The position numbers and the translations under genes are program-made. Of a DNA stretch of 64,000 bases, positions 1 through 64,000 are shown one piece after another. Numbering within the stretch: position 1 is the stretch's first letter; every line of letters begins with the position of its first letter. The stretch is from a virus: positions 186,001 through 250,000 of the IMG/VR virus record IMGVR_UViG_3300005289_000016; one strand, written 5' to 3'. A model generated the notes under the pieces. The model had not been told where the DNA came from and did no database searches. It saw only the letters and a program-made list of their open reading frames with translations.

Positions 1-153
1 TCTGGTGAAGAGTTCGACTCTGCCAAGCACCTGATGAAAACCATCCAAGGGGCTGCTGGCATCTTCATTGACGCACTGCATACCGCAGATAGCATTGACC
101 AGCTCATTGACATCAACAATGAGTTCTACAAGATGGCCTGCACCAAATGCTGA
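1..153 (+). CDS. C-terminal fragment of an unknown protein
   Basis: An open frame enters from the left edge and stops with TGA at 151-153, giving the last 50 residues of a protein (ending ...FYKMACTKC). The piece is acidic and probably helical (repeated Ile/Leu/Asp around a DQLIDINNEF stretch). It is followed five bases later by a strong terminator, so it ends its transcription unit. Too little is present to name a function. Confidence 0.75.
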   Translation, partial: SGEEFDSAKHLMKTIQGAAGIFIDALHTADSIDQLIDINNEFYKMACTKC

Positions 154-157
154 CATA

Positions 158-184
158 GAGCCCGGGGAATCCCCGGGCTCTTTT
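158..184 (+). terminator. Rho-independent terminator
   Basis: A perfect 10-bp stem (GAGCCCGGGG / CCCCGGGCTC, loop AAT) at 158-180 followed by TTTT. It closes the truncated gene at the left edge. The 5' flank CATAGAG resembles the CATA flank of many other hairpins in this window. Confidence 0.9.
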
Positions 185-198
185 GCCGTCTCGATTCG

Positions 199-247
199 AT
201 TCGAAATATTTTCAACAATACATGATTCCGATGAATAACCTACCCTG
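199..247 (+). promoter_or_regulatory. Putative phage promoter, motif copy A
   Basis: Contains TTTTCAACAATACATGATT (210-228) preceded by TTCGAA and followed by AACCTACCC (237-245). The TTTC-A-RCAATACAT core recurs at 4642, 50412 and 30954, each in a gene-free gap after a hairpin and upstream of a new gene. Function as a promoter is inferred from position and conservation. Confidence 0.6.
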
Positions 248-264
248 ATCATTGGAGATCAAAC

Positions 265-591
265 ATGAACCTGCTCGCTAAAGCTGTAGAATTGAAAGCC
301 GCTCAAGAAGCTGCTAAACCAGTTGAGAAAGTATCTCTGCTGGCCCGTATCAAAGCTTACTTCCGTAAGCGTGCTGGCAAGAAAGCATACGAGGCTCTGA
401 AACAAGCCAAGCGTGAAGAGAAAGCCCAACTGGCTCTCACCAACGCTGAACGTGCTGACTTGCTGGACAAAGAATCCGATGAGCTGATCATGCAGTCCAT
501 CGGCGTGAAAGACAAAGCCAAGGTTGACGAACTGATTGAACTGGCTACTGCCAAGTCGATCGAAGCCGCTTCCCTGCGCGTAGCATTTTAA
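265..591 (+). CDS. Small Lys/Ala-rich helical protein, unknown
   Basis: A 108-residue protein with GGAG placed correctly before the ATG. It is dominated by Ala, Lys, Glu and Leu, with no Cys and no membrane segment; the central part (about residues 35-75) should form a long charged helix. It is the first gene after promoter motif A and is followed 26 bases later by a membrane-anchored protein, probably in the same transcript. I do not recognise the family. Confidence 0.85.
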   Translation: MNLLAKAVELKAAQEAAKPVEKVSLLARIKAYFRKRAGKKAYEALKQAKREEKAQLALTNAERADLLDKESDELIMQSIGVKDKAKVDELIELATAKSIEAASLRVAF

Positions 592-617
592 TCCCCCGGA
601 ACTGAAGGAGTTTCATC

Positions 618-1337
618 ATGGAAAAGCAAGTAGCCGTAATCGTTGGTGTTGGTGCTGTAGCCGCTGCTCTGGTTGGCGGTCTGGGTTGGAAGACTCTGAA
701 GAACCGCACTGGCAGTGACAAACTGTCCCAAGAGGCCATGGACCAGCGCAAAGAAGAACTGCGTGCTCGTCTGGCAAACAAGATCACCCAGCCTGTAGAA
801 GTACAGGTAGTTCACAAGGAAGCTGACCTCAGCACTCTGCGTGAAAGCGGTGTTCCAGTGTTGGCAAACATTGCCAGCCTGTTGGTCGAGACCACCGAAG
901 CACCAACCATGGATCAGGTGGTGCAAACCATCCTCCATGCAGAAACACCTAAGGACATCGTCGAGGTGATCGAAGGTGCTCACGGTGAGAAGGTCGTCAG
1001 CATCTCCCGTCCTCGGGCGGTGACTGCTCCTGTACAACCCGATCAGACTCCGATGTTCTGGAGTTCGTTCGTGACCAAATTGCGTCGTCCCGATGTCATC
1101 GAGATGTCTTCGAAGGACTTCGATACGCGCAATGGAGACTTGGCTCGTGGGTACCACAAATGCCGCGTGGATGGCGTTGATGGTGTTCTGCACGTGACCA
1201 AGTCCAACGTCTCTGCCGTGCTGCACATGGGCGGAGATGAGTTCACCGGCATCAGTACTTCGGGTAGTCGCTTCAATGGCAAAGGGTTGGTTAACCTGAA
1301 CCATGAGCAAGCGAAGAACTTCTTGACCGGTCGTTGA
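618..1337 (+). CDS. N-terminally anchored membrane protein, unknown
   Basis: 239 residues. Residues 6-24 form a Gly/Ala/Val-rich transmembrane segment ending in GGLGWKTLKNR; the rest is soluble and probably exposed on one membrane face. The beginning is very like that of the protein at 50487-51044 (MEAKQAAVLGAGAVAV...GLGW), and both end in a short 'F(L/N)...FLT' segment, so they are probable paralogues. Both lie shortly after a copy of the same promoter motif. Preceded by GAAGGAG. Function unknown. Confidence 0.85.
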   Translation: MEKQVAVIVGVGAVAAALVGGLGWKTLKNRTGSDKLSQEAMDQRKEELRARLANKITQPVEVQVVHKEADLSTLRESGVPVLANIASLLVETTEAPTMDQVVQTILHAETPKDIVEVIEGAHGEKVVSISRPRAVTAPVQPDQTPMFWSSFVTKLRRPDVIEMSSKDFDTRNGDLARGYHKCRVDGVDGVLHVTKSNVSAVLHMGGDEFTGISTSGSRFNGKGLVNLNHEQAKNFLTGR

Positions 1338-1405
1338 TATACCGCCATAATGGCACTTCACCATAACCCGGGACTCTGAGGGTCCCACTTGCAAGAGGCT
1401 TTACC

Positions 1406-1777
1406 ATGCGTCCTTTGAAACAAGCAATCTACTCCAGCCGTACTGCTGACAAGTTCGTTGTTCGTCTGCCTGATGGCATGCGTGAACGTATCGCAGAGGT
1501 TGCTAGGGATCACCATCGCTCAATGAACAGCGAGATCATTGCTCGCTTAGAGAAGAGCCTGGACCTGCCGGACGCTGAAGTGTTTGAAGTAGAAGCCCCG
1601 GAGGGTTCCATCTGGAATCCTTCCCTTCACAACTTGGTTCGTACCAAGGGTGGACAAATGGGCACTATCACGGAGTTCCGTGAAGTGTACAACAAGACAG
1701 CCGTCATCCAGGCTAAATTGGATCATCTGCATTGGCATGATCTCGGTGACTTGAAGCCGGTGTTTGTCAAAGCGTAA
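1406..1777 (+). CDS. Arc-family ribbon-helix-helix DNA-binding protein
   Basis: 123 residues. Residues 14-50 ([19 protein letters not shown]... then [14 protein letters not shown]) match the Arc/MetJ ribbon-helix-helix domain: a beta strand that contacts DNA and two dimerising helices. The remaining 70 residues are an extension not found in Arc and may bind a partner. It is the last gene of its unit, closed by a terminator. Probably a transcriptional regulator; target sites are unknown. The fold is well supported; the regulatory role is inference. Confidence 0.85.
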
Positions 1778-1784
1778 CGGAATA

Positions 1785-1832
1785 GATCAGGGACCTTCGG
1801 GTCCCTGATCTTTAGTTCCTTTTTTCTTTGTT
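1785..1832. terminator. Bidirectional terminator between convergent genes
   Basis: Eleven-base-pair stem GATCAGGGACC / GGTCCCTGATC with a TTC(G) type loop at 1785-1810, then a T-rich tract ending in TTTTTTCTTTGTT (1820-1832). It serves the plus-strand repressor gene and the minus-strand gene whose stop codon starts the shared tail. The T6CTTTGTT tail recurs elsewhere. Confidence 0.9.
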
Positions 1833-2298
1833 ACCAACGCATGGTCGCTGACTTTCCTTTGACCGTGACCTTCTTGCCTTTGAGCCAGTCTTTCAGATCC
1901 ACCAACTCACAGCTATCAATCATCTTCGAGCCAATGACCGACTTGGTCTTGTACTCGTTGCTCATGCCGTTGTGCAGGTTGTCCACCTTGACCCACATGG
2001 TCTGATCCCAGTCGATCTTGTAGAGGTAGACTTGCAGGCTTTGCAGTTCACGCTCAGACGGCAACGGACCATCGATGGTGATGGTGATCTCATTGCTCGC
2101 CGATTGGAACCGGGACAGATCCCAGTGTTTCTCGATGACTGAGGCAAAGCCCTGAGCAATGGCTTCTTCCATTAACGTCGTGGCGTACAACCATTCGTTG
2201 GATTCGGTCTTGTCCCACTTCTGCAACTCACCAGAGTGCATGATCCCGGGCTTGAGTTCGGGGTGCTTGTAGCCAGATCCATGGTACAGGTGGGACAT
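1831..2298 (-). CDS. Unknown protein, possible ADP-ribosyltransferase-like fold
   Basis: 155 residues from the ATG at 2298; a longer upstream frame would overlap the divergent gene at 2362 and begins with unlikely sequence. It starts MSHLYHGSGY, followed by a WLYATT-x-EEAIAQGF segment near residues 36-50. 'YHGS/YHGT ... YAT ... A' is typical of small ADP-ribosyltransferase-like proteins and RNA phosphotransferase-like folds, but I cannot identify a full catalytic triad. It is isolated, transcribed opposite to both neighbours. The assignment is tentative; the coding call is firm. Confidence 0.8.
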   Translation of the reverse strand: MSHLYHGSGYKHPELKPGIMHSGELQKWDKTESNEWLYATTLMEEAIAQGFASVIEKHWDLSRFQSASNEITITIDGPLPSERELQSLQVYLYKIDWDQTMWVKVDNLHNGMSNEYKTKSVIGSKMIDSCELVDLKDWLKGKKVTVKGKSATMRW

Positions 2299-2361
2299 GT
2301 TGATCACCGTTAATAAAGATAAAGAGCTGAGATGGTGTAGAACTGGACAAGGTCTCACACC

Positions 2362-2877
2362 ATGAAAAAGTTGTTGGTATTCCGTGAAGGACTGCATCCA
2401 GACTCTCGGGAGTTGGAAGACTACCTATACGATAGCGAGGCCATTCGAGATGACTTCTTCGATTTAGCTGCCCGCGATGAACTAGGGGTCTACCACGGTC
2501 GCCTGTCCATGCACGCTACGTCGTGGGACGTGACATTTAAAGACGATGACAAGTTTGACTTCTGGCACATCGTCTGCGAGGGCTCTACAGGTTATGCGTT
2601 CGAGGAACCTGCCTTCATTGCCGCAATGGAATTCTTCAAACAAGAATGGCGTCAAGCCAAACTTGTGAACTGTCGTGCCGTACTACACAAGAACAATTAC
2701 ATGGTCAGTATCTACCGCCTCCCTAAGGCGATGTCGGAAGTGATGAGCATGGACCTCAAGAATCGCTTGGAGAGTTTTAAGGATGGGAAGTTCCATTATG
2801 AAACACCTGCGGATGCTCTTGGACCTCTTGCTGTTGCCGAGGAGGAGAGAGAAATTCAGGAAAGTGCTAAAGGCTAG
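2362..2877 (+). CDS. Unknown soluble protein
   Basis: 171 residues, starting MKKLLVFREG. Rich in acidic and aromatic residues, no membrane segment or known motif. It is divergent from the gene at 2298 (63-base gap containing TTAATAAAGA, similar to a stretch near 31012). Its 3' end overlaps the next gene by about 80 bases in another frame. Confidence 0.8.
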   Translation: MKKLLVFREGLHPDSRELEDYLYDSEAIRDDFFDLAARDELGVYHGRLSMHATSWDVTFKDDDKFDFWHIVCEGSTGYAFEEPAFIAAMEFFKQEWRQAKLVNCRAVLHKNNYMVSIYRLPKAMSEVMSMDLKNRLESFKDGKFHYETPADALGPLAVAEEEREIQESAKG

Positions 2878-3361
2878 CATCCACGCTACCTTGTTGGACA
2901 AACACACCTACTACGTCTTCTACAGCATCCGGAAGGGTCTGGGCGTTGAATACGCGCGTGCCATGCTGCGAGATTCCATGTACGACATGGTGCTGTCGAT
3001 GTACAAAGAGAAAGGCCTTGAGATGGCGTTCTACACGGACATCGCTCGAGATCTGTGTGAGTGGGGTGATCGCATTGAATTCCTCGGTCTGTATGAGCCG
3101 ACACCACAGCGTGAGAAGTTTGTCTTCTACCACGGCCAAGGGATTCCTGCCAAACGTCTCTACTTCCAATACGGTGACCACCTGTTCAATCGACTGGTTG
3201 ATTACCCGGGTGTACAGATGGAAATGAGCAACATCATGTTCGATGTCATTGATAACAAAGGGGCTCCGGGCCAAGAGCCAGTGATCCATGCCAACGGTCG
3301 TAGGACGGTCAGTATGTTCGTTCTGAGGACTGAGGAAACTCAGGATAGTATGAAGGACTGA
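2798..3361 (+). CDS. Unknown protein with basic hydrophobic N-terminus
   Basis: 187 residues from the ATG at 2798, which has GGGAAG seven bases upstream; ATGs at 2783 and 2813 are alternatives. The start (MKHLRMLLDLLLLPRRREKFRK) is an amphipathic basic segment, possibly membrane-associated. The rest is soluble and rich in Tyr, Phe and Arg. The start lies inside the previous gene, so translational coupling is likely. Family not recognised. Confidence 0.75.
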   Translation: MKHLRMLLDLLLLPRRREKFRKVLKASIHATLLDKHTYYVFYSIRKGLGVEYARAMLRDSMYDMVLSMYKEKGLEMAFYTDIARDLCEWGDRIEFLGLYEPTPQREKFVFYHGQGIPAKRLYFQYGDHLFNRLVDYPGVQMEMSNIMFDVIDNKGAPGQEPVIHANGRRTVSMFVLRTEETQDSMKD

Positions 3362-3396
3362 TCAAAGTCCTCTGCCAACTATCTAAGGAATCCAAC

Positions 3397-3813
3397 ATGG
3401 CCGTCATTGACGAAACCAAGAAACCAGCCCAGAAGAAAGCAGCAGCCAAACCTGCGGCAAAGAAGCCAGCCGCTAAACCGGCTGCCAAGCCTCGTGCCAA
3501 GGTCGCTCCTGCCGACGGTATCAAGAAGACCCCAGTGGCTTCGATCACCGTTCCTCCTGCTGCTCAGGCCAAGCCTGCTGCGAAGAAGAAGCCAGCGGTC
3601 AAGCAACCCATCGCGAAACTGCCTCCTCGTCTGGCCAAGATCATCGAAGGCTTCGCCAAGGGCGGCGTGACTCGTTCTGAATCCCTGGGTGGCAAGATCA
3701 CCAAGGCTCAGAAAGAAGTCCTGAACAAAGAAGCTGCACGTCTGGGCGTGACCCCGGCTGCACTGGTGGCCGCACTGGTCATCAACTTCCTCGAAGCCTG
3801 CGCTGCCGAGTGA
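3397..3813 (+). CDS. Histone H1-like Lys/Ala/Pro-rich protein
   Basis: 138 residues. Residues 9-75 are low-complexity repeats of AAKPAAKKP type with almost only Ala, Lys and Pro, like the tails of histone H1 and of bacterial AlgP/HU-tail proteins. Residues 75-138 form a small predicted helical domain (PRLAKIIEGF ... AARLGVTPAALVAALVINFLEA). The composition suggests binding to DNA or RNA; whether it condenses the phage genome or acts on host DNA cannot be told. Preceded by AAGGAA and followed by a terminator. Confidence 0.85.
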   Translation: MAVIDETKKPAQKKAAAKPAAKKPAAKPAAKPRAKVAPADGIKKTPVASITVPPAAQAKPAAKKKPAVKQPIAKLPPRLAKIIEGFAKGGVTRSESLGGKITKAQKEVLNKEAARLGVTPAALVAALVINFLEACAAE

Positions 3814-3820
3814 TGTGCCT

Positions 3821-3848
3821 GGGGAGAGCTTCGGCTCTCCCCTTTATG
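3821..3848 (+). terminator. UUCG-loop hairpin with TTTATG tail
   Basis: Nine-base-pair stem GGGGAGAGC / GCTCTCCCC closed by a TTCG tetraloop (3821-3842) followed by TTTATG. The spanin gene starts 12 bases later. The TATG tail is shared with other hairpins here. Confidence 0.8.
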
Positions 3849-3858
3849 AGGAGATACC

Positions 3859-4362
3859 ATGAGCAAGCTATTATCACTGAGTAGCCTGAAGTGGCTAATC
3901 GCCATCGGCATTCTGCTTGCCGGTCTGGCGTACTGGATCAACTGGTCTTTGGACATGAACACTCAGGTGGCCGACCAGAAGACCACCATCGAGCAACGTG
4001 ACGAAACCATCGCTAGTCTGCGTACCGAGATCGAAACGTACACCTCCAATAAGAAACAGAACAAGATGTGGTTTGATGCGCTGGAAGACGCGCAAGTAGA
4101 CCTTCTCTGTGCTGCCCGTACAGGCACGCCAGTGCCGACCCCTGACGTTCCCCAGGTACAGATCAAAGAAGTGATCCAGTACCGCGACAGGGTCTCTCAA
4201 TGCCCCACTACCGACATCACCAAGGCAGAAGTCTTTGACCCCAAGGTTTCTGAACTGCGCCCTGTGAATGATGAGATCGCATTGCAAGCTTTGAACAATG
4301 CCTGGAAGGCGTTCTGCAAGGCTGACAACAATGAGGATGAGACATGCGCGCCCTTTCGTTGA
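3859..4362 (+). CDS. Rz-like inner-membrane spanin
   Basis: 167 residues: a single N-terminal transmembrane helix (about residues 12-29, LIAIGILLAGLAYWINW) followed by a periplasmic coiled coil (about 35-65, QVADQKTTIEQRDETIASLRTEIE) and a Cys-containing, Pro-rich C-terminal region. This is the usual plan of i-spanins, which join outer-membrane lipoproteins to fuse the two membranes at lysis. A lipoprotein gene overlaps its end, as in Rz/Rz1 pairs. Assignment rests on architecture and pairing, not on sequence identity. Confidence 0.75.
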   Translation: MSKLLSLSSLKWLIAIGILLAGLAYWINWSLDMNTQVADQKTTIEQRDETIASLRTEIETYTSNKKQNKMWFDALEDAQVDLLCAARTGTPVPTPDVPQVQIKEVIQYRDRVSQCPTTDITKAEVFDPKVSELRPVNDEIALQALNNAWKAFCKADNNEDETCAPFR

Positions 4363-4589
4363 CGCTCTTGTTTGCTGTGTTCTTCCTGCAAGGATGTGGC
4401 AATCGACAGTACCAAGCAGTGCCTCGCTGTGAACCCAGTAATCCACCCAAGGGCGAACAGTACACCAAAGGCACCCCGGATGAGAAGTTGGTCCTGATGA
4501 CCACTGCCTACATCCGCCAGACCCAAGTAGTCACCGACTGCAATGACAGCATCCGTCTGATCAACGCGGCTAACAAAGCAGTCAAGTAA
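4344..4589 (+). CDS. Rz1-like outer-membrane lipoprotein spanin
   Basis: 81 residues starting inside the preceding gene (19-base overlap). Residues 1-18 are a lipoprotein signal: MRALS then a hydrophobic core and lipobox LQGC with the lipidated Cys at 18. The mature part is short, polar and contains three Pro in the first 25 residues, as o-spanins often do. With the upstream coiled-coil membrane protein it would span the periplasm. A terminator follows directly. Confidence 0.78.
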   Translation: MRALSLTLLFAVFFLQGCGNRQYQAVPRCEPSNPPKGEQYTKGTPDEKLVLMTTAYIRQTQVVTDCNDSIRLINAANKAVK

Positions 4590-4593
4590 ATAC

Positions 4594-4620
4594 TGGCGAG
4601 GGCTTCGGCTCTCGCCTTTA
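4594..4620 (+). terminator. UUCG-loop hairpin with TTTATG tail
   Basis: Stem GGCGAGGGC / GCTCTCGCC around TTCG (4594-4616), tail TTTATGCCG. It ends the spanin unit and lies just before promoter motif B. Confidence 0.8.
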
Positions 4621-4629
4621 TGCCGATTC

Positions 4630-4680
4630 GATTGAACTTTATTTCAACAATACATGATTGCGGTGTATCAACCCTAACCT
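4630..4680 (+). promoter_or_regulatory. Putative phage promoter, motif copy B
   Basis: TTGAAC, then TTTCAACAATACATGATT (4642-4659), then AACCCTAACC (4670-4679). The core is identical to copy A (211-228) apart from surrounding bases. It precedes the small membrane gene at 4699. Confidence 0.6.
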
Positions 4681-4698
4681 AGTAATAAGGATCGCATC

Positions 4699-4878
4699 AT
4701 GTCTGAGAACAACACCGCTGCAACGGTTATCACCGTCGGCATTGTGGGTCTGATTGGCTTTAAGTGCTATCGGAACTACAAACGCCGTAAAGAAGAAGAA
4801 GCGAAGATGATTAAAGTTCGTGCCACTGTGGCGAACATGATCAAGGACGTTCCCGGCTACAACAAACCATCTCGCTAA
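4699..4878 (+). CDS. Small single-pass membrane protein
   Basis: 59 residues with AAGGA before the ATG. Residues 8-23 (ATVITVGIVGLIGFKC) are a transmembrane helix followed by a basic YRNYKRRKEEE stop-transfer stretch, so the C-terminus should be cytoplasmic. It resembles in plan, though not clearly in sequence, the anchors of the proteins at 618 and 50487 and the tiny proteins at 51054 and 51204. First gene after motif B. Function unknown. Confidence 0.8.
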   Translation: MSENNTAATVITVGIVGLIGFKCYRNYKRRKEEEAKMIKVRATVANMIKDVPGYNKPSR

Positions 4879-4888
4879 GGAGATAGCA

Positions 4889-5251
4889 ATGTACATCGAC
4901 GCCATCGTCGCAGTGTTCGCTCCAGCTCTTCGGATCTGGACCAGTCACGCCAGCCTGCTGAGCAGCTACGTGTCCACGCAGAACTTCGCGGTGGCCATTG
5001 AACTTATCCAAGGCTTTGTTACCACGATCAACGTGGTGGACATAAAGGGAACCGTCCTGCACACCGAGCAGATCGAATTCCCTTTTGAAAGCCTGCGCTG
5101 GTACGCAGAGACCCTGCAAGGTATTCCGATCTTTTCGTTGAAGCATGAGCTTCAGCCGGAGTACCGTGCCAAGGTCATCATCGAGCAAGCAAAGATTATC
5201 CTGTCCGTCGATTGGGCAGAGAATCCTGCTGACAAAAGCAAGTTGCAATAA
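4889..5251 (+). CDS. Unknown protein
   Basis: 120 residues, ten bases after the previous stop with AAGGAGATAGCA before the ATG. The first 30 residues are fairly hydrophobic (MYIDAIVAVFAPALRIW...), the rest is mixed alpha/beta. No recognised motif. Likely same operon as the membrane protein upstream and the genes at 5283 and 5936. Confidence 0.8.
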   Translation: MYIDAIVAVFAPALRIWTSHASLLSSYVSTQNFAVAIELIQGFVTTINVVDIKGTVLHTEQIEFPFESLRWYAETLQGIPIFSLKHELQPEYRAKVIIEQAKIILSVDWAENPADKSKLQ

Positions 5252-5282
5252 CCTACCCTATCCCCATGCTAAGGAGCATGTC

Positions 5283-5939
5283 ATGACTTACACTATCATC
5301 GTTGATTCCCGCGAAGTTGCAGAAGCTCAGGCTAACACCCGTGAGCCGTTTAAAGACCTGTTCGTCACTCGCCTCCCAAGCGAATGTGAAGAGGTTGGTT
5401 ACGAGCGTGTCGATGACATGCTGATCGTGAAGTACGAAGAGAACGAAGATGGTCGCATGGCCATCACCGCTCAGATGCCGTACGACCTTCACGATCACCT
5501 GCCTCGCATCTTCGGCGTTATCCTGAAGCTGCATTACGGTGTGACCAAGATCAAGCTGGGCAACAAGATCCACCGCATCGATGTCCTCGTGAACGCGCCG
5601 TTAGGCGTGTACTTCAATGAGGCCATCATAGGTGGTCGTGCACTGAAACATGAAACAACCGGCACTGTATTTACCCGTGGTGGAGATACATACGCCGCTG
5701 TAACGGACGTCACCCTGAAGATCCTTAACGAGCGTTTCGTTAAGAAAGGCACTGGCGTCTTTATCCCTGATACCTACCTGGTCCGCTTCGTTGTGAATGG
5801 CCGGTATGTGTATCAGCCAATGTCTCGTCTGTTCAACGATGTTGATGTGGCTAGCAGCTTCAATGCCGCCATCACCAAAGAAGAATGGGCTGAGAAGAAT
5901 CAAGAAGTAATCAACAGCCTGGGAGATCCCACCAAATGA
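5283..5939 (+). CDS. Unknown soluble protein
   Basis: 218 residues from the ATG at 5283 (AAGGAG seven bases upstream); the open frame extends further upstream but overlaps the preceding gene and lacks a ribosome-binding site there. Mixed alpha/beta, no Cys-rich motif, no membrane segment; contains a KIKLGNKIHRIDVLVNAPLG stretch. Overlaps the next gene by four bases (ATGA), so the two are translationally coupled. Family unknown. Confidence 0.85.
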   Translation: MTYTIIVDSREVAEAQANTREPFKDLFVTRLPSECEEVGYERVDDMLIVKYEENEDGRMAITAQMPYDLHDHLPRIFGVILKLHYGVTKIKLGNKIHRIDVLVNAPLGVYFNEAIIGGRALKHETTGTVFTRGGDTYAAVTDVTLKILNERFVKKGTGVFIPDTYLVRFVVNGRYVYQPMSRLFNDVDVASSFNAAITKEEWAEKNQEVINSLGDPTK

Positions 5940-6241
5940 TCCAAGTATATCACGAAGAGAACGGCCTGATCTTCCGTAAGCACGAGGCCGACACCGGGAT
6001 CAGCTACATCGCTGTTCCCATCGAAGAACTGGAACCAGAGGAGCCCTTGAAAGGCCTTCTGGTTCGTCACGGTAATCCGCACACAGGACAGTGTGGTTAC
6101 TACCCGCTGTCCTTACTGCTTACCACTCCTGACAAACGTTACGAGATCGCCAGCAAACAACACAAACGTCCACCAAACGAAAACTGGGTACAACGTATCC
6201 TGTCCGACCTGAAATGTGAAGGCTTGAAACTGGTTCACTGA
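5936..6241 (+). CDS. Unknown small protein
   Basis: 101 residues, coupled to the upstream gene by an ATGA overlap. Acidic N-terminal half, basic C-terminal half (KQHKRPPNENWVQRILSDLK). No known domain. Last gene of the operon that begins at promoter motif B; a bidirectional terminator follows. Confidence 0.85.
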   Translation: MIQVYHEENGLIFRKHEADTGISYIAVPIEELEPEEPLKGLLVRHGNPHTGQCGYYPLSLLLTTPDKRYEIASKQHKRPPNENWVQRILSDLKCEGLKLVH

Positions 6242-6242
6242 C

Positions 6243-6294
6243 GGCATAAGGAGAGGACCCCATGGGGTCCTCTCCAGTGCTTTCTTTTTTCTTT
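6243..6294. terminator. Bidirectional terminator between convergent genes
   Basis: Twelve-base-pair stem GGAGAGGACCCC / GGGGTCCTCTCC with loop AT (6250-6275), flanked upstream by CGGCATA and downstream by TTTTTTCTTTATT (6285-6297). Serves the plus gene ending at 6241 and the minus gene ending at 6293. Confidence 0.9.
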
Positions 6295-7396
6295 ATTTGA
6301 CCGAACGGTCGATGTACTTGATGATTGCCACAGCCGTCTTATAACGCTCGAGCATATCGATGATGCCCCAGGTCCACTTCTCAGGATCGCCTTGGAAGTA
6401 GAAACGGTCGTAGAAATCTTCGTACAGGCTGTAGTCCGACTCGTAGATCCACGCACTGAACTCAGAGCCGTCTTCGAAGTCCAGCCAGGATAGGTCGCGC
6501 AGAAGTTTTACCGACGGGTCCCACTCTCGGTCCGACAACATCTCTTTGACCAGTTTGGCACCGTACAGGACATCTTCCTTGCTCAATGCAGGTAGGGTGG
6601 CCTGTGGCTTGACTTCCGGGATGGGCTTGGTATCCACATACCCGTTTTCATCAATAAAGATGTTGAGGTTCTTGATACTGGACGTCCCCATCTTTGGAAG
6701 CTTGGGTACCGGATCAGGGATCTTGTTCAGTTCCTCAACTGCTTTACGTACGACTTCCAGCGCGCCTTCGTCACCTTCTTCCTTGCCTTTGACAGCGGCA
6801 TGGCAACGCTTTTCGATAGCCTGGACTTGGTTGTCCATTGACTTGAGTACCTGACCCCATGCACGACAGAACTTATCTACCGAATCATGGGCGACCTTGA
6901 TATTCAGTAGCGCGCCTTTGCCGATGGTGTTGTTGACCGTGAAGTATGGGCTGATATCAGAGGCTGGAACATCACCTTCCACGAACTTCTGCTTGTCAAG
7001 CCATGAGGAACTGAGGTAGGTCTTCTCGAGTTCTTTGAGGAACTTGGCGATTTCGTTACGGTGCTCCTGATTCCATTTCTCTTCTTCGGGAATGGATTTT
7101 GGTTTACCCTTCTTGCCAAAGATAGTGGAGATGACGCTGCCAAGACTTTCCATGGCTGGTCGCTCGCCTTCAGGCAACAGACCACTTACCAACTGCACCA
7201 CGCCTTCTTGCGCAGCAATGTTCTCTGGCATATCGCGACTGATCTGGATAGCCAGAGAGCGAGCTTTATGCAGGGCCTCGTTACGGCATTCGTCACGCCG
7301 GTTGATCTCTTCGATCGACTCGAGTGACGCCAGAAGACCCTTACTGACTTGTCGAGCATCTGATACGATGTATTGACTGAGGATGTTGTGTTTCAT
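6293..7396 (-). CDS. Probable head or virion protein, unknown
   Basis: 367 residues from the second of two adjacent ATGs, which has AAGGA six bases upstream. Largely helical and charged. Near residue 84 it carries AMESLGSVI, close to the S-x-E-S/A-L/M pattern repeated in the capsid protein (28568), the portal (43522) and the acidic protein at 9562. That pattern may be a prohead-protease site, so I infer a head-internal protein. The C-terminal 100 residues are rich in Trp, Tyr and Asp. Downstream of the SNF2 helicase gene, separated from it by a hairpin. Confidence 0.8.
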   Translation of the reverse strand: MKHNILSQYIVSDARQVSKGLLASLESIEEINRRDECRNEALHKARSLAIQISRDMPENIAAQEGVVQLVSGLLPEGERPAMESLGSVISTIFGKKGKPKSIPEEEKWNQEHRNEIAKFLKELEKTYLSSSWLDKQKFVEGDVPASDISPYFTVNNTIGKGALLNIKVAHDSVDKFCRAWGQVLKSMDNQVQAIEKRCHAAVKGKEEGDEGALEVVRKAVEELNKIPDPVPKLPKMGTSSIKNLNIFIDENGYVDTKPIPEVKPQATLPALSKEDVLYGAKLVKEMLSDREWDPSVKLLRDLSWLDFEDGSEFSAWIYESDYSLYEDFYDRFYFQGDPEKWTWGIIDMLERYKTAVAIIKYIDRSVK

Positions 7397-7408
7397 CATC
7401 GATCCTTA

Positions 7409-7433
7409 AAAGGTGGGGACCCGAAGGCCCCCG
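7409..7433 (-). terminator. UUCG-loop hairpin, minus strand
   Basis: On the minus strand GGGG-GCC TTCG GGT-CCCC is followed by ACCTTTTAAGG. It lies between the helicase gene end (7438) and the next minus-strand start (7396); a partial terminator is likely because the T tract is short. Confidence 0.65.
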
Positions 7434-7437
7434 GTAG

Positions 7438-9516
7438 TTATGGTGTCAGTTCAGGGGTCAGTGTCTCATCAACCGGGATGGTATCGGCAGGGAGCATGGT
7501 GCGCAGTTGTTGCATGAACTTCTCACTGTCGTCCCAGTTAGCCTGAGGGTCCTCGACCAAAGACTCCAAGGAAGCCTCGATGTCATCAGGTGCCTGAACC
7601 CCAAGGATCGCTTCCACTTGGCTTTTCGACCACGAAAGGATGTCCTTGGAACGAGTGGAGATGTTCGGCTCTTGGCCAGTGTCGAGGAAGGTCTCGTGCA
7701 CATGGCAACGATGCTTCTGACCGATCCGATCTACCCGTGCGATGGTCTGAGTGCGCTCATAATCACGGAACGGGGAGTTGGTGAAGATCTCGGTGTTGGC
7801 CATCACCAGAGGCACCGCCGTCGACAACGACTTGAAGGTCGCAATCAATGGGTTGGCATCTGGATCGTTCTCGAACTGCTTGACGATAGACGTCAGGTCC
7901 TTGTTGGTCTCACCATACACCAGCAGAGGCTTATACCCTGCGGCTCTGAGGAGGACATCGAGGTCCTTGACCACTTCCACGTAGCTGGTGAAGATCACCG
8001 TCTTGCTGGCAGCGTTGTCGATGATGGTATCAAGCGGCATGTTCGGGAGCATGTCGAGGTGACACTGAATGCGCATCCGACCCAGCACCTGAGACAAGGC
8101 CTCACCCATCACTTTCAGTTCAACGTACTTGATGATCGCCCGCACGTTCAGGAATGGCTTCCGGTAGGTGTCAGGCAACGATGGCACGATGTTCTTCAGC
8201 TCGTAACGGTTGCAGTACATCACCATGTCTTTCATGGTGACCGGGTCGTAACCTTTACGGATGGTCCTGACGTAAGACTGGTACTGCGTGAACGCTTGAC
8301 GCTCGGACGGCGACTTGAGTTTGGACTCGTGCATCGCCATGCAGCGTTCGTACAGACCTTCGTATTCCTTCATGCCGTCCTTGTAGTACTTCAGACGGGT
8401 CTCAATGAAACCAGTCATCTTGTCCCGGACCGAAGTCAGGGTGTACTCAGGACCGTTCTTCAACGGGATCTTGACTTCGTGGTAATCCACACCCGGTGTC
8501 TCGATCTCGGCCTTGACAACCTTAAAGGAAACGATACCCACACGGTTGGCCAGAATCTCCAGTGCCTTCTTGGCTTCCTTACCGAAGATCTTCCGGAAGG
8601 ACGCTTCTACTTCGGCGGTGAAGTCGGAGCAGATGGTCTTGAGCAAGGTGATCGCTTCAGACCCCATTGCCTTGAACGGCGTACCAGATGCGTGCACCAC
8701 ATCGCGTGCTTTAAGTCCATGGCAAATGTCGATCAGGTATTGGGTACGCGCCGACTGTTCGTTGAAGTTGTGAGATTCATCGATAGCCACAAAGACTTTA
8801 CCGAAGGCACCACGGTTCTGCTTGACGAATGCGAGGAACTTCTCCATGTAGTCGTAGTGAACAATGTAGTACTCTTTACCCAGTGTAGGCTCTTCGCCAC
8901 TGAGACTGTGCCAGTGATCAGGGACGCCCTTCTTGAAGAGCATCTTGATCGTCTTGACCCACACGTCGAACACGGAGTTCTTCGGTACGATGAAGACCTT
9001 GGTGTTAGCCCCGAGCACGTGACCGAGAGCAAAGTTGGTGATGGTCTTACCGCCGCCTGCTGCCACGTCCATGAGCATGCCATTCAGGGCATATTCGAAG
9101 GTCGTCCGATCGTACTCGTGTAAAAAGTTAAGTTGGTGCTGGAATAATGTGACATTGAGGTCACTCAACGCCTGGTAACTCAAGCGGGGCGTGAACCCAG
9201 TCATGCCAATGTTACGTAACCAAGTGGAGCGAATCAGTTCCTCGGCAACCTTGGATAACGTACGACGTCCACAAAAGGTACGCCGGGAATCCTGCAATTG
9301 CTCCAGGATGTACAGGACCTCGATGGCAAACCACTTCGGGAATTTAACGGAGGACCGAGAGACCGAAGTAAAGATGTTGTTGGCGATCTTGCTGGTTTTC
9401 CAAAAGTTGTAGATGTCTTTCTGAAAACGCAGACCGGGTATTCCGTTCACTATAATGTGAGAGTCAGTCTCTTTGACAGAGATTATCCCCAACATGCGCG
9501 AAAAGCTGGCGTACAT
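7438..9516 (-). CDS. SNF2-like superfamily 2 helicase
   Basis: 692 residues from the ATG at 9516, chosen because TTGAGGAATATA precedes it; an ATG at 9558 would add 14 residues. Helicase motifs in order: FQHQ (about 125), Walker A AAGGGKT (152-158), Walker B DESH (246-249), SGTP (277-280), and motif VI QTIARVDRIGQ (590-600), which is typical of SNF2/DEAD-type translocases. It uses ATP to move along duplex DNA or remodel nucleoprotein. phiKZ-like phages carry similar proteins; the precise role is not established. The first 115 residues have no recognised domain. The minus-strand frame stays open far beyond 9558, but only as an artefact over the acidic repeats of the opposite gene. Confidence 0.92.
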   Translation of the reverse strand: MYASFSRMLGIISVKETDSHIIVNGIPGLRFQKDIYNFWKTSKIANNIFTSVSRSSVKFPKWFAIEVLYILEQLQDSRRTFCGRRTLSKVAEELIRSTWLRNIGMTGFTPRLSYQALSDLNVTLFQHQLNFLHEYDRTTFEYALNGMLMDVAAGGGKTITNFALGHVLGANTKVFIVPKNSVFDVWVKTIKMLFKKGVPDHWHSLSGEEPTLGKEYYIVHYDYMEKFLAFVKQNRGAFGKVFVAIDESHNFNEQSARTQYLIDICHGLKARDVVHASGTPFKAMGSEAITLLKTICSDFTAEVEASFRKIFGKEAKKALEILANRVGIVSFKVVKAEIETPGVDYHEVKIPLKNGPEYTLTSVRDKMTGFIETRLKYYKDGMKEYEGLYERCMAMHESKLKSPSERQAFTQYQSYVRTIRKGYDPVTMKDMVMYCNRYELKNIVPSLPDTYRKPFLNVRAIIKYVELKVMGEALSQVLGRMRIQCHLDMLPNMPLDTIIDNAASKTVIFTSYVEVVKDLDVLLRAAGYKPLLVYGETNKDLTSIVKQFENDPDANPLIATFKSLSTAVPLVMANTEIFTNSPFRDYERTQTIARVDRIGQKHRCHVHETFLDTGQEPNISTRSKDILSWSKSQVEAILGVQAPDDIEASLESLVEDPQANWDDSEKFMQQLRTMLPADTIPVDETLTPELTP

Positions 9517-9561
9517 TCCTATATTCCTCAAGGGGAGTATATCTGAGAAGAGGGTCATAAC

Positions 9562-10983
9562 ATGACGCACAATACCACCGCACGACCTAATGCGGCTCAA
9601 ATGCTCCATGAGGCTCAAGGCTACCGCACCAGCCTCGAAGCCCTGATGTCGGTAGGCAAGGCACTCCTGCTCAATCCATCGTTGGAAAGCGACTCCGCTT
9701 CTTCCTTCATGGTGCTGGCAGAAGACGTGCTGGAACAAGCCGATCATCAAGCCGACTTGCAGGTCGTCGATGGCGTGACTGAGCCTCAGGCTCAAGTCGA
9801 ACTGATCATGCAGGACGTGCTCACTCCACGCCTGACTGAAGTTGAAGCGATCGAGCAGGCACTGCAAGAAAAGGCCGATAACGACGAGCCTGTTCCATTC
9901 ACCACCCGCGATTCGGAAACTTCCGCGTCGCTGGAATCGCTGAGCTTCAAAGCCGAAGCCCTTGGCCTGTTCAAGGAAAACATCGACACTGTGAAAGCAG
10001 TGATCTCGATGGAAGGCATGACTGTCGAAGCCGTCCGTCCACTGGTGCTGAACGTAGCCCGTCGCATTGGCGATGGTCTGGCTACTCTCGGCGTGTCCAT
10101 GGAAGAACTGGGCGAGACCCAAGTCCTGGGCGAGATGTCCGATGCGGTTGACCGTATCGAGCAACTGGTAGCCACTGCCAAAGAGCAGGCTGAAGAAAGC
10201 ATCGAAGCCGCTCGCGCTGAAGCTTCTGAGCAACTGGCCGAAGGTACCGACAAGATGGGCGACTTGATCGAAGCCCACCGTGCCGATAACCCGTCGGGTC
10301 CGAAACTGAACGACGACGTCCAGGCCAGCAGCATTCCGTCTGACACCCCGTCCAGTCAGAACAATGGTGAAGGCGAAGTGACCGACCCTGTCGATCCGAA
10401 CGCTGATCCAGATGCGCCGGTAGACCCCGATGCTGATCCGGTCGATCCAATCGACCCTGATGCTGATCCGGTAGACCCGATCGATCCAGATGCCGATCCA
10501 GTTGACCCGGTTGATCCCGTTGATCCAGACGCGGACCCAATCGACCCTGAAGCGGACATCGCTGCGGCTAACGCCGACGCCGATCCAGTTGATCCGGATG
10601 CAGATCCGGTAGACCCAGTCGATCCGGTTGATCCAGTGGACCCAGAAGAAGAGGAAGAAGAGGAAGACAAGGACAAGGTTTCGACCGAATCCGTTGCCGA
10701 CCCGATCGTCATCGAAGACATCACCACTCGCGTTCAAGATGTTGACGCCGTGGTTGGTATCTCTGGTCAACTGATGAACTGGCTGGACTCCAATGGCCTG
10801 TTGACCGCTGACGGCAAAGCTGCGCTGGAAGGCGGCATTGACCACAAGTTCTGCCTGTGCACCAACATGGTTGTTGACGCTGCTGGCGACGTATTGGTCC
10901 GTCACTACGACACGTGGGTTGCTGCCTGCATTCGTGATGGCGAAACCAACACCCGCGCCCTTGCTGCATTGATGGACATCTAA
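9562..10983 (+). CDS. Acidic head-associated protein with Asp-Pro repeats
   Basis: 473 residues. Residues 1-270 are helical and contain S-x-E motifs (SLEAL, SLESLSF, SMEGM, SMEEL) like those of the capsid protein. Residues about 274-372 are a low-complexity stretch of DPVDP and DPDADP repeats ending in a run of Glu/Asp. Residues about 380-473 form a separate, ordinary globular domain with two Cys (KFCLCTN). The arrangement suggests a scaffold or inner-head protein, and the same type of Asp-Pro tail is found on the portal-like protein at 43522. Function is inferred from these links only. Confidence 0.85.
   Translation: MTHNTTARPNAAQMLHEAQGYRTSLEALMSVGKALLLNPSLESDSASSFMVLAEDVLEQADHQADLQVVDGVTEPQAQVELIMQDVLTPRLTEVEAIEQALQEKADNDEPVPFTTRDSETSASLESLSFKAEALGLFKENIDTVKAVISMEGMTVEAVRPLVLNVARRIGDGLATLGVSMEELGETQVLGEMSDAVDRIEQLVATAKEQAEESIEAARAEASEQLAEGTDKMGDLIEAHRADNPSGPKLNDDVQASSIPSDTPSSQNNGEGEVTDPVDPNADPDAPVDPDADPVDPIDPDADPVDPIDPDADPVDPVDPVDPDADPIDPEADIAAANADADPVDPDADPVDPVDPVDPVDPEEEEEEEDKDKVSTESVADPIVIEDITTRVQDVDAVVGISGQLMNWLDSNGLLTADGKAALEGGIDHKFCLCTNMVVDAAGDVLVRHYDTWVAACIRDGETNTRALAALMDI
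10381..10650 (+). repeat. In-frame DPVDP/DPDADP-coding repeats
   Basis: Imperfect 6- to 15-base units such as GATCCGGTCGACCC repeated about thirty times, coding for an extremely acidic, proline-punctuated linker. Codons vary between units (GAT/GAC, CCA/CCG/CCT), so the protein sequence rather than the DNA appears to be conserved. Confidence 0.9.
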
Positions 10984-11014
10984 ACCGTTGAAACCACGGT
11001 ATAGTATGTAGGAC

Positions 11015-11028
11015 CTGTTCTTTAACAG
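11015..11028 (+). promoter_or_regulatory. boxA-like sequence
   Basis: TGTTCTTTAACA at 11016-11027 differs by one base from the bacterial rRNA boxA antitermination site (TGCTCTTTAACA). It could also form a small hairpin, CTGTT/AACAG. Function as an antitermination site is inference from similarity. Confidence 0.35.
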
Positions 11029-11126
11029 TCTATCCGACATTGATGCGCTTGACTGCGTATAAAAGAGGAGAGCTTTGGCTCTCGCACTCGTGGTACCCAC
11101 CCACTCCCCCATCGGGCGGGCCACAC

Positions 11127-11151
11127 AGCTGAGGGCATTGCGCCCTCAGCT
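11127..11151. terminator. Terminator-like hairpin in gene-free region
   Basis: Perfect 10-bp stem AGCTGAGGGC / GCCCTCAGCT with loop ATTGC, followed by TACTATTTCG. The T tract is weak, so it may be an RNA structural element rather than an efficient terminator. Confidence 0.6.
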
Positions 11152-11227
11152 ACTATTTCGTTGCCCCTAACAAACTCGTCGTGATAGTTAGGGTTGTTGC
11201 TGTTCCGTAGCCCCATGCCAACGCTAC

Positions 11228-11440
11228 CCATGGTGTGTTACGGTAAACGATGACGCGTCTGAGCGTATGCTCCACGTCGCTGCCAATGATGTCTCCCGAT
11301 CCGGCTGAAAGGGGATGTCAGGCGTCACGAAGTGCCACTCCTCATGGAGTGATGCCATCTTTAGTGCAGCCTCCAGTGTTCCGTCTTCGGATAGAGCATT
11401 GGGGGATGCACTGCGGATGGCTTTTATTTTTATTTTGCCG
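11228..11440 (+). ncRNA. Candidate structured non-coding RNA or leader
   Basis: Consecutive stem-loops: GAGC/GCTC (11261-11272); GGCGTC/GATGCC enclosing ACTCC/GGAGT (11321-11356); and a long hairpin at 11364-11411 with an outer 5-bp stem GTGCA/TGCAC, an inner 9-bp stem CCTCCAGTG/CATTGGGGG (two G-U pairs) and a capped apex TCCG/CGGA. A T-rich run follows (11421-11435). Could be a stand-alone RNA or the leader of the gene at 11469. No known RNA family is recognised. Confidence 0.4.
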
Positions 11441-11468
11441 TGTCACTGTATAGACGAAGGAGGGAACT

Positions 11469-11834
11469 ATGGAACTCTACACTATCGCTCTCTCCCAATG
11501 GCGCAAGGCTAAGGAGAAGCAAGTCACCCTGATTGACATCACTGTCAAGTCAGGTCTCTTGGTCTTTGCACCAGAGCCGTCCGTACTGTGGGCCTACAAG
11601 AGAAATGAAGTCTCAGACGAGCAGTATACGCAGTTGTACCTAGAACGCCTCAGGGAGCAGTTTAGAGCCCATCCTGAAGCCTTCCAAGAGTTCCTCGAGC
11701 AGGAAGGTCCGATCTGTGTGGCATGTTACTGCAAAGCCGGCAAGTTCTGTCACCGTCACATCTTCGTGGAGTTCATTAAGGACGTCGCAGAAGACAATGG
11801 TTACACGTTAAGACTGTGTGGCGAAATACTATGA
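11469..11834 (+). CDS. DUF488-like protein
   Basis: 121 residues, GAAGGAGG before the ATG. Near residues 80-96 it has ICVACYCKAGKFCHRHIF; 'C-x-C ... CHR' is the signature of DUF488-type proteins, a widespread bacterial family of unknown activity in which the Cys/His cluster is thought to be functional. Length is near the shorter family members. It follows the structured leader region, and the next gene starts 26 bases on. Confidence 0.75.
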   Translation: MELYTIALSQWRKAKEKQVTLIDITVKSGLLVFAPEPSVLWAYKRNEVSDEQYTQLYLERLREQFRAHPEAFQEFLEQEGPICVACYCKAGKFCHRHIFVEFIKDVAEDNGYTLRLCGEIL

Positions 11835-11860
11835 CTAGGGCTTTCTACTGAGGCTATCTC

Positions 11861-12424
11861 ATGGCGTGTAAAACCGACAACTTCAAGTTTGACCCCGACA
11901 AGACAGCGCTGGAGAACCTCTTTGCTCTGATCTATCGGACCAACCGCGTTAAGCTGAACCCAGACATGGTGGAAGTAGAACTCCCTCGTGCCTTGGCAGA
12001 CGGCGAAGACCCTGATGGCGACAACACCGTTATCTTGGTCAAGGCCAAGCAGGGCGGTCCGTTCAAAGGGCAGGAAGACCTGTACTACGCAAGGGCTGAC
12101 ATCAATACCCACTACCCGACCTTCACCCTCGACCTAGAAGACGTGAAGGACATCCATGACAAGTCTGCGTTGATTGCCTACTTGGATGGACGGTTCAATC
12201 TGGTAGACGGCGAATTCGATGTTGACATTGATGACCCATTCACGTCGCTGTTCCAATTCATTGACGTGGACATCTTTGCCAAGGAAAAGTCCCTGATCTA
12301 CATCGGGGATAAGAAGATCCATTTGTTCTGGTCTGGCGGTATCCGTCGGATCACGGATGAGGGTCAACTGCGCATCACTGATGAAGGTCAGATCCGGGTC
12401 ATTCCCAACGGCAGTCTTGACTAA
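11861..12424 (+). CDS. Small virion-type protein, paralogue family member
   Basis: 187 residues. It shares a pattern with 14256-14780, 38866-39876, 39885-40328 and 40331-41317: a short helical start (LENLFALIYRTNRVKLNP), a beta-rich section with an F-x-G and YYAR-like strand, a 'DI...YP...DL' turn, and a final strand KSLIYIGDKKIHLFW equivalent to NSLRWYGQMTI and NLRFTGELTI in the others. These lie among virion genes, so a baseplate or tail role is likely. The C-terminus has a duplicated RITDEGQ(L/I)R. Confidence 0.75.
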   Translation: MACKTDNFKFDPDKTALENLFALIYRTNRVKLNPDMVEVELPRALADGEDPDGDNTVILVKAKQGGPFKGQEDLYYARADINTHYPTFTLDLEDVKDIHDKSALIAYLDGRFNLVDGEFDVDIDDPFTSLFQFIDVDIFAKEKSLIYIGDKKIHLFWSGGIRRITDEGQLRITDEGQIRVIPNGSLD

Positions 12425-12461
12425 CGGCATATAGAGCGAGGGCCACTGGCCCTCGCTCTAT
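12425..12461. terminator. Bidirectional terminator between convergent genes
   Basis: CGGCAT then a 14-bp perfect stem ATAGAGCGAGGGCC / GGCCCTCGCTCTAT with loop ACT (12431-12461). No long T tract on either side; the flanks read CATA and TATG as in the other convergent hairpins. Confidence 0.85.
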
Positions 12462-12472
12462 GTCGCGTCGCC

Positions 12473-13690
12473 TTAAACTTCAGGCTCTGGTTCCAGACCG
12501 TCGGACGCTTCGTTGAAGGCGTCGATCAGGGCTTGGGCCAGTGCGTCGATGTCACTGGTGTTGGTGTCGAGCTGGGTCTGCATCGGACCAACAGCAGCAG
12601 CCACTGCCGCATCGACTTCAGCGCTGGAAACCAGCAGGTTGAAGCCAGTACCGGCGACTTGCACGTCACCGATGGACAGGGTGAAGATTTCGACGAAGGT
12701 GTGACCTGCGCCAGTGCTGTCGGCGATTTCAACGCGACGGGTAACGACTTTCGAAGGCACGCCGCCAACGGAAGCTTCAACCACGCTTACCGACAGGAAT
12801 GCTTTATCAGCACCGGTGTCAGTCAGGATGGTGGTGCCGGACATGGCAGCAACAGCAGCAGGACCGGACCACTCGCCGACCTCATGCGAACCCATTGCCA
12901 CGTAGTCAACGCCCAGGAAGACGTTCAGCGGAGCGATGGAGAAGTCATCCGGAGTAACGCCGGACATTTCCAGGATCTCGTCGAGCGTCTTGCCTTCCAG
13001 CAATGCCGAGTCGGCGGCCTGGTCGGTCTTGCCCAGCTTGGTGCTATCGGCGTACGCCTTGGCATCAGTCAGCGCTTGAGCGGCTTTGGTGGTCGCGTCG
13101 GTAGCGGCAGCGGCTTGTGCAGCATCGGCCTTGGCCTGTGCACCTTCAGGGGTTTCCTTGGTGCCGATCGAGGTCATCAGGGTGTTGATGATGTCAGGAT
13201 CGTTTTGCAGAGCGTCGGCGATTTCCTTGATGGTGTTCAAGGTTTCAGGAGCAGCACCGACCAGGTCGTCGATCTTCTTCTGAGCGATCAGATCAGCCAG
13301 GAAGGCGGTGACGTACTTGTCAGCAGCGCCAGCCAGAGCCTCAGCTTCGGTAGCGACGCCGTAGTTCTCGACGTTACCCAGGCCAATGGAGGTTTTGTCG
13401 ATGGCGGCAATGTCGCCTTCGAGTTCAGTCTTCGCAGCGTCAACGGCAGCCGCGATGGCAGCAGCGTATTCGGCTTGCAGAGTAGCGAGGTCCTTCCCGC
13501 CAAGCTTGAGGGCGTTGTCGGCTTCACCGGCAGTGGCTGCTTTACCAGCCAGGATCAGTGCAGTGATCTCGGCCAGGGTTTTGCCTTCGAGCTTCAGGCT
13601 GTTGAGTGCATCCTTGTTAGCCAGTGCGGCTACAAGACGTGCGATCGCCGCTTTCAAGGCGGCTTCTAGTGCGGCGTTGGACAGTGCCAT
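12473..13690 (-). CDS. Tail-fibre-like protein
   Basis: 405 residues, Ala-rich, with GAGAGGAACG before the ATG. It contains repeated short motifs of the form L-x-L-x-GKT/DLAEI (residues about 32, 62 and 233), an IGLGNVENY motif (about 102) found in many phage tail fibres, and long helical Ala/Lys segments. A beta-rich section (about 250-350) precedes a final helical stretch. The composition fits an elongated trimeric fibre or fibre-base protein. The neighbour at 13804 carries the same ALKLGGK motif. Receptor and exact location unknown. Confidence 0.78.
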   Translation of the reverse strand: MALSNAALEAALKAAIARLVAALANKDALNSLKLEGKTLAEITALILAGKAATAGEADNALKLGGKDLATLQAEYAAAIAAAVDAAKTELEGDIAAIDKTSIGLGNVENYGVATEAEALAGAADKYVTAFLADLIAQKKIDDLVGAAPETLNTIKEIADALQNDPDIINTLMTSIGTKETPEGAQAKADAAQAAAATDATTKAAQALTDAKAYADSTKLGKTDQAADSALLEGKTLDEILEMSGVTPDDFSIAPLNVFLGVDYVAMGSHEVGEWSGPAAVAAMSGTTILTDTGADKAFLSVSVVEASVGGVPSKVVTRRVEIADSTGAGHTFVEIFTLSIGDVQVAGTGFNLLVSSAEVDAAVAAAVGPMQTQLDTNTSDIDALAQALIDAFNEASDGLEPEPEV

Positions 13691-13755
13691 GAAACGTTCC
13701 TCTCGTGGGAAGTAGTGGCGAGGGACCGACGTGGCACCTCACATAATAAATGGGT

Positions 13756-13795
13756 CTGACGCACGTCCCCAAGGCTACTCGGGTCGGTGCGTCAG
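13756..13795 (-). terminator. Hairpin between tail genes, minus strand
   Basis: Nine-base-pair stem CTGACGCAC / GTGCGTCAG with a 22-base loop; on the minus strand it is followed by ACCCATTTATTATG, the same CATTTATTATG found after the plus-strand hairpin at 35792. Lies in the 113-base gap upstream of the tail-fibre gene. Confidence 0.65.
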
Positions 13796-13803
13796 GAACG
13801 ACT

Positions 13804-14226
13804 TTAGACACCCACCAGAAGTGTGTCAGTAATGTCGTCGATGTCACTGGTGACGTTCTGCAACGTCTGTTGAAACTCTGCAACCAGCAGGTAGTCTTCA
13901 GCCGGCTTACCGCCAAGCTTCAGAGCGTCCACCGCCACGTCTTCTGCACCCAACTTGCCATCGAGCAACTCTTGAGTCTGTTCGATGGTCATTGCCCCGA
14001 CTTGTTCAGCCGTGACGTTGTTGGGGTTATCTCGCCTTGCGGCGTAGATAGCGAGGATGTCGTAGATGGTCGTCCGATAGGTTTTCTTCGGAAGACTTTC
14101 GCCACCATCAGCACGGGTGCTGGTAGTGATCTCTACGCTATCCTCGCCAGACAGCAGCGAGGGATCAATGGGCGTCAACTGCCCAATGGTACTGGTCCAG
14201 CTTTGAGGCACTTCTGGCTCAGCCAT
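13804..14226 (-). CDS. Small tail-associated protein, unknown
   Basis: 140 residues with several Thr/Ser- and Asp-rich stretches. Residues 97-113 (VDALKLGGKPAEDYLLV) share the ALKLGGK element with the downstream tail-fibre gene. No catalytic motif, no Cys. By position it belongs to the tail-fibre operon, perhaps an adaptor or assembly partner. Confidence 0.78.
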   Translation of the reverse strand: MAEPEVPQSWTSTIGQLTPIDPSLLSGEDSVEITTSTRADGGESLPKKTYRTTIYDILAIYAARRDNPNNVTAEQVGAMTIEQTQELLDGKLGAEDVAVDALKLGGKPAEDYLLVAEFQQTLQNVTSDIDDITDTLLVGV

Positions 14227-14255
14227 GATATTCCCTCACCCTATCGGGTCAACTC

Positions 14256-14780
14256 TTAGGCACCAGCTTCAGAGTCAACTGGGGTTACTGCCAGGCCGCC
14301 GAGCTCTGGGTTAACGACGGCTTCAGCTAAAGGGGTTTGAGCTACCGCCAGCGAAACCAGCAGGTCGCCTTTGAACGCGAACGAACCAGGCAGAGCGGAC
14401 AGAACGACTTCGGTGTCTTCTTCACCAACGACGGTGGTCAGATCGAAGTCTTCGGCATTGAAGCCCAGGCCGTAACGGGTGTTGATGGCGTCAACCACTT
14501 CACCCACGTTGACAGCACCTTTGACGACGGACACGTCGGTGATGCCGGCTGCGGTGAAGATGCCTTGTACGTCCAGACGGTCGAAGAAGACAGTCTGTTC
14601 GCCGGAGAACAGGGACTCCGGAGCGGCGGTGATTTCAACCTGAACTTCACGGTTCGGGTTGGTGGAAGCGGCGACAGCGCCGTAGGTGAAGTCGGTAGCC
14701 AACAGGGTCTTGCCCTGGGCGGCAGCAGCGACGTTCAAGGCCGCGAGCAGCAATGCGCGGCCAGTGTGAGCAGCGTTCAT
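14256..14780 (-). CDS. Virion-type protein, paralogue family member
   Basis: 174 residues from the ATG at 14780 (GAGGATCACTCT upstream). It starts with a helical section, then beta strands with QVEI, F-x-G, FFDRLDVQGIF and INTRYGLGFNAEDFDL, and ends GSFAFKGDLLVSLAV. The RL-x-L/VxxIF and RYG-x-F-x-x-x-DF elements match the proteins at 39885 and 38866. Low Cys and even composition fit a structural protein. First gene of the tail-fibre block after the nrd genes. Confidence 0.75.
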   Translation of the reverse strand: MNAAHTGRALLLAALNVAAAAQGKTLLATDFTYGAVAASTNPNREVQVEITAAPESLFSGEQTVFFDRLDVQGIFTAAGITDVSVVKGAVNVGEVVDAINTRYGLGFNAEDFDLTTVVGEEDTEVVLSALPGSFAFKGDLLVSLAVAQTPLAEAVVNPELGGLAVTPVDSEAGA

Positions 14781-14837
14781 AGAGTGATCCTCGTGTGAGC
14801 GAATACAGCGAAGGAATTGCTGTACATAGGATGTCGG

Positions 14838-14873
14838 CATAAACCCCCTACAGCACCGTAGCGCTGTAGGGGG
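14838..14873 (-). terminator. Terminator after nrd operon, minus strand
   Basis: Eleven-base-pair stem CCCCCTACAGC / GCTGTAGGGGG (14844-14873). On the minus strand it is followed by TTTATGCCG. It separates the ribonucleotide reductase genes from the tail block. Confidence 0.8.
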
Positions 14874-14879
14874 CAGGCT

Positions 14880-16064
14880 TTATAGTGCGAGCATGCCACT
14901 GTTCTGAGAAACAGGGCGATGTAATTGGAACGGGAAGGTCTTCTCGTGGTCGTCGTGACGTACGACGTTCACACGGTACTGGCCATTGTCCTGCTCCTGT
15001 GGGGAGGCCTGAGTGGCTGCCACATCGAGCCATTTCGCCATGTACGGCAATGGCATCTCCAGCGGGGCTTTGAAGTCCACAGGACGTTCCAGGACGTCAC
15101 AGGCATCAGCCACGTTGAAGTTGATGAAGGAACCGATCTCATCCCAACCCACGCCCGGTACGATCGAACCCGAATCACGCTGGAAGTTTCTCCAACGCAT
15201 TTCAGATGCACGCACTTCGAGGGTCATGTCGTCAATGAGTTGACGATTCGCCTTCCAGCAAGCACGACCACGCTGAGTAGACATCTCGTACTGGAGGACG
15301 TACTTGCCAACGTTGACGTGGATCTCAGCTTCGTCCTGAGCGATACGCTGTACCGCTTTACAGATCGGCATGTAAGCACCGGTCTGAGCAATACCTGCGG
15401 TCACGGCGAACGAACCCATGAAGTTCACACGCTCGAGCAGGAACAGTGCCACGGTGAACATGAACGCAGCACGGTAGGCTTCGTCGGAGTCGCGAGCGAT
15501 CAGGCCCAAGGATACCTTCAGACCCACACGGTAGCTTTCGCCCATCACGCGGCCAATGGTTTCCATACGGGACATGGCTTCCTTGACACCCAGCACATCA
15601 GCCAATACGGCGTTTGGACTGTCGAAGCTGTAACGCACGATCTCACTGTACGTGGTAGCGTGCAGGTTCTCGTTGGCTACGATCTGGTCCCACACTACCT
15701 TCAGTGCCGAACTGGTGACGAAGTGGTTACCCACAGCCATGATGCTGTTGGCTGCCATGGTGTCGCCTTCCCACTGCCAGCCCAGGTTCTGGATCATGGC
15801 CTGAGCGACGTACTTGTCACCGGTCTTGAACTCGAGCAAGCACGGGCTGAAGTCGAACTCGTTGGTGTCCCAGTCCAGCGACCGTAGACTACGCCAGAAG
15901 TCCCACAGCTTAGGATGAGGATCGTTTACCGTATCGAGCAGGCCAGCAGGCTCGCCGAGGAACAACCGACTGTCTCCGTAGTTCTCCTTGTTGGCGTTGA
16001 AGATGTTGATGTCGAACATCGTGTTGGGCGTTACGATCATTGATGCTTCTTGCAAATTGGACAT
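14880..16064 (-). CDS. nrdB: Class I ribonucleotide reductase, small subunit
   Basis: 394 residues. This subunit holds the di-iron centre and tyrosyl radical used by NrdA to make deoxyribonucleotides. Expected residues in E. coli spacing: Asp101, Glu132, His135 (NENLH) and radical Tyr139. Second half-site: Glu211 (LLERVNF) and a helix reading QDEAEIH (243-249), in which Glu245 to His249 is one residue longer than the usual E-x-x-H. A second ATG at 16040 is possible. It lies directly downstream of nrdA with a hairpin between them. No phage thioredoxin or glutaredoxin gene is visible in the window, so host reductants may be used. Confidence 0.93.
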   Translation of the reverse strand: MSNLQEASMIVTPNTMFDINIFNANKENYGDSRLFLGEPAGLLDTVNDPHPKLWDFWRSLRSLDWDTNEFDFSPCLLEFKTGDKYVAQAMIQNLGWQWEGDTMAANSIMAVGNHFVTSSALKVVWDQIVANENLHATTYSEIVRYSFDSPNAVLADVLGVKEAMSRMETIGRVMGESYRVGLKVSLGLIARDSDEAYRAAFMFTVALFLLERVNFMGSFAVTAGIAQTGAYMPICKAVQRIAQDEAEIHVNVGKYVLQYEMSTQRGRACWKANRQLIDDMTLEVRASEMRWRNFQRDSGSIVPGVGWDEIGSFINFNVADACDVLERPVDFKAPLEMPLPYMAKWLDVAATQASPQEQDNGQYRVNVVRHDDHEKTFPFQLHRPVSQNSGMLAL

Positions 16065-16097
16065 AGTGGGATGTCGTCTATCGAATGGGGGAGGGAA

Positions 16098-16115
16098 GCC
16101 GGTGTTGCCACCGGC
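16098..16115 (-). terminator. Attenuator-type hairpin between nrdA and nrdB
   Basis: Seven-base-pair stem GCCGGTG / CACCGGC around a GCAA-type tetraloop on the minus strand, followed by TTCCCTCCCCC. Too weak a T run for a full terminator; it may set the nrdA:nrdB ratio or protect the upstream RNA. Confidence 0.55.
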
Positions 16116-16127
16116 ATGCCTGAGCAG

Positions 16128-18608
16128 TTAGACGGAGCAACCGCCTGTAGTGCAGACTGGACCGTTGGTGTCCAAGCCATCGTCTTCTGCTACTTCACGA
16201 CGTACGCGAGTCATGACCGCTGCCAGCGCGTCTTTGTCAGACGAGTCGGTGTTGGTGTAGTAGACGGTCTTCTGGCCGTAGAAGGCCAAGGCGTTGGTTT
16301 CTTCGATCAAGTCGCTGGAGCTGACTTTCTCATCGCCCTTGAGGGTGGCGTACCAGTCTGCACTGATGGATTGGTCTGCCCACTTCTGGAAGATCGCGTA
16401 CGTCTTGGTGTGATCCAGACGAGTACGGTTCCAGGCAATGGAATACCACTCTTTCAGTGTGTCGGCTTCTGGTGCTACCCAGTACATGGAGTTGTCGGCG
16501 TCGGTCTTGATGATCGACAGTTCACGCAGATCCATGAGGCTGTTGGTGCAGGCGCTGTACTTCGAGGAGGACTCACCTGGCATGTGCGCAATCAGCGAGC
16601 TGTTGCGGCAACCTTTGTTCTCGATCAGTCGACGGGAGACATCGTCCCAGTCGTACACGTTCACGAACGGTGCCAAGGTATCGACGTTACGGTTGTAGGT
16701 TGTCTGTGGAGTCCAGCCACGTGGCCAGTCGGTCTTGTGAATCCACTCTGCGTTGCCACGCTCTTGACCCAGACGGATCGAAGCGTTGATCAGGTGATAC
16801 GCATGACGCTCGGCGATGCGATGCAGCTCCATCATGCCTTCCTGCGAGTTGTAAGACAACTTGCGCTGGGCCATGTAGTGAGCGACGTCCATCAGACCCA
16901 CACCAGCGTTACGACGCGCTTGGGCGGTCAGCTTCATGTGAGGCAGGGCGTAGTCGTTGTTGTCGATGCAGTAGTCGATCATGTACAGAGCGTTGTAAGC
17001 CGTCTCGGCGTACTGTTCTTCTGTCTTGATGTTGGTCGGGATCAATGCAGCCAGTGCACAGAGGGAGACCTCAGGCTCTTGACGCTTGTCATGGACGGCT
17101 GTCACCTTGTGGTAGGTGAACGTACCTTCACGACGGTACTCCACGCCCGGCTTGAGTTCCAGTGCGGCAACCGAACCCACCATGCCTTTGATTTCAACTG
17201 GTACGTTGGAGTCGAGGAACATATCCTCATTCTCTTCGGTGGCGAACTTGATGTAGCCCAAGAACTTGGTGCTGTACAGTTCGATCAGGTGATCATAGTG
17301 CCAGGTAGGTTGAGTGATCTCAACACACAGGTTGGACGACAGGATCGGATCACGGTGCGGCGTGTGGAAGTTGATCTCGTCGATCAGTGCCAGGTAGAAA
17401 CGACCGGTCTCGAACCCTTCGGAACGGGCGTTGACGACCAGTTGGCGAGCCGATACAAAGGTCTTCTCGAACGTCTCGTCCTGTTCGTACTTCTGGTACA
17501 GACGGATGAATTCGTTGAGGTCCTTGCCGTACATCGCCGCCGACAGGTCAGGGGCGCTGAAGACGTTGAACAGGAAGACCTGCTCATTGAGCGCCGACTT
17601 GTGCAGCAGGAAGCGGTTCAGCATCATGGTGTAATCGATGCCGCGCTGACGCTTGTTGATCGGGGTCCGTGGGTTCTTCAGGACCATGATCTCGGCGACT
17701 TCAGGATCGAACGCACTGAAGTACTCGTTCAGACTACCGCCACGAGGACCTTGCTTGTTCGACTTGACGATGCCGAATTGCTTGTTGTAGTACGGAAGCT
17801 TACCGCTATGGATCACCAGACCGCCACGGATCGGTTCGCCCAGAGAACGGACACGCATGTTCTCGCCGAGGCCGGCGGACATGTAGGTCATCACTTCAGC
17901 AATCACGGAGGACGCGCCGATGGATTCCTTGGTGTCGTCACAGGTGAACAAGCAGCACGAGAAGAACCCGTTGTGGCCAGTGCCCATGTTGTTGTGGTTC
18001 GGCGTTGGTGCCGACAGACGCTCGTTCACGAGGTCAGCGTAGATCGACTCGAAGCGAGCCATCCGGGTGATCGGATCGTGGTGCTCACAGACGACCATGG
18101 CCACACGAGCCAGCGCGTGTTGACGAGTCTCGTAGATACGACCAGTCACACGGTTGCGCAGAGCGTACTTGTCACGGCCTTGCTTGAGCTGGTAGTGCGC
18201 ACAGTGGAAGTCACGCTCGTGGTCGATCAGCGACTCGATGTGAGCGTATTCGTCGTCAGAGTAGTTCAGGTTCAGCAACACGCCAGCGGCTTGCATGACG
18301 GTGTGGACTTCGCGCAGGGTGCGTTTCTTCTTGCCCCCGAATACTTCCTTATGGATGTCAGTTGCGTAGATACGTCCGGCCATCAGTTGGCCAGCCCAAG
18401 TATCAGTGTTCAGTGCGTTACGGATCAGGCCGTTGTTGAATTCTTGAGCAGTGCAGCGCTCTGGCATCTGTGCCACAGTGGCGACAACAATGGCCTGCCA
18501 GTCGATGTACTTGGCGAATCCTCGTGCTCCCCACTTCCCCCAGCCGAGAGCCTTGGATGCGTTGAACGGTTCAATGTGCCCGTCACGTTTGATGAACTCT
18601 TTGATCAT
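16128..18608 (-). CDS. nrdA: Class I ribonucleotide reductase, large subunit
   Basis: 826 residues from the ATG at 18608 (a longer upstream frame has no ribosome-binding site). Landmarks: N-terminal MIKEFIKRDGHIEPFNASK, like the allosteric ATP-cone; the active-site loop SSNLCVEITQPT with the Asn-x-Cys-x-Glu triad; the partner EVSLCALAAL; a Pro/Gly/Ser-rich phosphate loop MPGESSS; and a C-terminal CTTGGC pair that would pass electrons from thioredoxin or glutaredoxin. Reduces ribonucleoside diphosphates together with NrdB. First gene of the minus-strand operon. Confidence 0.93.
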   Translation of the reverse strand: MIKEFIKRDGHIEPFNASKALGWGKWGARGFAKYIDWQAIVVATVAQMPERCTAQEFNNGLIRNALNTDTWAGQLMAGRIYATDIHKEVFGGKKKRTLREVHTVMQAAGVLLNLNYSDDEYAHIESLIDHERDFHCAHYQLKQGRDKYALRNRVTGRIYETRQHALARVAMVVCEHHDPITRMARFESIYADLVNERLSAPTPNHNNMGTGHNGFFSCCLFTCDDTKESIGASSVIAEVMTYMSAGLGENMRVRSLGEPIRGGLVIHSGKLPYYNKQFGIVKSNKQGPRGGSLNEYFSAFDPEVAEIMVLKNPRTPINKRQRGIDYTMMLNRFLLHKSALNEQVFLFNVFSAPDLSAAMYGKDLNEFIRLYQKYEQDETFEKTFVSARQLVVNARSEGFETGRFYLALIDEINFHTPHRDPILSSNLCVEITQPTWHYDHLIELYSTKFLGYIKFATEENEDMFLDSNVPVEIKGMVGSVAALELKPGVEYRREGTFTYHKVTAVHDKRQEPEVSLCALAALIPTNIKTEEQYAETAYNALYMIDYCIDNNDYALPHMKLTAQARRNAGVGLMDVAHYMAQRKLSYNSQEGMMELHRIAERHAYHLINASIRLGQERGNAEWIHKTDWPRGWTPQTTYNRNVDTLAPFVNVYDWDDVSRRLIENKGCRNSSLIAHMPGESSSKYSACTNSLMDLRELSIIKTDADNSMYWVAPEADTLKEWYSIAWNRTRLDHTKTYAIFQKWADQSISADWYATLKGDEKVSSSDLIEETNALAFYGQKTVYYTNTDSSDKDALAAVMTRVRREVAEDDGLDTNGPVCTTGGCSV

Positions 18609-18790
18609 TGGATGATGCCCTAGCTGTTGATTCTGAGACCAAGATTGGTGATTGGTTGGCCCTCTATGCATAATGTATCCGGTCTAAATTTCTTTTGTAA
18701 ATTGAACCGTATTATGACCACACATTATCGACTCGATGGACATGTAAATTAAAAAGGAGTGGGGCCTTTATATGTACGTCAGGGGGATTT
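18609..18790. promoter_or_regulatory. Divergent intergenic region
   Basis: 182 bases between nrdA (leftward) and the gene at 18791 (rightward), clearly more AT-rich than its surroundings (for example TCTAAATTTCTTTTGTAAATTG and ATGTAAATTAAAAAGG). It must contain promoters for both sides. I cannot assign a well-spaced sigma-70 promoter and do not see the TTTCAACAATACAT motif here. Confidence 0.5.
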
Positions 18791-19108
18791 ATGGAAGCAG
18801 TAACGATACACAAGCTCAACGAAAAGCTCGTCGTTAGCTTAGCCGAACTACCGGGCTTTAGAAGACTCGGATCGGTCGTGGTAAAGGATGAGCAAGGATT
18901 GAAGTCCGGGGCTGTCACCGTGTACTTCGCTGGGGATTACTTCGACAGCAGGCTAGAAGAAGGGGAATTCGATAAGACGCGTAACCAGATCACGAAGCTG
19001 GTCAGGAACTACGCCGTCAAGAATGGATACGGTGTCTCTACAGGACGGATGAACCTGTCCTTGACGTTACGTGAACGAAATAACGCACAATTACCAGAAG
19101 TTGCATAG
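18791..19108 (+). CDS. Unknown small protein
   Basis: 105 residues with AGGGGGATTT before the ATG. Alpha/beta composition, highly charged in the second half (EEGEFDKTRNQITKLVRNYAVKNGYG). No recognised motif. First gene of the long rightward operon leading to dCTP deaminase and the DHH phosphoesterase. Confidence 0.82.
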   Translation: MEAVTIHKLNEKLVVSLAELPGFRRLGSVVVKDEQGLKSGAVTVYFAGDYFDSRLEEGEFDKTRNQITKLVRNYAVKNGYGVSTGRMNLSLTLRERNNAQLPEVA

Positions 19109-19118
19109 GGGCTATTCA

Positions 19119-19451
19119 ATGGGATTTATCAAACGGTTCCGCGCTCGACATGAAGAGCGTCGTCAGCTGTACGAGAGCATCAAGCTCACCCATAAAGCTA
19201 TTCGCAGGCTGGTCGTGACCGACATCTTCGTCGGCTACAACAACCACTCAGAAGAAATCAGGGCACTCTACCGCGAGATGATCGAACAGGTCGGTCGCTT
19301 TGCGGACATCGTTAAGAGTGTCAACCTCATCGACACCATGTTCTACGGCGAAGAAATGCGTAGACAGGTGCCTTACATCAAAAAGCTCGACGACGAGATC
19401 AGGAACATGATGTTCTCGACGCAAGAGCAAGAACAGGTCTTAGCCACATGA
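19119..19451 (+). CDS. Unknown helical protein
   Basis: 110 residues from the ATG at 19119, which follows the previous stop by ten bases. Strongly basic first 30 residues (MGFIKRFRARHEERRQLYESIK) then long amphipathic helices. Its stop overlaps the start of the dCTP deaminase gene by four bases (ATGA). No known family. Confidence 0.82.
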   Translation: MGFIKRFRARHEERRQLYESIKLTHKAIRRLVVTDIFVGYNNHSEEIRALYREMIEQVGRFADIVKSVNLIDTMFYGEEMRRQVPYIKKLDDEIRNMMFSTQEQEQVLAT

Positions 19452-20290
19452 GTCTTAAAAGTGATCGTTGGATCATCGGACAGAACCGCATCCCAGCATT
19501 CCGCTTCGTGGATCGCAAAGGGGATAAGAACTACGTCGTAGGGCCTCCGTACACCGAGTACGAAAGCCAAGTCATCAAGGCATCCTTGTATGACATCGAA
19601 GGTATTGGTGGTCCTTCTCCAGCCAAGCATCCGTTGCGTCGTCACATTGCTGTCCAGATCCCTAAGGCTCAGCTGGACGACTGGAAGCCAATGATCGAAG
19701 GTGCGGTGGACAAACCCATCCGTTACGTGGATCGCACTACTGGGGAGCCTGTAGACGTCCCCTACGGTGAGGAGCCGCCAGAGACAGCCCGTAAGATCAT
19801 TTCCTACGGAACGTCTTCCTACGGCTACGACGTGCGCATCAAGGGTGATCCCGAGCAGATCAAGGTCTTCACCAATGTGTACGAACCAGAGATCGATCCC
19901 AAGAACATGAAGGAGAGCAACTTCGGCACTCCTCAGGTTCAGATCGCTGCTGATGGTTCGCGGTTCGTCTGGGTCCCAGCCCATGGCTACATCCAAGCAC
20001 CGACCATGGAGTACTTCCGCATCCCGCGTGACGTGCTCGTGATCGTGCTAGGCAAATCGACTTATGCACGCTCTGCCTTGATCTGCAACGTGACGCCTAT
20101 CGAGCCTGAGTTTGAAGGCGAGGTGGTCATTGAAGTAGCCAACGTGACCAACAGTCCGGTCCGCTGCTACCTCGAAGAAGGCATCGCTCAGTTCGTCTTC
20201 TTGCAAGGCGATGAAGCATGCCTGCGTTCGTACAAAGACAAGATGGGCAAATACCAAGGACAACGCGGCCTGACTCTGGCCCGCGTCTAA
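19448..20290 (+). CDS. dcd: dCTP deaminase-like protein
   Basis: 280 residues, longer than the usual ~190 because of extra sequence at about residues 30-110. The catalytic core is clear: GTSSYGYDVRI, then VLGKSTYARSALICNVTPIEPEFEGEVVIEVAN, the dCTP deaminase/dUTPase signature with the catalytic Glu in the PEFEGE segment, and the C-terminal YQGQRGLTLAR. The enzyme would convert dCTP to dUTP and feed thymidylate synthesis, in line with the phage nrdA/nrdB genes nearby. A dUTPase-like or bifunctional activity cannot be excluded. Confidence 0.88.
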   Translation: MSLKSDRWIIGQNRIPAFRFVDRKGDKNYVVGPPYTEYESQVIKASLYDIEGIGGPSPAKHPLRRHIAVQIPKAQLDDWKPMIEGAVDKPIRYVDRTTGEPVDVPYGEEPPETARKIISYGTSSYGYDVRIKGDPEQIKVFTNVYEPEIDPKNMKESNFGTPQVQIAADGSRFVWVPAHGYIQAPTMEYFRIPRDVLVIVLGKSTYARSALICNVTPIEPEFEGEVVIEVANVTNSPVRCYLEEGIAQFVFLQGDEACLRSYKDKMGKYQGQRGLTLARV

Positions 20291-20305
20291 CCGAGCATAG
20301 ACACC

Positions 20306-20647
20306 ATGACTAACACCATTATCATCAAAGACGACATCGAGCGTGCCATCAACTACGTCCGCAAGCACAATCTTGAATGTGCTCAACCGCTGACGGAGAT
20401 GATCTTTGATCACATCGCCAAACTCCGCGATGGCGGCTGGAACATCACCTACACCGGTTCGGTCCTGACCAACCGTACCGACTACGTTTATAACCACACT
20501 GGCGAAGACAACGATGAGCGGGTGTTCTTCCACCTGTTCAAGTTGGATCAGAAAGGTCAGGCCATCGACGTGGCCTCCTTCATCGCTGTGAACCTCACTC
20601 GCGGTACAGTCACCGACTGCTCCGCCAACATTGTTTCTGTGCACTGA
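20306..20647 (+). CDS. Unknown small protein
   Basis: 113 residues, 16 bases after the dCTP deaminase gene. Contains RAINYVRKHNLECAQPLTEMI and a beta-rich second half (NITYTGSVLTNRTDYVYNHTG). No motif I can name. Same operon as its neighbours. Confidence 0.82.
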   Translation: MTNTIIIKDDIERAINYVRKHNLECAQPLTEMIFDHIAKLRDGGWNITYTGSVLTNRTDYVYNHTGEDNDERVFFHLFKLDQKGQAIDVASFIAVNLTRGTVTDCSANIVSVH

Positions 20648-20654
20648 GGCAACC

Positions 20655-21035
20655 ATGGCAACATTCAACGCAAAACTGGGGATGGGACAACAGTCCCTGA
20701 CCGACACCAGTCTTGAGAAACTCAAGGCCAAGGCCAACGCTGGTCAACTGCTCTGTGAGTTCCAAGCGCCACGTCTTGTACAAGGTGCCAGTCCTCAGGA
20801 GAAGGCTGACCGTTACAAGATGATCGTAGACGATCGTGTCTGTGCCAAGATCACCCGCATCTATCGGGGTGAAGATGGTCACGTCTACGGCGACGTTGAG
20901 CCACATGGCCCAATGAGCAAGACCCTCAAGCAAATGGTGGATCGTGGTACCACCGATAACGTCATCTTCGGCATGCGCACTATCTTGAAAGCGGGCATCG
21001 CCGACGTGATCACCTACGACCTCGTTCATTTCTGA
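20655..21035 (+). CDS. Unknown protein, weakly protease-fold-like
   Basis: 126 residues from the ATG at 20655. The segment GHVYGDVEPHGPMSKTLKQMVDRGTTDNVIFGMRTI vaguely recalls the core of prohead-protease-like proteins (a 'p-x-G ... l-x-x-g-x-x-x-g-x-S/G-x-R' pattern), but no catalytic His/Ser pair can be recognised. I treat the function as unknown. Between two small gaps in the dCTP deaminase/DHH operon. Confidence 0.8.
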   Translation: MATFNAKLGMGQQSLTDTSLEKLKAKANAGQLLCEFQAPRLVQGASPQEKADRYKMIVDDRVCAKITRIYRGEDGHVYGDVEPHGPMSKTLKQMVDRGTTDNVIFGMRTILKAGIADVITYDLVHF

Positions 21036-21042
21036 GACCATC

Positions 21043-22020
21043 ATGACCAAACCCATCGTTGTACTTTATCACCGTGGCTGTAACGACGGTATCGTTGCGG
21101 CCTGGGCTGCCTTTGCCCATTACGGTAAGGCAGCCAAGTACATGGCTTACCAATACGGTGAAGAGCTGCCTGCGGATGTCTTTGGCGCCCATGTCATCAT
21201 GGTTGACCTGAGCCTCCCTAAGGAGATGCTCGCCACCATTGGGCAGGAAGTGGAGTCGATGCTCATCATCGACCACCACAAGACGGCCAAGCCGTTGGAA
21301 ACCATCATGCGTCCGGTCAAGACGTATTCAGAGTACATGCGTTATCGTTCCATTGGTGAACGTTCGTTCCTGCTGTTCGACAATGCGCACTCTGGCGCTG
21401 CATTGACCTACGCGTTCTTTAACAACTCCGAAACCGTCGTGGCTGAAGAGTTGCCGTACCCGATCCGTCTGATCCAAGACTACGATCTGTGGCACCACAA
21501 GTTCGAAGACACCAAGCCGCTCAATGCATGGTTGATCAATGGCGGTCTGACCATCGAGCGTGTGGATGAGTTGATGTCTCATGGCGACAACATCCCGGCT
21601 GAATACTTGGCCGTGGGCAATGCGCTCATGAAGTACGATGACAAGATCATCCGCAGCGTACTCCGTGAGTACCTGGAAGTCTTCACGACCGATGCCGGTC
21701 TGAAGTACGTGATGGTCAATGCTCCGCACCACCTGCGTAACGAGATCGGCGATCGTCTCTCCGACAAGTTCGACTTCGTTGTGCTGTACACCCGTCGCAA
21801 AGATCGCACCATCTACAGCCTTCGGGCCCGTAAGGGTGGCTTCGACACGTCTACCATCTCCCAGATGTTCGGGGGCGGTGGCCATGCAGAAGCTTCTGCG
21901 TTCTCCATTGCACACCCGGCTACCGGTAGCATAAGCCTGCCGAATATTCTCGGCAAACCACCCACCTTCCTCGAACGTCTCTCCGCTGCGTGGGGGTTCT
22001 TTCGAGGCGCTACGTCGTAA
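21043..22020 (+). CDS. DHH-family phosphoesterase
   Basis: 325 residues. DHH domain motifs in order: YHRGCNDG (residues about 9-16), MVDLS, IIDHHKT (about 75-81) and QDYDLW (about 146), then a C-terminal DHHA1 domain with FGGGGHAEASAF (about 281-292) that binds nucleic acid or nucleotide. Such enzymes (RecJ, NrnA, Pap-like) cleave phosphodiester bonds in single-stranded DNA, short RNAs or cyclic dinucleotides using Mn ions. Its size fits the NrnA/oligoribonuclease group rather than RecJ. It could recycle nanoRNA or remove a host signal nucleotide; the substrate is not readable. Confidence 0.9.
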   Translation: MTKPIVVLYHRGCNDGIVAAWAAFAHYGKAAKYMAYQYGEELPADVFGAHVIMVDLSLPKEMLATIGQEVESMLIIDHHKTAKPLETIMRPVKTYSEYMRYRSIGERSFLLFDNAHSGAALTYAFFNNSETVVAEELPYPIRLIQDYDLWHHKFEDTKPLNAWLINGGLTIERVDELMSHGDNIPAEYLAVGNALMKYDDKIIRSVLREYLEVFTTDAGLKYVMVNAPHHLRNEIGDRLSDKFDFVVLYTRRKDRTIYSLRARKGGFDTSTISQMFGGGGHAEASAFSIAHPATGSISLPNILGKPPTFLERLSAAWGFFRGATS

Positions 22021-22029
22021 GGATACACC

Positions 22030-22239
22030 GTGACGGACAATTCGTTACTCATCATCGTTGCAGGCGTCTTGTCGGCGCTTGTACACCTCGTGCTGAACCC
22101 ATTGTGGCTGTGGTTGGCCCCTACGAAGAAGATTCCCAATCCATTCGTGCTGGTGCTGGTCTACTTCCCTCTGGGTGCAGTGATCATTTACGCAGTTCTT
22201 TACGTGGTATATCGATTGTACCTTAATAGCTACCCCTGA
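22030..22239 (+). CDS. Small two-pass membrane protein
   Basis: 69 residues with a GTG start six bases after AAGGA. Two hydrophobic segments (about 5-30 and 39-62) joined by a short basic loop (APTKKIPNP). Holin-like in size and topology, but it is not next to the lysis genes, so no function is assigned. Confidence 0.75.
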   Translation: MTDNSLLIIVAGVLSALVHLVLNPLWLWLAPTKKIPNPFVLVLVYFPLGAVIIYAVLYVVYRLYLNSYP

Positions 22240-22267
22240 GGACCAGAGTCCTCGCACAGGAGGCAAC

Positions 22268-22846
22268 ATGTTCAGCAAGTCGTCCCACCTGCTTCAGTAC
22301 CGTGTGGAGTTGCATGATCAGTATTACCGTAAGGGACACACTGATCAAACAAAAGTGCACAGGCTGTCGCTACTGGATCATGACTTGTTGAGCATCAACA
22401 ACAAGATCTGGGGTGACGGTAATCAGACCAGCGTTGGTTACATCGATGCCGCTGTCGGCGCGATCATCGCCATCCGGATCTTGAACCTGTGCAACAAGAA
22501 TGCTAGCCAAGCCTTTATGTGCGACGGCGAAGCAGAACCCACTGATCCGCATGCATTGCTGATTGCTGGGAATGGGCTCTCCAAAGCGATCCGTGAGTTT
22601 GGTCTGAAAGGTGACGTCAAGTACCTCAAGATCATCATCACGGTCGCAATGGAGATGCTGTCGATTTATGTCCGACAGTGCTGGGCCCAAGACCGTGACC
22701 TTAAACAAGTCATAGTCACACAGCTCGATGTGGAGGCTGAGGAGGAACTCTTCCACAACTTCCACAAGGCTGAGATTGACCGACTGATGGAAATGGCCAA
22801 GTCCATGACCATAAACCAACCTACCACTTCAATGCTACCAATGTAG
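22268..22846 (+). CDS. Unknown helical protein
   Basis: 192 residues with AGGAGG before the ATG. Predominantly helical, with a long hydrophobic helix near 120-135 (YLKIIITVAMEMLSIYV) and an acidic EAEEELFHNFHKAEIDRLMEMAKSM segment. Not recognised. Confidence 0.83.
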   Translation: MFSKSSHLLQYRVELHDQYYRKGHTDQTKVHRLSLLDHDLLSINNKIWGDGNQTSVGYIDAAVGAIIAIRILNLCNKNASQAFMCDGEAEPTDPHALLIAGNGLSKAIREFGLKGDVKYLKIIITVAMEMLSIYVRQCWAQDRDLKQVIVTQLDVEAEEELFHNFHKAEIDRLMEMAKSMTINQPTTSMLPM

Positions 22847-22859
22847 CTGGAGACTTCCC

Positions 22860-23258
22860 ATGGAAGCTGTAATGACTGCACCTGCAACAGACGCTGCATC
22901 CCTGCGTAAACTGAAAGCCATCGGTTGCCTGAACACCCTGCAAATGCTCGCAGCGCGTAATCAGACGATCAACTACGAGACGCTGGCGCTCATGATGGGC
23001 CTGCCGTCCTCTGGCAACGCCCTGGCTGCCTCGATCTCGCCGGTGCTGTACGACGTGTTCAACTTCTGCGTAGAAGCTGGCCTGCCTCACCTGACGGTGC
23101 TGGTGGTACGCAAGTCGGGTAAAGACAAAGGTCTGCCTGGCCCGGGCTTCTGGAAGGTGTACCGTCCAGATCAACAACTCACGATGGTCGAGCGTATCGA
23201 CCTGACTGAGGAAGAAACTGCCAAGTGCTTCCGTCTCTACGAGAAGCTGGGCGCGTAA
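22860..23258 (+). CDS. Small winged-helix-like protein
   Basis: 132 residues. Residues 16-55 look like a helix-turn-helix (LRKLKAIGCLNTLQMLAARNQTINYETLALMMGLP), followed by SISPVLYDVFNFCVEAGLPHLTVLVVRKSGKDKGLPGPGFW. The 'GLP-x-LT-x-LVV ... PG-x-GF' motif appears in several uncharacterised bacterial and phage proteins that combine a winged helix with this segment. DNA or RNA binding is likely, but it is an inference. A stem-loop follows. Confidence 0.8.
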   Translation: MEAVMTAPATDAASLRKLKAIGCLNTLQMLAARNQTINYETLALMMGLPSSGNALAASISPVLYDVFNFCVEAGLPHLTVLVVRKSGKDKGLPGPGFWKVYRPDQQLTMVERIDLTEEETAKCFRLYEKLGA

Positions 23259-23270
23259 CACACCCGTAAT

Positions 23271-23296
23271 AGAGGCTGGGGAAATCCCCAGCCTCT
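23271..23296 (+). terminator. Strong intercistronic hairpin without T tract
   Basis: Twelve-base-pair stem AGAGGCTGGGGA / TCCCCAGCCTCT with loop AA, followed by CACCATTTG. Lacking a T tract it may act as an RNA-stability or processing element, or as a terminator of a non-canonical phage polymerase. Confidence 0.6.
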
Positions 23297-23325
23297 CACC
23301 ATTTGAAATCCTTCGAGGAAACACC

Positions 23326-24144
23326 ATGATCCGTCCACAAGCGCTCACCGAATTCGCTCGCTACGCAGTAACCACCAACAAGTGGGCTATCGATCCACAA
23401 CTCGTTGAAGATTCGTTCATCCAGTTCTACTACGGCTACCTGTTCAACAAGAACATCCAGCCTATCGTTGGACTGGCTGCCACTGTCCGGGGTGACGATT
23501 ACCCGCTGGGTTCGTTCTCCGTCGACTTGACGATGGAAGAACTCAACCGTCCGCGTGGCGACTTCCGTTTGAAGGTTACCGCTTACGGTCCCAACGAGTG
23601 TGAAGTACAGGAAACGCCATGTGACCTGCACATGCGCATGAACGATGGTGCTGAACTGCTGATCAAGTTCGATCAGTCCATGGTTGCCAAGAAGGAACCG
23701 GTTGAAGGCGAAGACACCTCGAAGCAACGTAGGGCAGACCATCGCGGTACTCGCAGTGTTCGCGACGAGCTGACGGATCACGACATCAACGTACTCCACA
23801 GCATCAGCATGATCACTTCGTCCCAGATCATCGAGTACTTGACCGGTGGTCGCAATGCTCGTAAGGATCTCCCAGAGATCGCGTTCCGTTTGGGTGCCAC
23901 CAATCGGCTCCATGCCGCTGTGAAGGTGATCAGTACCCAGTATGTCGGTGAGCAGGGCGAAGACATCCTTGTCCAACCGCTGCTCAGTAAAAGGACCACT
24001 CCAGCGTTCAGTTCTCATTACGGGACTGACAAGGAATGGCGGATGTCCATCAAAGGCGACGCCCGTCGGGCCGAGTTTGAATACACCCCAGAAGAGAAAG
24101 AGGTATTCGACGAGTACTTCAAAGTTCTTCACGCAATGACCTAA
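23326..24144 (+). CDS. Unknown protein
   Basis: 272 residues, GAGGAAACACC before the ATG. Soluble, mixed alpha/beta. A charged middle stretch (KKEPVEGEDTSKQRRADHRGTRSVRDE) separates two domains of about 125 and 115 residues. No catalytic motif recognised. Confidence 0.85.
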   Translation: MIRPQALTEFARYAVTTNKWAIDPQLVEDSFIQFYYGYLFNKNIQPIVGLAATVRGDDYPLGSFSVDLTMEELNRPRGDFRLKVTAYGPNECEVQETPCDLHMRMNDGAELLIKFDQSMVAKKEPVEGEDTSKQRRADHRGTRSVRDELTDHDINVLHSISMITSSQIIEYLTGGRNARKDLPEIAFRLGATNRLHAAVKVISTQYVGEQGEDILVQPLLSKRTTPAFSSHYGTDKEWRMSIKGDARRAEFEYTPEEKEVFDEYFKVLHAMT

Positions 24145-24161
24145 GGTCAAACGAGGATAAC

Positions 24162-24962
24162 ATGAAACGGATACTCAGCATCATCCTGCTGGCCTTCTGT
24201 GCCAGTGCCAACGCTTCCGTAGATTACTACGACGGCAATGGCGTGTCATTCCCCGATGAGGTCAGTCCTCACGGTTTGCCTGAAGTCATCCCATGCATCA
24301 GTAAGAAGGCGTACACCGGTCAGACGATGCTTGTCTGCACTTGGCTGGCGAACGCCCGTTACATCGACGTGTGGGATGACAAACGACAGCAAGACGTGAA
24401 GTACAACAACCAGATCGGTGGGCAGTGTCGCCGTGGTACGTGTCGTGCTGACACTATCAACGTCGGACAGTGGCAGCAGGACGTTCCGTTTCTGTTGTCC
24501 CGCTGGTACAACATCGGTCGTAGTGCCGATGGCAAGCCTGTGGCCTACCGTGTCGATGCTTCTCGTGTCGTCACCTACGCCGAGGCTGGACGGCTGTTGA
24601 TGCAGTTCTACATGGATGCAGGGATTCCGGATGAGGAATTGGTCTCCACCTTCGATAAGCGCTACGACGGCGGCTACGCTGCGTGGAAGGCTACGGGTGC
24701 CCAAGTATCCTCCGCTCCTCTGCAACCCTCTGTGATGAAGGTCAGCTCCCCACAGAGCTATCCGGACGTCACGTCTGCTTGGTGTAACCCACGGGCCGAC
24801 GATGATTGCTACATCAACAACAAAAAGGTACCGATTGCCGAACTGGGCAAGTACCTGCCAGCGATCAGTGAATCCAATGCCGATCAGTTAGGGGGCGGTT
24901 GTGAAACCATCCTCTGCTTCGACAAGGACGACAAGCCGCTGGGTTATCTGCTTCAAGAATAA
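24162..24962 (+). CDS. Secreted, disulfide-rich unknown protein
   Basis: 266 residues with a typical Sec signal peptide (MKRILSIILLAFCASANA, cleavage after Ala18). The mature part has about nine Cys in pairs (IPCISKK...LVCTW, QCRRGTCR, WCNPRADDDCY, GCETILCF), so it is probably a disulfide-bonded periplasmic protein. No enzyme motif is visible. A phage periplasmic protein could block superinfection or help lysis; this is speculation. Confidence 0.82.
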   Translation: MKRILSIILLAFCASANASVDYYDGNGVSFPDEVSPHGLPEVIPCISKKAYTGQTMLVCTWLANARYIDVWDDKRQQDVKYNNQIGGQCRRGTCRADTINVGQWQQDVPFLLSRWYNIGRSADGKPVAYRVDASRVVTYAEAGRLLMQFYMDAGIPDEELVSTFDKRYDGGYAAWKATGAQVSSAPLQPSVMKVSSPQSYPDVTSAWCNPRADDDCYINNKKVPIAELGKYLPAISESNADQLGGGCETILCFDKDDKPLGYLLQE

Positions 24963-25017
24963 TCAACTGTACGGGGAGTGCCAATGTGCTCCCCTAGACC
25001 ACCATGGGGTTTTAACA

Positions 25018-25554
25018 ATGTCTGTATTGGTTCTGGATTCTGGCTACATCGTTGACGGTCTTGGTTTGGTGCCACGCATCAAGGGGATTTATCGGGATCA
25101 GTCTGAAGGACGTGAACGCTGGGTTGTATCGCCAACCAACGACAACAACCTGAAGGAACGTGCCTACTTCCACGACAACGTGTACGGTGATGCTGACGAA
25201 GCCTACAAGGCGGCTGTCAAGTATCTGTACGAACATGGCGAACTGTACGCTCAAGGCATGCGCCGTATCCTGAAGGAGCGTTGTGACAAGCAATGGCTCA
25301 CAGGGACCGTGGGTGTCTGTGTACGTCGTCAGCACAGGGGTAACCTCGACTACTACGCGATCATCGCTACACCGATCGCTGAGCAGCCTGGGTGCATCGC
25401 TTATGCCGGGAACGAGAACACTCATGGCCACTACTTCGACGCAGCATTGAAGTTGGTCACTGAGCATCGTCACCGCGCAGTCAAGCGTTATGTGAAGAAA
25501 CGTCGTGTGAAACTGAAGGATGCCATGCCCTGGCAGATCCCCGGTATCATGTGA
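25018..25554 (+). CDS. Unknown protein
   Basis: 178 residues from the ATG at 25018; a longer frame starts inside the preceding gene but has no ribosome-binding site. Alpha/beta, with a very basic C-terminus (HRHRAVKRYVKKRRVKLKDAMPWQ), suggesting nucleic-acid contact. Last gene of its unit; a strong terminator follows. Confidence 0.83.
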   Translation: MSVLVLDSGYIVDGLGLVPRIKGIYRDQSEGRERWVVSPTNDNNLKERAYFHDNVYGDADEAYKAAVKYLYEHGELYAQGMRRILKERCDKQWLTGTVGVCVRRQHRGNLDYYAIIATPIAEQPGCIAYAGNENTHGHYFDAALKLVTEHRHRAVKRYVKKRRVKLKDAMPWQIPGIM

Positions 25555-25562
25555 CAGCTCTA

Positions 25563-25611
25563 GGCAGGAGGGCTTCGGCCCTCCTTGCCACCCCTTTATT
25601 TTTTCTTTGTT
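25563..25611 (+). terminator. Terminator with UUCG loop and T6CTTTGTT tail
   Basis: Stem GGCAGGAGGGC / GCCCTCCTTGCC around TTCG (25563-25589), then CCCCTTTA and TTTTTTCTTTGTT (25599-25611). The tail ends only 11 bases before the next ATG, so it overlaps the leader of the gene at 25622. Confidence 0.9.
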
Positions 25612-25621
25612 CGAGGACGCT

Positions 25622-26254
25622 ATGGCTCGCATTACTCCGCCAATGGACATCTCGGGTCCGTTCTTGCTTCGAAGCCCATTCGTTGCAGATCCCGCCAAGA
25701 GTTACACCGTCACTGCCCATCGTTCGTTTGCTGAATTGATCGCTCGGTCGCAAGATCCATTGAAGTTGGTTTATGCGCCAGTGGGTCTGACAGCAACCGC
25801 TTACGCCGAAGACCAGATGGAAGGTGCTATCGTCATCGCTCTGCGTGATAGCTCTGGCAACATCATGTACGTCCCTGATACGTACGTCGACCGCTACCCG
25901 GGACTGGGCAACGTTCCTTACAGTCGCTTGGTAGGTGTGGTTGATCTGGGCATGTGGGCCAACTACCGTGACCTGGATGACGTACAGGCTACGTTGAAGG
26001 ATTCATGCAAGGCTAACCTTGGGGTTGACGTTGAAGTCACCCTGGCTCGTGCCTCTACCTCCAACTTCGTGACTGAAGACCAGCACACCCAGTTGCTGGC
26101 AGCTCGTGAGTCGGCTAAGACCAACAACGAGACCCAGTCGGCTACCATCATTCGCTTGAGTGATGAACTGGCTCAGAAGAACGCACTGATTGCAGAGCAG
26201 GAACTGTTGATCCAGTCCTTGGCTGCACAGATCCCTTCTACCCCAGCACCATGA
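25622..26254 (+). CDS. Probable virion protein with C-terminal coiled coil
   Basis: 210 residues from the ATG at 25622. Residues 1-140 are beta-rich (SGPFLLRSPFVADPAKSYTV ... DTYVDRYPGLGNVPYSRLVGVVDLG); residues about 155-200 form a Gln/Glu-rich coiled coil (SATIIRLSDELAQKNALIAEQELLIQSLAAQI). The plan suits a head-completion or tail component, but no family is recognised. A convergent terminator follows. Confidence 0.78.
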   Translation: MARITPPMDISGPFLLRSPFVADPAKSYTVTAHRSFAELIARSQDPLKLVYAPVGLTATAYAEDQMEGAIVIALRDSSGNIMYVPDTYVDRYPGLGNVPYSRLVGVVDLGMWANYRDLDDVQATLKDSCKANLGVDVEVTLARASTSNFVTEDQHTQLLAARESAKTNNETQSATIIRLSDELAQKNALIAEQELLIQSLAAQIPSTPAP

Positions 26255-26257
26255 CAC

Positions 26258-26296
26258 ACGGCATACAGGGCAGGCCACTTGGCCTGCCCTGTATGC
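26258..26296. terminator. Bidirectional terminator between convergent genes
   Basis: CGG then a 16-bp stem GCATACAGGGCAGGCC / GGCCTGCCCTGTATGC with a short loop (26261-26296). Serves the plus gene ending at 26254 and the helicase gene ending at 26299. Confidence 0.9.
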
Positions 26297-26298
26297 TG

Positions 26299-27870
26299 CT
26301 ATGCCGCCATTGCTTCGTTCATCTCTTCGATGTCGTTCCAAGCCATCCCACCACCTTGGGAGTTTGGTCTGCCACCGATGATCTTGTAGCTCAGGTCCTC
26401 CTCCAGATGGTAGTCGTACATCACACCGTACATTGGGTTCGGGTTGAACTTGAGTACGAAGTACTTGTGCGCTTCTGGCGTAGGCTCCACCACACCCCGG
26501 TGTTTGCCCCACAGGTACTCGATGTACGCGCCATCGTTAACCACTTGCTTGTTGACGTAGAACTCCCAATCCACCTCGGTGTCCAGCTTCTTACACCCTT
26601 GGTAGTAACCACCGCCCGGCATGTCCCGAATGAACTTGGTGGGGTTCATCCGCTTCTCTTCCTTGGCTTGGGTCGAGAGTTGGTGTGCCGTGACTTGCAA
26701 GATCTTCTCGGCAGACGTGTATTCACGTGTCCGTTTGTACAGGTCTTGCAGGTCGTCGCCGGTAGCCCCTTGTACGCAACCGTCCTTGCTGAACATAGCG
26801 AGGTAGTCGACGTACGATGCGCAGACTTCAAAGCCTTTGGCCTTGTACTGCTCCAGGTGCTTGATGTACTTGGCGTAGGTAAACGAGGAACCCTTGATCC
26901 GGTGGATCTCAACGAACCAACCACGAGCCTGTAGCTTCTCGATGACGTAGGCGGTAGCTTCTGCTGGGTCGAGACCCTTGACAGAGACAGCCATGCCCAG
27001 TTCGAGTTGCTTGAGGATGACGTAGATCTTCTGAATGATGATCGGTACGTCGTCTTCTGTCGAGTAAAGAAGGCACAGAGGTTTCTTCTCAGGGTCGAAC
27101 AGGAACGGATCGTTGAACAGACAGGTGCCAAGGAACAGGTCGAGCAAGGTGCCTGACTTGTTGTTGTGAGGCAAGGCGTTGACCAAACCAAACTCACCCC
27201 GGCGTCCACCACCTTGTACACCCATCATGCGGTTCAGCGCTTTGAAGGGGAACTTGATGATGCCGTCGATGCTAAGGGATTTGTTCATGTCCTCGAACGC
27301 GGCAGTTACCGACGTTGGGTCATTGAAGTTGACGCTGGTAATGAATGCGGGGTCAATCCGCTCTTCTGTCTCCATGTCGACCGACAAGAGGTCTTGCGCA
27401 GTCTGTAGTACGAAGGTGTCCCAGTCTTCAACCTCGGCTTCGTTGAACGACAGGGTGTAGGATGCTTTCTTGACAATCTCGTGCAGCTTCTCCCGGTTCT
27501 TATAGCGACGCATCTCCCGAGAAATATCGTTGATGTGCTTACGTACAACCGACTCATCCGGGTACTTGCGGATGACTTTATCGAGTGCTTTATAAGTCAC
27601 GTCATCGGACTGGAGATTCATCCGAATACGCTGCATCAGCATATCCGGCTCATATCTCTGTGAACCACCGCTGTTCAACATCTCCAGAACAGTGGAGCGC
27701 AAATTCGACAGGATGTTCCTCCCGTCGCCGATGTCGCCGATGTTTTCGGGTAGCTTGATCTCGCTCAACATTGAACGGATCATTGATGCGTTACTCGAAC
27801 TGTACCCCTCGATTTGACTCTCGAGGTACAACAGGGTAACAGACTTGACTAGGAATAACTTGATGTCCAT
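26299..27870 (-). CDS. DnaB-like replicative helicase, divergent
   Basis: 523 residues from the ATG at 27870 (GGGACAAAGA upstream; a TTG at 27882 is the alternative). Residues 1-195 form a helical N-terminal region; the RecA-like motor begins about 200 with FPFKALNRMMGVQGGGRRGEFGLVNALPHNNKSG. In this, PHNNKSG stands where DnaB and T4 gp41 have G-x-x-x-x-GKS, so the P-loop is degenerate but in register. Walker B is probably CASYVDYLAMF (about 350-360), followed by AHQLSTQAKEE (about 395). It would unwind DNA at the phage replication fork as a hexamer. Loss of the canonical Gly-Lys needs confirming by structure comparison. Confidence 0.82.
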   Translation of the reverse strand: MDIKLFLVKSVTLLYLESQIEGYSSSNASMIRSMLSEIKLPENIGDIGDGRNILSNLRSTVLEMLNSGGSQRYEPDMLMQRIRMNLQSDDVTYKALDKVIRKYPDESVVRKHINDISREMRRYKNREKLHEIVKKASYTLSFNEAEVEDWDTFVLQTAQDLLSVDMETEERIDPAFITSVNFNDPTSVTAAFEDMNKSLSIDGIIKFPFKALNRMMGVQGGGRRGEFGLVNALPHNNKSGTLLDLFLGTCLFNDPFLFDPEKKPLCLLYSTEDDVPIIIQKIYVILKQLELGMAVSVKGLDPAEATAYVIEKLQARGWFVEIHRIKGSSFTYAKYIKHLEQYKAKGFEVCASYVDYLAMFSKDGCVQGATGDDLQDLYKRTREYTSAEKILQVTAHQLSTQAKEEKRMNPTKFIRDMPGGGYYQGCKKLDTEVDWEFYVNKQVVNDGAYIEYLWGKHRGVVEPTPEAHKYFVLKFNPNPMYGVMYDYHLEEDLSYKIIGGRPNSQGGGMAWNDIEEMNEAMAA

Positions 27871-27896
27871 TCTTTGTCCCAAGAGGGTGAATACTG

Positions 27897-28442
27897 ATGT
27901 ACAACATCAAACTGGTCATTGTGCCCGCATGGCTCGACCTCATTATGAAGGAGCTGGGCATCACGAACGATGATCTTGCAGACTGGGAGAAACTTTCAGG
28001 CATACTATCGCCGAGAGATCTTTTGATTTACAAGATGGTCAATTGGAACGCTGGTGAAGTGCTGGCGAAGCTGCCAGGCAGCAACCAGGAAGTGGCTAGC
28101 AGGCTCGTTGATGTGCTTGCCGTGGCCACTCCAGTGCCGACTCTGGAAGAACGTGCCTTCACTGCGAACCAGGAAATTGACACCTGGATCTACGGCGCTA
28201 CCTGCACTCGTGACAAGGAGCAACAGCTCTACGCTGAAGCTTACATGTCGGACAGTGAGGTATTGTGTGTAAGGCTGATTCCGTTCAGCCGTGCTTCTGA
28301 CACTTTGAAGAATGAAGGCAAGACTCTCTCTGAGAAGATCGCCCACATTCTTTACAGCCGAGTTGGTTTGCAAGCGGCCGCACAGACCGGTGCTTTCAAA
28401 CAGTATGTAAAGGAAATTCCTTTTAACTCGGTATTGTATTGA
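27897..28442 (+). CDS. Unknown protein upstream of the capsid gene
   Basis: 181 residues, divergent from the helicase gene with only 26 bases between starts. Mainly helical; no motif recognised. It lies 125 bases before the capsid gene and may be a head-assembly factor, a guess based only on position. Confidence 0.8.
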   Translation: MYNIKLVIVPAWLDLIMKELGITNDDLADWEKLSGILSPRDLLIYKMVNWNAGEVLAKLPGSNQEVASRLVDVLAVATPVPTLEERAFTANQEIDTWIYGATCTRDKEQQLYAEAYMSDSEVLCVRLIPFSRASDTLKNEGKTLSEKIAHILYSRVGLQAAAQTGAFKQYVKEIPFNSVLY

Positions 28443-28567
28443 GACCCGTGCAGTAAAAAACTGCAATGGTATGCAAAACTTGCGAATGCGCTGAGCGATG
28501 ATAAAGAGACCTCAGTATGCCTCGCAGTAAATCGCAGCGCGCGCTGCATATTCCGCGGAGAAACACA
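28443..28567 (+). promoter_or_regulatory. Leader region of the capsid gene
   Basis: 125 bases with a small hairpin TGCAGT/ACTGCA just after the previous stop (28448-28463), an ATAAAGAG stretch near 28502 and GCGGAG seven bases before the capsid ATG. A late promoter is expected here, but no consensus can be proved. Confidence 0.4.
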
Positions 28568-30826
28568 ATGAGCGTAGTAGGTAAATCGGCTCGCACCAGT
28601 CAGCAAACGCTGAATGCGCAGGCCACAGCCATTCAAGAGAAATTCAAGCAGGGCGGCATCGTTGGTAACAGCGCGATTGCCTCCATGGAATCCTTGACCA
28701 CCCTGGACCACGAAAACCTGTTCGCCTCCATGGAATCGGCCGTGCTGTCCATCGGCGAAACCGTTTCGATGGAAGCGCTGGGCGACTTCGGCCTGAACGC
28801 CGCTGACCTGACCCGTGCTCAGAAAGACGCCATGGGCGTGATCGCAATGGCCGCTCTCGAGCCAGGTGACTACGCTCGTCGCGCTCTGGGTGCCAGCGAC
28901 ATGTCGGCTCCGAAGACCGGTACCGTGGTTTCGGTTGAATCCATGGGCGACTTCGACTTCCAGGAGAAGGCCAACCCTTCGATGGAAGCGTTCGACAACT
29001 CGAACCTGACCGACTTCATCGGTCTGTCGATGGTTTACAACCAGAAAGCGGCCAAGCAGGGCGAGTTCGCTGAAGCGTTCTACCGCACTGTGATCCTGAC
29101 TCCGGAACAAGGCGGCGCTGACGTCACCATCCGTAGCCACCTGGTTCTGAACCACTTCCTGCACAACACCCGCGGCGACCACGCCGATTTCAAACAGCGC
29201 CGTCTGCTCGAAGCTGCGATCAACTACAAGATCCTGGCTGACCAGTCGACTACTCTGGTTCCTGAAATCCACGACGGCAACAAAGACCTCTTCGTCGCTG
29301 AAAGCGTCGTTGAGCCACGTTCCGTTGAACTGGGCAACCGTACCGTCACCACTTCCGCCCTGCTGATCGGCAAGCGCGTGAACCTGGTGGGCCTGGCTCA
29401 GAACAGCCTGGTGAAGATCGCTGGTCAAGCGAACCAAACCGATGCTCTGGACCGCGCCGTTGGTCTGAAGACCCTGTACGTCCGTAAGGGCGATGCTGAC
29501 GTTCTGGCATTCGACGTCGAAACCCTGCCTCGCGCTGCCTTCATCAAAGGCAACCAAGGCCTGGCTCGCGAACTCGAGCTGAACTTCCGTACCAGCTCCT
29601 TGCAGCTGAACGCGAACAGCGTCAACTACAAGGGCGAAGTGCTGACCAACCCGATCCTGAAGCAGATCGTCGACGGTGACTACCGTGTGACTCTGGCTGT
29701 TACCGTAACTGGTAACGTGGACACCGAGAAGGCCAACGCCACCGTCAACGCCGCACCGATCGTTGTCGACAAAATCGTCAACGCTGCTGGTGAAGTGCTG
29801 GCTCTGGACAAAGCGGGTCCTGGTAAGGACATCGCCGACGCCCTGGCTGACCTGGTCATCATCGGTTGGGAACCGAACGCTCGCCTGTCCAACGCCAACC
29901 GTCGTCTGCGCGGTCTGCAACTGAACAGCTCCGAGTACACCGAGCGTTACCCAGTAATGCTGGGCAGCCCGTTCTCGATCCCGAGCCCGCTGCAAGAAGC
30001 TCGTGGCATGGCCGACATCGACCTGCTGGTTACCGCTGCGCGTCTGCGTAACGACAACATGGCGATCACCACCCTGCTGCGCTTCACCGACGGCCTGAGC
30101 CGCTGGAAGTTCCTGACCGACGCCATCAACTCTGACGACCTGCTCCCAGAAGTTGAAGGTATCGCTCGCTTCCTGGTCAAGCCATGGTACCGTGAGCGCG
30201 ACCTCGACCTGCGCAAGCTGGTTGTGTCCCTGCGTTCGTACGACCGCGTTCAAGACGTTCAGGCTGCTCTGGCCAACGTTCTGCGTAGCGACATCCAGGA
30301 CTGCATCCTGGAATCCAACTACAAGACCGCGCTCGATGCGTACACCGGCTACACCGGTGAGAAGGTCCACGTTCTGATCGGTTCCGATCCGAAGACTGCC
30401 TCGTACATCATCACCACCGGCGACAGCCGTACTCTGGGTGACGACATCACCTTCGAGAAGGTGTCGGCAGTTGACCAGCGTATCCGCAAGCAGATCTTCT
30501 GGACCTTCAAGCGTCAAACCGAAGGCCTGGACCCTCTGAACTGCGGTACTCACTTCTGGATTCCAGAGCTGATCTCCCACGTGAACGTATCGCGTGACGA
30601 GACCCAGATCCGCGAAGCCATGGTTCAGCCGCGTAACCGTCACGTTAACCACCTGCCGATCTTCGGCAAGATCAACGTGATCGGCCTGGACGAAGTACTG
30701 TCGGAGGGCTGGCACATCCCAGTTGCCACATTTCCAGTTACCGGTGACGACACCACCGGTGGAGAAGGTGGCACTGACCAGCCTGTTGCCCCAGGTGATA
30801 CCGGCAATGGCACCACCCAGCCTTAA
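28568..30826 (+). CDS. Major capsid protein, phiKZ gp120-like
   Basis: 752 residues from the ATG at 28568 (CGGAG upstream), close to the 747 of phiKZ gp120. The first ~150 residues contain five S-x-E sites (SME at 39, 54, 67, 138; SVE at 122) and are probably a cleaved propeptide. The body is an even alpha/beta mixture without Cys-rich or enzymatic motifs, and ends with a Gly/Thr/Pro-rich tail. Codon use is strongly biased to C-ending codons compared with neighbours, as expected of the most abundant protein. Identification rests on size, bias and context with the downstream polymerase fragment; it forms the icosahedral shell. Confidence 0.85.
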   Translation: MSVVGKSARTSQQTLNAQATAIQEKFKQGGIVGNSAIASMESLTTLDHENLFASMESAVLSIGETVSMEALGDFGLNAADLTRAQKDAMGVIAMAALEPGDYARRALGASDMSAPKTGTVVSVESMGDFDFQEKANPSMEAFDNSNLTDFIGLSMVYNQKAAKQGEFAEAFYRTVILTPEQGGADVTIRSHLVLNHFLHNTRGDHADFKQRRLLEAAINYKILADQSTTLVPEIHDGNKDLFVAESVVEPRSVELGNRTVTTSALLIGKRVNLVGLAQNSLVKIAGQANQTDALDRAVGLKTLYVRKGDADVLAFDVETLPRAAFIKGNQGLARELELNFRTSSLQLNANSVNYKGEVLTNPILKQIVDGDYRVTLAVTVTGNVDTEKANATVNAAPIVVDKIVNAAGEVLALDKAGPGKDIADALADLVIIGWEPNARLSNANRRLRGLQLNSSEYTERYPVMLGSPFSIPSPLQEARGMADIDLLVTAARLRNDNMAITTLLRFTDGLSRWKFLTDAINSDDLLPEVEGIARFLVKPWYRERDLDLRKLVVSLRSYDRVQDVQAALANVLRSDIQDCILESNYKTALDAYTGYTGEKVHVLIGSDPKTASYIITTGDSRTLGDDITFEKVSAVDQRIRKQIFWTFKRQTEGLDPLNCGTHFWIPELISHVNVSRDETQIREAMVQPRNRHVNHLPIFGKINVIGLDEVLSEGWHIPVATFPVTGDDTTGGEGGTDQPVAPGDTGNGTTQP

Positions 30827-30881
30827 CCCGTAAGGGCCAAAGGTAAAGTGGCGTCAGCGCTAGTCGCTGAGCGTTAAACAT

Positions 30882-30910
30882 AAAGGCGGGGCTTCGGCTC
30901 CGCCTTTATG
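30882..30910 (+). terminator. UUCG-loop hairpin with TTTATG tail
   Basis: AAAGGCGGGGC / GCTCCGCCTTT around TTCG (30882-30907), flanked by CATA and ATG so that the stem can extend to CATAAAGG...CCTTTATG. Ends the capsid transcript. Confidence 0.85.
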
Positions 30911-30943
30911 CTGTATGTCTGGATGCTGGCTCGGTGCTATCAC

Positions 30944-30985
30944 GTTGAAGCTGTTTTCAGCAATACATTATTTACGTGAGCAAAC
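30944..30985 (+). promoter_or_regulatory. Putative phage promoter, motif copy D
   Basis: TTGAAG-CTGTTTTCAGCAATACATTATT (30945-30972), one mismatch in the TTTCAACAATACAT core relative to copies A and B. Lies after the capsid terminator and before the gene at 31034. Confidence 0.5.
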
Positions 30986-31033
30986 ACGGGTAATAAAATA
31001 CACGTGTAAATTTTTAATAAAGAGCCAACCTAT

Positions 31034-32164
31034 ATGGACGAGTTCTCACGTATCGACAGTGCGTATCAGCCGAAGCGTATAGACACCCAGAGACATCACC
31101 TAGCTAAGACGGCGCTGCCGTTTCAACATAAGGCAGCCAGTCGCATTCGGTTGGCAAGTCGTCAGCATGAGAACGGTATCAAAGGTTCACCGATGGTTAC
31201 GGTGTCGTACTTCAATTACATGGAGCGCGACATTATAGTGACCAGTCGGGATGGCTCCAGTGTTGTGGTGCCTCCTGTCGGGAACTTCTCGGCCGATGAG
31301 TTCATTGTCTGCGTGACTCACACCATGCCCAAGGAGTCGATGGAACGGGCACTGGACATTTTAAAGAATCGTGCCAATCCTGATGAGCGAGAATGTCAGT
31401 ATTGGATTCGTGCCTACGAGGCAGCGCTGTACAACAACAAGTCTCATCATGTTGTTGCTGCAAGCGTGGAATACATCATTTACTTCCGGGATATTCAGGA
31501 CGCCGGTGGGCGTTGCTATATGCCGGATGTCGATCTTCTGGTGGAGTGGTTGGCAGAGCACGGGGCTGTGCATCCGTTTGACAAGATCAAGCGCGATGAG
31601 GCCACGCTGCAATCCATTGCACCGGGTGTCGGTGAGGCAACCTTCGTCTTCATGATCAAGGCTGTCGACAACGCACAAAGCGTTCAGCGGGCTACCCGTT
31701 ACATTAACCTAGGTGGCGATGTCTTTATGATCCCGATCGAACGGGACCTGAAGTATCAGACTGGCATTCACATCGTCAGTCGGTCACCGATCAAGAATGG
31801 TGAAGCGGTGTCCGATGTTGTTCATCGGTCATTCACTTTCGAGGAGGCGGACGAGAAACTGAGTCTTCACCGGACCATTGAGGATGCCCACACGGGCGGT
31901 CCACTCAATGACATGGCCAAGACAATCATTGAAAGAGAAACGACCGTTAAGAAAGTCGAAGAAGTAAAGTTACGCAGTGAGCAGCTCGGGGCTGATGCCG
32001 AACTCCAGCGCCTGCGTAATGAGGGGGCACTGACGAAGGCTCAGCAAGATAAAGATGCCGCAATGCGGCGCAACTATGTCGAGTGGGCCAAGACAACAGT
32101 CGCTCTCCTAGGGGCGGCAATAACCATTTATGGGATATTGTCTAAGCTTAAATCCGATAAGTGA
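31034..32164 (+). CDS. Unknown protein with C-terminal membrane helix
   Basis: 376 residues from the first ATG; an internal ATG at 31193 (MVTVSYFNYMERD, with AAAGG upstream) is a serious alternative that would remove 53 basic residues. Residues about 280-345 are a long charged coiled coil (TIIERETTVKKVEEVKLRSEQLGADAELQRL), and residues 353-371 a transmembrane helix (TTVALLGAAITIYGILSKL). Tail-anchored topology is likely. Family unknown; sits between capsid and polymerase genes. Confidence 0.78.
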   Translation: MDEFSRIDSAYQPKRIDTQRHHLAKTALPFQHKAASRIRLASRQHENGIKGSPMVTVSYFNYMERDIIVTSRDGSSVVVPPVGNFSADEFIVCVTHTMPKESMERALDILKNRANPDERECQYWIRAYEAALYNNKSHHVVAASVEYIIYFRDIQDAGGRCYMPDVDLLVEWLAEHGAVHPFDKIKRDEATLQSIAPGVGEATFVFMIKAVDNAQSVQRATRYINLGGDVFMIPIERDLKYQTGIHIVSRSPIKNGEAVSDVVHRSFTFEEADEKLSLHRTIEDAHTGGPLNDMAKTIIERETTVKKVEEVKLRSEQLGADAELQRLRNEGALTKAQQDKDAAMRRNYVEWAKTTVALLGAAITIYGILSKLKSDK

Positions 32165-32174
32165 AGGCGTTCCA

Positions 32175-33827
32175 ATGGACGACAGACTATTCGAATTCTC
32201 ACACCGCAAGCGTGCACCTGAATTCAATCAGGACGTGGTGAAAGGGATTGCCTGCAAGGATGTGCCCGGTGCTCAGCGGTACGTCGATAGCATCATCCGG
32301 TGCGGGGAGAAGCAGTATCCCGAGGGGTTCGTATATGAGGGCAGTGAGCGCTGTAATCCACTGGAGGAGTACAACGTAATTACCCGCGCACGAGCTGGTA
32401 ACAACCGGATCTACGATATTGCTCGCAGTTCAGTGTTTCTGGTGAAGTACAAGTTTTCGTTGCACGGGAAAGACTTGCACCCAATGTACATGTACCTGCC
32501 TTTCGTGCATCAGGCAGGCATGCTCTACATCTCCGGTAAGCAGTTTGCAATTGCTCCGGTGATGGGGGATAGAGCATTTGAGATCGACGAGAACAGTGTG
32601 TTCATCCGGATTCCTCGGGCGCCGATCAGCTTTAACCGTGAAAGCCACACGATCATGATTGATGGTGTTCGTGAAAAGGCTGACGTGGTCTACTCGCAAC
32701 TGCACAACAAGGGTGGCAAGAAGTCGCGGAACCGCAGTGACCTGATTCGTTTGGGCCATGTGCAAAGTTCGCTGCCTCACTACCTGTTCTGCAAGTACGG
32801 GATGTACGGGGCGTTCGAGAAGTACACGGGCACCCGTCCAATCATCATGAAGAAGGAAGACTACGACGCCGAGAAGTTCCCTTCGGAGCACTGGGTCGTT
32901 GTGTCCTCTCACGGCGCGCCACCCGATGGGATCAACCCTCGGCGTAAAGGCAGCTACGCCCTCCATGCTACCCAGCTCATCATGCTGGTAGACCGTGGGG
33001 CGTGGACCGACATGACCAAGTCGTTCGCTGCGGGCTTCTTCTATGTAATCGATCACTTCCCTGAGTTCGTAACTGAACCTGCCGAGCTCGATGAGACTTG
33101 GTGGTGGTGCGTCTTCATGGCGTTCATCCAGTGGGGTGAAGGTAACAACTACGGTCGTCTGGTAGAGGATGTCGAAACTCACCTCAAGTCTCTCGACAGC
33201 TATGTCGACCAAGAGACGGTCAAGACCTTGCAAGAGGTCCAGGTGAACTGTAAGGATCTGTACGATCTGATGGCGTACATCATGCGCGAGATGCGCTCGA
33301 TGCTGGAGAACAACCGGGGCAAAGAAGCCAGCTTGTACAACAAGCGTCTGGAAGTTCTGCGTTATCTGCTTCGTAACATCAATAACAGCATGTTCGAGTT
33401 CTTGTTCAAGATCACCGGCAACAGCAAGAAGGTCCTTCAGCCGAAAGAGTACGAGGACATTCTGCGGAAGTATTTCAACCCTTGGCTGATTCATGGCATC
33501 AGCTCAGCAGCTGAGCATCCAGAAGTCAGTTCGGTATCCAATCCGAGCGACAATATGTTCTTCAAGGTCACCTCGGTGATCGTCCAGCAGACCGATACAC
33601 ACGGTCGTGGGAAGTCCCAGGATGCCAAGCCGATTGGCCCCACCATGTACTTGGACTCTTCCTTTGCCGAAGTAACTGGCTTTGGTGTGTTGCCCAAGTC
33701 GACACCGATTGGCAACAACCGGTTCAACCCATGTGTGAAGCTTGACCCGGAGACACGCACCACCGTGCCAAGTCCCGAGCACCAACCAGTCCTAGACGGT
33801 GTACAACGTCTTATTCAACGCGTTTAA
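32175..33827 (+). CDS. Candidate RNA polymerase beta N-terminal fragment (gp123-like)
   Basis: 550 residues from the ATG at 32175. Residues about 85-180 read like the beta-subunit lobe that begins bacterial RpoB: a hydrophobic strand, then GMLYISGKQFAIAPVMGDRAFEI...VFIRIPRAPISF, comparable to the G-x-F-I-x-N-G-x-E ... S-Q ... RSP-G-V-x-F pattern. In phiKZ the non-virion RNA polymerase is split, and gp123 (beta N-terminal part) lies just after the capsid gene gp120; the order here is the same. No catalytic residues are expected in this piece, since these come from the C-terminal part and beta'. Assignment is by pattern and synteny. Confidence 0.6.
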   Translation: MDDRLFEFSHRKRAPEFNQDVVKGIACKDVPGAQRYVDSIIRCGEKQYPEGFVYEGSERCNPLEEYNVITRARAGNNRIYDIARSSVFLVKYKFSLHGKDLHPMYMYLPFVHQAGMLYISGKQFAIAPVMGDRAFEIDENSVFIRIPRAPISFNRESHTIMIDGVREKADVVYSQLHNKGGKKSRNRSDLIRLGHVQSSLPHYLFCKYGMYGAFEKYTGTRPIIMKKEDYDAEKFPSEHWVVVSSHGAPPDGINPRRKGSYALHATQLIMLVDRGAWTDMTKSFAAGFFYVIDHFPEFVTEPAELDETWWWCVFMAFIQWGEGNNYGRLVEDVETHLKSLDSYVDQETVKTLQEVQVNCKDLYDLMAYIMREMRSMLENNRGKEASLYNKRLEVLRYLLRNINNSMFEFLFKITGNSKKVLQPKEYEDILRKYFNPWLIHGISSAAEHPEVSSVSNPSDNMFFKVTSVIVQQTDTHGRGKSQDAKPIGPTMYLDSSFAEVTGFGVLPKSTPIGNNRFNPCVKLDPETRTTVPSPEHQPVLDGVQRLIQRV

Positions 33828-33845
33828 TATCCAGCTGGAGTCATC

Positions 33846-35777
33846 ATGAGTAACGATTTCGTCAACTTCATCTACGATCGTACGGTCGATTACATCGAGA
33901 ACCGTGCGCCGGACAATGAACTGCGTGAAGCCTACGCAAACTACATGTCCAAGGGCAACTGGAACAACAACGAAATGGCCAACGTCGTGGAGGTGATCGC
34001 GGTCATCGCCGAGGACGAGCTGCGTAGTTGCCGTTCCACCCGTGAGGAAGAAGCGTGCATCCGTGATGTCGTCATGACCTGCGTCGATGCCAACTGCGGT
34101 TCCTTCGGTCTGTCTGATCGCCAACTGGCGAATGCTGTTCCCGATGAAGTCTACACCGAAATGAAGCGTGCAGATGCCAAGTGGAACGACATTCTCAATC
34201 GTCTGTCGGGCAATACCCGTGGTGGTGGCCGTAACGAGCGCTCTACTTCCCGTAGTTGGGGCGGTGGTAGTGCTGGTGCAAGCCGCAGTGTGTTTGATCG
34301 CGGTAACCAGTACGGCGAACGCCGTAGTGCGTTTGACCGCAGCGAGCCTCGTGAGGAGCGCGCAAGCAACAGCGTGTTCGCAGGCCGTGATGTAGGTGGT
34401 CGTAGTCCGGTATTCGATCGTCATCAGGATGAGCGAGACCGTGCTCAAGCTTCTCCACCACGTTCTGCCTTTGCCCACACCCGTGAGCGCCCACCAGCGC
34501 CAGAGCCGGTTCGTCGTGAAGAGCCAGCCCGTCAACCTGAGCCGGTACGCGAAGCACCGACCCAGGAAGGTCCGGACATGAATCTGGAACGTCCGTACGA
34601 CGACTTCTGGATGAAGGGCGAGAACTGGCAGATCGCTCACCGCTCCAAGTTCGTATGGAGCTGGTCGCCGAAACAACAAACCCGCCGTGCGTACGATCCT
34701 GATCAAGAAGTCCGCTTCCTGGTCAAGGGCGTCGACGGTCAAATCCGAGAGGAGTTCATCGCAATGACCGACGATCTGGTCGAAGAAGCACACGCCATCC
34801 GGGCACACCAACGTCCGAACCGGACCCGTACCACCACCGAACGCGTAGAAGGCGACGACTTGTTCGAAGGTAAGGATCTGGACGTTGTGGATCTGGACGC
34901 GCTGCAAGTAACCAAGCATTACGCTGCCAAAGAACTGCTGCAAGAGCTGGACATCACCAGCCCGTACATCTCCGAGCAAGCGATCTCCGTCGCAACCCTC
35001 GAAGAAGCCGCAGTCCGTGTAGCAGGCGACGCGACCAAGAACGAAGGTGACGTCACTGCCACCAACAACATCATGTCCGTCCAGTTGGCTGGCGATGCAC
35101 TGAGCATCAAGGCGCTGGAATCGATCAAGGCCATCGGCGTGAACGAAGGCGATCTGCTGCAATTGCAGAAACGTCTGAAGTCGCTGCGCGGCACTCTGGC
35201 CGAAAACGTGATGAACTACCTGGACAAGCATTTCACCCAGGAAGTGAACTCCGCACTGGGTGACCAGTTCGGTCTGGCCAAGCCACGCATCGAAAGCTTC
35301 GTCGAGGACTTCGAAGACCTGCTGAACTGCAACACGTTCAAGAAGCAAGGTCAGGCGTACGCCAGCCAGTTCCTCAGCCGTACCCGTATCCTCCTGGCTT
35401 CCATGCAGTACCTCACCGAGGACGACCTGCGTGAAGAGTTCCTCGAGTGCACGGATCTGCTGCAACCTGGCGAAAACGATCCTGAGGCCTACACCGAGTT
35501 CCGCAAGAACATGGTGGTGCTGTTCAAACCGGTAGCGATGGTTCACATCAAGCTGCTGGCTGAGCAATTGGGCTACATCGACAATGAAGTACGTGTACCT
35601 CGCCGCACTGGCGAAGGCGCTGATCCAACCATGGTCGACATCCTGAACGGACTCTACGCCATCGGGCGTAAGACTGCCGGTGCAGGTCGTGTGTACGTGG
35701 TGTCTGCGGACAACCTCGTCTTCGAACTGGTGCCGATCAGTGGCGCACGTGACATCATCGGTATCCGTACCGTTTGA
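33846..35777 (+). CDS. Large protein with Arg/Ser-rich S-x-F-D-R repeats
   Basis: 643 residues. Residues 1-125: helical, acidic domain. Residues about 125-250: disordered, with repeated Ser-x-Phe-Asp/Ala-Arg units (RSVFDRG, RSAFDRS, NSVFAGR, SPVFDRH, SAFAHTR) and Pro/Arg/Glu-rich linker. Residues about 250-643: a globular, mostly helical domain. The unit could bind nucleic acid or other proteins as short linear motifs. Codon use resembles the capsid gene, so it may be abundant. In phiKZ this position holds structural genes; I cannot name the family. Confidence 0.8.
   Translation: MSNDFVNFIYDRTVDYIENRAPDNELREAYANYMSKGNWNNNEMANVVEVIAVIAEDELRSCRSTREEEACIRDVVMTCVDANCGSFGLSDRQLANAVPDEVYTEMKRADAKWNDILNRLSGNTRGGGRNERSTSRSWGGGSAGASRSVFDRGNQYGERRSAFDRSEPREERASNSVFAGRDVGGRSPVFDRHQDERDRAQASPPRSAFAHTRERPPAPEPVRREEPARQPEPVREAPTQEGPDMNLERPYDDFWMKGENWQIAHRSKFVWSWSPKQQTRRAYDPDQEVRFLVKGVDGQIREEFIAMTDDLVEEAHAIRAHQRPNRTRTTTERVEGDDLFEGKDLDVVDLDALQVTKHYAAKELLQELDITSPYISEQAISVATLEEAAVRVAGDATKNEGDVTATNNIMSVQLAGDALSIKALESIKAIGVNEGDLLQLQKRLKSLRGTLAENVMNYLDKHFTQEVNSALGDQFGLAKPRIESFVEDFEDLLNCNTFKKQGQAYASQFLSRTRILLASMQYLTEDDLREEFLECTDLLQPGENDPEAYTEFRKNMVVLFKPVAMVHIKLLAEQLGYIDNEVRVPRRTGEGADPTMVDILNGLYAIGRKTAGAGRVYVVSADNLVFELVPISGARDIIGIRTV
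34270..34470 (+). repeat. In-frame S-x-F-D-R repeat region
   Basis: Five imperfect units spaced about 11-17 codons apart, each coding Ser-(Val/Ala)-Phe followed by Asp-Arg or similar, within a low-complexity Arg/Gly/Ser region. Confidence 0.75.
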
Positions 35778-35791
35778 TGAGCGTTAGGTAG

Positions 35792-35820
35792 ATGGGGGCC
35801 TCCGGGCCCTCATTTATTAT
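35792..35820 (+). terminator. Hairpin with CATTTATTATG tail
   Basis: ATGGGGGCC TCC GGGCCCTCAT (imperfect stem, 35792-35813) followed by TTATTATG. The same CATTTATTATG follows the minus-strand hairpin at 13756. A T6CTTTTG sequence at 35832-35842 lies a little downstream. Confidence 0.7.
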
Positions 35821-35865
35821 GACTCTCTTCATTTTTTCTTTTGCTCAAATGCAAGGATACGGATC

Positions 35866-36522
35866 ATGAATGCAAAGACGGTATTGGCAACTGTCCTCAA
35901 CCCTCCTGTAACCACCTCTCTGGAGGCGTTAGCCCCTGCTGCCGGGCAGACTGTCAAGGAACGGGAATACGAGATCTACGGACGCGTAGACGACCTTGCA
36001 GCGATGCAGGCGGGTGCTCGTGGTAAAGAGTACCAAGAACAATGGGGCATGCCGTGCGACTTCGGCAAAGACGCTGGCATCTTCGGCAGCATCCGTGTTC
36101 GGATGACTCGTGAAGGTGAGGGCGAAGGTGCGACTGTGAAGTACGAGCAGACCATCAAGGAGAAGCAGCCTGATGGTAGCGATGAGAACGAGATCGAGAT
36201 CGGTGAGGCTACCTTCAACATCTTCTCGCGGCTGGTGCCCAACGGTTTGGTGAAGACCCGCTACTTCTTCCCGCTGGAAGGCACTGAGCACGAGCTGCAA
36301 GTCGATGTCTTCAATGATGCCGACGGTAAGCAGTGCAATGTGGTGAAGATCGATCTGGAGGTCCCTGAGGGCATCTCCGTCGGTGAGATCAAGATCCCGT
36401 TCAAGATCGAGATCACCCGTGTCATCAAACCGGGCAAGAAATCGGCAGAGGACTCGGAGTACGTGCGTGACTTGTTCGCCAATCACTACGAAATCCCGAA
36501 CCCGCAGCATAAACGCAAGTGA
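35866..36522 (+). CDS. CYTH-like (triphosphate tunnel) protein
   Basis: 218 residues. After a 30-residue start, the strand order resembles the CYTH fold: EREYEIYGRV (in place of E-x-E-x-K), SIRVRM followed by ATVKYEQTIKEKQ (basic tunnel strands), TRYFFPL, and LQVDVFNDADGKQCNVVKIDLEVPEG (the 'iDvf ... lv-x-aEvE' region). CYTH enzymes hydrolyse triphosphate substrates such as thiamine triphosphate, inorganic triphosphate or RNA 5' ends. The first Glu-Lys motif is altered (no Lys at the usual place), so activity is uncertain. Confidence 0.55.
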   Translation: MNAKTVLATVLNPPVTTSLEALAPAAGQTVKEREYEIYGRVDDLAAMQAGARGKEYQEQWGMPCDFGKDAGIFGSIRVRMTREGEGEGATVKYEQTIKEKQPDGSDENEIEIGEATFNIFSRLVPNGLVKTRYFFPLEGTEHELQVDVFNDADGKQCNVVKIDLEVPEGISVGEIKIPFKIEITRVIKPGKKSAEDSEYVRDLFANHYEIPNPQHKRK

Positions 36523-36568
36523 CGGCATAGAGACCCACCAGCCTGTTTAAGGGCTGGTGGGTCTCTAT
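36523..36568. terminator. Bidirectional terminator between convergent genes
   Basis: CGGC then a 17-bp perfect stem ATAGAGACCCACCAGCC / GGCTGGTGGGTCTCTAT with an 8-base loop (36527-36568). The longest stem in the window. Confidence 0.9.
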
Positions 36569-36574
36569 GTTGGA

Positions 36575-36787
36575 TCACGCGGTCGGAGACGGCGTATTCA
36601 TCAGCGAGAGCAACGTATCGAGCAGCTTGTTAATCAGCTCGAGGTTGATGCTACGCCCCTCCTTTAACGCAGCGATACACTCCACTGCGAAGGAGCCCAC
36701 TACCAGTACAAGAATGGCAATGACGATGTAAGTGGTGAAGCCAGGCTTCTTGACGGCCTGTACCGGGGTGGCGCTTTCTTCGTCCAT
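36575..36787 (-). CDS. Small membrane protein, unknown
   Basis: 70 residues from the ATG at 36787, with GGAGG nine bases upstream. One transmembrane segment at about 19-41 (TTYIVIAILVLVVGSFAVECIAAL) and a soluble C-terminal tail (INLELINKLLDTLLSLM). Starts at the stop codon of the gene upstream, so the two are coupled. Size fits a holin or an accessory membrane protein; unproved. Confidence 0.75.
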   Translation of the reverse strand: MDEESATPVQAVKKPGFTTYIVIAILVLVVGSFAVECIAALKEGRSINLELINKLLDTLLSLMNTPSPTA

Positions 36788-36789
36788 GA

Positions 36790-37254
36790 TTAACCTCCAA
36801 GGGAAATGCCGAAGACTTTCCATAGAGCGCTGAACAACTCGCCCCAATGGAAATCACGATGGGCTGCCAGGTTGGAGATCATGATCGCACCCATTGACAG
36901 TGGCAGAACCACCAAGAATGCAGATGTCATGAACTGTGGAGTGAGCACAGCACGCCGCAACGCGGCAGTGTCGTCGAGAGTCGCTGACTCCCCTTCATGC
37001 TCAATGACCATCCCGCCCCCCGCGGGAGTGGCCACGCAACGGCGGGTAGGATCGAGCTTAGCCCGAAGTACCAGATCACGTTGTTCAGCAGGGAGAGAAT
37101 CCAGGGCGGTAGTGACATCCATGCCAGTGGAATCTTCCGTGATTCTGTTCGCTTCATCGACGAACAGGTTTACCGTGTCTTTAACGACGCAACCCCATGG
37201 GAACGCTTTTAAGGGAGTGTTTCCCAAGACCTTTATAACGTCAGACATAAGCAT
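36790..37254 (-). CDS. Membrane protein, unknown
   Basis: 154 residues; a hydrophobic segment near residues 110-128 (FMTSAFLVVLPLSMGAIMIS) and a second weakly hydrophobic C-terminus. The first 100 residues are polar. GAGGA seven bases before the first ATG (a second ATG lies two codons on). Coupled to the small membrane gene downstream. Confidence 0.75.
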   Translation of the reverse strand: MLMSDVIKVLGNTPLKAFPWGCVVKDTVNLFVDEANRITEDSTGMDVTTALDSLPAEQRDLVLRAKLDPTRRCVATPAGGGMVIEHEGESATLDDTAALRRAVLTPQFMTSAFLVVLPLSMGAIMISNLAAHRDFHWGELFSALWKVFGISLGG

Positions 37255-37271
37255 GACGTATTCCTCACAGG

Positions 37272-37868
37272 CTACTTCCTGAGGAACCCGGTCGCTTTTC
37301 GAATCGCTTCACCGTGTGCAACTGCTACGGCTATGGCATCGTACTCGTGTTCCGTCAGGGTGTGTTTATCAATGTCCTTGTTGTAGCTAATGTTGGTCAT
37401 GGCAAGGACGCAATCTTTGATCACGACCTTCTTCATGGTGAACTTTCCCGACTTAGCTGGTTGGACAGCACGCTTAGCTTCGCCTGGAGATACCCTGTAG
37501 ATGTCCCGCCCCGAATGATCCTCTACCGCTTGACGGATGAAGATCATCATCTCAGTCAACGTTTCGAAACTCTGGACACGCCGAGGCATGAAGAACGGAG
37601 TCTCTACAGCGACTGCATGTGGGTTATGGTATCGCAATTCTCGACGGACACAGTCCTGAAGGGTGTTTTGTCTGGCCCATCTCGCACCATGAGAAACTAC
37701 GTTCCCTTCGTGACGCGAGATGAGCTTTTCTGCCACGAACGTGTCTTTCGCCACGACGTGATAGTGACCCAGCCTAAGGTCGAGAAGAACAATCACCATC
37801 CCGAGCATGGACGAGCCATTATCGATCGCCATGATCTTGTAGATGTATGAATCGTCTTGGTACTTCAT
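37272..37868 (-). CDS. RuvC-like Holliday junction resolvase
   Basis: 198 residues. RNase H-like fold with the acidic residues expected of RuvC: Asp16 in IMAIDNGSSMLGMV, Glu89 in AVAVETPFF, and Asp177 in EYDAIAVAVAHG. Length (about 170-200) agrees with the family. It would cleave four-way junctions during phage recombination or before packaging. It leads a short minus-strand operon with two membrane proteins. Confidence 0.85.
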   Translation of the reverse strand: MKYQDDSYIYKIMAIDNGSSMLGMVIVLLDLRLGHYHVVAKDTFVAEKLISRHEGNVVSHGARWARQNTLQDCVRRELRYHNPHAVAVETPFFMPRRVQSFETLTEMMIFIRQAVEDHSGRDIYRVSPGEAKRAVQPAKSGKFTMKKVVIKDCVLAMTNISYNKDIDKHTLTEHEYDAIAVAVAHGEAIRKATGFLRK

Positions 37869-37897
37869 TGTCTCACCTTAGGCGTCCGCCATTTAAC

Positions 37898-38812
37898 TTA
37901 GACAGCCAGCGACGTACCGGATGGACCGGTCGAAGCATTACCGCCGAGAAGCGACATGGTTACAGTTGGGATCTGACCTGTTGCCAACAGGGGCTGTACA
38001 GCGCCGACTTCAAGGTTGAAGTCAAAACCTTTGCTGTTGAAGATCAATTCATAGTGGCCGGAGATGATTGCAGTGATCTGCGCACCAATGGCTTCTTTGA
38101 ACGACACAGTGCCTGCCGAGGTATTGATGGAGACGTCAGCCATGACCGCGGTGCAGAAACCGAACTCAGAGATGATCGCCATGCGGCGGTCGCCAAAGAG
38201 GATTTCAGCCACGTTGTACATTTCGGCAACGTCTTGCTCGGTGAATGGCATTGGTACGATGGCCGAGGTGGCCAGGTACTCGTTGCTGGTGGTGACTGCT
38301 TCGTTGTTCGGAATCGCTGCCGGTGTAGGCGACAGGTTCTGCTCGGTGTAGACGTACTCTTCGATCTCGGTCTGATCGTCGACCACAGTACGCTTGGTCA
38401 TCTTCGGCACAACGCCGGCCATGCTCAGGCGCTTACCGTAGTAGGCGTAGTAATTGACGTTGTCGACCGTGATCATTTTGCGCAGGCAGTACTTGGTACG
38501 TTCGCCGGCGGTGAGGTCGTCGTTGATCGGACGGATCACGAACGGCAGGTGTTTGAACAGACCTGCGTCGCCCGAGCTGTGGTCCAGGATGTCGGACAGC
38601 GGGATGTCATTCGGCCCCATGGTGTAGGCGTGACCGCCGATACCGATGGTGTAGAACTGAAGCGTTGGGCGCATGCTCGGTTGGAGCACGGCGGACGCCT
38701 GAATGTCGAACTTCTGGTTCAGGGTCGTGTTGTCGAACTTCTCGAAAGCAGTGCCCAAGAAGTTGGACACCTGGAGATAGTTCGACAGCTGTGTCGGGAC
38801 GATCTTTTGCAT
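37898..38812 (-). CDS. Virion structural protein, unknown
   Basis: 304 residues, beta-rich, low Cys, no enzymatic motif. It ends GGNASTGPSGTSLAV, a flexible Gly/Ser tail. It belongs to the block of virion-like genes at 37898-43487 and, by size and composition, may be a tail tube or sheath-associated protein. C-ending codons predominate, suggesting high expression. Confidence 0.75.
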   Translation of the reverse strand: MQKIVPTQLSNYLQVSNFLGTAFEKFDNTTLNQKFDIQASAVLQPSMRPTLQFYTIGIGGHAYTMGPNDIPLSDILDHSSGDAGLFKHLPFVIRPINDDLTAGERTKYCLRKMITVDNVNYYAYYGKRLSMAGVVPKMTKRTVVDDQTEIEEYVYTEQNLSPTPAAIPNNEAVTTSNEYLATSAIVPMPFTEQDVAEMYNVAEILFGDRRMAIISEFGFCTAVMADVSINTSAGTVSFKEAIGAQITAIISGHYELIFNSKGFDFNLEVGAVQPLLATGQIPTVTMSLLGGNASTGPSGTSLAV

Positions 38813-38865
38813 GGGACGGCCTTTATGGTCAGAAAGAAATACGGTTCATACGATAGCGTAAGGAA

Positions 38866-39876
38866 TCACTGGTCTTGGATCGGCAGGTTGTCGATCCGCT
38901 CACGACGCAGCCACGAGTCACGGTTGTAGTAACCGATGATCCATTGCCCGCGGATATTCGAGCAGTACTCGTCAGCGAATTGAACGATCAAGATGTTGGA
39001 CACCTTCGGATCGTTAATGTAAACCTCGCCCGTGTTCAAACCGTTGTAAACCACTTTCGTACCGTAGAGGTTGAAAGGGTTCTGGTTCTGCGTGAATACC
39101 CAGTCGTCGCCAGTAATGGCCTTCGCCGTGTCCACGATCCACTTGTCCACCAGATCACCCGGCTTCAGGTTCTTCATGACGTAGTCATGGTCCACGAAGC
39201 GGTTGTTAGGGAGGATCATCTCAGCCGGCATCTTGTGATGCTCCTCTGGACCCAAGTAACGCAGGACTTCCAGAGTGGTCTTGATGTTGCGATCGAGGAA
39301 CTCAACGGCTTCCCGGATGTAGACGTGGATCTCACCGACGTAGACCGGATGCTCTGGCTTCATCTTGATGACGAGGTTGTAAGCAATCGGTTGTACGAAG
39401 TCGGCGCAGGCGTCGGTTTCCAGGATGGAGCCCATGTGCGTACGGAACAGTACTTCATTCAGACTCACCTCGAGGAACTCAATGGTAACGAGTTCTTTGT
39501 CGAGATAGAGACCATACTGTTCGCTCAAAGCTTTCAAAATAACTTCGTCGGTTTGGTCGGCGCAGTAGATAACGAAAGGCACGCTGATGAACTGATCCTG
39601 AATCACGCGGCGGCGGTACGTCAGCTGTGCTGATTTGCGCCAGCCGGATTCAGGGGTCGGAAGGACTTCAATGCCGGTCAGGGTACCTTGGGTAGGCCGG
39701 ACATTATTGTAGTCGTTCAAGTGTTGCACGTTGATCTGGGGCTCAGGCTCCGAGACCGGATACGGGAGACCGAACGTCACCTGCCACGGCTCAATGGCCG
39801 TTTGGTTCGTGGCGTTCAGGATGTCCAGCATCAATTGTTTGGCGGGCTTGTTGTACCGCACTGGACGGACGTACAT
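38866..39876 (-). CDS. Virion protein, paralogue family member
   Basis: 336 residues from the ATG at 39876. Contains the family features seen at 39885 and 40331: a helical start (KQLMLDILNATNQTAIEPWQVTFG), QINVQHLN, YRRRVIQDQFISVPFVI, then a helix ending LSEQYGLYLDKELV, and a WVFTQNQNPFNLYGTKVVYN strand near the end. Probably a baseplate or tail-wedge component. Confidence 0.75.
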   Translation of the reverse strand: MYVRPVRYNKPAKQLMLDILNATNQTAIEPWQVTFGLPYPVSEPEPQINVQHLNDYNNVRPTQGTLTGIEVLPTPESGWRKSAQLTYRRRVIQDQFISVPFVIYCADQTDEVILKALSEQYGLYLDKELVTIEFLEVSLNEVLFRTHMGSILETDACADFVQPIAYNLVIKMKPEHPVYVGEIHVYIREAVEFLDRNIKTTLEVLRYLGPEEHHKMPAEMILPNNRFVDHDYVMKNLKPGDLVDKWIVDTAKAITGDDWVFTQNQNPFNLYGTKVVYNGLNTGEVYINDPKVSNILIVQFADEYCSNIRGQWIIGYYNRDSWLRRERIDNLPIQDQ

Positions 39877-39884
39877 GGTCACCT

Positions 39885-40328
39885 CTAGGCTTTCTGGATG
39901 GTCATCTGCCCATACCACCGCAGCGAGTTAGGAGACGCTCGCAGGATGGCGTTGGTGGGCGTAAGGACCACGGATTCAAAGTCCGACTCATCAAAGACGA
40001 TGCCGGTGCGTTGCGTGATGTGACGAGCCACGTCATGACTGACCACCTCACCGAAGTAGTCCATGATGAACGGCCGGGGAAAGATGTCAGCCAAGTTCAA
40101 GCGCTTGACGGAGATGTCTCCGCTGCCACTGAACCGGTTCTCCTCGGCGTTGGGACGCTGCTCCAGTGCTTTGATGCGAATGGTCAGGTCTGCACCGTTA
40201 CTGCTCACCACCTGATCGAAACCAACGAACCGAGGGTTGAGCTGCGTGCCGTGCACATCGTTGAATGCAATCAGCAGTGCCTGATACGGAGGGTACGTGA
40301 GAAGCTGGTCAAGGGAGAAGTTCGCCAT
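39885..40328 (-). CDS. Virion protein, paralogue family member
   Basis: 147 residues, the smallest complete member of the family. Order: FSLDQLLTYPPYQALLIAFND, DLTIRIKALEQ, F-x-G-x-G, VKRLNLADIFPRPFIM, DVARHITQRTGIVFDESDFESV, and the terminal NSLRWYGQMTI. It lies between two larger relatives with short spacers, indicating tandem duplication. Confidence 0.78.
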   Translation of the reverse strand: MANFSLDQLLTYPPYQALLIAFNDVHGTQLNPRFVGFDQVVSSNGADLTIRIKALEQRPNAEENRFSGSGDISVKRLNLADIFPRPFIMDYFGEVVSHDVARHITQRTGIVFDESDFESVVLTPTNAILRASPNSLRWYGQMTIQKA

Positions 40329-40330
40329 AA

Positions 40331-41317
40331 TCAGATCGCCTTATAGTCGATGGTCAACTCGCCAGTGAAGCGCAGGTTGTCGTCTTTGAAGGTGATCGTC
40401 AGTGTCTCTACTTCGCCAACCGGGACGTTCGTGTAGGTTTGACTGATCACGTCTGCCACGGCTATCGGGAAGCCTGTCTGCAACGCCACCTGCTGCACCA
40501 TGTACAGCGTGGTTGGCTTCGACGGACCCTCTACCAAGAACTGTGCCCCGTTCTGACTCCAACCGAAGTCGTACCGTGTATAAACCAGATCCACCGACCC
40601 CAAGTAGTAACCGTCACCTGTAGCAGTGGCGGTGATCTTGGTATTGTCGTACTGGTAGCCGGAGATCTTCTCAGGCACACCGAACGATGTCAGGGCTGGT
40701 TCCAACGGATACAGTAAGGTTGGGCCGTTGTCCGAAGCCATCTGGTCCAGCAAGCGTGTCTTCGGATCGTTACTGAAGTAGCCAACGGTTCTGAAGCCTA
40801 CCAAGGTCGTGTCTTTGATGACGTCGACCAATTGACGCTGCTTAGGCTTGATGGTGAACGACGTTCCACCGTACAGCAGGAACTGACCCGGGTTGACCGT
40901 GATGGTCTGGCTCCCCACGACAGTCACTGGTGCATCGGCCACTTGCTCCGAACGGTCGTAGAGACCATTGGAGGTCAGGAAGATCTGCATCAACTTGCGA
41001 GTGGTGGTGGGCAGGTCCGCACGGATCGTGGTGCCAAAGCGGGCTTTAAGTGCAGCCATGGCCAGCCGACGATAACGAATGGTTTGCTCACCTGAGTGTG
41101 GCCAGAGTGACACGTGAGCTTTATCACGAGCCACCTTGACCGGAGTCGTAGCGTACTGAGCGTCTGTGGGGTCCGCCGTGACTGCTCCACGCTCAAAGCC
41201 TGACGGATCAACGTCTTTCTTGAGCAGGGTGCTCAGGAGGCGTTCGAACGCCTCCTGGTCGGACTCCTGAAGCGCAGTCAGGGACAACTGCGTTCCATTA
41301 AGGGTTTGTGAAGGCAT
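40331..41317 (-). CDS. Virion protein, paralogue family member
   Basis: 328 residues from the ATG at 41317, overlapping the end of the large gene upstream by 20 bases. The C-terminal 130 residues repeat the family pattern (VDLVYTRYDF, a helix QVALQTGFPIAVADVIS, then NLRFTGELTIDYKAI). The N-terminal half is unrelated and helical (TLLKKDVDPSGFERG...RLAMAALKARFG). Confidence 0.75.
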   Translation of the reverse strand: MPSQTLNGTQLSLTALQESDQEAFERLLSTLLKKDVDPSGFERGAVTADPTDAQYATTPVKVARDKAHVSLWPHSGEQTIRYRRLAMAALKARFGTTIRADLPTTTRKLMQIFLTSNGLYDRSEQVADAPVTVVGSQTITVNPGQFLLYGGTSFTIKPKQRQLVDVIKDTTLVGFRTVGYFSNDPKTRLLDQMASDNGPTLLYPLEPALTSFGVPEKISGYQYDNTKITATATGDGYYLGSVDLVYTRYDFGWSQNGAQFLVEGPSKPTTLYMVQQVALQTGFPIAVADVISQTYTNVPVGEVETLTITFKDDNLRFTGELTIDYKAI

Positions 41318-43487
41318 CGCTTTGAGTCCTGTCGAATAGATCAGCGATTGGCTTGGTTGGCATGGCTGGGATAGTGATCGACTTGCCATTGAGGCTTGCC
41401 AGATCTACACCAGGTTGGGTCACGACGCCGAAGAGGGTGCCCAATGCTACGCCGTGTTGCAGGAACTGGTTCAGTCCTGACAACTCGAACTTCAAGCCAA
41501 GGTCCACGCCCATGTCGTGAGCCGAATGCTGGTCCATGGTTTGGATGGTTACGCCACTGACATCAATCAGCTTGTGCAGCTTGGCCTTCCCGTAGAGTTC
41601 CATTGGGAGCGCTAGGGTGGCCGGGAGCCGCATGTCGTGAGCAGTGTGTCCGCCAGTGTTGTGCCAACGGATGTGCCCCCAGTCAAGCATGACCACGGCG
41701 TCTTCGTTGATCTGCTGGATGTACTGCACGCTGTACGAAGACAGTTGCGACATGATGTTCAGCATGGCTTTCTGGATGTCTTGCAAGGTCAGTGAGGTTC
41801 TCAACTGCAAGCCAGTGGCCTGGTTGATTACCGACAGCATGATCTCGTCCAGTTCAGCCGGAGAATACCCTTCGAAACTCAAGCCACGGTCACGCAGCCA
41901 CGTCGGGTAGTTCTGACCATGGTCCATGTCGACTGGCATGTCAGCATAGAAGCGGTTGGTCATCAACTGCATCTCAGCGTACGTCCACAAGTCTTCCCGG
42001 AAGACGTACAGATCGCGGTGCAGAAGCATGCGTTTCTGAATGTCTTGGCAAACCTTGAGGAAAGCATCCACGGAGACATAGCTGGTGATGTCGACGTTGT
42101 CCTTCAGAGCGGCTCTGATGAACTTATCGGACACATTGGCCCGGGTGGTCATACTGCGCAGCTCATCGAACTCAGGCAACGGCATGCGCCGCACCCGCTT
42201 GGCTCGGATCTGAGGGATCTCCACCATGTCCACGCCTAACCGAAGCATGTACAGGTACTGGTAAACGAGGAATGCTTCCTTCATCGACAGCTTGAAGCTC
42301 TCTCCGCCGTTCGGAAGCTGTAACGTGAGCACCGTTTTATAGATGCCAAGGTCCGCAAAGTAGATCCACTGGTTCAACAACACATCTGCCAGCGTGTAAG
42401 GCTCCGATTCCTTCATGTCAAGCACGTTGGACTCGAGAACTTTGGTGTCCACTTGAGCACTGAGGCTCCGAACAGCCGCTGCCGGGATGTACTGCTCAGC
42501 GTATTCCTCTTCGCCGACGTTGGAACGGGCCAACTTGCGCTGAAGGTCCAGCATTTGACGCGTGTTTTTGAGATCGAGACCCAACGCTGATGGGATACCG
42601 TTGATCGAGGTCCGCATGTACTGGATCTGCGGGTCGAAATCAGTGGTCACGTTGCCATCGTTCTGCTGCAAGGTGTATTCAGCGACCGGGAAGTTACGCT
42701 CGGTCATCACATTGCCGACTAATTCACGGAAGATCTCGTCTTTACCGTTGTTACGCATGATGTAACGGATGTTCCGGTAGAAATAAAGCCGTTGGAACTC
42801 GTTCATCTGGGTGTAGTACTGGTCCAGCGGCCCAAACGACGCCAAGTAGCGACGAATGTGGTAGCTGTGTACCTGAGGTGTGTGGCAGTTCTGAGTCCGG
42901 AGGCTTTTAATAGCTCCCGGCATGGCCATAAAGAGGATACCCAACCGCGCAGCCGTGAAAAGGCTGTTGTTGATGCGGTAATCGTCCTGTGCCCAACGTG
43001 TAAACTGTGCTGTGATCCAGTCTTGCAGCTTTGGAATCAGGTTCGTCTCACGCCCTTCAACCAACGAAGAGTCAAAATAGAGAATACTATGATCCGGCGC
43101 GGCAATTGCCGTGGCCATATCCACCGGGCTCAAAATCCCGTGGATCAACATGTCCTGAGTCGGGTACTTGGTGATCAATTCGGTGTAATACCGAGAGCCG
43201 TATTGGTACTCACGCCAAGTGGCTCGGTGGATGTCCATATTTTCACGTGTGAAGTCGATTTCCTCATGAGTATCCATGGAGGTGACTTTCATCAACGTAT
43301 CGGTCGGGTGATACTGACCATTCAGATTGAGGTAATACTTCCAGGTCTCTGGTGCGTCGTCGAGAACCTCTTTTCCAAGAGCCGACACGCGTCCATTGAT
43401 GACCTGACAAGTAGCCTCATCTTTCACCACAAGAGTGGCGGCCAGTTTGGTCACCGACTCGTGATAGATCTGATAAAGATTACTCAT
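41298..43487 (-). CDS. Large virion structural protein, unknown
   Basis: 729 residues from the ATG at 43487. Mostly helical with many Tyr, Gln and Met; no membrane segment, no enzymatic motif. Head of the virion block and divergent from the portal gene (34-base gap with AGAGGT before the portal ATG). By position and size it could be a neck, head-completion or baseplate protein. Confidence 0.78.
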   Translation of the reverse strand: MSNLYQIYHESVTKLAATLVVKDEATCQVINGRVSALGKEVLDDAPETWKYYLNLNGQYHPTDTLMKVTSMDTHEEIDFTRENMDIHRATWREYQYGSRYYTELITKYPTQDMLIHGILSPVDMATAIAAPDHSILYFDSSLVEGRETNLIPKLQDWITAQFTRWAQDDYRINNSLFTAARLGILFMAMPGAIKSLRTQNCHTPQVHSYHIRRYLASFGPLDQYYTQMNEFQRLYFYRNIRYIMRNNGKDEIFRELVGNVMTERNFPVAEYTLQQNDGNVTTDFDPQIQYMRTSINGIPSALGLDLKNTRQMLDLQRKLARSNVGEEEYAEQYIPAAAVRSLSAQVDTKVLESNVLDMKESEPYTLADVLLNQWIYFADLGIYKTVLTLQLPNGGESFKLSMKEAFLVYQYLYMLRLGVDMVEIPQIRAKRVRRMPLPEFDELRSMTTRANVSDKFIRAALKDNVDITSYVSVDAFLKVCQDIQKRMLLHRDLYVFREDLWTYAEMQLMTNRFYADMPVDMDHGQNYPTWLRDRGLSFEGYSPAELDEIMLSVINQATGLQLRTSLTLQDIQKAMLNIMSQLSSYSVQYIQQINEDAVVMLDWGHIRWHNTGGHTAHDMRLPATLALPMELYGKAKLHKLIDVSGVTIQTMDQHSAHDMGVDLGLKFELSGLNQFLQHGVALGTLFGVVTQPGVDLASLNGKSITIPAMPTKPIADLFDRTQSDAFTNP

Positions 43488-43521
43488 CGTTCGATTTCCA
43501 GACGGATATATAGAGGTAAAC

Positions 43522-46500
43522 ATGACTGACGAAGTACGGCGGTTTACGAGATTCGCTACGAACCGTTCTATTCCGAACGAGGTCAAGGCAGCTATCTCCA
43601 AACTCGGTGCCGATCCCCATGGACCTGGTAACCAACGCAAAAACATGCGGCTACCCGATGGTCGTGTGCTGGCTCACGTTGCCAACACGACCATCGGTAA
43701 CATCCGCGATGCTCGCAACTTGTTCCAAGTCTTGCCGGACATGGACTATGCGCGACAGATCGTCAACTCGGCAACGATCTCCCCGGGTGACTTGACCGAC
43801 ACCAAGGTTCTGTACACGATCAAAGATGCATCCATGGATAGCAACCTCTCTGGGCCTCTGCTCAGGAAGGTACAGGAGTTCTTCGATAATTCCTATAGGA
43901 TTAGGCCGCTGCTGCAACCGATCTTGAACGATGTATTGTTCGAGACAGGTAGCTACCCGATCCTCATTATGCCGGAATCCTCGATCGACCGAATCATCAA
44001 CGCCGACAACTATGGTGGCGTGTCGATGGAATCGGCAGTGGAGACTCTGGACGGTCACCTGCGTCAGGAAACTGATGACAAAGGTAACTACGTGCCATGG
44101 GGTATCTTGGGTAACTCCGGTAATGCTCCAGCCAAGGTCGACAGCTACACCGGTGTGTCGTTTGAAAGCCTGTCGTTCGGCCATGACCGTACCATCGGTA
44201 ACTGGGATGGTGAAGTCAAGGTCTCCAACTTCAAAGTCAGTCTCGAGCAGTTGCTGGTTGACGTAGAAGAGAACAAGGAAGCCCGAACCAAGCTGACCGA
44301 AGCGAGCACCAAGCTGGTCAAACTGGTGGAAGGTAAAGGTTCGACCATTCAGGTGACAGACAACCTGTCCATCCTGAAGCGTCCGATGGTCGTGGATGCC
44401 AAACGCAAGATCGCAGTACGTCGTATCTACGGTGGTAAGCTGCATCAGCGTGCATCGCTTGAGTCTCGTGCTCAGAGCGGTGATAAAGAAGCCATGCGCA
44501 ACTTGGCGGCCGTTGAACGCAGCATGTACCAGAAGCGTCGCTACCAGCACGTTCCGGTGCAGCCGCTGCTGACTCACGCTCAGACTGGCATGGACACCTA
44601 CGGTCACCCGCTGGTCATGCACCTGCCATCTGAATCGGTCATCCCGATCCACGTTCCAGGCAACCCGTCTGAGCACGTCGGCTACTACGTCATGCTCGAC
44701 ATCGACGGTAACCCAATCAACATCGCGGACCAATCGTCGTACATCGATGACATCCGTTCGCAGATGAACAACGTCGACAGTTATGCTTCTCAGATCATCC
44801 AACAAGCCCGCCGGGGCTTCGATGGTTCGGGTGGCATGCAGAACGAGATCGTTGATGAGCTGGGTAAAGTCTACTCCGATACCGTAGAACGTGATCTGTT
44901 GGCACGTCTGCGCAGTGGTGCTCTGTCGGGCAACTACGAGCTGGGTAAGACCGAGAACATCAACCGTATGATGTTTGCTCGCCACATGAAAGGTCAGAAG
45001 ACCGTCATGTTGTTCGTTCCGCCAGAGATGATGACCTACATCGCCTTTGACTACAACGAATTCGGCGTTGGTAAGTCGGTGCTGGAAGACGGCAAGATCC
45101 TCGGGTCGATCCGTGCTTCGATCATGTTGGCCAACACCCTGGCTACTCTGAACAACGCTGTCGGTGGCAAGACCATCGAGATCGAGTTGGACCCTGAAGA
45201 TGAAGACCCAGTGTCGACGGTGGAGTTCATGCTCTCCGAACACGCTAAGGTTAACAGCCAAGGCTTCAGCAAGATCATCGGCTCTACCCACCCGTTGGGC
45301 TTGGCCGATCAGATCCAGAACCATGGTGTGAACGTGGTGGTCTCCGGTAACAGCCGGTACCCTGAAACCAAGTTCAACGTCAACCAGCGCGAAGGGCAGA
45401 ACAAGCCAGTCGATGCTGATTTCGAAGAAACCATGCGTCGTCGTCACATCCAGATGTTCGGTCTATCGCCGGAGGTCATGGAAGGTATCAACCAGACTGA
45501 CTTTGCAACCACGGTGGTTCAGAACAACCTGATGCTGTTGAAGCGGGTGATCCAGAACCAAGAGAAGTTCGAGCCGTTCCTGACGGACTTCGTACGCCGT
45601 TACGTGTTGAACTCGGGGATCTTCCTGACCGAGATGCGTCAACTGATTACCGACAACAAGCAGTACCTGCCAGAGCACATCACCCAAGACCCGGCACTCA
45701 GCGGGGACGAAGGGCTGCAAGTGGACGCGTTCCTTTACGAGTTCATCGAAGCACTGTGCGTTGGTCTGCCAGCTCCAGAAGTGGGCGACATCAAGAAGTC
45801 CATGGATTCCTTCGATGCCTACTCCGAAGCGTTGGACAAGGTCATCGACGCCTACCTCAACGAAGAGATGTTTGCTGCGGATACGTCCATCGGCATGGAA
45901 GAGCTCATTCCAAACATCAAAGCCGTTGTCAAGGCGGAGTTCCAACGTCGCTGGCTGCGTCACAACAACGTCATGCCAGAACTCGATGTGTTCAACACGG
46001 TCACCGAAGAAGAAGGCTCTCCAGTCTTCGATCTGCTGGAGGCTACTGTCGAGCATGTGGACGGTCTCAACAACTCGATCTCCGAGTACGTCAAGCGGGT
46101 GGTTAAGGCTGCCAAGCGTCGTGCGAAGGTGCTGGAGAAGATTGCTACCGAGAAGGCTGACTTGGAAACTGCGAAGAACTCTGCTACTGATGCTGCTACT
46201 GGCGGCGATGGTGGTCTGGGCGATGGCACTGATCCGACGTTGGATGCAGATCCAAACGCCGATCCTAGCCTGGACGGTGGTGACGGAATGGACTTCGACA
46301 CTGATCCGAATGCCGACCCAGATGCAGATCCTGATCTGGCTGATCCAAACGCAGATCCAGATGCCGACCCGAACGCTGACCCAATGGCGGACTTGGATGC
46401 CGATCCTGACGCGGACCCGGCAGATCCAGATGCTGCTGACCCTAATGCCGATCCGGCAGCAGAGTTGGGTGATGCGTCTGACGTAGCGACCCTTGATGCT

Positions 46501-47427
46501 CCTGAGGGTGGTGAGGCTGCTGATCCTGCATTGGCAGACGTTGATGCACCGGTTGACCCAGATGCTGATCCTGACGCGGCTCCAGAGGTTCCTGATCTGG
46601 ATGCTGAGCCAGGTGAACCTACTGATCCGGATCTGGACATTCCAGGACCAGACGCAGAGCCTGCTACTCCAGAGGCACCAGCAGAACCGGATGCTGACGC
46701 ACCGATCCCTGATGTAGAACCAGATGCTGAACCTGCACCTGAAGTCGACCTTGACGCCCCTGAGCCAGAGGCCGATGCAGCCGCTCCTGATGCAGAACCG
46801 GTTGATCCGGACACTGCTCCTCAGGATGGTGATGTAGAAGCTGTACCTGACACCACGCTGGGCGGTAACAACCTTGATGTAGCGGATCTGGATGCTGCGG
46901 ACACTGCTGCTGCTGAGGTTGATGCTGAGAACCCAGACTTGGCTCCTGAGCCACCTGTGGAAGAGACCGCTGATGCTGAACCTGCGGAGCTGGACATCCC
47001 TGACCCAGATGCTGAACCGACCGACCCTGTCGATCCAGAAGCGCCTGTAGAAGAGGAACCAGCTGAGGTTGATCCTGATGCCCCAGTGGTAGAAGACACT
47101 GATCCGATAGATCCGGATGCAGAGCCTACTGACCCCGTTGATCCTGACGTGGACCCAGTAGACCCTGTTGATCCAGTCGATCCTGATGCACCGGTTGAAG
47201 AACCAGAGCCTGAGGATGGATCTGATCCAGTAGAGCCTGCTCCTGAGGTAGATCCGGATGCCGATCCCGATGCTCCAGTAGTTGAGGAGGAAGAGGAGGA
47301 ATCCGAAGAGGATAAGGAAGCCAGCAAGAATAAGCGTAAAGCTGATGCGGCTATCAAAGCGCTGAAGCTCCCTAACGAAGGGGGCATTCTTGATGGACTG
47401 CCTGACAACCCTGCACCTAAGGTGTAA
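43522..47427 (+). CDS. Portal-like protein with long acidic tail
   Basis: 1301 residues. Residues 1-890 resemble large portal proteins: a region ending EETMRRRHIQMFGLSPEVMEGINQTDFATTVVQNNLMLLKRVIQNQEKFEPFLTDFVRRYV is typical of portal stem and wing. VSMESAVE (about 172) and VSFESLSFG (about 212) match the S-x-E pattern of the capsid. Residues about 905-1260 are nearly all Asp, Pro, Ala and Glu (DPDADP, VDPVDP), followed by a Lys/Ala-rich end. phiKZ's portal (gp129) is near 870 residues, so the extra ~400 are the acidic tail. It would form the packaging channel; the tail is unusual. Confidence 0.78.
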   Translation: MTDEVRRFTRFATNRSIPNEVKAAISKLGADPHGPGNQRKNMRLPDGRVLAHVANTTIGNIRDARNLFQVLPDMDYARQIVNSATISPGDLTDTKVLYTIKDASMDSNLSGPLLRKVQEFFDNSYRIRPLLQPILNDVLFETGSYPILIMPESSIDRIINADNYGGVSMESAVETLDGHLRQETDDKGNYVPWGILGNSGNAPAKVDSYTGVSFESLSFGHDRTIGNWDGEVKVSNFKVSLEQLLVDVEENKEARTKLTEASTKLVKLVEGKGSTIQVTDNLSILKRPMVVDAKRKIAVRRIYGGKLHQRASLESRAQSGDKEAMRNLAAVERSMYQKRRYQHVPVQPLLTHAQTGMDTYGHPLVMHLPSESVIPIHVPGNPSEHVGYYVMLDIDGNPINIADQSSYIDDIRSQMNNVDSYASQIIQQARRGFDGSGGMQNEIVDELGKVYSDTVERDLLARLRSGALSGNYELGKTENINRMMFARHMKGQKTVMLFVPPEMMTYIAFDYNEFGVGKSVLEDGKILGSIRASIMLANTLATLNNAVGGKTIEIELDPEDEDPVSTVEFMLSEHAKVNSQGFSKIIGSTHPLGLADQIQNHGVNVVVSGNSRYPETKFNVNQREGQNKPVDADFEETMRRRHIQMFGLSPEVMEGINQTDFATTVVQNNLMLLKRVIQNQEKFEPFLTDFVRRYVLNSGIFLTEMRQLITDNKQYLPEHITQDPALSGDEGLQVDAFLYEFIEALCVGLPAPEVGDIKKSMDSFDAYSEALDKVIDAYLNEEMFAADTSIGMEELIPNIKAVVKAEFQRRWLRHNNVMPELDVFNTVTEEEGSPVFDLLEATVEHVDGLNNSISEYVKRVVKAAKRRAKVLEKIATEKADLETAKNSATDAATGGDGGLGDGTDPTLDADPNADPSLDGGDGMDFDTDPNADPDADPDLADPNADPDADPNADPMADLDADPDADPADPDAADPNADPAAELGDASDVATLDAPEGGEAADPALADVDAPVDPDADPDAAPEVPDLDAEPGEPTDPDLDIPGPDAEPATPEAPAEPDADAPIPDVEPDAEPAPEVDLDAPEPEADAAAPDAEPVDPDTAPQDGDVEAVPDTTLGGNNLDVADLDAADTAAAEVDAENPDLAPEPPVEETADAEPAELDIPDPDAEPTDPVDPEAPVEEEPAEVDPDAPVVEDTDPIDPDAEPTDPVDPDVDPVDPVDPVDPDAPVEEPEPEDGSDPVEPAPEVDPDADPDAPVVEEEEEESEEDKEASKNKRKADAAIKALKLPNEGGILDGLPDNPAPKV
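46237..47300 (+). repeat. In-frame Asp-Pro/Ala acidic repeat tract
   Basis: About 350 codons of imperfect GAT-CCN-GAT-GCN units, giving DPNADP, DPDADP, DPVDPVDP and PEAPVEE strings, interrupted by Gly- and Leu-containing spacers. Same type as 10381-10650 but three to four times longer. Confidence 0.9.
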
Positions 47428-47438
47428 CTGAATAGGGA

Positions 47439-47462
47439 GGAGCCTTCGGGCTCCTTCTTATG
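47439..47462 (+). terminator. UUCG-loop hairpin with TTATG tail
   Basis: GGAGCC TTCG GGCTCC (47439-47454) followed by TTCTTATG. Ends the portal transcript. Confidence 0.75.
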
Positions 47463-47613
47463 TTGTCTCTGTAATTTAATCCGAGTCGTCCTGATCCTCT
47501 GAGTAATTTCGAAATGCTATAAAAAGCATTGTCGGAGTGTAGCGGAGACAATGCGCTAGCGGAGGAGCGAAGCGACGACCTCTCTTATTCTTTATAGTGA
47601 ACTGGGGACAAGG
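47463..47613 (+). other. Gene-free spacer with stem-loop and GC repeats
   Basis: Holds an 8-bp inverted repeat GCATTGTC / GACAATGC (47526-47554, 13-base loop) followed by GCGCTAGCGGAGGAGCGAAG-type GC-rich sequence, between AT-rich flanks (CTATAAAAAGC and TTATTCTTTATAG). No frame. May be a promoter/operator or an RNA element. Confidence 0.5.
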
Positions 47614-47826
47614 ATGATTAACATCAACATCGTAGCTGACATCCTGTTACTCATTGCATTGGCCATCAGTGCTGGGTGCAGTGCGTGGGTAGATGGTTAC
47701 GTCAAACAAAAGAAACTAGAGGCTGTCACCGGAGCAGCTACCTTTGCCAGCACGTTACAGCTCCTCTTGTGTCTCATGCTCGTTGCCAAGATTGCAGTCC
47801 AGTTATCGCAAGGGGGTATCCGATGA
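47614..47826 (+). CDS. Small two-pass membrane protein
   Basis: 70 residues: transmembrane segments about 5-22 (NIVADILLLIALAISAGC) and 47-62 (TLQLLLCLMLVAKIAV), with a basic KQKK loop between them. Overlaps the next gene by four bases (ATGA). Three overlapping small genes (47614, 47823, 48035) form one operon. Confidence 0.8.
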   Translation: MININIVADILLLIALAISAGCSAWVDGYVKQKKLEAVTGAATFASTLQLLLCLMLVAKIAVQLSQGGIR

Positions 47827-48038
47827 ACTCTATCGGCATGATCATCATGTTGGTATTCTGTTGTCTCATTCATCAGCACTTGGGTCGTTTAATCCGGTTG
47901 CTGAACTATACCCACATCCGAGAGGAGATGAGACCTCTGCGCGGGATACGGTTGGTGATGGCAGGGTTCATCATTACCTATGCTGTATTGCTGATTAGAC
48001 GTCATATCGACTTTGTTAACTTGGAATTCCTGTTATGA
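47823..48038 (+). CDS. Small membrane protein
   Basis: 71 residues from the ATG at 47823, inside the stop of the previous gene. Hydrophobic segments at about 3-18 (SIGMIIMLVFCCLIHQ) and 42-58 (GIRLVMAGFIITYAVLLI). Coupled to both neighbours; probably works with the other small membrane protein. Holin/antiholin-like in form, but function unknown. Confidence 0.8.
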   Translation: MNSIGMIIMLVFCCLIHQHLGRLIRLLNYTHIREEMRPLRGIRLVMAGFIITYAVLLIRRHIDFVNLEFLL

Positions 48039-48346
48039 GTGAAGCCGTCAAGCAAGAACTGAAGCGCATTGATGCTGAGATCGCTTACATCGACAAGATC
48101 ATGTTGGCTATCCGTGAAGCGGCTGAAGAGAAGCGCCGCACCATGCACACCAAGCACCTAGAGTTCTGCCCGGATTCTCATCAACTCATGGAGCGCTTGG
48201 AGATCAAACGGGATGGTCTTCGGTCACGGCGTAGAAAGACTGAGATCTTCGAGGACATGCCTGAACGAAGGGCTGCTCTACGAGGTATCGCCGGCGCCCC
48301 TGCTCCAGTAGACGAACCTCCAGCCTCCCATTTCGTCATTCTTTGA
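48035..48346 (+). CDS. Small coiled-coil protein
   Basis: 103 residues, ATGA-coupled to the upstream gene. A long charged helical hairpin (KQELKRIDAEIAYIDKIMLAIREAAEEKRR ... HQLMERLEIKRDGLRSRRRKTEIFEDM) and a Pro/Ala tail. Likely a cytoplasmic partner of the two membrane proteins. Confidence 0.8.
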   Translation: MSEAVKQELKRIDAEIAYIDKIMLAIREAAEEKRRTMHTKHLEFCPDSHQLMERLEIKRDGLRSRRRKTEIFEDMPERRAALRGIAGAPAPVDEPPASHFVIL

Positions 48347-48383
48347 ATTCTACTCAAAAGAATCTTGGCCCTACATCACTCTA

Positions 48384-48415
48384 GTGTCAACGATCGTTGC
48401 GATGTCTGTTGACAC
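48384..48415. promoter_or_regulatory. Inverted repeat in intergenic region
   Basis: Eight-base arms GTGTCAAC / GTTGACAC separated by 16 bases that contain a smaller AACGATCGTT palindrome. Shape fits a repressor operator or an RNA hairpin. It lies after the gene ending at 48346 and before a possible short gene at 48599. Confidence 0.45.
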
Positions 48416-48598
48416 CCACAATGCACAGTAAACCGGAGCAAGTGGTAAATAAATACTACGTCAGGTAATGATGTAGGAGAAGGTACCAGTCTCCGAAGGC
48501 AGCATCAGGCGCGCGGTCTGGCAATAGCCACCGCCCCTGACTGCCAATATGCCGTCGTGCAAAATCGTTCCTCTATCAGACACTATGGGAAGACCATT

Positions 48599-48793
48599 AT
48601 GGTAAATGCCGTAGAACCACGTCGCCGTAGCAGTGATCAGATTGTCGACACCATTTATGATGATCACTTGAAAGAAATGGAGATCAATAGCCCCGCAGCC
48701 CTCTCCCTTGTAAGACGGCTGTTGCAGGACTCTGTAGTCTTTCCAGTGACCTCCCCTAACCGTTACGGTAAACCGCTGCAACCAACGACGTAG
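48599..48793 (+). CDS. Possible small basic protein
   Basis: 64 residues with GGAAG six bases before the ATG. N-terminal basic stretch (VEPRRRSSDQ) followed by a helix (IVDTIYDDHLKEMEINSPAALSLVRRLLQ). The minus strand is also open here (see rejected items), and the 600-base interval is poor in clear genes, so this is a moderate call. Confidence 0.45.
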   Translation: MVNAVEPRRRSSDQIVDTIYDDHLKEMEINSPAALSLVRRLLQDSVVFPVTSPNRYGKPLQPTT

Positions 48794-48876
48794 GCCCTAC
48801 CCGTTCTAATCACACGCTAGACTCGTTAACGCAGTCTCCTTTTAGCGATACCCCAGTCACCTGCCATGTTGCGGGT

Positions 48877-48914
48877 CTACTCCCCATCTCCTAAAAGAGG
48901 ATGATGGGGAGTAG
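48877..48914 (+). terminator. Strong hairpin before the exonuclease gene
   Basis: Stem CTACTCCCCATC / GATGGGGAGTAG with an inner TCCT/AGGA, 12 bp plus, followed by GGGTATGTCTCTTTC. A TATG again follows. It may end the preceding RNA or shape the leader of the gene at 48956. Confidence 0.65.
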
Positions 48915-48955
48915 GGGTATGTCTCTTTCACCCACAATAAACTAGGAGTAACACA

Positions 48956-49609
48956 GTGCACGTCAACCTTTATACCGACACGGAGTTCAACAGTGGAGGC
49001 GGTAAGCTGCTCTCTGCTGCTATGGTGAGCAGTCAAGGCCATCGTTGGTACGAGGCGATCCACCTGCCGGAAGATGTGAAGCTGGACTACTGGCCCAAGC
49101 ATCACGTGATCCCGGTACTGGGCAAGGCACAGATCACCCGGGATGCGATGTTGGAATCCCTGCTTCAGTTCCTCTGCCAGTTCGACAGTGTCACACTGGT
49201 GATCGACAACAACACTGACGCTAACCACTTCGCCAAGCTGTTTGAAGAAGTCAAAGCACCTGTGTTGATCGACATGTTGTTTGTTCGTCCTACCAAGGCG
49301 GTCAAGCACGTGTCCAAAGTCCCACACAACGCTCTCAGCGACGCTTACGGCTTGATGGAAGCGGTACTGGGGTCAACGGTGGTCGATCAACGTGGCGTCT
49401 CACCACGGGCCGTTTATACGGCTCTTGAACAACGTCGTCTGGGTCTCAATGTCATCAACAGCGAATTCAAGTTCGTGGACCTTGATGCCAACGGCGATGT
49501 CATCGTAGAAGTCTTCCCTGTGAAGACCAGCAACCGCACCACAGTAGATCGTTGGACCGATAACTACAATCACGCTATCGGTTCGATCCTGCTCACCCTA
49601 CCCGCATAA
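48956..49609 (+). CDS. DnaQ-like 3'-5' exonuclease
   Basis: 217 residues with a GTG start seven bases after AGGAG. DEDDh motifs: Exo I D8 and E10 in YTDTEF, Exo II in TLVIDNNTDANHF (about residues 81-93), Exo III PHNALSDAYGL (about 123-133) with the catalytic His and Asp. Such enzymes trim 3' ends of DNA or RNA with two Mg ions (polymerase proofreading, oligoribonuclease, RNase T). As a stand-alone protein without a polymerase nearby, its substrate is open. Confidence 0.82.
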   Translation: MHVNLYTDTEFNSGGGKLLSAAMVSSQGHRWYEAIHLPEDVKLDYWPKHHVIPVLGKAQITRDAMLESLLQFLCQFDSVTLVIDNNTDANHFAKLFEEVKAPVLIDMLFVRPTKAVKHVSKVPHNALSDAYGLMEAVLGSTVVDQRGVSPRAVYTALEQRRLGLNVINSEFKFVDLDANGDVIVEVFPVKTSNRTTVDRWTDNYNHAIGSILLTLPA

Positions 49610-49627
49610 CCACCTCGGAGCACCATC

Positions 49628-50347
49628 ATGCAAAACCCAGAAGCAATCACCACTCGCGTCGACCTCGTTGCCCAACCACCCTTCAAGAAGCAGCCTCCAT
49701 CGCTTCCTCGCATTAACTACGACCAGACCCTGTACTCGCTGCATGTACAGTTCGAATGGCAAGGTTACTGTGTGCGCTTTATCGGCTACCTGTCGCCGGG
49801 TACCCAGTACACCAACCAACGCAAACTCGATCCAGCCATCAACCTGATCCTGACCCGCCTGATCGTCAATGACAAGGCCGGGAAATTCATCGAGGGATTC
49901 AATGAAGATGCTCCGCTGATGAAAGCATGGAACGGTGACAAGCTGGTGTCAGTCGGTCAGATGTGCGATGAGCTGGGCATCGGTGACGAGCACATCAACA
50001 TCTTCCTGCAACCGGGCAATCTCAGCGGTTGGGGTCTGAGCAAAGACTACGAGGACACTCCAGAACACAACGCCTTGGTCGAATTGCATGAGCAGGTAAT
50101 CCCTCTCATGTTCAAATGCGGTCTGGGTGCAGTGAAGCTGCGGTGTGAAGACGGGCAGGTGGCGTTACTGGACATGTACCCTCTGGGTCTGTCTCAAGGC
50201 GACATGCCAGGGTTCTGCAAAGCCATGGTAAAGCTGGCGGGTAAACGTAATCTCACCATCCGTGCACATGGCGCTGGTGGTTCGACCTTCAAGCTGAACG
50301 AAGGCGAAAACCAGATCGTTCAGACATTCGCATCCTTCGCGATGTGA
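49628..50347 (+). CDS. Unknown protein
   Basis: 239 residues, 18 bases after the exonuclease gene. Pro-rich start (AQPPFKKQPPSLPR), then alpha/beta sequence with no known motif. Co-transcribed with the exonuclease. A terminator with the T6CTTTGTT tail follows. Confidence 0.83.
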   Translation: MQNPEAITTRVDLVAQPPFKKQPPSLPRINYDQTLYSLHVQFEWQGYCVRFIGYLSPGTQYTNQRKLDPAINLILTRLIVNDKAGKFIEGFNEDAPLMKAWNGDKLVSVGQMCDELGIGDEHINIFLQPGNLSGWGLSKDYEDTPEHNALVELHEQVIPLMFKCGLGAVKLRCEDGQVALLDMYPLGLSQGDMPGFCKAMVKLAGKRNLTIRAHGAGGSTFKLNEGENQIVQTFASFAM

Positions 50348-50348
50348 C

Positions 50349-50392
50349 ATAAAGGCCTAGGGGTAATCCCCTAGGCTTCTTTTTTCTTTGTT
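50349..50392 (+). terminator. Terminator with T6CTTTGTT tail
   Basis: CATAAAG then stem GCCTAGGGG / CCCCTAGGC (loop TAAT, 50355-50376), then TTCT and TTTTTTCTTTGTT (50380-50392). Followed at once by promoter motif C. Confidence 0.9.
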
Positions 50393-50399
50393 TAAATGC

Positions 50400-50445
50400 G
50401 ATTCGAATTTATTTCAACAATACATAGTTACAGTGAGCAAGGAGA
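50400..50445 (+). promoter_or_regulatory. Putative phage promoter, motif copy C
   Basis: TTCGAATTTATTTCAACAATACATAGTT (50402-50430). The TTTCAACAATACAT core (50412-50425) is identical to copies A and B. It precedes the membrane-protein gene at 50487, a paralogue of the gene after copy A. Confidence 0.6.
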
Positions 50446-50486
50446 ATAATCTACCTGCCAATACTAACCTTGTAAGGAGTTACACC

Positions 50487-51044
50487 ATGGAAGCTAAACA
50501 AGCCGCTGTTCTGGGTGCCGGTGCTGTTGCAGTTGCTGGCCTGGGCTGGATGACCAAGCGCTTCTTGCAGAAGCGTGCAATCAAGAAAGCCATCACTCCT
50601 GCGGTAGTAGAGACTGCCAAGGACGCTGTAGACATGTCCCGCCTCAATGCAAACAACCAGCTGATCGCTACGCTCAAACAAGCTGCTGCCAAGAAAGCAG
50701 CCGACATGAGCCCGCTGGAGAAATGCTTCGATGCCTGGTACACCCGTATCGACACCCTGCTGGATTTCGATCCACGCTGGAAGAATGGCACCGGTTACTT
50801 CAACGGCGCTATGACTGTCGGTCTGGCCAATGGCAACATGGCGAAAGCCACTGGTGATTGTGGTCGTCGTCTGATCATGATCGGTACTGAGCACGGCACC
50901 GCTGTGTTCTTCGAGCGCTACACTCTGGGCCATGGTCCATTCGTAGTCGTTCACAACACTGCCAGTCAGTTCCGGGAAGAACTCCCGAACGGCAGCCTGA
51001 GCGTTGAGCAATTCAACGACTTCCTCACCAAGCACATGAAGTAA
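50487..51044 (+). CDS. N-terminally anchored membrane protein, paralogue of 618 gene
   Basis: 185 residues from the ATG at 50487 (AAGGAG upstream). Residues 4-21 form a Gly/Ala/Val membrane segment ending GLGWMTKRFLQKR; the soluble part ends in a domain with AMTVGLANGNMAKATGDCGRRLIM and VEQFNDFLTKHMK. The start is strongly similar to the protein at 618-1337. Followed by two tiny membrane genes in the same unit. Confidence 0.85.
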   Translation: MEAKQAAVLGAGAVAVAGLGWMTKRFLQKRAIKKAITPAVVETAKDAVDMSRLNANNQLIATLKQAAAKKAADMSPLEKCFDAWYTRIDTLLDFDPRWKNGTGYFNGAMTVGLANGNMAKATGDCGRRLIMIGTEHGTAVFFERYTLGHGPFVVVHNTASQFREELPNGSLSVEQFNDFLTKHMK

Positions 51045-51053
51045 GGAGAGTTC

Positions 51054-51161
51054 ATGAAGAACATCCTCATCAGTGTGGCAACCATCCTTGCCATCCGGGT
51101 TGCAGTAGACGTCTACTGCACTTCCAGCTTCCGCAAGAAGCTGCTGGCCCGTAACTCTTAA
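51054..51161 (+). CDS. Tiny membrane protein
   Basis: 35 residues (MKNILISVATILAIRVAVDVYCTSS...) with AAGGAG five bases before the ATG. One hydrophobic helix (3-20) and a basic C-terminus (FRKKLLARNS). Resembles the product of the gene at 51204 in length and layout, suggesting duplication. Confidence 0.7.
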   Translation: MKNILISVATILAIRVAVDVYCTSSFRKKLLARNS

Positions 51162-51168
51162 TAACCTC

Positions 51169-51186
51169 GGGGGTGGCAACACCCCC
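51169..51186 (+). terminator. Small intercistronic hairpin
   Basis: GGGGGTG / CACCCCC around GCAA-like loop, with no T tract. It sits between the two tiny membrane genes and may tune RNA stability. Confidence 0.5.
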
Positions 51187-51203
51187 AACCCAGGAGAAAC
51201 AAC

Positions 51204-51320
51204 ATGCGTGAATTTCTTATCGCTGCTGCTGTAATCGTGACTGTCAAAGTCGTCGTTCATGTATCGCTCAATGCGATCGCCCGCAAGTGCTTCGAAACCC
51301 AAGCACCGGCATCCCGCTAG
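51204..51320 (+). CDS. Tiny membrane protein
   Basis: 38 residues (MREFLIAAAVIVTVKVVVHVSLNAIARKC...) with AGGAGAAACA before the ATG. Hydrophobic helix at 4-22, basic tail. Same layout as the 51054 product. Confidence 0.7.
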   Translation: MREFLIAAAVIVTVKVVVHVSLNAIARKCFETQAPASR

Positions 51321-51333
51321 TTGTATCAATCTG

Positions 51334-51355
51334 GAGGCTCTTCATCGAGAGCCTC
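51334..51355 (+). terminator. Hairpin before the gene at 51400
   Basis: GAGGCTCT / AGAGCCTC with loop TCATCG, followed by TACATGATCC. The stretch from ACATGATCC to the start codon resembles the region after motif A (ACATGATTCC ... TACCC ... ATCAT-GGAGAT). Confidence 0.65.
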
Positions 51356-51399
51356 TACATGATCCAATTACCCTACCCAGTATCATCGGAGATACAACC

Positions 51400-51942
51400 A
51401 TGAAAGTATTCACCTACAACCCTACCGCTGCATGCGTCTCCCTGTCCCGCGTTGGTAAAGTCCGCGGTCTGACCGTGGAGTTCTCCCGGGGTAACGATGT
51501 AACCTTCCGTCGTCATGGTGCCGGTTACGAGCTGACTCGTATCAACCAAGACTACAGCTTCAACCTCTTCATGTTCACCAGCTCTGTTGATGAGTTGACT
51601 CATGACGAGAACGTGATGTTGGTTGCAGCGATGCTGTGCCTGAACATCCATCAAGTAAAAGTGGGCTCCGAGCTGATCACCCTGGGTTCACCTACTGGTG
51701 TCATCCACACGATCATCATCGACAGCCCAACCCCACAACCAGTGCGTCATGCATCTGGCTGGGACAAGGCTAAAGAGTTCGGCGTAAGCGGTCACCGCAA
51801 AGCTGAGTCTCCTCGCCACACCCGTACCGCTGTAGAACCACTCCCATTGCCGAAGACCAAGAAAGGTTGGTTGGCACTGGGCGCTGTAGCTGCGCTTACT
51901 GTGGGTGCAATCGTACTCGCCGCAGCCGTAACTGAAGAATAA
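51400..51942 (+). CDS. Tail-anchored membrane protein, unknown
   Basis: 180 residues from the ATG at 51400. Residues 1-120 are a soluble beta-rich domain; a Pro/Arg linker follows; residues about 157-177 are a transmembrane helix (WLALGAVAALTVGAIVLAAAV) with a short acidic end. The reverse orientation of the 618/50487 proteins. Preceded by a leader like that of motif A. Confidence 0.82.
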   Translation: MKVFTYNPTAACVSLSRVGKVRGLTVEFSRGNDVTFRRHGAGYELTRINQDYSFNLFMFTSSVDELTHDENVMLVAAMLCLNIHQVKVGSELITLGSPTGVIHTIIIDSPTPQPVRHASGWDKAKEFGVSGHRKAESPRHTRTAVEPLPLPKTKKGWLALGAVAALTVGAIVLAAAVTEE

Positions 51943-51967
51943 CTAACCCGCACCTAGGAGTCGCAAC

Positions 51968-52348
51968 ATGTCTCAAGTAATGACCGTAAACCAGATCCGC
52001 ATCCAACTGGCTGTCCGTACCGCATGGGAAGACAAGATCCATGGTGGCGTATCGAAATGCATGCAACAGATCAGCGCAAGCTTTGCTCGCAAGATCAAAG
52101 GTGAAAGCGACATGACCTTCCGCCATAAGGCGCTGGGTGAGATCGTCAAACGCCTGAATATCAACAGCATCCCTAAGGACGCCAAGCATGCCTTGGCTGC
52201 CCTGGATGTCTGCGACAAGCTGCCACGTGAAATCATCGGCAACAAGCTCGATGGTATCGCGTTCAACAGCGACGAGATGGCCATGAAGCTGGCTGACATC
52301 GCCTGGGAAGAAGGCGCTAAGCACGGCCTCGAACCACACGTCTACTAA
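51968..52348 (+). CDS. Unknown helical protein
   Basis: 126 residues with TAGGAGTCGCAAC before the ATG. Basic middle portion (SFARKIKGESDMTFRHKALGEIVKRL) and acidic end; no known motif. Same unit as the gene at 52360. Confidence 0.82.
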   Translation: MSQVMTVNQIRIQLAVRTAWEDKIHGGVSKCMQQISASFARKIKGESDMTFRHKALGEIVKRLNINSIPKDAKHALAALDVCDKLPREIIGNKLDGIAFNSDEMAMKLADIAWEEGAKHGLEPHVY

Positions 52349-52359
52349 GGACTGCCACC

Positions 52360-52572
52360 ATGTGCAACAAATGCAGACCCCCTGTTACTGCCGCGTACTT
52401 CATCGACGACAAAGGTAACAAACGCGACATCAGCGAGCTCTCGCAAGTCATCGACGAGGTGGTGTTCCCTAAGCCGACTCCCGAACAGGCAAAAGCGTTC
52501 GAAGAGTTCTACGAGGCCATGAAGGACCATCCACCGACACACGTTTACGCGTTGGATATACCCGACGAGTAA
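52360..52572 (+). CDS. Small protein with CxxC
   Basis: 70 residues; starts MCNKCRPP, so a Cys pair lies at positions 2 and 5, then an acidic helical part. Possibly binds metal, but only one Cys pair is present. Terminator follows. Confidence 0.78.
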   Translation: MCNKCRPPVTAAYFIDDKGNKRDISELSQVIDEVVFPKPTPEQAKAFEEFYEAMKDHPPTHVYALDIPDE

Positions 52573-52581
52573 CACCATTAA

Positions 52582-52612
52582 GAAAAGAGCCTTCGGGTTC
52601 TTTTCTTTTTCT
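52582..52612 (+). terminator. Terminator with UUCG loop
   Basis: AAAAGAGCC TTCG GGTTCTTTT (stem with one G-T) followed by CTTTTTCT. Variant of the T6CTTTGTT tail. Confidence 0.85.
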
Positions 52613-52628
52613 AACCAAGGGAATCAAC

Positions 52629-53369
52629 ATGAAACCAGAACGCTTGATCGTAGAGTGCCGAGGCAATCAAATCGGTCTCGAAGAACGCCTCCTCATGCAG
52701 CATGCTGAGGCCCACGACATCCCGGTGAAGATCTATTACGAGAAGCACATGGCTCGTAACCAGATCCCACTGTCATCCACTGATCTGGTAGCGGGGAGTG
52801 TCCCTTTCATCAAGCATGCATTGCGTCAGTTCGGAAAGGAATTGCCTCCTGAGGATTCTTACCCTGAATGTTTGCACCATCACCTGCACCGAAAGGTTGC
52901 AAAGATGGATACGCTGCGAGATGCAAAGAACCTGATCGACGATGTCGGCTCGCACTTTGTTAAACCCGTCACCCTGAAACGTTTCACAGGCTTTGTCACC
53001 TGCGACTCCATGGACCCTCGATTCAATGGGGCGTCGGATAAAATGCCAGTGTGGGTAGGTAAGGTAGTTGAGTTCGTCAGCGAATGGCGATGCTACGTGG
53101 CTAACGGTTGCCTGCTCGATATACGTTTTGCCGATCATGGCGGGGATCGTAAGATCAAGCCTAACCGCGGCATCATCCTAGATGCTGTACGTGACCTGAC
53201 AGAGTGCGCAGCGCCTGCCGGTTACGCGGTGGACTTCGGTGTACTGTCTACTGGGCAGACTGCTCTGGTTGAACTCAACGATGGATTCTCCATCGGTGCG
53301 TACGATGGCATTGAACCTGGCATCTATTGGGAAGTCATCCAAGCCCGTTGGCAAGAGCTGATTGGCTAA
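52629..53369 (+). CDS. ATP-grasp enzyme, R2K-clade-like (DUF4343 type)
   Basis: 246 residues. After an N-terminal 100-residue part, the ATP-grasp core is visible: HFVKPVTLKRFTGFV (about 116-130, lysine binding ATP), VWVGKVVEFVSEWRCYVANGCLLDIRF (about 147-173, with the conserved Arg) and AVDFGVLSTGQTALVELNDGFSIGAY (about 200-225, metal-binding Asp and Glu-x-Asn-Asp). This matches the R2K clade of ATP-grasp proteins, predicted to add groups to proteins or peptides by carboxylate-amine ligation. It stands alone on the plus strand, but shares a terminator with the minus-strand modification operon. Confidence 0.8.
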   Translation: MKPERLIVECRGNQIGLEERLLMQHAEAHDIPVKIYYEKHMARNQIPLSSTDLVAGSVPFIKHALRQFGKELPPEDSYPECLHHHLHRKVAKMDTLRDAKNLIDDVGSHFVKPVTLKRFTGFVTCDSMDPRFNGASDKMPVWVGKVVEFVSEWRCYVANGCLLDIRFADHGGDRKIKPNRGIILDAVRDLTECAAPAGYAVDFGVLSTGQTALVELNDGFSIGAYDGIEPGIYWEVIQARWQELIG

Positions 53370-53370
53370 G

Positions 53371-53424
53371 CGGCATAAGAGGGAGCCCTAGGGCTCCCTC
53401 TCACGTCTTTCTTTTTTCTTTGTT
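53371..53424. terminator. Bidirectional terminator, end of modification operon
   Basis: CGGCATAA then a perfect 22-base palindrome GAGGGAGCCCTAGGGCTCCCTC (53379-53400), then TTTTTTCTTTGTT (53412-53424). Shared by the ATP-grasp gene and the endolysin gene. Confidence 0.92.
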
Positions 53425-54148
53425 ACGCCACCCGAAGGTTGTTCGGGTGCAGGCCGTCCACGTACTTCTGAGCCACCTTGGCAGCAGCTTCAGCTTTGGT
53501 GATCAGACCATCGCGGTTGGCATCCAGGCCCTTGTTCTGAAGGTAGGCCTTGGTCTTGGTGTTCGCTTCACTGAACAGCACGTAGTCTTCAGGCTTGCCC
53601 ACAGCAGTAGGTAGAAGTATCCTCATGTAGATGTCACTGAGGGTCTTCAACTTGCCAGTGTACGGCTTGAAGAAGTTGTAGACGTAGTCGAGTTGTTGCT
53701 CGGCAGTCATCTTCAGCAACGCAGGGAGCGAGGTCTTCGAATCCTTCGCTGCCGCAGCGCCGAACTGAATCAGACCGTAGTACGGAGCACCTGCACCGTT
53801 GGCCACGGTAGGACTGAAGGTACCACCGGTCTCGAACGCCATGCAAGACATCAGCGTATCGGTACCGTCCCATGGCAAGGCCAGATCGGTAGCGATCTTG
53901 TTGGTCTTGCGCAGGAACTCATCGGAGACCTTGGCAGACCACGCAGGAGCCTTGCAGTAAGCGAACAGGGTCGCATTGATACCATCGGCAGCCGTCGATG
54001 GCTTCGACATGTTCACGGCCTTACGGCGAGCGTTCAGGAAGGCACCGTGGGATGCCCCACCCCAGATACCGTCGATGACGCCAGCGTAGAAACCCAGCGC
54101 TTTGAGGTTACGCTGAAGTTCCTTCAGTTGTTCTTTAGTTGCCGCCAT
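53423..54148 (-). CDS. Endolysin with peptidoglycan-binding domain and EF-hand-like loop
   Basis: 241 residues. Residues 4-45 (LKELQRNLKALGFYAGVIDGIWG) match a peptidoglycan_binding_1 repeat. Residues 95-190 carry CMAFETGGTFSP with probable catalytic Glu106 and APYYGLIQF, like lysozyme/transglycosylase-type endolysins, and a conserved LKTLSDIYMRIL ... EDYVLF end. Residues 209-220 (DANRDGLITKAE) form an EF-hand-type Ca-binding loop. No signal peptide, so a holin must release it. Last gene of the minus-strand operon; it is about 49 kb from the spanin pair. Confidence 0.87.
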   Translation of the reverse strand: MAATKEQLKELQRNLKALGFYAGVIDGIWGGASHGAFLNARRKAVNMSKPSTAADGINATLFAYCKAPAWSAKVSDEFLRKTNKIATDLALPWDGTDTLMSCMAFETGGTFSPTVANGAGAPYYGLIQFGAAAAKDSKTSLPALLKMTAEQQLDYVYNFFKPYTGKLKTLSDIYMRILLPTAVGKPEDYVLFSEANTKTKAYLQNKGLDANRDGLITKAEAAAKVAQKYVDGLHPNNLRVA

Positions 54149-54782
54149 TGTTGATACCCTCGAGGTAGGCTTGCATGGCCGGGTAGCAGTCCCGGAGTTT
54201 GGCGAAGGAGTAGTTGCTCATCTGCGCCTGGATCATCTGGTCATCACGACCCGTCAGACGCCAGTCAAAGCGAAGACCTTCTTGCACCAGAGTCAGAGGG
54301 GTGTTGGCACCGGCCTCGTACTTGGTGATGTGGACCGCGTTGGCGTAATCCCACGGCGACTTCTGTAGCAGACGCCATGCCGCAGAGCTGGCCACTTGTT
54401 CCGCCGATTCCTGAGCAAAGGACAGCAGGGACATTGGCTCAGCCAGCACCTTGTTGTTCAGGAAGTCGTTGACGATGGCATCTTCAAGGTACAGCAGCTT
54501 AGGCGTGATGGTGCCCTTGGTGCGGAAGTACAGCTTGGTGATACCTGGACGCTGGCGAGGGATGTACGGTTGAACATCACCGCCCAGATGCGGAGCAGGT
54601 TGACCTTCTGGCCACCATTCGATGGTGTAGCCGACGATGGCGTATTGCAGATCGCTCAGGTAGTTGAAGACAGTGGCGTCTTTGATGCGGCAGTTGGCAC
54701 GCAGTTGCACACCGGAGTTGTCCAGCAGGCGAATGGTGCGGAAGTGACCGCGGTCCGGACCTGTGTAGAGTTCGTCAGCCAT
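54135..54782 (-). CDS. Unknown protein between endolysin and oxygenases
   Basis: 215 residues; its 3' end overlaps the endolysin start by 14 bases. Beta-rich first half, helical second half (DQMIQAQMSNYSFAKLRDCYPAMQAYLEGI). No motif recognised. Within a modification operon it might be a substrate or a structural protein. Confidence 0.8.
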   Translation of the reverse strand: MADELYTGPDRGHFRTIRLLDNSGVQLRANCRIKDATVFNYLSDLQYAIVGYTIEWWPEGQPAPHLGGDVQPYIPRQRPGITKLYFRTKGTITPKLLYLEDAIVNDFLNNKVLAEPMSLLSFAQESAEQVASSAAWRLLQKSPWDYANAVHITKYEAGANTPLTLVQEGLRFDWRLTGRDDQMIQAQMSNYSFAKLRDCYPAMQAYLEGINNGGN

Positions 54783-54784
54783 GG

Positions 54785-55336
54785 TTACGCCTTGAAGTGG
54801 AAGTCATTGATCAGCGACAACCGCAGTTGCGCAGGGTTAGCAGCAACGCTGTGCTGGATGTAGCTCGGCATCAGCCACAAGTCACCAGCTTTCGGCGAGA
54901 TGTAGTGTTCGCCGAAGTGCGAGTCACGCACAGCACGCGGATAACCACGCGATGCATTGAAACGCGGGTCGATTAGCGACATGCCGGCTTGGGAATCTTC
55001 CGGGTAGTACACACTGGTCAGGCAGGAGTTGCCATGTAGGTGTGCACTCAGACCTTCCTGATGATCGAAGGCCTTGCCGAAGGTGTCGATCATGACTTCT
55101 TTCGGCATGACGTTGAAGATCTTCTGGATGTAGTCTTCGGCCACAGGACGCAGGATCACGTCACGGAAGTGAGTCAGGGCCGGGAACATCTCAGGGGTGA
55201 TTTCCAGCGGAGTCTGCGAGTTCCGAGGGGACATGCAGTGCAGCTGATGGATCTCATCAATGAGGGCCGCGTTATCCACTTGGTCCAGCAGATTGACGTG
55301 ACCGATCTCGATTTTCCATGGTTGGAAGAGTTTCAT
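54785..55336 (-). CDS. 2OG-Fe(II) oxygenase, copy 1
   Basis: 183 residues. Jelly-roll oxygenase pattern: H99-x-H101 (SAHLHGNS), TSVYYP strand, IDPRF, then PKAGDLWLMPSYIQHSV with His162 and LRLSL with Arg172 for 2-oxoglutarate. This is the layout of the small TIGR02466/PF13759-type hydroxylases, which act on protein or small-molecule substrates using 2-oxoglutarate and O2. One of three tandem paralogues; substrate unknown. Confidence 0.85.
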   Translation of the reverse strand: MKLFQPWKIEIGHVNLLDQVDNAALIDEIHQLHCMSPRNSQTPLEITPEMFPALTHFRDVILRPVAEDYIQKIFNVMPKEVMIDTFGKAFDHQEGLSAHLHGNSCLTSVYYPEDSQAGMSLIDPRFNASRGYPRAVRDSHFGEHYISPKAGDLWLMPSYIQHSVAANPAQLRLSLINDFHFKA

Positions 55337-55350
55337 TGAACGTCCCTATG

Positions 55351-55908
55351 TCAGTTGGGGTCGAGGAAGTAATCGTTGACGAAGGAGAGGCGTAGCTCAT
55401 CCCGAACGGGGTTAACCGAATGCAGGATGTAACTTGGGATGATGTACACATCCCCAGCCTTAGGCTCGATCCGGTAGTTACCGAAGTGTCCACGACTGAT
55501 GTGGCTTGGATAACCACGAGCAGCATTGCCCCGCGGGTCAACCAAGACCAGACGTGACGCAGCATCAACCGGATACATCACCACAGTCAGACTCGACATA
55601 GCGTGGATGTGATGTTCGAGGTCTGCTCCGTCCTGGATACATACACATTGCGACAAAATGTCGACATCCGCAGCTTCAAGGCTCAGGTCGAACTCAGTGC
55701 GAATGTACTCAAGGACTTTCGGAGTGATGCAGCGATCACGCAGGTCCACCAGATCCGCTACCTCAGGAGCGTTGGGATCAACGGATACGAAGCTGCCGTT
55801 GACTTGCATGCTGTTGGCCAAGATAGCACCAACGATGAGATCAAGGTCCACCTGATCAGCAATGTTGAACTTACCGATGGTGGTGGTCCAAGGTTGGATA
55901 CGTTCCAT
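55351..55908 (-). CDS. 2OG-Fe(II) oxygenase, copy 2
   Basis: 185 residues, same plan: His100-x-His102 (EHHIHAMSS), TVVMYP, VDPRGNAARGYP, PKAGDVYIIPSYILHSV with His163, LRLSF with Arg173. It shares the opening 'W-x-x-x-IG-x-x-N-x-x-DQVD' with copy 1. The substrate-facing N-terminal halves differ, so the three copies may act on different sites. Confidence 0.85.
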   Translation of the reverse strand: MERIQPWTTTIGKFNIADQVDLDLIVGAILANSMQVNGSFVSVDPNAPEVADLVDLRDRCITPKVLEYIRTEFDLSLEAADVDILSQCVCIQDGADLEHHIHAMSSLTVVMYPVDAASRLVLVDPRGNAARGYPSHISRGHFGNYRIEPKAGDVYIIPSYILHSVNPVRDELRLSFVNDYFLDPN

Positions 55909-55910
55909 GG

Positions 55911-56474
55911 TCAGAGATCCGTGATGACGTAGTATTCGTGCAGCAATGAGAGACGGGTAGCCTCGTCGACATTGGGCACACTGTGTTGGACATAGCTCGG
56001 GAAGATCAGCACATCGCCCGCTTTCGGACTGACTTTGAAGTTGGCAAAGTGCGGGCTATTGCGCATGCGCTTGGGATAGCCACGACAAGCATTGCCTTTC
56101 GGGTCGAACATGACCAACGAATTGGTCGAGTCGCTTGGGTAGCAGATGGCAGAGATCACAGAGCCAGGATGGTAGTGCGGAAACAGACCTTGCCCTTCAG
56201 GAATCCACTTGCCGTTGGTGTCGACGTGGAATTCATTGATGTTGAACGCAAAGTGTTCCTTGGCGTACTCCATCACCTTGGGTGTAATGATCCGGTCCCG
56301 CATCTCGAGGATGATCGGGAAGAGTTCCCTGTTCTTGATGACCAGTTGACGATCGTCTTCTCCGTCAGTCATTGCAAACAACGACAGGACTTCATCAGCA
56401 TACGCTGCCATGTCGAACTGATCGGCTACGTTGAACCGCACCAATGGAACAGACCACAGGTTGAGTGTTTCCAT
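55911..56474 (-). CDS. 2OG-Fe(II) oxygenase, copy 3
   Basis: 187 residues: His100-x-His102 (FPHYHPGS), SAICYP, FDPKGNACRGYP, PKAGDVLIFPSYVQHSV with His164, TRLSL with Arg174. Two bases from copy 2 and from the upstream gene, so all are co-transcribed. Confidence 0.85.
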   Translation of the reverse strand: METLNLWSVPLVRFNVADQFDMAAYADEVLSLFAMTDGEDDRQLVIKNRELFPIILEMRDRIITPKVMEYAKEHFAFNINEFHVDTNGKWIPEGQGLFPHYHPGSVISAICYPSDSTNSLVMFDPKGNACRGYPKRMRNSPHFANFKVSPKAGDVLIFPSYVQHSVPNVDEATRLSLLHEYYVITDL

Positions 56475-56476
56475 GG

Positions 56477-56905
56477 TTACTCCGTGAGGGATGCGATCCC
56501 TTCCTCAGTGCACTCGAGCAGACAGTACTTGACCGACTTGGGAGCCCAGCCGCCTTTGATCCAGTCCGGCATGTCTTTCAACCGTTTTAAGATCGCTTCG
56601 TACGTTTCTGGATCGCAACTGTACGGGACGAAGTACGGGTCCTGATTAAGGAACAGGTCCTTGTCGTCGAGGATGGTCCGAACAGGCAGGTTGTAGAGAT
56701 CACACAGCGTGAAGGCGTAGATGATGGCCACGGCGTAACTCTTAGCCGGGTACACCAACGGGAATTCAGCCTTCTGGAAGTACGCCAAGGCGTTCTCTAC
56801 TAGCTCACCACTTTCGACGAACTCCATCAGGGAGAAATCGTCAGTGTGCTCGGTGACCAGCAGATTATAGAGCTGCTGGTATTCTTTATAAGGGAGAGTG
56901 TGCAT
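56477..56905 (-). CDS. Unknown small protein in the modification operon
   Basis: 142 residues from the second of two adjacent ATGs, its start lying inside the 3' end of the radical SAM gene upstream. Acidic and aromatic; two Cys near the ends of the second half (VKYCLLEC). No motif recognised. Candidate accessory or carrier protein. Confidence 0.78.
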   Translation of the reverse strand: MHTLPYKEYQQLYNLLVTEHTDDFSLMEFVESGELVENALAYFQKAEFPLVYPAKSYAVAIIYAFTLCDLYNLPVRTILDDKDLFLNQDPYFVPYSCDPETYEAILKRLKDMPDWIKGGWAPKSVKYCLLECTEEGIASLTE

Positions 56906-57950
56906 CATGTTCCTCTTTGGTCATCAGATCCCAGCGGTTCTTCATGTCGATGAGGCATTTTTCAGAACCCGTTTCTTCCATCAGGCGCTGAACGTCACAC
57001 CGTGAACAACTATCGAGGAAACAGCAGTCGCCACACTCAGGATGTGCACTGTATTTCTCAAGGTTACGGTAGTACGCTTCTTGCCGGTCTGCGATCACAG
57101 CTTCGGCAGTCCACGGCTTTGCCAGCTTGAAGTTGTCTTTGTAGATGGTGAGGTTCTCTACCAACACAATGGTCGAATAGAGGGAGCCGCCACGGTAGGT
57201 GAATTCATACCCTTCCTTGTTGCCTGGAATCAATGGTACAAATTCAACGGTATTCACACGCTCTTTTGCAAAGTCAGCGAATACCTTCAGATCTCGCTTG
57301 AACCGCTCGGCATTCATGATGTTGTCGAAGCCTTGGCGGGCTGCCACAAAGGGGAACTCAATCACCTTGTGGATACCTTCGCCGAAGTCCATGTAGCGGA
57401 TCTTCTTGAACGCCTCGTCGCTGAAGTGAGCAAGGTTACCTTCCTCGACGTTGATGGTGGCATACAGGCGACTGAACTCTGCTTTCTTCATCATGCCTTT
57501 GAATCGCGCAAGGCGATCCTTGAGGATGGCGACGTATTTGTCGTTGCAGATATTCTTCAAGGTGATGGGTGTGCCAACGTTGACATACTTGCCGGGCATC
57601 AACTCATCCATCAACTCAGCGACTTCTTCCAGATGGCGATCATGGAGCATCGCCATGTTGATCGTCAGCACTTTAAAGTGAGCAGCGATCTTGCGAAACG
57701 ATGGGTGGCGCAATACCTGAAACCCGTTGTCCGCACTGGTAATGTCGGTCGGCCCTAACTTGAGTTCCAGCAGACGGAAGTCGTGGGCTTTCAAGTCTTC
57801 GAGCAACGCTTCCAAATCAGCCGTGTCTTCATCAGACATGTCGAAGGGAGCGAAGTTCTTCTCGACAGTACAGCCGGGGCAGCTATAGCCACACCCCTTG
57901 AGGACTTCCAGACCCAAGTTAAAGGTCTGGGATACACGTTCACTGAACAT
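56886..57950 (-). CDS. Radical SAM protein with SPASM-like C-terminus, GPTD type (a)
   Basis: 354 residues. CxxxCxxC cluster site at residues 20-27 (GCGYSCPGC). After the first strand it reads LKLGPTD (about 63-69), where other radical SAM enzymes have GGEP. The C-terminal part has CGDCCFLDSCSRC, a set of Cys expected of a SPASM/twitch auxiliary Fe-S cluster. Such enzymes cut SAM to a 5'-deoxyadenosyl radical and modify peptide or protein residues. Overlaps the neighbour by 11 bases. Paralogue of 57940. Confidence 0.87.
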   Translation of the reverse strand: MFSERVSQTFNLGLEVLKGCGYSCPGCTVEKNFAPFDMSDEDTADLEALLEDLKAHDFRLLELKLGPTDITSADNGFQVLRHPSFRKIAAHFKVLTINMAMLHDRHLEEVAELMDELMPGKYVNVGTPITLKNICNDKYVAILKDRLARFKGMMKKAEFSRLYATINVEEGNLAHFSDEAFKKIRYMDFGEGIHKVIEFPFVAARQGFDNIMNAERFKRDLKVFADFAKERVNTVEFVPLIPGNKEGYEFTYRGGSLYSTIVLVENLTIYKDNFKLAKPWTAEAVIADRQEAYYRNLEKYSAHPECGDCCFLDSCSRCDVQRLMEETGSEKCLIDMKNRWDLMTKEEHDAHSPL

Positions 57951-58968
57951 ACTGCAACCCCACTAGGCAGTCTTTGATTGACATGTGTTGCATGATCGCG
58001 CTGATGCCCTTCTCAGAGCAGCTACTGATGTAGGGGCACGTCATACAGGGCGTGTCCTTCAAGTACTCCAGAGACGCATCCAGAGCCTTCTGACGCACTG
58101 TCAAGAGGTTCTCCATGGTCCATGGCTTAGGGATGGTGAACTCGTCGTCTAGGAACGGGCAATCATCCTTCAAGAAAGGCACCCAGTACAGCTTACCGTC
58201 GGTGTACAGCAAGTTGCACATGGTCCCAGTGTCATAATGCAGGTCTGGGTTACGTCGACGTTCATCCTGACCTTCAAGCTCAGAGTAGTACTGCGTGATG
58301 CGGTAACTCATGCGCTTGATCTGCTCACTCACCATCAGGGTCTTTTGTTTAACCCGACCGTAAGGGATGTTCAGGATGTCATCTTTGTCCACAGGGAACT
58401 CAACGTCAAACCCAGCCCGCATGAACTCCTCGAACTTGTCGTCCACGGTGTCCTGCGTGCAACTGATAACAAAGCCAGCCTCATTCAAGTACGCCGATTG
58501 CATGGTGTTCTTGATGTGGGAAAGCTTCTTACCCACCATGTTGCCGAACTTCTCATTGCGGAAGAAGTACGGCGCAGCAGGGATCAGGAAGCGGATAGGC
58601 TTACCTGGCACTGATTGATCGATCTCAGCACACATACTCGTGTACTTGTCCATGTTCGTCTCAAGGAACGCTGCGTTGAACGTCACCTGATGGAACATCT
58701 GAGCCATCTCTTGGAACTCAGGATGGGCCATGACCTCATCTTTGTTGCTGGCAGTCATGTAGTCGGTAGGGCCGACACCCAGATCGAACGCCACGTAACC
58801 TGCTGTGGTCATTTCCGTCAGCAGGTCCTTCAGGGCAGCGAGGTCATTGACATCACCGCCCATGGCCTTGTCGATCATGCATCCGGGACAGACGTGTCCG
58901 CACCCTCGGAATAGATCAAGCGTGATTTCCAGCCGCTGTCTGTGCTGGACGAAGTGTGGAGATTCCAT
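57940..58968 (-). CDS. Radical SAM protein, GPTD type (b)
   Basis: 342 residues. Cluster site GCGHVCPGC at about residues 22-30, LGVGPTDYMTA (about 63-72), and a Cys-rich C-terminus PCMTCPYISSC. It must start at the ATG at 58968, because the next Met lies beyond the cluster site; so it overlaps the upstream radical SAM gene by 94 bases. Similar to 56886 along its length, but with many differences in the middle region. Confidence 0.87.
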   Translation of the reverse strand: MESPHFVQHRQRLEITLDLFRGCGHVCPGCMIDKAMGGDVNDLAALKDLLTEMTTAGYVAFDLGVGPTDYMTASNKDEVMAHPEFQEMAQMFHQVTFNAAFLETNMDKYTSMCAEIDQSVPGKPIRFLIPAAPYFFRNEKFGNMVGKKLSHIKNTMQSAYLNEAGFVISCTQDTVDDKFEEFMRAGFDVEFPVDKDDILNIPYGRVKQKTLMVSEQIKRMSYRITQYYSELEGQDERRRNPDLHYDTGTMCNLLYTDGKLYWVPFLKDDCPFLDDEFTIPKPWTMENLLTVRQKALDASLEYLKDTPCMTCPYISSCSEKGISAIMQHMSIKDCLVGLQYVQ

Positions 58969-59879
58969 TGGTCAAGTAACCCCTTGAAGCCGTTACAGGA
59001 GTGAGTCAGATCTTTCACCTCCCGAAGATGCTCAGAGAGGCAGTGACCCATGTAGTTACAGGAAGAGCAGTGACCATTGGTCGTGACTGCTTCTTTTTCT
59101 TTGGCACACCACGCAAGGTAACCAGCAACGCCATCCACATCGAGGAAGAACTCGTTGTCATTGGCATCGAACTCAAGCACAGCCAGAGAGCCCGTCGGTG
59201 TGATGTAGAGGTGATCGTCACTGAAGGCATTACGCGTACCTTCAGCCGCCTCTTTCACTTGCCGCTCATTCTCAAAGTAGAACTCTCGCTCAGGGTGTTC
59301 AATGACAGCCCAGACGAAACGCTCAAACTCATCAAACGGCACGTTCTGGGCATTGGCCTGGTTCGTGCTGTAGGGTTTGATCTCGACGTCCTTTGCATTG
59401 GCCAGCATGTTCATGGTCTGCACGAACGTATCGACGCTCACGGTGTCCAGGAACTTGCGAGAGGCCAACGTCAGGATGGTGAAGGGACGCGTCAGCATGA
59501 AAAGGTTGTTCAACACCCGGTCATGCATCTCCCGTGCTTCAAAGTCATACGACACGCTGAGGTCGAAGTCCAAGTCCTCGGTGATCTCGTTGAGCAACGT
59601 GAGGTTCGAGACCAACACGATATCATCCAGACCGTACCGGTGCAGGATCTCTTTCATCTCCAGCAGGTACTCGGGAGGCAACAGCAGGACTTCCCCACCG
59701 TAGATGTCGATGTGCCCAACGTCATAGTGCTCAAGGATCTCCAGCAGCCTTTCTTCAAAGACGCCCAAGTCCATGCGTGTCCGATCACCCAACTGCTCTG
59801 GTGTGAGATAACAGAACTCACAGCGCAGGTTACAGTAGTAAGACGGGTTTACGCTGAGGTTGATTTTTGGCTTAGGCAT
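58875..59879 (-). CDS. Radical SAM/SPASM-like protein
   Basis: 334 residues. Cluster site YYCNLRCEFC at about 15-23, GGEVLLL (about 61-67) as the SAM-binding GGE motif, and a C-terminal CSSCNYMGHCLSEHLR for auxiliary Fe-S. The last ~30 residues are Ser-rich and lie in the region that codes in another frame for the start of the next enzyme. Standard anaerobic-sulfatase/peptide-maturase type plan. Confidence 0.87.
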   Translation of the reverse strand: MPKPKINLSVNPSYYCNLRCEFCYLTPEQLGDRTRMDLGVFEERLLEILEHYDVGHIDIYGGEVLLLPPEYLLEMKEILHRYGLDDIVLVSNLTLLNEITEDLDFDLSVSYDFEAREMHDRVLNNLFMLTRPFTILTLASRKFLDTVSVDTFVQTMNMLANAKDVEIKPYSTNQANAQNVPFDEFERFVWAVIEHPEREFYFENERQVKEAAEGTRNAFSDDHLYITPTGSLAVLEFDANDNEFFLDVDGVAGYLAWCAKEKEAVTTNGHCSSCNYMGHCLSEHLREVKDLTHSCNGFKGLLDQWNLHTSSSTDSGWKSRLIYSEGADTSVPDA

Positions 59880-60091
59880 TTGATAAGTTCTCGCTGGTAG
59901 GGATTCAATGGAACTCCCATGGAATCCTTCATTACATCGAGGAAGTCATCCACGTTCTCGGTGCACCGTTTGATGACGACCTTCTTCAAGACCTCAGGGA
60001 TCTGAAGCTTGAGTTCGTAGCCCGGTGGGAAGAAAGCCATTTGATCGACGATCATGGTCAAGTCCTCAGAGAATCGTGGAACCACTTTCAA
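59849..60091 (-). CDS. Small unknown protein, possible precursor or carrier
   Basis: 80 residues (MKVVPRFSEDLTMIVDQMAFFPPGYELKL...), overlapping the radical SAM gene downstream by 31 bases and the small gene upstream by 26. Mixed hydrophobic and acidic with two separated Cys. Small genes overlapping radical SAM genes are often precursor peptides or recognition elements, but no leader/core split is evident. Confidence 0.7.
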   Translation of the reverse strand: MKVVPRFSEDLTMIVDQMAFFPPGYELKLQIPEVLKKVVIKRCTENVDDFLDVMKDSMGVPLNPYQRELIKCLSQKSTSA

Positions 60092-60272
60092 CTGACTTGG
60101 AATGTTTCATAGCCAGTTCATGGATGCTCTTGCGCAGGTCAACTTCGAAGTCGGCAAAGCCCACCGACGTCATGGTCAGTCCACGAGCCACCAGCTGACG
60201 TATGATCGCTTCGCCTTCCCGCTCGAGGGTGGTGGTAAGTTCTTTCTTCAGTTGTTCATGACCGTATTTCAT
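60066..60272 (-). CDS. Small unknown helical protein
   Basis: 68 residues (MKYGHEQLKKELTTTLEREGEAIIRQLVARGL...). Helical and charged in the first half. Its start is two bases after the stop of the radical SAM gene at 60275. Could bind a partner enzyme or be a substrate. Confidence 0.72.
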   Translation of the reverse strand: MKYGHEQLKKELTTTLEREGEAIIRQLVARGLTMTSVGFADFEVDLRKSIHELAMKHSKSVESGSTIL

Positions 60273-60274
60273 GG

Positions 60275-61363
60275 TTAGCCTTTCGCGATGAGTTGGACAG
60301 ATTCGTCCACGTAAGGTGTTGGGATCAGGTATTCAGTCTGACCGTTCAATTCAATGATGCGAGGAGCCAGCGTCTTCATCTTCTTGCAATGATGTTCAGC
60401 CAGACCCAGTCGTTTAGTGTCAGCCACCGTCTTACGGCAACCGTTGCACACAGGGAACATCGGACACTCGTTACAGGCGTCCTTCATCGACCACAGTTCT
60501 TCCTGATTGCGCAGTGGAGTGAAGAACTCACCCGCCATCTCTTTCTCGAAGTCGATGGGGTACTTGAGGTCGTCACCAAAGGCTCCACAGGAGAAATACT
60601 GGTTGCCCGGTTGCAGACTGCGGATACCGCCATCGCAATCACGGGACAGAGGGCAGATGGTGTTCTGCGTCGACAGGCGCTTGACCAATTGCTTGGTGTT
60701 GAACTCCCACTGCATGAGACCAGCGTCGTAGATTTCAAGGTACTTCTCGTACATGTCAGCCTGAGTGTACATGGTCTCAGCGTTGCCCATGGAGACGCCC
60801 TTGTTGAGCACCACAGGACCAGAAGCTACCGCGTAGTTAACCTTGGCCTCTACGCCCATCCGCTGAGCCAGACGCACCGTGTCAAGGACCGTGTGCTCAT
60901 TGCTCTTATCGACGACTGCAATGAAGTCAGGACGATAGCCAATGCGCTCAAGGAACAGATCACTGACTGCCCAGAACTCTTCTTCAGTGAACGGCGTCTT
61001 ATCGCCCTTGAGGCGTGCATCGCCGTACTGGAACGAGGTCGTCACACCCAGACGTGGATGACGGAACAACTCTTCCCACATCTCAGGCTTCTTGTAGAAA
61101 GGCCAGAGGTTGCTGGTGAAGGAGATCGACGCATCGGACTCCAGACGGTCTAGGATCGCGATCAGGTCCCAGTAATACTGCACAGGCATCATGAGAGGGT
61201 CACCGCCGTTAACGATGATGGTGCGCGTCTCAGGGTACCGTACGATGAACCGTTCCACATCCTCCAGACTCACGACCTCATTGGCGTCATCGGTCAGGTA
61301 GGTGCTGGAGCAAAAGGTGCACTTGAAGTTACACCGCTGCGTCGGCTTTAGGATCAGGTCCAT
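60275..61363 (-). CDS. Radical SAM/SPASM-like protein
   Basis: 362 residues from the ATG at 61363, with AAGGGGAAC upstream. Cluster site RCNFKCTFC (about 10-17), NGGDPL SAM motif (about 51-56), a central CPLSRDC, then FSCGAFGD and a typical SPASM end CNECPMFPVCNGCRK (about 312-326). Because of the seven-Cys pattern this is the member closest to classical SPASM peptide maturases. Its start overlaps the tiny gene upstream by 35 bases. Confidence 0.89.
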   Translation of the reverse strand: MDLILKPTQRCNFKCTFCSSTYLTDDANEVVSLEDVERFIVRYPETRTIIVNGGDPLMMPVQYYWDLIAILDRLESDASISFTSNLWPFYKKPEMWEELFRHPRLGVTTSFQYGDARLKGDKTPFTEEEFWAVSDLFLERIGYRPDFIAVVDKSNEHTVLDTVRLAQRMGVEAKVNYAVASGPVVLNKGVSMGNAETMYTQADMYEKYLEIYDAGLMQWEFNTKQLVKRLSTQNTICPLSRDCDGGIRSLQPGNQYFSCGAFGDDLKYPIDFEKEMAGEFFTPLRNQEELWSMKDACNECPMFPVCNGCRKTVADTKRLGLAEHHCKKMKTLAPRIIELNGQTEYLIPTPYVDESVQLIAKG

Positions 61364-61544
61364 CGGTGTTCCCCTTGTTCTCGTATTTGCCCGTCCAGAC
61401 ACCAAGGTAATCTCGACGGAATTGTTCGTGCTCTGGACTACGCGCTTCCTCTAACTTCTTACGAAGCCAGGTATCGTCACCCAGCTTACGAGGGAACCGA
61501 GGTACACGTGGTAGGCGACGCATTGGTAGGATGGGGTCGGTCAT
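61329..61544 (-). CDS. Small charged protein, candidate precursor peptide
   Basis: 71 residues from the ATG at 61544 with TGGAG eight bases upstream. Basic, Pro/Arg-rich start (MTDPILPMRRLPRVPRFPRKLGDD), helical middle (LRKKLEEARSPEHEQFRRDYLG) and a disordered end (YENKGNTDGPDPKADAAV). It lies directly between two radical SAM genes and overlaps the downstream one. Position and size fit a modification substrate; the sequence has no obvious Cys or repeat core. Confidence 0.72.
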   Translation of the reverse strand: MTDPILPMRRLPRVPRFPRKLGDDTWLRKKLEEARSPEHEQFRRDYLGVWTGKYENKGNTDGPDPKADAAV

Positions 61545-61629
61545 GGATAACACTCCAGATATATTCATAGGAATGTTTGAGTGAAGTTTTAAATAGCGGA
61601 CATAGGGGAGGGACGAGCCCTCCCCGAGT

Positions 61630-62628
61630 CTACAAGACGACTTTGAACATCTCTCGGATAGAGCAGACCTTGGACTTGCTGTCCAAGACCTTGTCGTGCA
61701 GGAAACAACGCAGCCCACACCGGGAGTAGTACTCGCACTCAAAGCAACCGTAATGTTCCACGAATGCAACCTCAGCAGCGTCCTTGGCAATCAAGCCTTC
61801 AGTCTCGTCTAAGATCGCATCCTTACCTGCTTCAGACCAACAGGTACTGATCACGCCATCCTTGTTGATGATCTTGGTGGAGCGACACGTGGTCTCATTG
61901 ATCACGTTGTTCTTCCAGTCCTTGATCGGATACGAGTTCGGGTACTTGTTGTTCAGCGCAATGTACATCGTGCTGATCAGGTCTTCGTCAGGTTGGTGAT
62001 GCAGGTACATCTGACTGGGGATGTAATGATCGAAGTACACATCGTACCGTTCACACATCTCAGCAAACTCCTCGCCTTCTTTACCGTCAAGGAATGTCTG
62101 GATGTTCTGTTTGGTGATCACCACGTTGACCGTCTGGACCAGATCACCCAGCGTCTCGAGGTTCTTGAAGAACAAGGCTCGTTGAGCAGGATTGAATCGA
62201 CCAGCGGGGTCATAAGACGTGGCCAGCCAGACACGCTCATCAATCACCCGAAGGCGTTCGATAAGGTGCCTGACTCGGTCAGTGTTGTGATAAACGAGGT
62301 TCGTGCCAAAGACCAGTTTGATGTGCTTGAAGTGACTCAAGGCCATCTTGCCGGCTTGGTAGTAAGCTTCGAAGAGTTCGTCGCTCACCTCGTTCATGAA
62401 CAGTTCACCGCCTGTGAAGTTAACCACCATGGCTGTGTCTGGATGTGTAGTCGCCAACAACTTAGCAACCTTGTCGATCACTAGATCCCCGTCGAGACCC
62501 ACTTTGGAATCGTGGTCCTGGTGGCAGAATGAGCAGCGCATGTTGCACAGCTCGAACAGAATCAGGTGAGCTTCTTTCCACTTACCTTTCTTCTCACGCA
62601 GGATGTCTACAACAGGGATCAGGTTCAT
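61630..62628 (-). CDS. Radical SAM/SPASM-like protein
   Basis: 332 residues. Cluster site ELCNMRCSFC (about 26-35), FTGGELFM (about 71-78), and a C-terminal GCFECEYYSRCGLRCFL (about 292-308) for auxiliary Fe-S, ending near a last Cys. Start and the upstream stop share bases in TAATG. First radical SAM gene of the transcript within this window. Confidence 0.88.
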   Translation of the reverse strand: MNLIPVVDILREKKGKWKEAHLILFELCNMRCSFCHQDHDSKVGLDGDLVIDKVAKLLATTHPDTAMVVNFTGGELFMNEVSDELFEAYYQAGKMALSHFKHIKLVFGTNLVYHNTDRVRHLIERLRVIDERVWLATSYDPAGRFNPAQRALFFKNLETLGDLVQTVNVVITKQNIQTFLDGKEGEEFAEMCERYDVYFDHYIPSQMYLHHQPDEDLISTMYIALNNKYPNSYPIKDWKNNVINETTCRSTKIINKDGVISTCWSEAGKDAILDETEGLIAKDAAEVAFVEHYGCFECEYYSRCGLRCFLHDKVLDSKSKVCSIREMFKVVL

Positions 62629-63692
62629 TACCAGTTCGCTCCCTTGACGCAGTCCTTCAGGACGTCGACTTGTTCCGACAGGATGTACCGCACGAGGTTC
62701 TCGTCGTACTTGCCGGAGTCAGCGTTAGGCAGAGCCAGACGCTTGGCACCTTTGAACATGGTCAGCACCCGCTGCTTCAACACCTCAGGATCAAGGAGGT
62801 CTTCATCGGACGTGAGCAACTGATAGACCAGTCGAGTACGGCCCGCAGTCGGACCCTCGTCGCAATGATCCAACACGGTGATCAGTTCCAGAAGCAGGCC
62901 CTTGATCCACACGTCCGTTGGCTTGTTGTCGAACAAGTTCGGCTGGAGGAACATGGTGCTGTTCAGGTAGTGGAAGTTCAACGTACCTTCGAACACGCTC
63001 TGCCCATTGAGCAGGGTGTTCATGTCAGCACCGGCGAAGTCCCAGGCTTCCGGGTTGGCGATCTGACGACCCCATACGTCGAGAGCATCGTAGCCGTTGG
63101 CCAGCGCGATGCGACGCAGGATGTTCTTCAGAGTCTTTGGCAGCTTGCCCACACGGTTGTCGGTGAACAGACGCATGATGCGCCATTCCAGCGACAGCGA
63201 GTCTGGGTTTTCAGTAACCAGCTCACCGAACACTTCCTGATGAGGATCTTCGAACGCGAACAGTTCTTGAACGACCTGCTCGTTGATGGTCACTTCGTTC
63301 AGGATGTTGGTGGTCGGCTTGTGCATGTTCAGCAGCGACACCTGGAAGGTAGCCTTCTTGCAGAGCATGATCCAGCGGAACACGTCGATCGTGACGTTAG
63401 GCATTACTGCCTTGACCAACATGGTGTACAGGCGCAGGTAGGTCTGACCGTCGACGTAGACGAACACCTTGTCGTCTTGGCTGAAGATCTTGTCGAACAG
63501 GTCCTTGAACACATCGCCTTCAAGCGCGTCCAGAGACACCGCATAGCCAAGTTGCTCAGAACTCTCCTCGTACTCCGCCGGGTGATACTCAAAGCCCACA
63601 CGTGGACTGATGGTGGCGTACGGAATACGCTTACGTGAGATACGGGATTCGATCTCGACGTAGATTCGGTCACGCAGATGGTACATGTTCAA
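62628..63692 (-). CDS. Unknown protein heading the radical SAM operon
   Basis: 354 residues (a second ATG two codons in is possible). Mainly helical, no Cys-rich motif; contains an FYVDGQTYLRLYTMLVKAV-like segment and an LRRIALANGYDALDVWG region. Coupled to the radical SAM gene downstream and overlapping the partial gene upstream by 23 bases. I do not recognise the family; it may be a substrate or scaffold of the pathway. Confidence 0.82.
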   Translation of the reverse strand: MNMYHLRDRIYVEIESRISRKRIPYATISPRVGFEYHPAEYEESSEQLGYAVSLDALEGDVFKDLFDKIFSQDDKVFVYVDGQTYLRLYTMLVKAVMPNVTIDVFRWIMLCKKATFQVSLLNMHKPTTNILNEVTINEQVVQELFAFEDPHQEVFGELVTENPDSLSLEWRIMRLFTDNRVGKLPKTLKNILRRIALANGYDALDVWGRQIANPEAWDFAGADMNTLLNGQSVFEGTLNFHYLNSTMFLQPNLFDNKPTDVWIKGLLLELITVLDHCDEGPTAGRTRLVYQLLTSDEDLLDPEVLKQRVLTMFKGAKRLALPNADSGKYDENLVRYILSEQVDVLKDCVKGANW

Positions 63693-64000
63693 TCTCCTTG
63701 ACCGTCTTGTTCATCTGCTCAACAAGAGCATTGAACTGTTCAGGGACTTCCTGACCGATCAAGGCCATGAAGAAAGGGTTGTTCTGGTGAGCGAAGAACG
63801 CAAACAGGTTGGCCCCAGCGAAGCAGTATTCGTTGAAGAACAACTTGTTCCAGTTCCAATCGCTCTCTTCGATGCCCATGCAGACCAACGGGAAGTTGTC
63901 ATGAGCAATCAACTTGACGAAGTTCAGACCTACGAGGCCTTCTTCTTCATCTTGCGGGTAGTTCAGGACTTCTGACTTGAGGTCTTCTTTGCACTGGAAG
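63670..64000 (-). CDS. Partial unknown protein at the right edge
   Basis: The frame stays open to the window edge, so 109 C-terminal residues are visible and the start lies outside. Aromatic and acidic (SDWNWNKLFFNEYCFAGANLFAFFAHQNNPFF) and ending EIEHVPSA. Same operon as the downstream gene by a 23-base overlap. Confidence 0.75.
   Translation of the reverse strand, partial: FQCKEDLKSEVLNYPQDEEEGLVGLNFVKLIAHDNFPLVCMGIEESDWNWNKLFFNEYCFAGANLFAFFAHQNNPFFMALIGQEVPEQFNALVEQMNKTVKEIEHVPSA

Follow-up and report, generated by a model that had tools for sequence, protein, structure and literature searches.

A gene-dense operon at the end of the window and beyond

The stretch of DNA analysed here (the window, 64,000 nucleotides) corresponds to positions 186001-250000 of a virus record with a total of 276,032 bases. 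A minus-strand operon extends from position 64000 down to 53423 and runs on for ~6.6 kb past the window end. The intergenic distances inside it range from -94 to +85 nt, in agreement with the initial annotation, in which the genes were described as almost gapless. The part beyond the window end contains a sixth radical SAM gene (rSAM1; 65105-66139), a cupin/JmjC gene (66141-66653), two genes for fibre-like proteins (66678-68123 and 68194-70584) and the gene of a Cys/His-tailed protein that we called TAIL (64564-65103), all on the minus strand. The coordinates of parts wholly outside the window are extrapolated window coordinates (source stretch L005:12565-18585). At the other border, a hairpin found in the sequence (53379-53402; arms AGAGGGAGCC and GGCTCCCTCT, loop CTAG), whose plus side has a run of T, separates the operon from a convergent gene. 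It is not in the list produced by a consensus scan of the window.

Radical SAM enzymes and oxygenases

Five minus-strand ORFs in the window harbour a CxxxCxxC motif, each with a C-terminal CxxCx5C motif: rSAM2 (61630-62628), rSAM3 (60275-61366), rSAM4 (58875-59879), which has a shorter Cys-rich C-terminus, and the divergent rSAM5a (57940-58968; CGHVCPGC) and rSAM5b (56886-57950; CGYSCPGC). The CxxxCxxC motif is present in all six enzymes, including rSAM1, and in nearly all members of their families. The Pfam Radical_SAM profile PF04055 matched rSAM1-4, of which rSAM1 and rSAM2 scored slightly below the cut-off; the three matches within the window have E-values of 1.8e-6 (just under the cut-off), 1.1e-11 and 6.3e-9. 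Searches of Pfam and NCBIfam gave no match for rSAM5a and rSAM5b. Nevertheless, 83 of the 85 members of their family keep both Cys motifs, and the family aligns over its full length with three of four other radical SAM profiles (hhalign probability 80-88%). All six enzymes are thus predicted to belong to the radical SAM superfamily, the rSAM5 proteins being placed there by profile-profile comparison only.

The C-terminal motifs distinguish two sets of enzymes. A SPASM-type CxxCx5Cx2-3C motif is found in 78/79, 58/60 and 39/39 family members of rSAM1, rSAM2 and rSAM3, respectively, and by this auxiliary-cluster motif (CX2CX5CX3C) these three fall in the SPASM subgroup. In rSAM4 and rSAM5, CxxCx5C alone is retained, which is short of the full SPASM motif. 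The best conserved enzyme is rSAM3, with 54-70% identity in isolates. The Thermus phages phiLo and Cumys have a distant radical SAM enzyme in common with this system, but no CH tail.

Downstream of the radical SAM genes, three tandem minus-strand genes are predicted to code for 2OG-Fe(II) oxygenases of family PF13759 (a, 55911-56474, E 6e-13; b, 55351-55908, E 3e-8; c, 54785-55336, E 3e-10), as judged from gathering scores and the HxH...H...R pattern; each contains HxH and RLS. The cupin/JmjC oxygenase outside the window matches JmjC_2 (E 1.5e-9). Phmmer searches of the PDB returned weak cupin matches only for the latter protein and nothing at 0.01 for rSAM1. The initial annotation had proposed five radical SAM genes and three tandem 2OG oxygenases in the window, with profile searches as a check; Cys motifs, Pfam and hhalign support the former, PF13759 and HxH/RLS the latter, and both family assignments are upheld.

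Recurrent and non-recurrent neighbours

Three further genes of the operon code for recurrent proteins. The A280 family protein (280 aa; 63670-64000, continuing to 64512 outside the window; phrog_20767, E 1.5e-36) is nearly always encoded by the next gene after TAIL (81 cases). B354 (62628-63692) is conserved in the cluster, in 52 of 113 viral loci, and p143 (56477-56908; phrog_20737, E 1e-35) is found in 23 loci. All three are on the minus strand.

Other neighbours lack such conservation. The small proteins of the initial annotation do exist as minus-strand ORFs of 71 (61329-61544), 68 (60066-60272) and 80 aa (59849-60091), but they are hardly part of the cluster: the first has one near relative only, the second has none among the loci compared, and the third has two. 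As they are also devoid of a Cys/His repeat, we rejected them as precursors. Similarly, the gene across the terminator was correctly recognized as an R2K ATP-grasp gene (52629-53369, plus strand; PF18299, E 9e-29), but among relatives it recurs only in the near relative DT01, and so do the minus-strand genes for a 215-aa protein (54135-54782) and a 241-aa peptidoglycan-binding/baseplate-hub-like protein (53423-54148; phrog_4928, phrog_196). We therefore did not retain these three genes as pathway components. The 215-aa protein probably stands outside the pathway, as does the 241-aa protein, which probably has a virion or lysis role.

TAIL proteins end with a nearly invariant repeat

TAIL (179 aa) is encoded directly after rSAM1 and ends with CHTSCHSNCHCARGRR, i.e. 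three Cys-His-x-Ser units followed by Arg-Gly-Arg-Arg. The bodies of TAIL proteins, of up to 364 aa, are diverse and form sequence clusters (of 79, 37 and fewer members) unlinked by BLAST, while the tail persists. In an AF2 model of a TAIL relative, the pLDDT is above 90 for the body and about 55 for the end, suggesting a confidently folded body with a flexible tail; the model of an A280 relative has a pLDDT of 91. Neither TAIL nor A280 matched a PDB entry by fold (best E 0.21 and 0.79), and a BFVD fold search returned relatives only, plus three proteins of one further phage. TAIL has no NCBIfam family match.

We scanned viral contigs for CHxSCHxSCHxSRGRR-type tails and found the intact motif in at least 119 loci, in 113 of which it forms the exact C-terminus. 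Altered motifs gave no match when the second His was replaced, one internal match for the third Cys and six matches, all internal, for Arg(-2). Single replacements of a Cys, His or Arg are thus essentially absent. The codons at the fixed residues vary freely (TGT/TGC, all six Arg codons and both Ser sets), which indicates selection on the protein and excludes a conserved DNA-level element.

The tail and the enzymes track each other

Radical SAM homologues are encoded near the exact C-terminal tail in 107 of the 113 viral loci. Conversely, starting from rSAM1 alone, a tail was found on the same strand in 74 of 80 loci; the remaining six comprise three loci that are cut short, two with a variant tail and one that has lost it. 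In one phage (L259), the TAIL body is retained but the CH tail is absent; the ending in L258 is different. In bacterial genome contigs, 15 of 16 C-terminal motifs have radical SAM neighbours, as opposed to none of the 72 other matches. Together with the altered-motif scans, this control excludes a chance origin of the motif.

The gene order cupin-rSAM1-TAIL-A280-B354-rSAM2-3-4 is kept across viral loci, with rSAM1 and TAIL side by side as the most constant pair. Such blocks occur in many large phages and comprise up to six radical SAM genes. The neighbourhood comparison suggested in the initial annotation hence reveals a cluster conserved in unrelated phages rather than scattered genes. The system is present in the isolates DT01 (Pseudomonas phage pPa_SNUABM_DT01), FLC6 (a Burkholderia phage), FLC8, S13, Atu_ph07 and Phosso and in the IMG/VR contig L055 (222,888 bases). 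TAIL queries from environmental phages matched nothing among named phages, which indicates that isolates with the system are few.

These associations make it probable that the enzymes modify the tail. A rather unlikely alternative is that the tail remains unmodified and binds a metal (Zn, Fe or Cu) or haem, or forms disulphides, while the enzymes act on another target, encoded nearby or in the host. Cys/His repeats can indeed ligate metals well without any change, the CX3CH motif contained in the tail resembles rare c-type haem variants, and enzymes need not target RGRR or the Ser positions. However, tail and rSAM1 track each other both ways over more than 100 loci, and in plasmids as well (see below), which is too close for unrelated traits.

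A modified tail does not imply that every enzyme acts on it, since tails differ little among phages whose enzyme numbers differ. Loci with paired short TAIL proteins mostly have rSAM5 copies in the stretch read, so rSAM1 cannot be taken as universal. The enzyme set also varies, with DHFR-like genes in FLC6 and no annotated 2OG oxygenase in Phosso. This variation, and the large number of genes (six for radical SAM enzymes and four for oxygenases) for a single 16-residue tail, would fit enzymes that modify host proteins, fibre proteins or phage metabolites, with TAIL one of several structural proteins co-encoded by chance. We nevertheless consider this very unlikely, given the linkage of tail and enzymes, the constancy of the rSAM1-TAIL pair and the position of TAIL after fibre genes.

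TAIL genes are linked to fibre genes and to a virion-protein cluster

Fibre genes are found directly upstream in nine of ten sampled TAIL proteins. In Agrobacterium phage Atu_ph07, TAIL is gp170 (numbering checked at gp181 and gp215). According to PMC6102473, the clusters of Atu_ph07 virion proteins detected by mass spectrometry include CDS 170-215, and gp170 stands exactly at the start of that cluster. As read from the cluster boundary through gene numbers, TAIL is probably present in the virion.

Comparison with known systems

The models nearest to rSAM1 are those of radical SAM/SPASM maturases of peptides and proteins (anaerobic sulfatase maturase, PapB, YhhB, DynA, FxsB; RiPP systems). In those systems as in the phages, the gene of an enzyme with radical SAM and SPASM domains adjoins that of a protein in which a short segment contains Cys. 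In contrast, the phage scores are far below curated cut-offs (51 bits at best versus 349 needed), several different enzymes are encoded per locus, and the substrate proposed, a structural protein of the phage, has no recognized leader, protease or exporter. No curated NCBIfam cut-off was reached for any known RiPP or maturase family. The His-Xaa-Ser systems (HxsABCD) combine two radical SAM enzymes with a His-x-Ser repeat protein, and the phage tail reads H-x-S three times. However, the HxsB and HxsC models give at most 27 bits on the phage enzymes versus 268-370 needed, TAIL is without an NCBIfam match, and the phage repeat unit is Cys-His-x-Ser. Finally, the phage cupin shares the JmjC_2 match with the JmjC ribosomal oxygenases (YcfD, MINA53, NO66) but is much smaller. 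Known JmjC ribosomal oxygenases hydroxylate Arg or His residues of proteins; Arg and His are among the residues fixed in the phage tail.

TAIL adjoins rSAM1 in both search directions, and RiPP clusters likewise have their precursor gene next to radical SAM genes. The cluster might then make a peptide that is released (as a bacteriocin of RiPP type, a signal or a cofactor) once the TAIL body, a large leader, has been cut off; the tail, short and flexible at the end of a folded protein, would suit this role. We regard it as quite unlikely: in a non-exhaustive look, the recurrent genes included none for a protease or a transporter; the TAIL system yielded neither a leader peptide nor a protease or known domain for peptide recognition; the long and diverse body is unlike a leader; and TAIL follows fibre genes and opens the Atu_ph07 virion-protein cluster.

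Single genes named radical SAM, cupin or 2OG oxygenase have been annotated in FLC6, S13, RP12/RP31 and pelagimyophages (PMC8066314, PMC11898562, PMC5468394, PMC7029224). In the open PMC literature searched, nothing ties them together or to a substrate or pathway, and we found no description of the system, in keeping with the view in the initial annotation that no phage pathway of this make-up had been described.

A related tail in Pseudomonas megaplasmids

The pBT2436-like and pQBR Pseudomonas megaplasmids code for an rSAM1-like enzyme (E 2e-45) in a radical SAM cluster adjoining a type IV pilus. This cluster has been noted in print with its function unclear (PMC7070040, PMC4989453, PMC13391042), and the relevant passages of those papers do not mention the tail motif. 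The protein encoded directly downstream of the rSAM1 homologue ends with CHxACHGACHGACHGxRGWR, i.e. (CHxx)4-RGWR. The arrangement thus resembles that of the phages, an rSAM1-like gene directly preceding that of a (CHxA)n...RGWR protein near an adhesion organelle. Unlike in phages, the carrier is an exported-looking protein of 124 aa rather than a virion protein, with four units and an RGWR ending, and the megaplasmid stretch read contains no cupin or 2OG gene. The plasmid-type RGWR ending was not found in viral contigs.

A putative maturation pathway for a host-recognition protein

We propose that the operon probably serves protein maturation in the phage: its enzymes would modify the (CHxS)3-RGRR tail of TAIL, a structural protein with a presumed role in host recognition. 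The initial annotation had considered that such enzyme types, when together, usually modify peptides or proteins, and their conservation as a cluster in relatives supports a pathway; among the targets it envisaged (virion proteins, host proteins or a phage peptide), the evidence favours virion proteins. The likely substrate is TAIL, just outside the window, rather than any of the small proteins. rSAM1, encoded immediately upstream, would act most directly on the tail. rSAM2-4, the rSAM5 copies where present, the JmjC/cupin protein and the 2OG oxygenases may introduce further changes on the Cys, His, Ser and Arg residues, with crosslinks, oxidations and hydroxylations as candidates, and A280, B354 and p143 perhaps guide the enzymes. 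Once finished, the tail would be placed where the virion recognizes its host; it might bind metal or some group on the host surface and play a role in attachment.

More broadly, virus-encoded protein maturation of a new class may be at work here: tailed phages of unrelated lineages would use radical SAM and Fe(II) oxygenase reactions to build a (CHxS)3-RGRR structure with multiple modifications on a protein of the apparatus for host attachment. Pseudomonas megaplasmids would make a structure of the same kind beside a type IV pilus, and both kinds of mobile element would thus share a chemical device for making contact with cells. We see the chances of this wider reading as evenly balanced. Should it hold, no earlier radical SAM pathway would be known to finish a viral structural protein, as far as the literature searched shows. 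It would also give a substrate to the gene family phrog_1802 and its relatives, seen singly in many phage genomes, and explain why Pseudomonas resistance megaplasmids, which are clinically important, conserve a radical SAM block that has been puzzling until now.

Organization of the operon

The virus record comprises 276,032 bases, of which the window covers positions 186001-250000. Closely packed minus-strand genes run from position 53423 through the window end to an extrapolated position of about 70,600 (window numbering continued past that end), with intergenic gaps of -94 to +85 nt. In transcription order, they code for two fibre-like proteins (796 aa, then 481 aa), a cupin/JmjC oxygenase (170 aa), the radical SAM enzyme rSAM1 (344 aa), the proposed substrate TAIL (179 aa) and the conserved cluster proteins A280 (280 aa) and B354 (354 aa). 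There follow the radical SAM enzyme rSAM2 (332 aa), a 71-aa ORF, rSAM3 (363 aa), ORFs of 68 and 80 aa, rSAM4 (334 aa), rSAM5a (342 aa), rSAM5b (354 aa), p143 (143 aa), three 2OG-Fe(II) oxygenases and, lastly, a 215-aa gene and a 241-aa gene. The family assignments were backed by Pfam, PHROGs and motif checks, except for rSAM5a and rSAM5b, which were assigned by motif and profile-profile comparison only. The 241-aa protein (53423-54148 in the window) combines a peptidoglycan-binding start with a baseplate hub-like region (phrog_196) and phrog_4928, and is shared with the near relative DT01. A 126-aa ORF at 51968-52348 in the window has a weak match to DUF924 (E 2e-4, below the cut-off).

A conserved C-terminal Cys-His repeat

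The C-terminus of TAIL reads VICHTSCHSNCHCARGRR. Counterparts encoded after rSAM1 in Pseudomonas phage pPa_SNUABM_DT01, Burkholderia phage FLC6, Agrobacterium phage Atu_ph07 and Sinorhizobium phage Phosso have TICHTSCHTSCHSARGRR, TVCHSSCHTSCHGSRGRR, DFCHSSCHASCHNSRSRR and DYCHTSCHASCHSSRSRR, respectively, at their very C-termini, and their N-terminal parts are strongly divergent. These phages represent at least two very different groups: the FLC6/Ralstonia phage group is related to phiKZ (PMC5468394), and Atu_ph07 is a neighbour of Rak2-like relatives of T4 (PMC6102473).

Just outside the window, at 64470-64512 in extrapolated coordinates (L005:12471-12513 in the locus of this operon), TGCCATTCTAACTGTCAC is repeated 51 nt past the TAIL stop codon, so that the A280 ORF begins with MSCHSNCHANAGRS. 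This repeat has the appearance of a locally duplicated tail-coding end; alternatively, it may encode a second CH peptide.

We scanned 2.9 million viral contigs with a degenerate DNA pattern encoding CHxxCHxxCHxxRxRR, which matched at least 119 stretches. Among the matches listed, the motif was the exact protein end in 113 of 119, and 107 of these 113 had radical SAM homologues within the retrieved locus; the remaining six were short or cut, or had other cluster genes. At positions that the pattern left open, about nine-tenths of the distinct tails carry Ser (-13 and -5) and Gly (-3). Cys, His and Arg are required by the original pattern itself, so we ran changed patterns as controls. Replacing the second His gave no matches, replacing the third Cys gave a single, internal match, and replacing the Arg at -2 gave six, all internal. 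Codons vary freely at the fixed tail residues, and thus the constraint acts on the protein. Tails almost always have three CH units, two or four being rare.

The same pattern matched 88 stretches in bacterial and archaeal genome contigs. Sixteen were at a protein end, 15 of them with radical SAM neighbours; none of the other 72 had such neighbours. Contigs of Bdellovibrionota MAGs (L136, L144, L163, L192, L197, L210, L214 and L221; some larger than 200 kb) account for most occurrences of the tail system in this collection of bacterial genomes. They may be phage contigs that were binned with predatory bacteria, or they may be truly cellular.

Association of the repeat with rSAM1

We performed the reverse test with 80 loci retrieved by rSAM1 alignment alone. 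A tail was encoded on the same strand in 74. Of the other six loci, three were cut near the enzyme, two, L261 (CHTSCHSNCNCNRGRR) and L258 (CHSSCHYSCHSSCHGDGPGNGGGV), had variant tails, and one, L259, retained the body but not the repeat. For loci retrieved with rSAM3, many of which were cut, the tail was found in 60 of 80. The TAIL-body homologue of L259 (7056-8003), encoded next to rSAM1 and now lacking the Cys/His tail, provides a natural test of dependence.

Among the matches listed in the viral set, the family gene directly before TAIL is rSAM1 in 76 cases, and that directly after it is A280 in 81. The genes recur in the order cupin, rSAM1, TAIL, A280, B354, rSAM2, rSAM3 and rSAM4; rSAM5 copies, p143 and 2OG genes are often present as well. 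In a second layout (L014, L037, L046, L056, L082 and others), two short tandem TAIL proteins precede several rSAM5 copies; L082 and L056 combine it with a cupin-rSAM1 set. Nine of 10 sampled proteins encoded just 5' of the block match tail-fibre families. Among the compared loci, no recurrence beyond near relatives was found for the small ORFs, the 215-aa and 241-aa genes, or R2K, the convergent ATP-grasp gene. In Burkholderia phages (L008:18861-20074; L011), the cluster contains two dihydrofolate-reductase-like genes, possibly extra reductases of the pathway.

A counterpart on Pseudomonas plasmids

A tblastn search with rSAM3 matched 136 plasmids, nearly all from Pseudomonas. In the two that we examined (L222 and L223), three radical SAM genes lie after a type IV pilus operon; next come a gene for an exported-looking 124-aa protein (L222:13672-14046; L223:11477-11851) and further radical SAM genes. 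The 124-aa protein, encoded in 129 plasmid records, has four CHxx units and an RGWR ending, its terminus being GYCHSACHGACHGACHGARGWR or GYCHNACHGACHGACHGSRGWR. The enzyme encoded directly upstream matches the phage rSAM1 profile with an E value of 2e-45 (155 bits), whereas its best NCBIfam model scores lower, at 86 bits. Papers on these plasmids have already noted that the block of pilus and radical SAM genes is conserved, and call its role unclear (PMC7070040, PMC4989453, PMC13391042). In two kinds of mobile elements, phages and plasmids, the repeat thus goes together with rSAM1-type enzymes, both times beside an organelle that touches cells.

Structure and probable virion location of TAIL

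In an AlphaFold2 model of TAIL from a close relative (L097), the body has pLDDT values above 90 and the end is flexible, the last residues scoring about 55. No match to this model was found among solved structures. Its only matches in a viral structure library were relatives, including Atu_ph07 TAIL in spite of the low sequence similarity, and three longer proteins from a single further phage. The latter (BFVD A0A8S5USJ7, A0A8S5USJ8 and A0A8S5USV2 of Myoviridae sp. ctijX18; 504-660 aa) all harbour the TAIL body fold.

The TAIL protein of Atu_ph07 is gp170. According to PMC6102473, ESI-MS/MS showed that CDS 31-76, 170-215 and 284-329 encode the majority of the identified virion proteins. The CDS and gp numberings are concordant at gp181 (baseplate wedge) and gp215 (major capsid). 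The CDS 170-215 cluster starts exactly at TAIL and excludes the downstream gp164-169, which include the enzymes gp165 and gp168. This argues strongly, though indirectly, for the presence of TAIL in the virion.

A putative modification pathway

Enzymes of the system have been named singly in FLC6, S13, RP12/RP31 and pelagimyophages. Among open PubMed Central papers, we found neither a pathway nor a substrate for them; a description elsewhere is possible. The kinds of enzymes are known; no precedent for the substrate class and setting was found.

In the simplest account, rSAM1 and its partners would remodel the terminal CHxS repeat of TAIL. Radical SAM/SPASM enzymes typically introduce thioether or carbon crosslinks, or oxidize Cys or Ser; JmjC-type oxygenases add hydroxyl groups to His and Arg. 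Once matured, the (C-H-x-S)3-R-G-R-R end could serve to bind a metal or to react with the cell surface.
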